Below are positions 1 to 11,675 of a stretch of 11,675 nt of DNA, piece by piece. The notes under the pieces were generated by a model. That model saw only the letters and a program-made list of their open reading frames with translations, was not told the origin of the DNA and ran no database searches. This DNA comes from an uncultured Clostridium sp. (lineage in GTDB: Bacteria; Bacillota_A; Clostridia; TANB77; CAG-508): the NCBI GenBank assembly GCA_946491915.1, contig CAMLYR010000041.1, forward strand, positions 1 through 11,675, written 5' to 3'. Within the stretch, counting starts at the first letter, position 1, and each line of letters opens with the position of its first letter. A program made the position numbers and the translations under genes.

Positions 1-42
1 AATTCCTATTTTTAATTTATTAAAAATATCTAATTCGTCCAC
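1..42 (-). CDS. rpoC: RNA polymerase subunit beta' N-terminus (partial, cut by left edge)
   Basis: Only 14 codons are visible, starting with GTG at 42-40 and running off the left edge. They read MDELDIFNKLKIGI, which fits the usual Firmicutes RpoC start, where a short acidic/hydrophobic lead is followed by an xxIGLASP-type segment. A ribosome site AAGGGGG (50-56) sits 7 nt upstream of the GTG, which supports the start. The gene lies on the same strand as rpoB and downstream of it, the expected order. The known role of the family is to form, with RpoB, the catalytic core of RNA polymerase. The identification rests on 14 residues plus position, so it is probable rather than certain. What is odd is the distance from rpoB: about 1.2 kb, filled by other genes and repeats. 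Confidence 0.75.
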   Translation of the reverse strand, partial: MDELDIFNKLKIGI

Positions 43-64
43 TTTATTTCCCCCTTGAACAATA

Positions 65-180
65 GGGACGTGTCAAAATGGACAATTTTTGTCCATTTGG
101 GACATACCCCTATTAATTATTAATCTTAAACATTCAGGTATGTCCCATTTGGACATTTTTTGTCCATTTTGACACGTCCC
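65..180. repeat. REP/BIME-like inverted double hairpin
   Basis: Two 44-nt arms (65-108 and 137-180) are inverted copies matching at about 38 of 44 positions. The outer 20 nt of each arm match perfectly, beginning GGGACGTGTCAAAATGGACA. Each arm also folds alone: in the left arm TGGACAA pairs with TTGTCCA over a 3-nt loop, and the right arm has a GGACA/TGTCC stem. A hairpin inside each arm of a larger inverted repeat is typical of REP doublets (BIMEs), which in other genomes are spread by Y1 (RAYT) transposases. No such transposase is in the window. The element ends 9 nt before the rpoC ribosome site, so in the mRNA it would form a large structure just upstream of rpoC translation. Confidence 0.7.
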
Positions 181-194
181 CAAACGTTTTGGGT

Positions 195-269
195 AATTCT
201 AAAACAGGTGAAGAGGTCTAGCCACCGCTGGTGCAATTCCCTCCTGTCGCCCCTTTCCTTTTTAGAATT
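195..269 (-). other. GC-rich nested stem-loop, candidate structured RNA of unknown class
   Basis: A perfect 10-bp inverted repeat (195-204 with 260-269) encloses a block much richer in G and C than its surroundings. Read on the minus (mRNA) strand, helices nest inside it: CAG/CUG, then GAGG/CCUC with a 5-nt bulge, then CACC/GGUG closing an AGC loop. A purine-rich single-stranded stretch (AAGGAAAGGGGCG) lies on the 5' side. The arms are symmetrical enough that the plus strand could also be the RNA. It was compared by eye with tRNA and with the cobalamin, c-di-GMP, THF and fluoride riboswitches without a convincing match. It may be an RNA element, a repeat, or a remnant of a mobile element. Confidence 0.4.
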
Positions 270-282
270 TATTCAGTTAATT

Positions 283-627
283 TTATTTTTCTAATTCTTT
301 TAGTATAAATGCTTTTATCACAGGTATATCATCAATTGCTGTATAGAAAATTTTATCTGAATCCATCTTTCCATATCCGTGTGCAAATCTATTTCTCATA
401 CCTCTAATTGCATTCCAATTAATTTCATTTTTTGTCATTTCTAAATATTCATCTGTCAAATGATTTGCTAACTCACCAATCTGAAATATTTTCATTGAAA
501 GTGAATCTTTGTAGTCATTATCCTTTTTAAAATTCTCTATTTCACTTCCAAAACGATTGATTGTTTTTTCTATTTCATTACAGTATTTAAGCATGTGTTT
601 TAATATAGTAACATCTCTTTTATCCAT
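283..627 (-). CDS. hepT: HEPN-domain RNase toxin (HepT-like, DUF86)
   Basis: A 114-residue protein of the usual DUF86/HepT length and helical character. The family hallmark is intact: R78-N-R-F-A-H83-G-Y85, the RX4HXY motif. In studied members Arg and His form the RNase site of a HEPN dimer, and the Tyr is the residue AMPylated by the partner MntA to silence the toxin. Its ATG (627) lies inside the end of mntA, overlapping by 8 nt, and its own ribosome site is weak (AGAGTGAT). Translational coupling to the antitoxin is therefore likely. The order, antitoxin then toxin, is typical of these pairs. No frameshift or missing key residue is seen. The RNA target, and whether it acts in phage defence or plasmid-like maintenance, cannot be told from the sequence. 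Its location in an rpoB-rpoC gap is highly unusual. Confidence 0.88.
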   Translation of the reverse strand: MDKRDVTILKHMLKYCNEIEKTINRFGSEIENFKKDNDYKDSLSMKIFQIGELANHLTDEYLEMTKNEINWNAIRGMRNRFAHGYGKMDSDKIFYTAIDDIPVIKAFILKELEK

Positions 628-955
628 ATATCATCACTCTTTCTTTTTTTATTGTATCATAGAATTCTTGTTCTAATTCATCCATCTCGTCTTCTTTAAA
701 ACATTCTTCTTCTATTAAATCAACTTCTTTTTTTAGAACTTGTTTTAATGCTTCTAAAATAGCCCCTATAATTAATAAACTCTTTATATTCTTGGCTACT
801 ATGATGATATCTATATCACTATTTTCGTCATAATCTCCTCTTGCATAAGAACCAAAAACATATGCTTTTTCTACCCCATATTCTTCAAAAATTGGTTTTG
901 TCAACTTTTGAATTTGGATTATAGCCTCATTATTTTTCTTGTTTGAACTTTTCAT
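620..955 (-). CDS. mntA: MNT-domain nucleotidyltransferase antitoxin (MntA-like)
   Basis: A 111-residue minimal nucleotidyltransferase. The catalytic signature is complete: G35-S36, ten residues, then D47-I-D49 (GSYARG...SDID), with a plausible third metal-binding Asp at D79 (EVDL). Known MntA antitoxins transfer AMP to a tyrosine of the neighbouring HEPN toxin, and that tyrosine motif is present in the downstream gene. The start is well supported: ATG at 955 follows an AGGAGG-type ribosome site (about 958-968) by 4 nt. It lies 48 nt after the small 48-residue ORF and overlaps the toxin gene by 8 nt. No separate promoter is obvious, so it is probably transcribed with rpoB. It could in principle belong to another minimal nucleotidyltransferase subgroup, but the adjacent RX4HXY partner makes the assignment strong. 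Confidence 0.88.
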   Translation of the reverse strand: MKSSNKKNNEAIIQIQKLTKPIFEEYGVEKAYVFGSYARGDYDENSDIDIIIVAKNIKSLLIIGAILEALKQVLKKEVDLIEEECFKEDEMDELEQEFYDTIKKERVMIYG

Positions 956-1003
956 AAGACCTCCTCCTGATATCTAATTTCATTTAAATCATCGTTACTC
1001 TCA

Positions 1004-1150
1004 CTAATATTTATTTTCCTTTGAGACATTCTCAATTTTTCCTTTATGCCATTCTTCTTGGGCAGGATATTCTTCAAAGGCATCTTTTAAATCTTTAACT
1101 TTTCCATATTCATAAGCCGTTTTTAAAAAATCACTTAATTCTTCTTTCAT
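1004..1150 (-). CDS. Small protein of unknown function (48 aa) upstream of mntA-hepT
   Basis: A 48-codon reading frame beginning MKEELSDFLKTAYEY and rich in Glu and Lys, with aromatic residues in the middle (DAFEEYP, EEWHKG). I do not recognise its family. The start is chosen at 1150 because a good ribosome site, GGAAAGGA (1159-1166), lies 8 nt upstream. An ATG 12 codons earlier has no comparable site. The frame is on the same strand as rpoB and lies between it and the toxin-antitoxin pair. It has no signal peptide or membrane segment and could form one or two helices. Possible roles are an accessory partner of the mntA-hepT pair or an unrelated small protein. The ribosome site and protein-like composition argue for a real gene, but proof would need homologues. 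Confidence 0.55.
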   Translation of the reverse strand: MKEELSDFLKTAYEYGKVKDLKDAFEEYPAQEEWHKGKIENVSKENKY

Positions 1151-1265
1151 AGTTAATATCCTTTCCATTTCATTTTTTTGTAACATAAAAGGATTTTCTT
1201 TTTCGAATTAACGACGTAAGATGCCTGATTTAGTTCGTTTTAGACGCTGCTTTTCATTCGTTTAC

Positions 1266-4200
1266 CTACATAATGTCATTATCATTATCCAAATTATCCC
1301 CTGCCAAATCACTACCAAAGAACATCTCATCATCTTCATCATCTAAACCTTCAAATAACTCGTCATTTCCATCGTCTAGTGATTCATTTTCATCTTCTAG
1401 TAGGATGTCATCCTCTGTACTTTCTTCTGTATAGCCATCGTCTAGGTCTCCATCTGCTACTACTTCATCTTCAGCTAGATATTTCTTTTCTTTCTCTGGA
1501 TCATATTCAATTCCATCTTCTATATTTTCTTTCAATTCTAGTTCTTGGTTATCGTCAGAATATAATCTAACATCTAATCCTAAAGATTGAAGTTCTTTTA
1601 CTAATACTTTAAAGCTTTCTGGAACACCTGGTTCTGGAACATTTTCGCCTTTAACGATTGCTTCATATGTTTTTACTCTTCCAACAACATCGTCAGATTT
1701 AACGGTTAACATTTCTTGTAGTGTATATGCAGCACCATAAGCCTCTAATGCCCAAACCTCCATTTCTCCAAAACGTTGTCCACCAAATTGTGCTTTTCCT
1801 CCTAGAGGTTGTTGTGTAACTAATGAGTATGGTCCAGTTGAACGTGCATGGATTTTATCATCTACTAAGTGATGTAGTTTTAACATATACATAACACCAA
1901 CTGTGATTGGGCTTGCAAATGGCTCTCCTGTTCTACCATCATATAGTGTTGTTTTACCATCTTTATTCATTCCAGCTTCTGCTAATAATTCTTCAACATC
2001 TTCTTGTGTTGCACCATCAAATACTGGTGTAGATACATGCCATCCTAATGCTTTTGCAGCTCCTCCTAAGTGAACCTCTAGTACTTGCCCTAAGTTCATA
2101 CGAGATGGAACTCCAAGAGGGTTTAATAAGATATCAATTGGTGTACCATCTGGCATAAATGGCATATCTTCTTCTGGTAATACTCTTGAGATAACACCTT
2201 TGTTACCATGACGTCCAGCCATTTTATCTCCAACAGAGATTTTTCTCTTTGTTGCAATATAACATCTAATAATTTGGTTAACACCAGGTCCTAATTCATC
2301 TGAATTTTCTCTTGTAAAGATTTTAACATCTACGATGGTTCCTGCTTCTCCATGAGGTACTCTTAATGATGTATCTCTTACTTCTCTTGCTTTTTCACCA
2401 AAGATAGCTCTTAATAATCTTTCTTCAGCTGTTAATTCAGTTTCTCCTTTTGGTGTTACTTTTCCAACTAAGATATCTCCTGGTCTTACTTCTGCACCAA
2501 TACGAATAATTCCGTTTTCATCTAGGTCTTTTAAAGAATCATCACCAATGTTTGGAATATCTCTTGTGATTTCTTCTGCCCCTAGTTTTGTATCTCTACA
2601 TTCACAGTCATATTCTTCAATATGAATTGATGTAAATACATCTTCTTTTACTAATCTTTCATTTAATAGAATAGCATCCTCATAGTTGTATCCTTCCCAT
2701 GTTGAGAAAGCAACTAATACGTTTTTACCTAATGCCATTTCTCCATTTTTGGTTGATGGTCCATCTGCTATGGCATCACCTTTTTTTACAATTTCACCTT
2801 TTTTAACAATTGGTTTTTGGTTAATACATGTACCACCATTTGTTCTTTTGAATTTACGTAATTTATGTACAACTGTTTTTCCATTGTTATATTTAACCGT
2901 GATAGCATCTCCTGTTACTTTTTCGATAACACCGTCATCTTCTGCTAATACTAAGATTCCTGAATCTTTTGCTGCTCTGTATTCAATACCTGTTCCAACA
3001 ATTGGGCTTTCTGTAATCATCAATGGTACAGCTTGACGTTGCATGTTTGCACCCATTAATGCTCTTTTTGCATCATCATGCTCTAAGAATGGAATCATGG
3101 CTGCTGCAATAGAAACTAATTGTTTTGGTGAAACATCTACATATTGTACTTTTTCTCTATCAACCTCGATAACTTCATTTCTAAATCTAACTCTAATTCT
3201 TGGATGTACAAAACTTCCATCTTTGTTAATTGGTTCTGATGCTTGTGCAATAATATAATTATCTTCTACATCTGCACTCATATATTCTACAATGTCTGTT
3301 AATTTATGCGTTTCTGGATCTACTTTTCTATATGGTGTTTCGATAAATCCATATTCATTAATTTGTGCAAATGATGATAATGCAGAGATTAATCCAATGT
3401 TTGGTCCTTCTGGTGATTCAATTGGACATAATCTACCATAATGTGTATAGTGAATATCACGAACCTCGAATCCTGCTCTATCTCTTGTTAATCCTCCAGG
3501 TCCTAATGCAGAAATTCTTCTTTTATGTGTTAATTCTGAAAGTGGGTTTGTTTGATCCATGAATTGTGATAATTGTGAGCTTCCGAAGAATTCTCTAATA
3601 GCTGATGTGATTGGTTTTGTATTAATTAATGTTTGTGGTGTTACAACATCTAAGTCTTGAATGGTCATTCTTTCACGAACAACTCTTTCTAATCTTGTTA
3701 AACCAATTCTGAATTGGTTTTGTAATAATTCACCAACACAACGAATTCTACGGTTTGCTAAGTGGTCAATATCATCTGGTTCACCTAATCCATGTGATAA
3801 GTTTAGTAAATAGTTAATAGAAGCAATCATATCTTCTGTTGTAATATGTTTTGGTACTAATTCATTTTGTCTTTCTTCTATGATTTTTACTAATTCTTTT
3901 TCGTCTGTATTGTCTATAATATTTTTTAATACATCATAATTTACTAATTCTTTAAAATGTAATTTACTTAAATCCACATTTGGTAATACTTTGTGAATAT
4001 TTACTGTACTATTTCCGATAATTCTAACAGTTCTGTCTCCAACAGTAACATCTACCACATTGATTCCTGCATTTTGGATATCTTCTGCAACTTCTTCTGT
4101 AATTACTTCTCCTGCTTGTACAAATACTTCTCCTGTTTCATTATCTACAATATCTGTTGCAGCAACTTTTCCTTTAATTCTTCCAGCTAATGCTAATTTT

Positions 4201-5033
4201 TGGTTGAATTTGTATCTTCCTACCTTTGCTAAGTCATATCTTCTATTATCATAGAATAATCCATTAAATAGGTTTCTTGCAGCATCTGCAGTTGGAAGTT
4301 CTCCTGGTCTTAATTTTTTATAAATTTCAATTAATGCTTCATCTTGATCTTTTATGGTATCTTTATTAAGTGTTGCTTTCATTAATTCTTCATCACCAAA
4401 TAAATCTAAGATTTGTGCATCTGTTGCGACACCAATGGCTCTTAAAAGTGTCGTTACGGGTACTTTTCTTGTTCTATCCACACGAACCCAGAAAATATCA
4501 TTTCCATCTGTTTCATATTCTAACCATGCTCCACGAAGTGGCATAACAGTTGATGTATATGTTCTTTTTCCTGTTTTTGTATCAAATTCCTCTGCATAGT
4601 AACAGCCTGGTGAACGAACCAACTGGCTGACAACAACTCTTTCTGCTCCATTGATAACAAATGTTCCACTATCTGTCATTAGTGGGAAATCACCCAAATA
4701 GATTTCTTGCTCTTTGATTTCTCCTGTTTCACGGTTAATTAATCTTACCTTTACATGTAATCTTGTTGAATATGTTGCATCTCTTTCTTTTGCTTCTTCT
4801 ACTGTGTATTTTGTCTTGTCCTCCATGTAGTAATCAAAAAATTCAAGTACAAGATTTCCAGAATAGTCTTCGATTGGAGAAATGTCTTTTAAAACTTCAC
4901 CTAATCCTTCTTCTACAAACCAATCATAAGAATCTCTTTGTACTTTGATAAGGTTTGGCATTTCGATATAATCGCCAACTTTTGCGAAATCTTTACGAGA
5001 AGCTTTCTCGTATTTCACTTCTTTTAATTTCAA
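1266..5033 (-). CDS. rpoB: DNA-directed RNA polymerase subunit beta
   Basis: A complete 1255-residue beta subunit, which with beta' forms the catalytic core of RNA polymerase. Family motifs run the full length: an N-terminal protrusion start ([16 protein letters not shown]), the rifampicin region (about residues 480-512, [12 protein letters not shown] to [12 protein letters not shown]), the [14 protein letters not shown] segment, active-site lysines in [12 protein letters not shown], and the C-terminal [18 protein letters not shown] anchor for beta'. The last 80 or so residues are an unusually acidic Asp/Glu-rich tail. I place the start at TTG 5033, because a perfect ribosome site GAGGTGA (5039-5045) precedes it by 5 nt. 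The GTG at 5042 lies inside that site. The gene is read from its own promoter through a long leader. rplL, its common upstream neighbour, is absent, and rpoC follows only after 1.2 kb of accessory sequence. Confidence 0.98.
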
Positions 5034-5038
5034 GAAAA

Positions 5039-5045
5039 TCACCTC
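5039..5045 (-). promoter_or_regulatory. rpoB ribosome binding site fixing a TTG start
   Basis: GAGGTGA on the minus strand matches the anti-Shine-Dalgarno over 7 nt and lies 5 nt before TTG (5033-5031). The in-frame GTG at 5042-5040 overlaps this site and so is unlikely to be the start. Confidence 0.75.
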
Positions 5046-5071
5046 ATATAAAATATTAAGCAGAAATAACT

Positions 5072-5343
5072 ATCAACATATTTGTTGATTTAATTTATTG
5101 GTTAAAAGAAGTCCTTCTTAAATGATAAATTTCTTGTCTAAGTTTTAAAATTGTCTGCTTTTACAATTTTAAATTTCCTTAGGGAAACTTATATTTAATT
5201 CCTCTTCTTTTAAGATTTAACATTTGAATAAAAATTTTTTGAATATATGATTTGATTTTGAAAAATAATGATATTTAACCAGTACATATAATAAAACGGC
5301 AATAAAAGAGCTGTCAAAAAATCTTCATTTTTCAACTGGCTCT
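5072..5343 (-). promoter_or_regulatory. rpoB: Structured rpoB mRNA leader
   Basis: From the predicted transcription start near 5439 to the rpoB start there are about 400 untranslated nt. On the mRNA strand several stem-loops can be drawn: 5307-5343 (terminator-like, listed separately), 5171-5190 (8-bp stem, CUAA loop), 5144-5173 (11-bp perfect stem, 8-nt loop), 5106-5119 (5-bp stem) and 5072-5089 (7-bp perfect stem). The second and third share 5171-5173 and would compete for these bases. No coding frame of note is seen in the leader. The arrangement suggests control of RNA polymerase synthesis at the RNA level, but the AT-rich background makes small hairpins common, so only the larger ones are persuasive. 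Confidence 0.5.
5301..5343 (-). terminator. Terminator-like hairpin in rpoB leader (possible attenuator)
   Basis: On the minus strand AGAGC pairs with GCUCU, followed across a small internal loop by GUUGAAAA with UUUUUGAC. A U-rich tail (UUUUAUU) follows directly. It lies about 100-140 nt after the predicted rpoB transcription start. No minus-strand gene ends upstream that it could serve, so an attenuator role is the simplest reading. Confidence 0.5.
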
Positions 5344-5445
5344 AGTAAAATATTCAATTTTGTTAAAATTTACTTTTCTTTATTTTAATCACCTTTTTTA
5401 TTTCTTTTTTTAGGCTAATTAAATTCTCTTTTTCAAATCTGTATT

Positions 5446-5475
5446 ATTATATATCAAAACACCTACGGAAGTCAA
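5446..5475 (-). promoter_or_regulatory. rpoB promoter (sigma-A type)
   Basis: On the minus strand, TTGACT (5470-5475) and TATAAT (5446-5451) are separated by 18 nt. The match is strong and lies upstream of rpoB with no other minus-strand gene between. Transcription would start near 5439. Confidence 0.75.
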
Positions 5476-5514
5476 TACTTTTTAGCAATTTTTCCCAAAA
5501 ATAATGTGTTCTAT

Positions 5515-5754
5515 GTTACCATTCAGACATAAGTATGGAAGGGAGTATTCATAAATGATTTCATTACGAATGTGATTGGAGATGTTTTAGAATTTGTTAT
5601 ATAATTTATTGAGGGATGTTCACGCTACTCACGTAGTGAGGGGCTGAGTGAAAGCGGCTCAATAAATTATGTTACAAATTCTTAAATATCGTATTGAGCC
5701 GAGTAATAAATCATTTATGAATACTCCCTTCCATACTTATGTCTGAATTGTAAC
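5515..5754. repeat. 240-bp foldback (MITE-like) element
   Basis: The ends are inverted: GTTAC at 5515 matches GTAAC at 5754. Between them, 5521-5561 and 5708-5748 are a perfect 41-bp inverted repeat. Pairing resumes further in around 5588-5612 with 5657-5681, with only a few mismatches. The middle holds a small CTCAC-GTA-GTGAG hairpin in a locally GC-richer core. There is no coding frame. Length, terminal inverted repeats and lack of genes fit a miniature transposable element or a chromosomal foldback repeat. I see no clear target-site duplication. It sits exactly between the divergent promoters of rpoB and the COG2426 gene. Confidence 0.75.
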
Positions 5755-5794
5755 TTAAATTTTATAGAATATTTAATTTATTTTATGACATATA

Positions 5795-5823
5795 TAGACA
5801 ATTTTTACATTTTATAGTACAAT
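5795..5823 (+). promoter_or_regulatory. Promoter of the COG2426 membrane protein gene
   Basis: TAGACA (5795-5800) and TACAAT (5818-5823) are 17 nt apart. The pair lies about 34 nt before the ATG, just outside the right end of the foldback element. Confidence 0.6.
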
Positions 5824-5856
5824 ACAAAAAGATTTTAGAAAAACTAAGGAGGAATT

Positions 5857-6357
5857 ATGGCAGGATTACCATTGATTGTAAAATATTTATTAACCGCTTT
5901 TGTTGGAATGATACCAATTATCGAGTTAAGAGGTGCTATACCAGTAGGTGTATTTACATTTCATTTAAACTATGTAGAATCTTTTTTATGTAGTTTTATA
6001 GGAAATATTATCCCTGTCTATTTTATTGTTAAATATATTAGACCTTTATTTGATTTTTTCGGAAGATGGAAAATATTTAAAGTAATTATTGACTGGGCAT
6101 CTGAAAGAGCTACTAAAAAAATAGAAGAAAGTGAAAGATTACAAAACTTCGCTGCTTTAGGTTTATTTATATTTGTTGCCATTCCATTACCAGGAACAGG
6201 TGCATGGGTTGGTTCATTAATCGCAAACTTTTTAGATTTGCCACCTAAAAAAGCAATTCCGCCAATTGTCGCTGGTGTATTTGCAGCAGGTTTAATTGTT
6301 CTTACATTAACTGCTATTGCCAATGGTGGTATACAATATTTATTACAAAGAGGATAA
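5857..6357 (+). CDS. Small multidrug export-like membrane protein (COG2426)
   Basis: A 166-residue, very hydrophobic protein. It carries the two hallmark segments of the Sm_multidrug_ex family: ELRGAIPVG near residues 23-31, at the end of a first membrane segment, and AIPLPGTGAWVGSLIA near residues 108-123. The latter is a re-entrant-type glycine/proline loop that recalls DedA-like proteins. Further membrane segments lie near residues 40-60 and at the C-terminus, with a charged helix (about residues 69-95) between. The family is annotated as a putative small multidrug exporter, but the substrate is not established, so no transport claim is made here. The start at 5857 follows AAGGAGG by 4-5 nt. 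The gene is alone on its strand, with its own promoter, and it converges on the AI-2E gene with a shared terminator. Confidence 0.85.
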   Translation: MAGLPLIVKYLLTAFVGMIPIIELRGAIPVGVFTFHLNYVESFLCSFIGNIIPVYFIVKYIRPLFDFFGRWKIFKVIIDWASERATKKIEESERLQNFAALGLFIFVAIPLPGTGAWVGSLIANFLDLPPKKAIPPIVAGVFAAGLIVLTLTAIANGGIQYLLQRG

Positions 6358-6383
6358 AAAAGGGATTAAATCCCTTTTTTCTT
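6356..6383. terminator. Bidirectional terminator between convergent genes
   Basis: An A-rich arm ending GGGAT pairs with ATCCC followed by a T run on the plus strand (6371-6380). The mirror image gives a T run on the minus strand as well. The stem overlaps the last codons and stop codon of the AI-2E gene, whose C-terminal KKKKGI is encoded by the hairpin arm. Confidence 0.85.
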
Positions 6384-7499
6384 TTTTGTTTCTCTATAAT
6401 TGATAAAATCGTCTAATAATATTTTAATAACTGCAATAACCGGTACTGCTAAGAACATTCCTAGTATTCCAAAATATGCTCCGCCAAATGTTACTGCAAA
6501 TAATACAAGTAATGGACTAATTTTTAATGATTTTCCAACAATTCTTGGATTGATGATATTAGCATCGATTTGTTGTAATATAATAACAACGATTAACATC
6601 CAAATGGTTTGTGATAATCCTCCTGTTATGAATGTAATTAGTGCTGCAATAACTGTTGCAATAATAGCACCTACATATGGTATCATATTAAATAATCCGA
6701 TAAAGAATCCTAATAATGGTGCATATCTAACGCCCATGATGGTCATGGCTATAGATACTAATATTCCCACAACAATGGCATCTAAAAATTGACTTGCTAT
6801 AAATTTAAAGAATATTTCATTTGAGTTGTTAAAATATTTATCTAGATTTTTATAGGTTCTTTCTTTAAATATAGCGCCTGCTAATTTTTTAAAAAATGTT
6901 AAGATTTTTCTTCTATCCACTAATATATATACTGATACGATAATGGCTATAAAAATATCCACTATGCTAAAGATTGCTCCAATGGCATTTACAAGATATC
7001 CAAGTATGGCTCCTACATCCAAATATTGCTTAATATCAATATTTTGTAAGTTATGAATTTCATCTTGAACAATTTGGCTTTTTAATATAGAGTCTTGTGG
7101 CAAGTTATTATAGGCATTGATTGCATCTTCAATATAATGTGGTATGCTACTAATAAAGTCTGTTATACTTTCAAAAACAATTGGCAAGATAACTGCACAT
7201 AATATGCTAATCGCTGCAATGATGATAATATATACTGTTATAACGCCTAACACTCTTGCTTTTTTGGATATAAATTTTATTTTTATCTTTCCATATAACT
7301 CTTCAAATTTTCTGGATGGCATATATAATAAATATGCTATAAATATACCAATTAAAAATGGACTAATCACACCGAAAAATGTATTTAATACTTCCATGAC
7401 ATTTCCATAATTGTCTAATATTTTATAAATACAAATGAGTGCCACTCCCAATGCAAACCAGTATAGCCATTTTTTCCAATTATGCTTTATTTCGTTCAT
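6366..7499 (-). CDS. AI-2E family transporter-like membrane protein
   Basis: A 377-residue multi-pass protein matching the AI-2E (PF01594, formerly UPF0118) family in length and layout. There are two N-terminal membrane segments (about 12-30 and 38-60), a third near 82-105, and an amphipathic soluble part around 110-150. Membrane helices follow from about 165 to the end, including IPYVGAIIATVIAALITFI and a terminal GG-x-Y-F-G-I-L-G-MFLAVPVIAVIKILL, typical of the family end. Members are linked to autoinducer-2 export or to ion/proton exchange, and the substrate cannot be read from the sequence. ATG at 7499 follows GGGAGGAAT. It may be read through from exoA or from an unrecognised promoter in the 136-nt gap. 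Its stop codon lies inside the shared terminator. Confidence 0.9.
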   Translation of the reverse strand: MNEIKHNWKKWLYWFALGVALICIYKILDNYGNVMEVLNTFFGVISPFLIGIFIAYLLYMPSRKFEELYGKIKIKFISKKARVLGVITVYIIIIAAISILCAVILPIVFESITDFISSIPHYIEDAINAYNNLPQDSILKSQIVQDEIHNLQNIDIKQYLDVGAILGYLVNAIGAIFSIVDIFIAIIVSVYILVDRRKILTFFKKLAGAIFKERTYKNLDKYFNNSNEIFFKFIASQFLDAIVVGILVSIAMTIMGVRYAPLLGFFIGLFNMIPYVGAIIATVIAALITFITGGLSQTIWMLIVVIILQQIDANIINPRIVGKSLKISPLLVLFAVTFGGAYFGILGMFLAVPVIAVIKILLDDFINYRETKKKKGI

Positions 7500-7550
7500 A
7501 AAATTCCTCCCTCAATACTAATTTTATAAATTCCATTCCCTTTCATTAGA

Positions 7551-7575
7551 ACTTTTATTCTCTGTAAATAAAAGT
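7551..7575. repeat. 9-bp inverted repeat upstream of the AI-2E gene
   Basis: ACTTTTATT (7551-7559) and AATAAAAGT (7567-7575) are perfect inverted copies with a 7-nt gap. No T run follows on either strand. It could be an operator or simply AT-rich symmetry. Confidence 0.3.
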
Positions 7576-7626
7576 AATATAAATAAAACATTCTTTTATT
7601 AAATAGGAAAAGTATTTTTCTCATTT

Positions 7627-7648
7627 AATAAAAAATCATTCGATGATT
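7627..7648 (-). terminator. Weak terminator overlapping the exoA stop codon
   Basis: On the minus strand AATCAT-CGA-ATGATT forms a 6-bp hairpin (7634-7648) followed by a T-rich tail. The exoA TGA stop (7638-7636) lies in its 3' arm. The stem is short and AT-rich, so read-through to the AI-2E gene is likely. Confidence 0.4.
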
Positions 7649-8388
7649 AAACCAACTGGACAATGATCACTGCCCATCACTTCTGGGTAAATCGTCGCTT
7701 CTTTTATTTTATCTTTTATATCTTGAGATACAATAAAATAGTCAATTCTCCATCCTACATTTTTTTCTCTTGCTTTTCCCATATATGACCACCAGCTATA
7801 ACTGTCTGTTTTATCTGGATATAGATATCTAAAAGAATCTACAAATCCTGCATTTAGCAATTCTGTCATTTTTTCTCTTTCTTCATCTGTGAAGCCTGCA
7901 TTTCCCCTATTAGATTTTGGATTTTTTAAATCGATTTCTTCATGCGCCACATTTAAGTCCCCACACATAATGACTGGCTTTGTTTCATTTAATTTCAACA
8001 AATAGTTTCTTATCTCATCTTCCCATATCTGTCTATAATCTAATCTTTCTAATCCTCTTTTGGCATTTGGTGTATAAATATTTACCATATAGAAGTTTTC
8101 AAATTCTAAGGTAATCACTCTTCCCTCTTTGTCATGTTCTTCTATTCCAATGCCATATGTAACATTTATTGGCTCTTTTTTTGTAAAAATAGCTGTTCCA
8201 GAATAGCCTTTTCTTTCTGCACTATTCCAATATGAGGTATATCCTTCAAAATTTAATTCAATCTGTTCTGGTTGGCATTTGGTTTCTTGTATACAAAATA
8301 TATCTGCATCTATCTGATTAAAAAATTCACTAAATCCTTTATTGACACATGCACGTATACCATTTACATTCCAAGATATTAATTTCAT
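7636..8388 (-). CDS. exoA: Exodeoxyribonuclease III / AP endonuclease
   Basis: A 250-residue member of the ExoIII/APE family, which cuts DNA 5' to abasic sites and removes 3' blocking groups during base-excision repair in the cytoplasm. All expected catalytic motifs are present: N7 (SWNVNG), E35 (IQETK), Y105 (NIYTPNA), D144 and N146 (CGDLNVAH), D216 (WRIDYF) and the D241-H242 pair (GSDHCPVGL). Length is normal for the family. ATG at 8388 follows AGGAGA by about 7 nt. A promoter is proposed at 8437-8465, overlapping the terminator of the preceding 3D-domain gene. Nothing is truncated. It could be called xthA or exoA, and the Bacillus-style symbol is used. Confidence 0.96.
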   Translation of the reverse strand: MKLISWNVNGIRACVNKGFSEFFNQIDADIFCIQETKCQPEQIELNFEGYTSYWNSAERKGYSGTAIFTKKEPINVTYGIGIEEHDKEGRVITLEFENFYMVNIYTPNAKRGLERLDYRQIWEDEIRNYLLKLNETKPVIMCGDLNVAHEEIDLKNPKSNRGNAGFTDEEREKMTELLNAGFVDSFRYLYPDKTDSYSWWSYMGKAREKNVGWRIDYFIVSQDIKDKIKEATIYPEVMGSDHCPVGLIIE

Positions 8389-8401
8389 AAATTTTCTCCT
8401 T

Positions 8402-8439
8402 AAAAAAATATACTAGAGCCTTACAAACTCTAGTATATT
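8402..8439 (-). terminator. Intrinsic terminator of the G5/3D-domain gene
   Basis: A perfect 12-bp stem AATATACTAGAG/CTCTAGTATATT with a 9-nt loop, followed on the minus strand by a run of seven T. It lies 15 nt after the stop codon of the upstream gene. Confidence 0.85.
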
Positions 8440-8465
8440 ATACTATATTTTTTCTTAGTTTACAA
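8437..8465 (-). promoter_or_regulatory. Candidate exoA promoter overlapping a terminator
   Basis: On the minus strand, TTGTAA (8460-8465, within the end of the 3D gene) and TATAAT (8437-8442) are 17 nt apart. Transcription would start within the 5' arm of the terminator hairpin, which would break the full stem in transcripts begun here and let them escape termination. Confidence 0.5.
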
Positions 8466-9387
8466 CATTTACGCTTAAGTATCTAACACCCCAGGCAAGA
8501 GCTTCTGCATGAGAATTAACAAATATATCAATTTTGTTTCCATTAATTGCTCCACCTCTATCTTCAACTGTATATACGTGTCCACCAATATTTAATTTTG
8601 TTCCAAACGCAAATTTACTAGATGCTGCAACTGTTCTTCCAGCTGTTGCTGTTGTTCCAGATGCTGTTCTTCCACTCGTTTTACCACAACATTTGCTACA
8701 AGGACAATATGCTGTTATTTTATATACAGTCCCTCCTGTTGTTGAAGTGCTTGATGTTCTTGGTAATGTCGAACTTCTTGAAGTTACCTTTTTTTGTACT
8801 TGAACAATTTTATCTACTGGTTCTTGTACAACTACTTCTGATATAACTGACTTTTCAATTTCTACATCATTTTGGTATTTTACTTTATATGTTACTTCTT
8901 TTAATCCATCTTTTCCTTCTCTTACAACTTTATTAGTTGTATCTGTAGATGTTCCTGTTGTATTTTTTGTGATTGTTTCATAAGGTATAACGACCTGTTC
9001 TACAACTATTTTCTCTGTGATTGGTGCATAACTTTCTAATAATTGATTTAATGAAGTTTCAATACCCTCTTCTGAAATTTTAGCGATTTGTACTTCATTA
9101 TAAGATTTATCTGTTATTTTGATGGTATCTCCTGAAGCAATTTCACTATCTAAATCTGGTATTGTTTTTTGATTTTCATTTAAAACAATATTATTTTCAC
9201 TTAATATGTCTGATACTTTATTTTTAGATGTTACAGTTGTCATTTCATATCCATTTTGTAATACAATGGTTATATCTTTTAAGTCTGTACTTACTGCCAT
9301 AACACTAATTCCTGATATCAATATTAAAATGATGCTTACACAGATAATCTTCATTATAGAAATTGAAGCCTTTTCTTCTCTTTTCAT
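8455..9387 (-). CDS. Cell-wall protein with DUF348, G5 and 3D domains (YabE-like)
   Basis: A 310-residue exported protein. It has a short basic N-terminus, one membrane segment or signal anchor (about 11-32), and a DUF348 repeat (about 38-95, ITIVLQNGYEM to GDTIKITD). A G5-type domain follows (about 125-205, ending near VVQEPVDKIVQVQKK), then a Ser/Thr-rich linker and a C-terminal 3D domain (222-310). The 3D part shows TAYCPCSKCCG (225-235), VEDRGGA with D276, and KIDIF with D287. Family members act on peptidoglycan (Rpf/MltA-like double-psi barrel), outside the membrane. The first of the three Asp residues for which the 3D family is named is not seen; AASSKFAFG stands there. It has one DUF348 repeat, fewer than Bacillus YabE. 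ATG 9387 follows AAAGGAGGT by 11 nt. It has its own promoter and terminator. Confidence 0.9.
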   Translation of the reverse strand: MKREEKASISIMKIICVSIILILISGISVMAVSTDLKDITIVLQNGYEMTTVTSKNKVSDILSENNIVLNENQKTIPDLDSEIASGDTIKITDKSYNEVQIAKISEEGIETSLNQLLESYAPITEKIVVEQVVIPYETITKNTTGTSTDTTNKVVREGKDGLKEVTYKVKYQNDVEIEKSVISEVVVQEPVDKIVQVQKKVTSRSSTLPRTSSTSTTGGTVYKITAYCPCSKCCGKTSGRTASGTTATAGRTVAASSKFAFGTKLNIGGHVYTVEDRGGAINGNKIDIFVNSHAEALAWGVRYLSVNVVN

Positions 9388-9422
9388 AAGATTAAATTAC
9401 CTCCTTTTGGCAACACATTATT

Positions 9423-9451
9423 ATTATACTATTTTTTGTATCAAAAGTCAA
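9423..9451 (-). promoter_or_regulatory. Promoter of the G5/3D-domain gene
   Basis: On the minus strand, TTGACT (9446-9451) and TATAAT (9423-9428) are separated by exactly 17 nt, close to consensus. Transcription would start near 9416, giving a short leader. Confidence 0.8.
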
Positions 9452-9645
9452 ATTTTAGTATAAAAATCCATTCAAAGTCTTGTGTCCCTAAGCTTTTCTT
9501 TTACTATTTTTGTATCATTTTACATAATTTTTATCCTCAAAACCTTCATATTTGTCCAATTTTTGTCCATACTATACTATATGAAATTTTTTTAAAAAAT
9601 ATTCCTTTTTATTCAAAATTTTTTCACAATTTCTTCATGTTGATA

Positions 9646-9674
9646 TTGTATAAAATAAATTAATATGCTATGAT
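9646..9674 (+). promoter_or_regulatory. lemA promoter with extended -10
   Basis: TTGTAT (9646-9651) and TATGAT (9669-9674) are 17 nt apart, with TGC directly before the -10 (extended -10). A second TATAAT at 9684-9689 has a poorer -35. Confidence 0.55.
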
Positions 9675-9713
9675 AGTTTTGTATATAATAAAATATAAGG
9701 AGGATTTTTATAA

Positions 9714-10274
9714 ATGAGTTGGATTTGGATTATATTAGCAATTGTCGTTATTCTCATTATAGCTGTTATTGCTATGTATAATGGTTTAGTTCAAGCAAGA
9801 ATAAAAGTTGACAATGCATGGAGCCAAATAGATGTACAATTACAAAGAAGATTTGACTTAATTCCTAATTTTGTTGAAACTGTTAAAGGCTATATGACAC
9901 ATGAATCTGAGACTTTTGAAAAAATTGCAGAACTTAGAACTTCATGGGCTAATACGGAAAGTGTTGCGGAAAAGGCTTCTTTAGATAATCAATTATCTAA
10001 TGCTTTAAAAACCATTATGGCAGTATCTGAAAGTTATCCTGATTTAAAGGCAAACCAAAATTTCTCAGAGTTATCAGAAGAACTTAGAAATACAGAAAAT
10101 AAAATTTCTTTTTCTAGACAATTCTATAATGATACTGTAACAATGTATAATACAAAATTAGAAATTTTCCCATCTAACATTATTGCTGGAATGTTCCATT
10201 TTAAAGCTCGTGATTTATTTGAGGCTGAAAATGAAGAAGCAAGAAAAAATGTTAAAGTAGATTTCGGAAAATAA
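9714..10274 (+). CDS. lemA: LemA family membrane-anchored protein
   Basis: A 186-residue LemA-family protein of normal length. A single N-terminal membrane segment (about 3-22) is followed by a long helical, probably coiled domain. Family motifs are clear: VDNAWSQIDVQLQRRFDLIPNFV (starting near residue 32), YPDLKANQNF (about 108-117) with ELRNTENKISFSRQFYNDTV, and FPSNIIAGMF near residues 153-162. The family function is poorly defined. Its genes are often next to htpX, as here, suggesting a link with membrane protein quality control, but that is inference from context. ATG at 9714 follows AAGGAGG (9697-9703) by 10 nt. It is preceded by its own promoter and followed by a terminator, so it seems to be a single-gene unit. 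Confidence 0.95.
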   Translation: MSWIWIILAIVVILIIAVIAMYNGLVQARIKVDNAWSQIDVQLQRRFDLIPNFVETVKGYMTHESETFEKIAELRTSWANTESVAEKASLDNQLSNALKTIMAVSESYPDLKANQNFSELSEELRNTENKISFSRQFYNDTVTMYNTKLEIFPSNIIAGMFHFKARDLFEAENEEARKNVKVDFGK

Positions 10275-10286
10275 TATTAACCATAT

Positions 10287-10321
10287 AAAAAGGGATTGGG
10301 GATTACCTTTTCCCTTTTTAT
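10287..10321 (+). terminator. lemA terminator
   Basis: AAAAAGGGA (10287-10295) pairs with TCCCTTTTT (10311-10319), giving a T run on the plus strand shortly after the lemA stop. The loop is 15 nt. Confidence 0.75.
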
Positions 10322-10390
10322 TGTATAAAAATTCACTTCATATGCAGTTTTTTTGCAATAGGTATTTTTACTTTAAATTCTGTACTGTAA

Positions 10391-10430
10391 AATTTTATAT
10401 AATTTTGTATAATTTTATATAATTTTGTAA
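10391..10430. repeat. Phased decamer repeat upstream of htpX
   Basis: Four consecutive 10-bp units, AATTTTATAT, AATTTTGTAT, AATTTTATAT and AATTTTGTAA, equal to two copies of a 20-bp unit differing at one base. The A/T tracts recur once per helical turn, a pattern known to bend DNA. The units contain TATAAT-like steps, so the htpX promoter may lie here, but I cannot place it with confidence. Confidence 0.6.
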
Positions 10431-10472
10431 ATAATAAATTGTTTAGATATTTTTTAATGGAAGGTAGATAAT

Positions 10473-11378
10473 ATGTTTGAAACTAGTAAAAAAAATAAAT
10501 TTGAATCAGGACTCATTGTAGGCATTTTTATTTTAATTATTACATTAATTGTTTACTATGTTTGTCATGCTTTAAGATTAGGCACCATGTCTATTGTAAT
10601 TGCATTAATTTTTTCAATTGGTTCTGCTTGGGCCTCTTATTATTATAGTGATAAAATCGTATTATCCTTAAATAAAGCAAGACCAGCTACTAAAGAGGAG
10701 GACCAAAAATTGGTCAATATTTTAGATGCCTTAATGGTAACAGCAGGTCTTCCAAATAAACCTAGACTTTATGTTGTAGATGACGCTCAGCCAAATGCTT
10801 TTGCTACTGGTAGAAATCCGCAAAATGCTGTTATTTGCGTAACAACAGGTCTTTTAGAAAAACTTGATTATTACGAATTAGAAGGTGTTATTGCCCATGA
10901 AATGAGTCATATTAAAAATTACGATATACGTTTAAGTTGTGTTGTTTCTGTTATGGTAGGATTTATAGTTATGCTATCTGATTTATTTTCTCGTGCTTTA
11001 TTTTGGGGTGGAATGAAAGATAGAGATAGTGATAGTAAAGCAAATGGTATATTAATGTTAGTTGGATTAGTTTTTCTAATTCTAGCACCTATTTTTGGTT
11101 CTTTAATGCAACTTGCTTTATCTAGAAAGAGAGAATTTTTAGCAGATAGTACAGCGGTAGAATTCACACGTAATCCAGATGGTCTAATTTCCGCTTTGGA
11201 AAAACTAGAAAATGACCCTAACCAATTAAAAACTGCAAACAATGCGACTGCCAATATGTATATTATTAATCCATTTAAGAGAAATGCTAAAAATGGTAAA
11301 AAAAGAAGTACAAATATATGGTCTACGCACCCTAGTACTGCTGATAGAATTGAGGCTTTAAGGAATTTGAAATATTAG
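10473..11378 (+). CDS. htpX: HtpX-type membrane zinc metalloprotease
   Basis: A 301-residue M48-family protease in the cytoplasmic membrane, known in other bacteria to degrade misfolded membrane proteins. There are two N-terminal membrane helices (about 13-30 and 39-57), followed by a soluble part with the zinc motif H142-E143-M-S-H146 and the third ligand E221 in SRKREFLADS. A hydrophobic pair (about 155-178 and 190-214) flanks the middle. The C-terminus has the family's STHPSTADRIEAL. Catalytic residues are complete and the length is normal. ATG at 10473 follows GGAAGG by about 8 nt. It lies 198 nt after lemA on the same strand, but with a terminator between, so separate transcription is likely. 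The upstream phased A/T repeat may serve its promoter. Confidence 0.96.
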   Translation: MFETSKKNKFESGLIVGIFILIITLIVYYVCHALRLGTMSIVIALIFSIGSAWASYYYSDKIVLSLNKARPATKEEDQKLVNILDALMVTAGLPNKPRLYVVDDAQPNAFATGRNPQNAVICVTTGLLEKLDYYELEGVIAHEMSHIKNYDIRLSCVVSVMVGFIVMLSDLFSRALFWGGMKDRDSDSKANGILMLVGLVFLILAPIFGSLMQLALSRKREFLADSTAVEFTRNPDGLISALEKLENDPNQLKTANNATANMYIINPFKRNAKNGKKRSTNIWSTHPSTADRIEALRNLKY

Positions 11379-11404
11379 AAATATAAATTTTTATATATCT
11401 AATG

Positions 11405-11427
11405 AAATTGATATTTTCAATCAATTT
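11405..11427. repeat. 8-bp inverted repeat after htpX
   Basis: AAATTGAT (11405-11412) and ATCAATTT (11420-11427) are perfect inverted copies over a 7-nt loop. There is no T run. It may add a minor hairpin to the htpX 3' end. Confidence 0.3.
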
Positions 11428-11462
11428 ACAAAATGAGAATCCTTGATTTATATATATATATT

Positions 11463-11508
11463 AAAACCTAAATAATGAAACAAATATGTTTGATTATTTA
11501 GGTTTTTT
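11463..11508 (+). terminator. Strong terminator after htpX, likely bidirectional
   Basis: A perfect 14-bp stem (11463-11476 with 11493-11506, AAAACCTAAATAAT and its complement), with a further AAAC/GTTT pairing inside the loop. T runs follow on the plus strand and, more weakly, on the minus strand, where it would serve the convergent dockerin gene. Confidence 0.85.
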
Positions 11509-11527
11509 AATTGTTGATTATATCGTT

Positions 11528-11675
11528 TTACATATTCTCTACAACAGCTCTTTTTAACATTAACATATCGGTTATATCAACTGTTCCATTTTCATTTATG
11601 TCTGCTGCTAATAAACTGTCTCCTGTTAATTTCCAACTTTCTCTACTTCCTGCTACCATATGTCTTTTTAACATT
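11528..11675 (-). CDS. C-terminal end of a dockerin type I protein (partial, cut by right edge)
   Basis: On the minus strand an open frame enters from the right edge and ends at TAA (11530-11528), giving 48 visible residues from 11674. It contains AADINENGTVDITDMLMLKR, a classic dockerin type I calcium-binding repeat: D-x-N-x-N-G-x-V-D-x-x-D followed by a helix with LKR. The visible start MLKRHMVAG looks like the end of a first dockerin repeat, so the usual pair of repeats is probably present. Dockerins bind cohesins and tether secreted enzymes or surface proteins, so the rest of the protein is probably extracellular. The enzyme or structural part lies outside the window. No true start is seen. 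The gene converges on htpX across a shared terminator. Confidence 0.8.
   Translation of the reverse strand, partial: MLKRHMVAGSRESWKLTGDSLLAADINENGTVDITDMLMLKRAVVENM

Follow-up and report, generated by a model that had tools for sequence, protein, structure and literature searches.

The junction between rpoB and rpoC in a group of uncultured Clostridia is, on the evidence of sequence comparison, a slot for changing small genes. The reading favored here, with a probability of about 0.6, is that rpoB forms one edge of this slot and that, in most cargo-bearing genomes, a conserved RNA adjoining rpoC forms the opposite edge. In the window, the whole 11,675-nucleotide stretch of DNA that was analyzed, the slot would hold an intact HepT/MntA toxin–antitoxin module along with the remnant of an earlier PemK-like gene. 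Cargo would be expressed by read-through, rpoC would be insulated by the RNA, and occupants would be swapped by recombination. What the comparisons themselves show are open genes with intact motifs, a shared site, purifying selection, patchy presence, alternative cargo, and a covarying RNA between the cargo and rpoC.

Layout of the rpoB–rpoC Junction

Read along the minus strand of the window, the order is rpoB, a 60-aa remnant ORF, mntA, hepT, an RNA hairpin, a dispersed palindrome, and rpoC (Table 1). A preliminary description of this DNA had already put mntA, hepT, a small ORF, a stem-loop, and a repeat in the rpoB–rpoC interval, all on the operon strand; both the coordinates and the RpoC match bear this out. 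It had also proposed checking that the left flank encodes RpoC. In fact, the 14 RpoC residues in the window show only one or two differences from the RpoC start of three relatives (L001, L003, and L011), and in another genome (G138, locus L209) mntA-hepT is likewise followed by rpoC, with residues 1–317 inside the locus and an open frame of 1,186 aa. The same description was right to regard rpoB and rpoC as almost adjacent as a rule, since the gap is 1,223 nt in the window versus a median of 40 nt in 77 other loci. The comparison set comprised 80 loci, mostly from Firmicutes, of which three were not measurable; 76 of the 77 measured gaps span −4 to 461 nt, and the remaining value of 2,081 nt (L046) comes from a frame break within rpoB.

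Table 1. Features of the rpoB–rpoC junction in the window.
Feature	Position	Strand	Evidence
rpoC start (GTG at 42), 14 codons inside the window	1..42	-	Match to RpoC N-terminus of relatives
Dispersed palindromic repeat between RNA element and rpoC	65..180		44-nt arms 65-108 and 137-180, 86% complementary
Conserved structured RNA upstream of rpoC, ~85 nt	195..279	-	13-bp outer helix with one bulge, 6-bp inner helix; strong covariation
hepT, predicted HEPN RNase toxin, RX4HXY (R78-H83-Y85)	283..627	-	PF01934 E 7.4e-17; NF047751 25.5 bits
mntA, predicted adenylyltransferase antitoxin, GSX10DXD at residues 35-49	620..955	-	PF01909 E 1.6e-15; NF047752 44.2 bits; PDB 2rff E 5.7e-9; 5yep (MntA) E 2e-4
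60-aa ORF, remnant of 165-aa PemK/MazF-like gene	1004..1186	-	First 46 residues 93% identical to G044 gene
rpoB (stop at 1266), RNA polymerase beta subunit, long acidic C-terminal tail	1266..5042	-	94% identity to L001 (best segment), residues 1-1254 matched

A Slot with Changing Occupants

In relatives, the same gap is occupied by orphan genes or by a gene resembling PemK or a BNR/sialidase. Two of the orphan families are confined to it among 194 genomes of a related genus (all 11 matches of one and all 5 of the other). All of the identified cargo genes lie on the operon strand. The window retains a trace of such alternative cargo in its 60-aa ORF, which lacks a Pfam match of its own and was rejected as a separate gene in favor of a PemK-like remnant. 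Its full-length relative in G044 matches PF02452 with an E of 9.4e-6 and 26.2 bits, above the gathering score of 23.1, and so belongs with the PemK/MazF toxins. This PemK-like family is found away from rpoBC as well.

The gaps compared were 214 non-identical sequences, with one genome having a gene overlap counted twice (L001 and L225). Gaps of at least 400 nt occur in 48 of these loci, a figure that is no estimate of frequency because L209–L220 and L250–L279 were chosen for their MntA or PemK-like matches; in the family draw, 6 of 96 gaps were at least this long, with L106 additional. Large gaps also contain minus-strand ORFs of 60–138 aa, which are provisionally taken as antisense or repeat-derived.

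The mntA-hepT Module

Judged by its motifs, the module in the window is an intact type VII (HepT/MntA) toxin–antitoxin system. Its genes are PF01934 and PF01909 neighbors, as in class I HEPN/MNT pairs (PMC7641770), and the start of hepT overlaps the stop of mntA by 8 nt. The predicted toxin contains RX4HXY as RNRFAHGY at residues 78–85, a motif likewise seen in the 10 other intact HepTs, and the predicted antitoxin contains GSX10DXD as GSYARGDYDENSDID at residues 35–49, as do all 16 of the MntA sequences. Scores against the NCBIfam equivalogs for HepT and MntA are under the curated cut-off of 60 bits, which places the two proteins outside these narrow models, although they are members by the motif definition.

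Moreover, dN/dS values point to purifying selection on both genes, with medians of 0.119 for mntA (119 of 120 pairs) and 0.098 for hepT (54 of 55 pairs) when pairs with a dS of 0.05–2 were kept. The mntA frame is open in all 16 modules, hepT is broken or missing in five of the 16, and a separate HepT search gave zero matches of at least 70% without mntA alongside. The mntA-hepT module looks like a working toxin–antitoxin pair.

The simplest reading of its expression is that the module would be transcribed together with rpoBC, because it has intact motifs and lies on the operon strand without a terminator-like site. Only one terminator-like site was found, and it lies on the other strand, in agreement with the earlier claim that no strong terminator separates the module from the operon. 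A dedicated promoter finds no support, as the 8 promoter-like sites are about as many as chance would give (7.6).

A Conserved RNA Upstream of rpoC

The preliminary description had listed a GC-rich stem-loop and a REP-like repeat between hepT and rpoC. The stem-loop is there, and it proves to be a separate structured RNA that is conserved. CGAC and AATTG are invariant across the 23 aligned sequences of alignment A4, and 93.3% of cells are paired versus 56.0% for the best slid alignment, with 0 of 500 shuffles doing as well. Most A4 sequences were found by the R1 model, whose structure covers the inner helix, and the outer helix is therefore the more independent test of covariation. RNAalifold, run unaided, returned an essentially identical fold. 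A4 holds 23 of 29 sequences, having omitted L082, L214, L224, L244, and L249 (near copies or short) and L298 (outer stem apparently different); A1 holds 61 of 66 extracted sequences, without L083, L090, L096, L097, and L106, following earlier exclusions of L102, L135, L176, and L177. At the Rfam 15 gathering threshold the element has no match (0 matches in the window), and a search of five family loci up to an E of 1 gave one weak FourU match (E 0.4) on the opposite strand.

In the family genomes, nearly all matches to the RNA model adjoin rpoC. Among 47 gap loci there are 39 R1 matches, and all 39 fall inside the gap on the operon strand, 3′ of the cargo wherever cargo is present. The element occurs in 14 of the 15 other mntA carriers, 10 through R1 matches and four (L213, L214, L219, and L221) by alignment or by eye, and is absent in L218. 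By eye, two cargo-bearing gaps (L218 and L280) lack it, and 31 of the 214 gaps are under 60 nt and thus too short for it, so that rpoC can manage without the element. A loose pattern puts the motif in 140 of the 214 gaps, although some of these hits are misplaced (L209, L234, and L237), the R1 match there being nearer rpoC.

The repeat proved to be a dispersed palindrome, whose 13-nt end is present in 18, 26, 30, and 60 copies in four relatives versus 0 for the reversed control. Internal arm sequences vary between relatives, and a role as a functional hairpin was rejected.

As a possible new regulatory RNA, the element is a concrete and testable candidate. A bolder proposal, put forward only tentatively, is that it founds a new cis-acting RNA class and frees rpoC from its coupling to rpoB, whether as a ribozyme-like processing site, an autoregulatory binding site for RNA polymerase, or an autonomous ribosome-loading element. 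This would make the junction an exchangeable slot, within an essential operon, for orphan winged-helix genes and toxin–antitoxin modules whose expression would keep pace with that of RNA polymerase and some of which might even act on the polymerase.

Distribution of the Module and Alternative Explanations

All 15 MntA matches of at least 70% identity in 194 genomes of the related genus fall in the rpoB–rpoC gap, and with the window this gives the same site in 16 genomes. The 15 carriers are scattered, requiring 13 changes on a host tree of 208 tips (mean of 14.6 with shuffled labels; no more than 13 in 17 of 300 shuffles), and close neighbors without the module have gaps of 12–13 nt (L214 versus L329; L213 versus L307). 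Between L213 and L214, a dS of 0.07 for mntA versus 0.58 for rpoB was counted as a sign of cargo exchange. The mntA tree follows the host tree in part, and mntA and rpoBC identities are moderately correlated (r 0.46, 105 pairs), both of which would also fit ancient vertical inheritance with many losses. Synonymous divergence is lower for mntA than for rpoB in just 37 of the 105 pairs and shows no correlation (Spearman 0.03), with dS near saturation.

Such patchiness could also arise at a neutral hotspot, where a spacer that tolerates insertions receives toxin–antitoxin modules and small genes that subsequently decay, and where the hairpin has an rpoC-related role of its own, unrelated to cargo tolerance. 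Decayed pemK and hepT pieces and the dispersed palindromes within the gap would suit this account. It is nonetheless judged unlikely, as it sits poorly with the selection on mntA and hepT, the restriction of two orphan families to the gap, and the operon-strand orientation of identified cargo.

More doubtful still is the explanation first offered for this locus, in which toxin control tied to RNA polymerase synthesis keeps the module in rpoBC, such that a drop in rpoBC transcription would deplete the antitoxin and free the RNase. The common site, the operon-strand position free of terminator-like sites, and the hepT–mntA overlap would all be in keeping with it. However, close relatives of carriers do without the module, hepT has decayed in several carriers, and unrelated cargo occupies the site; the scatter of carriers over the host tree, together with the first two of these points, also contradicts the accompanying claim that the site shields the module from loss. 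Finally, an assembly or binning artefact fusing a toxin–antitoxin contig to rpoBC deserves hardly any credence, because the 15 MntA matches all sit at this site, in genomes of varied divergence, and the RNA element is in place in 14 of them.

How the Slot Might Work

With the gap read as a cargo slot, read-through transcription would make the module part of the rpoBC message, and translation of hepT would probably be coupled to that of mntA. HepT would then be an RNase held inactive by MntA through AMPylation of Tyr85. The RNA element could make rpoC expression independent of upstream content by recruiting ribosomes, by serving in mRNA processing, or by binding a protein. Such independence would render the slot tolerant of insertions, and its cargo could be swapped when the conserved ends of rpoB and rpoC recombine.

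The beta and beta-prime subunits encoded by rpoB and rpoC are required in equal amounts. A clade that swaps toxin–antitoxin modules and orphan genes upstream of a covarying RNA would offer a handle on how their synthesis is balanced. The same junction provides a way to ask how an essential operon hosts cargo and whether an RNA polymerase promoter can run a toxin–antitoxin module.

Comparison with Known Systems

Among the titles and abstract openings surveyed, nothing was found on genes or structured RNA between rpoB and rpoC; the phrase “between rpoB and rpoC” occurs in one mycobacterial paper (PMC5660063). The module resembles the type VII HepT/MntA system SO_3166/SO_3165 of Shewanella oneidensis (PMC7641770) in its adjacent PF01934/PF01909 genes, toxin RX4HXY, and antitoxin GSX10DXD, but differs in being embedded in the rpoBC operon at a site common to 16 genomes and in scoring below the NCBI equivalog cut-offs. 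It shares motifs and the predicted AMPylation of Tyr in RX4HXY with the Legionella pneumophila HEPN-MNT system; the genomic setting differs, and no link of the latter to RNA polymerase genes was found in the excerpted report (PMC11586414).

The G044 cargo gene, with relatives in G256 and G286, resembles PemK/MazF toxins (PF02452) over its C-terminal part (residues 56–155), but has an extra N-terminal part of ~50 aa, and it is only that part that survives in the window's 60-aa ORF.

The L10 leader and other cis-acting RNAs of the rplJL-rpoBC region are structured RNAs located 5′ of a gene for the transcription or translation machinery. Unlike the L10 leader, the RNA in the window lies between rpoB and rpoC and has no Rfam 15 family at the gathering threshold, but it too is structured and sits 5′ of a gene of the transcription machinery.

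The rpoB–rpoC Gap

The 14 residues encoded at the left edge of the window match the RpoC of relatives with only one or two differences, upholding the preliminary placement of mntA-hepT between rpoB and rpoC. The spacing is indeed unusually wide, with 1,223 nt in the window versus a median of 40 nt among 80 loci gathered by RpoB similarity, mostly from Firmicutes and measurable in 77. The single larger gap (L046; 2,081 nt) is due to a frame break inside rpoB. The lack of a strong terminator on the operon strand also held, since the sole terminator-like site sits on the non-operon strand. Promoter-like sites occur in the window at chance frequency. The cargo genes identified within the gap share the strand of the operon, and minus-strand ORFs (60–138 aa) seen in some gaps were treated as spurious by assumption. 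The palindrome of the window is a dispersed repeat.

Features of the rpoB–rpoC region in window coordinates
Feature	Coordinates	Strand	Remarks
rpoB	5042-1266	minus	
60-aa ORF	1186-1004	minus	
mntA	955-620	minus	PF01909
hepT	627-283	minus	PF01934; 8-nt overlap with mntA
RNA element	279-195	minus	
Palindrome	180-65		between RNA element and rpoC
rpoC start	from 42	minus	first 14 codons; residue match to relatives' RpoC

Several other characteristics of the region were observed. RpoB has a long, Asp/Glu-rich C-terminal tail (1266-1520) that is common to relatives and variable among them. The 814 nt upstream of rpoB (5043-5856) contain no ORF of at least 50 aa, and the next gene beyond them runs in the other direction; rplL thus does not precede rpoB here. 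By eye, the 461-nt gap of Enterococcus alcedinis (L060) contains apparently repeated stem-loop units and no evident gene. The nearest named records to the window are uncultured Clostridia.

A Predicted Toxin–Antitoxin Module Recurring at the Site

Relatives' genomes, rather than the window's own, were taken as the search centre, with a sample of 194 genomes from the genus of G044. An MntA-family match of some kind occurred in 132 of them, and 15 had a match of at least 70% identity (72–98%; next best, 47%). All 15, including loci L221, L309 and L319, were located in the rpoB–rpoC gap. When HepT was searched for separately in this genome set, every match of at least 70% had mntA next to it. A sister subfamily (HepT 59–60% and MntA 43–47% identity) occurs in seven genomes (G300, G170, G294, G264, G177, G302 and G245) on contigs separate from the rpoC contig.

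Counting the window, mntA is open in 16/16 modules. Eleven of these have an intact hepT, and in the other five (L212, L214, L215, L217 and L221) the toxin gene is broken or missing; loss of the toxin before the antitoxin is the order predicted for a working antitoxin. Median dN/dS values (Nei-Gojobori; pairs kept at dS 0.05–2) were 0.119 for mntA (119/120 pairs) and 0.098 for hepT (54/55 pairs).

Turnover of the Module

On a host tree of 208 tips built from the rpoB and rpoC ends, the 15 placeable carriers (window included, L209 excluded) required 13 changes versus 14.6 on average for shuffled labels, with 13 or fewer in 17/300 shuffles, so carriers are nearly scattered. L214 (940-nt gap) sits beside L329 (12 nt), and L213 beside L307 (13 nt). 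In the mntA tree, the window groups with G138 and then with G122/G293, whose placement agrees with the host tree. Exchange also happens, considering that L213 and L214 differ by a dS of 0.07 in mntA versus 0.58 in rpoB; overall, mntA dS was lower than rpoB dS in 37/105 pairs. The window and G138 share 96% (mntA) and 98% (hepT) nucleotide identity, and upstream of mntA the former has a PemK-like remnant whereas the latter has an orphan winged-helix-like gene. The patchy carriers, the L213/L214 divergence and the differing upstream cargo point to a slot with exchange and loss. The same scatter, short-gapped neighbours and cargo differences argue against the earlier suggestion that the site protects the module from loss.

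Other Cargo in the Gap

Another kind of cargo, in the gaps of G044, G256 and G286, is a gene of 165 aa whose C-terminal part is PemK-like (PF02452 matched for the G044 protein). Remnants occur in five more gaps (L234, L246, L270, L271 and L274), and the 60-aa ORF of the window is a further one. This family is also found elsewhere, including a 76% relative in G249 whose examined surroundings (5 kb) contain neither rpoB nor rpoC. Of ten cargo proteins tested, nine had no Pfam match above cut-off; the exception was a BNR/sialidase-like protein of ~330 aa in the 1,448-nt gap of G109 (PF13088, E 1.9e-31).

Two orphan families are also bound to the site, with 11/11 and 5/5 of their respective matches in the 194 genomes lying in the rpoB–rpoC gap. 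The first (L234:1167-1496 and homologues) had only 11 matches in 5.8 billion proteins, one of them 174 aa long and covering 30% of the query. Its predicted model looks like a winged helix, for which no confident structural relative was found, and the protein is a possible RNA polymerase partner.

A Structured RNA Before rpoC

Throughout the family, rpoC is preceded by a hairpin whose loop letters are nearly invariant and whose stems vary. In a first alignment of 61 sequences, covariation exceeded that of shuffles and only 65% of cells paired; register shifts in the arms gave high values at slides of both 0 and +1. The genus-level alignment (23 sequences, 19 pairs) was clean: 93.3% of cells paired versus a maximum of 56.0% when slid, both-sided changes occurred at 11 pairs versus a shuffled mean of 5.3, and none of 500 shuffles was as high by any measure. 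RNAalifold without guidance produced essentially the same structure.

A search model of the element, R1, gave 31 matches in 30 of 59 family genomes (E 0.1), with 30 immediately 5′ of rpoC and a single weak match (E 0.042) elsewhere; since many came from the training set, the informative part is the near absence of matches away from rpoC. Among 47 mostly cargo-bearing loci (44 outside training, some nearly identical to trained loci), all 39 matches fell inside the gap, oriented with the operon and 3′ of any cargo. Of the eight negative loci, the element is present by alignment in L213, L324 and L221 and by eye in L214, L219 and L288, and was absent on inspection by eye from L218 and L280. In addition, 31/214 gaps were under 60 nt, too short to contain it. 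A search of 245 class genomes returned only two known carriers and missed another, G044. Rfam had no match for the window at the gathering threshold.

Proposed Mechanism and Relation to Known Systems

The simplest reading is that read-through from rpoB would transcribe mntA-hepT, while the RNA element may steady rpoC translation or mRNA processing regardless of the upstream content. The titles and abstract openings of the open-access papers searched contained nothing on HepT/MntA recurring inside rpoBC, or on an rpoB–rpoC slot with site-bound gene families or an unlisted RNA.

Both window proteins score under the cut-offs of the narrow NCBI equivalog models. In sequence searches of the PDB, MntA reached the MntA structure 5yep (E 2e-4), and HepT had no significant match (best, HI0074; E 0.19). 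HepT/MntA is an already known kind of system, and the motifs that define such pairs in PMC7641770, RX4HXY and GSX10DXD, are carried by the HepT (R78, H83 and Y85) and MntA (residues 35-49) of the window.
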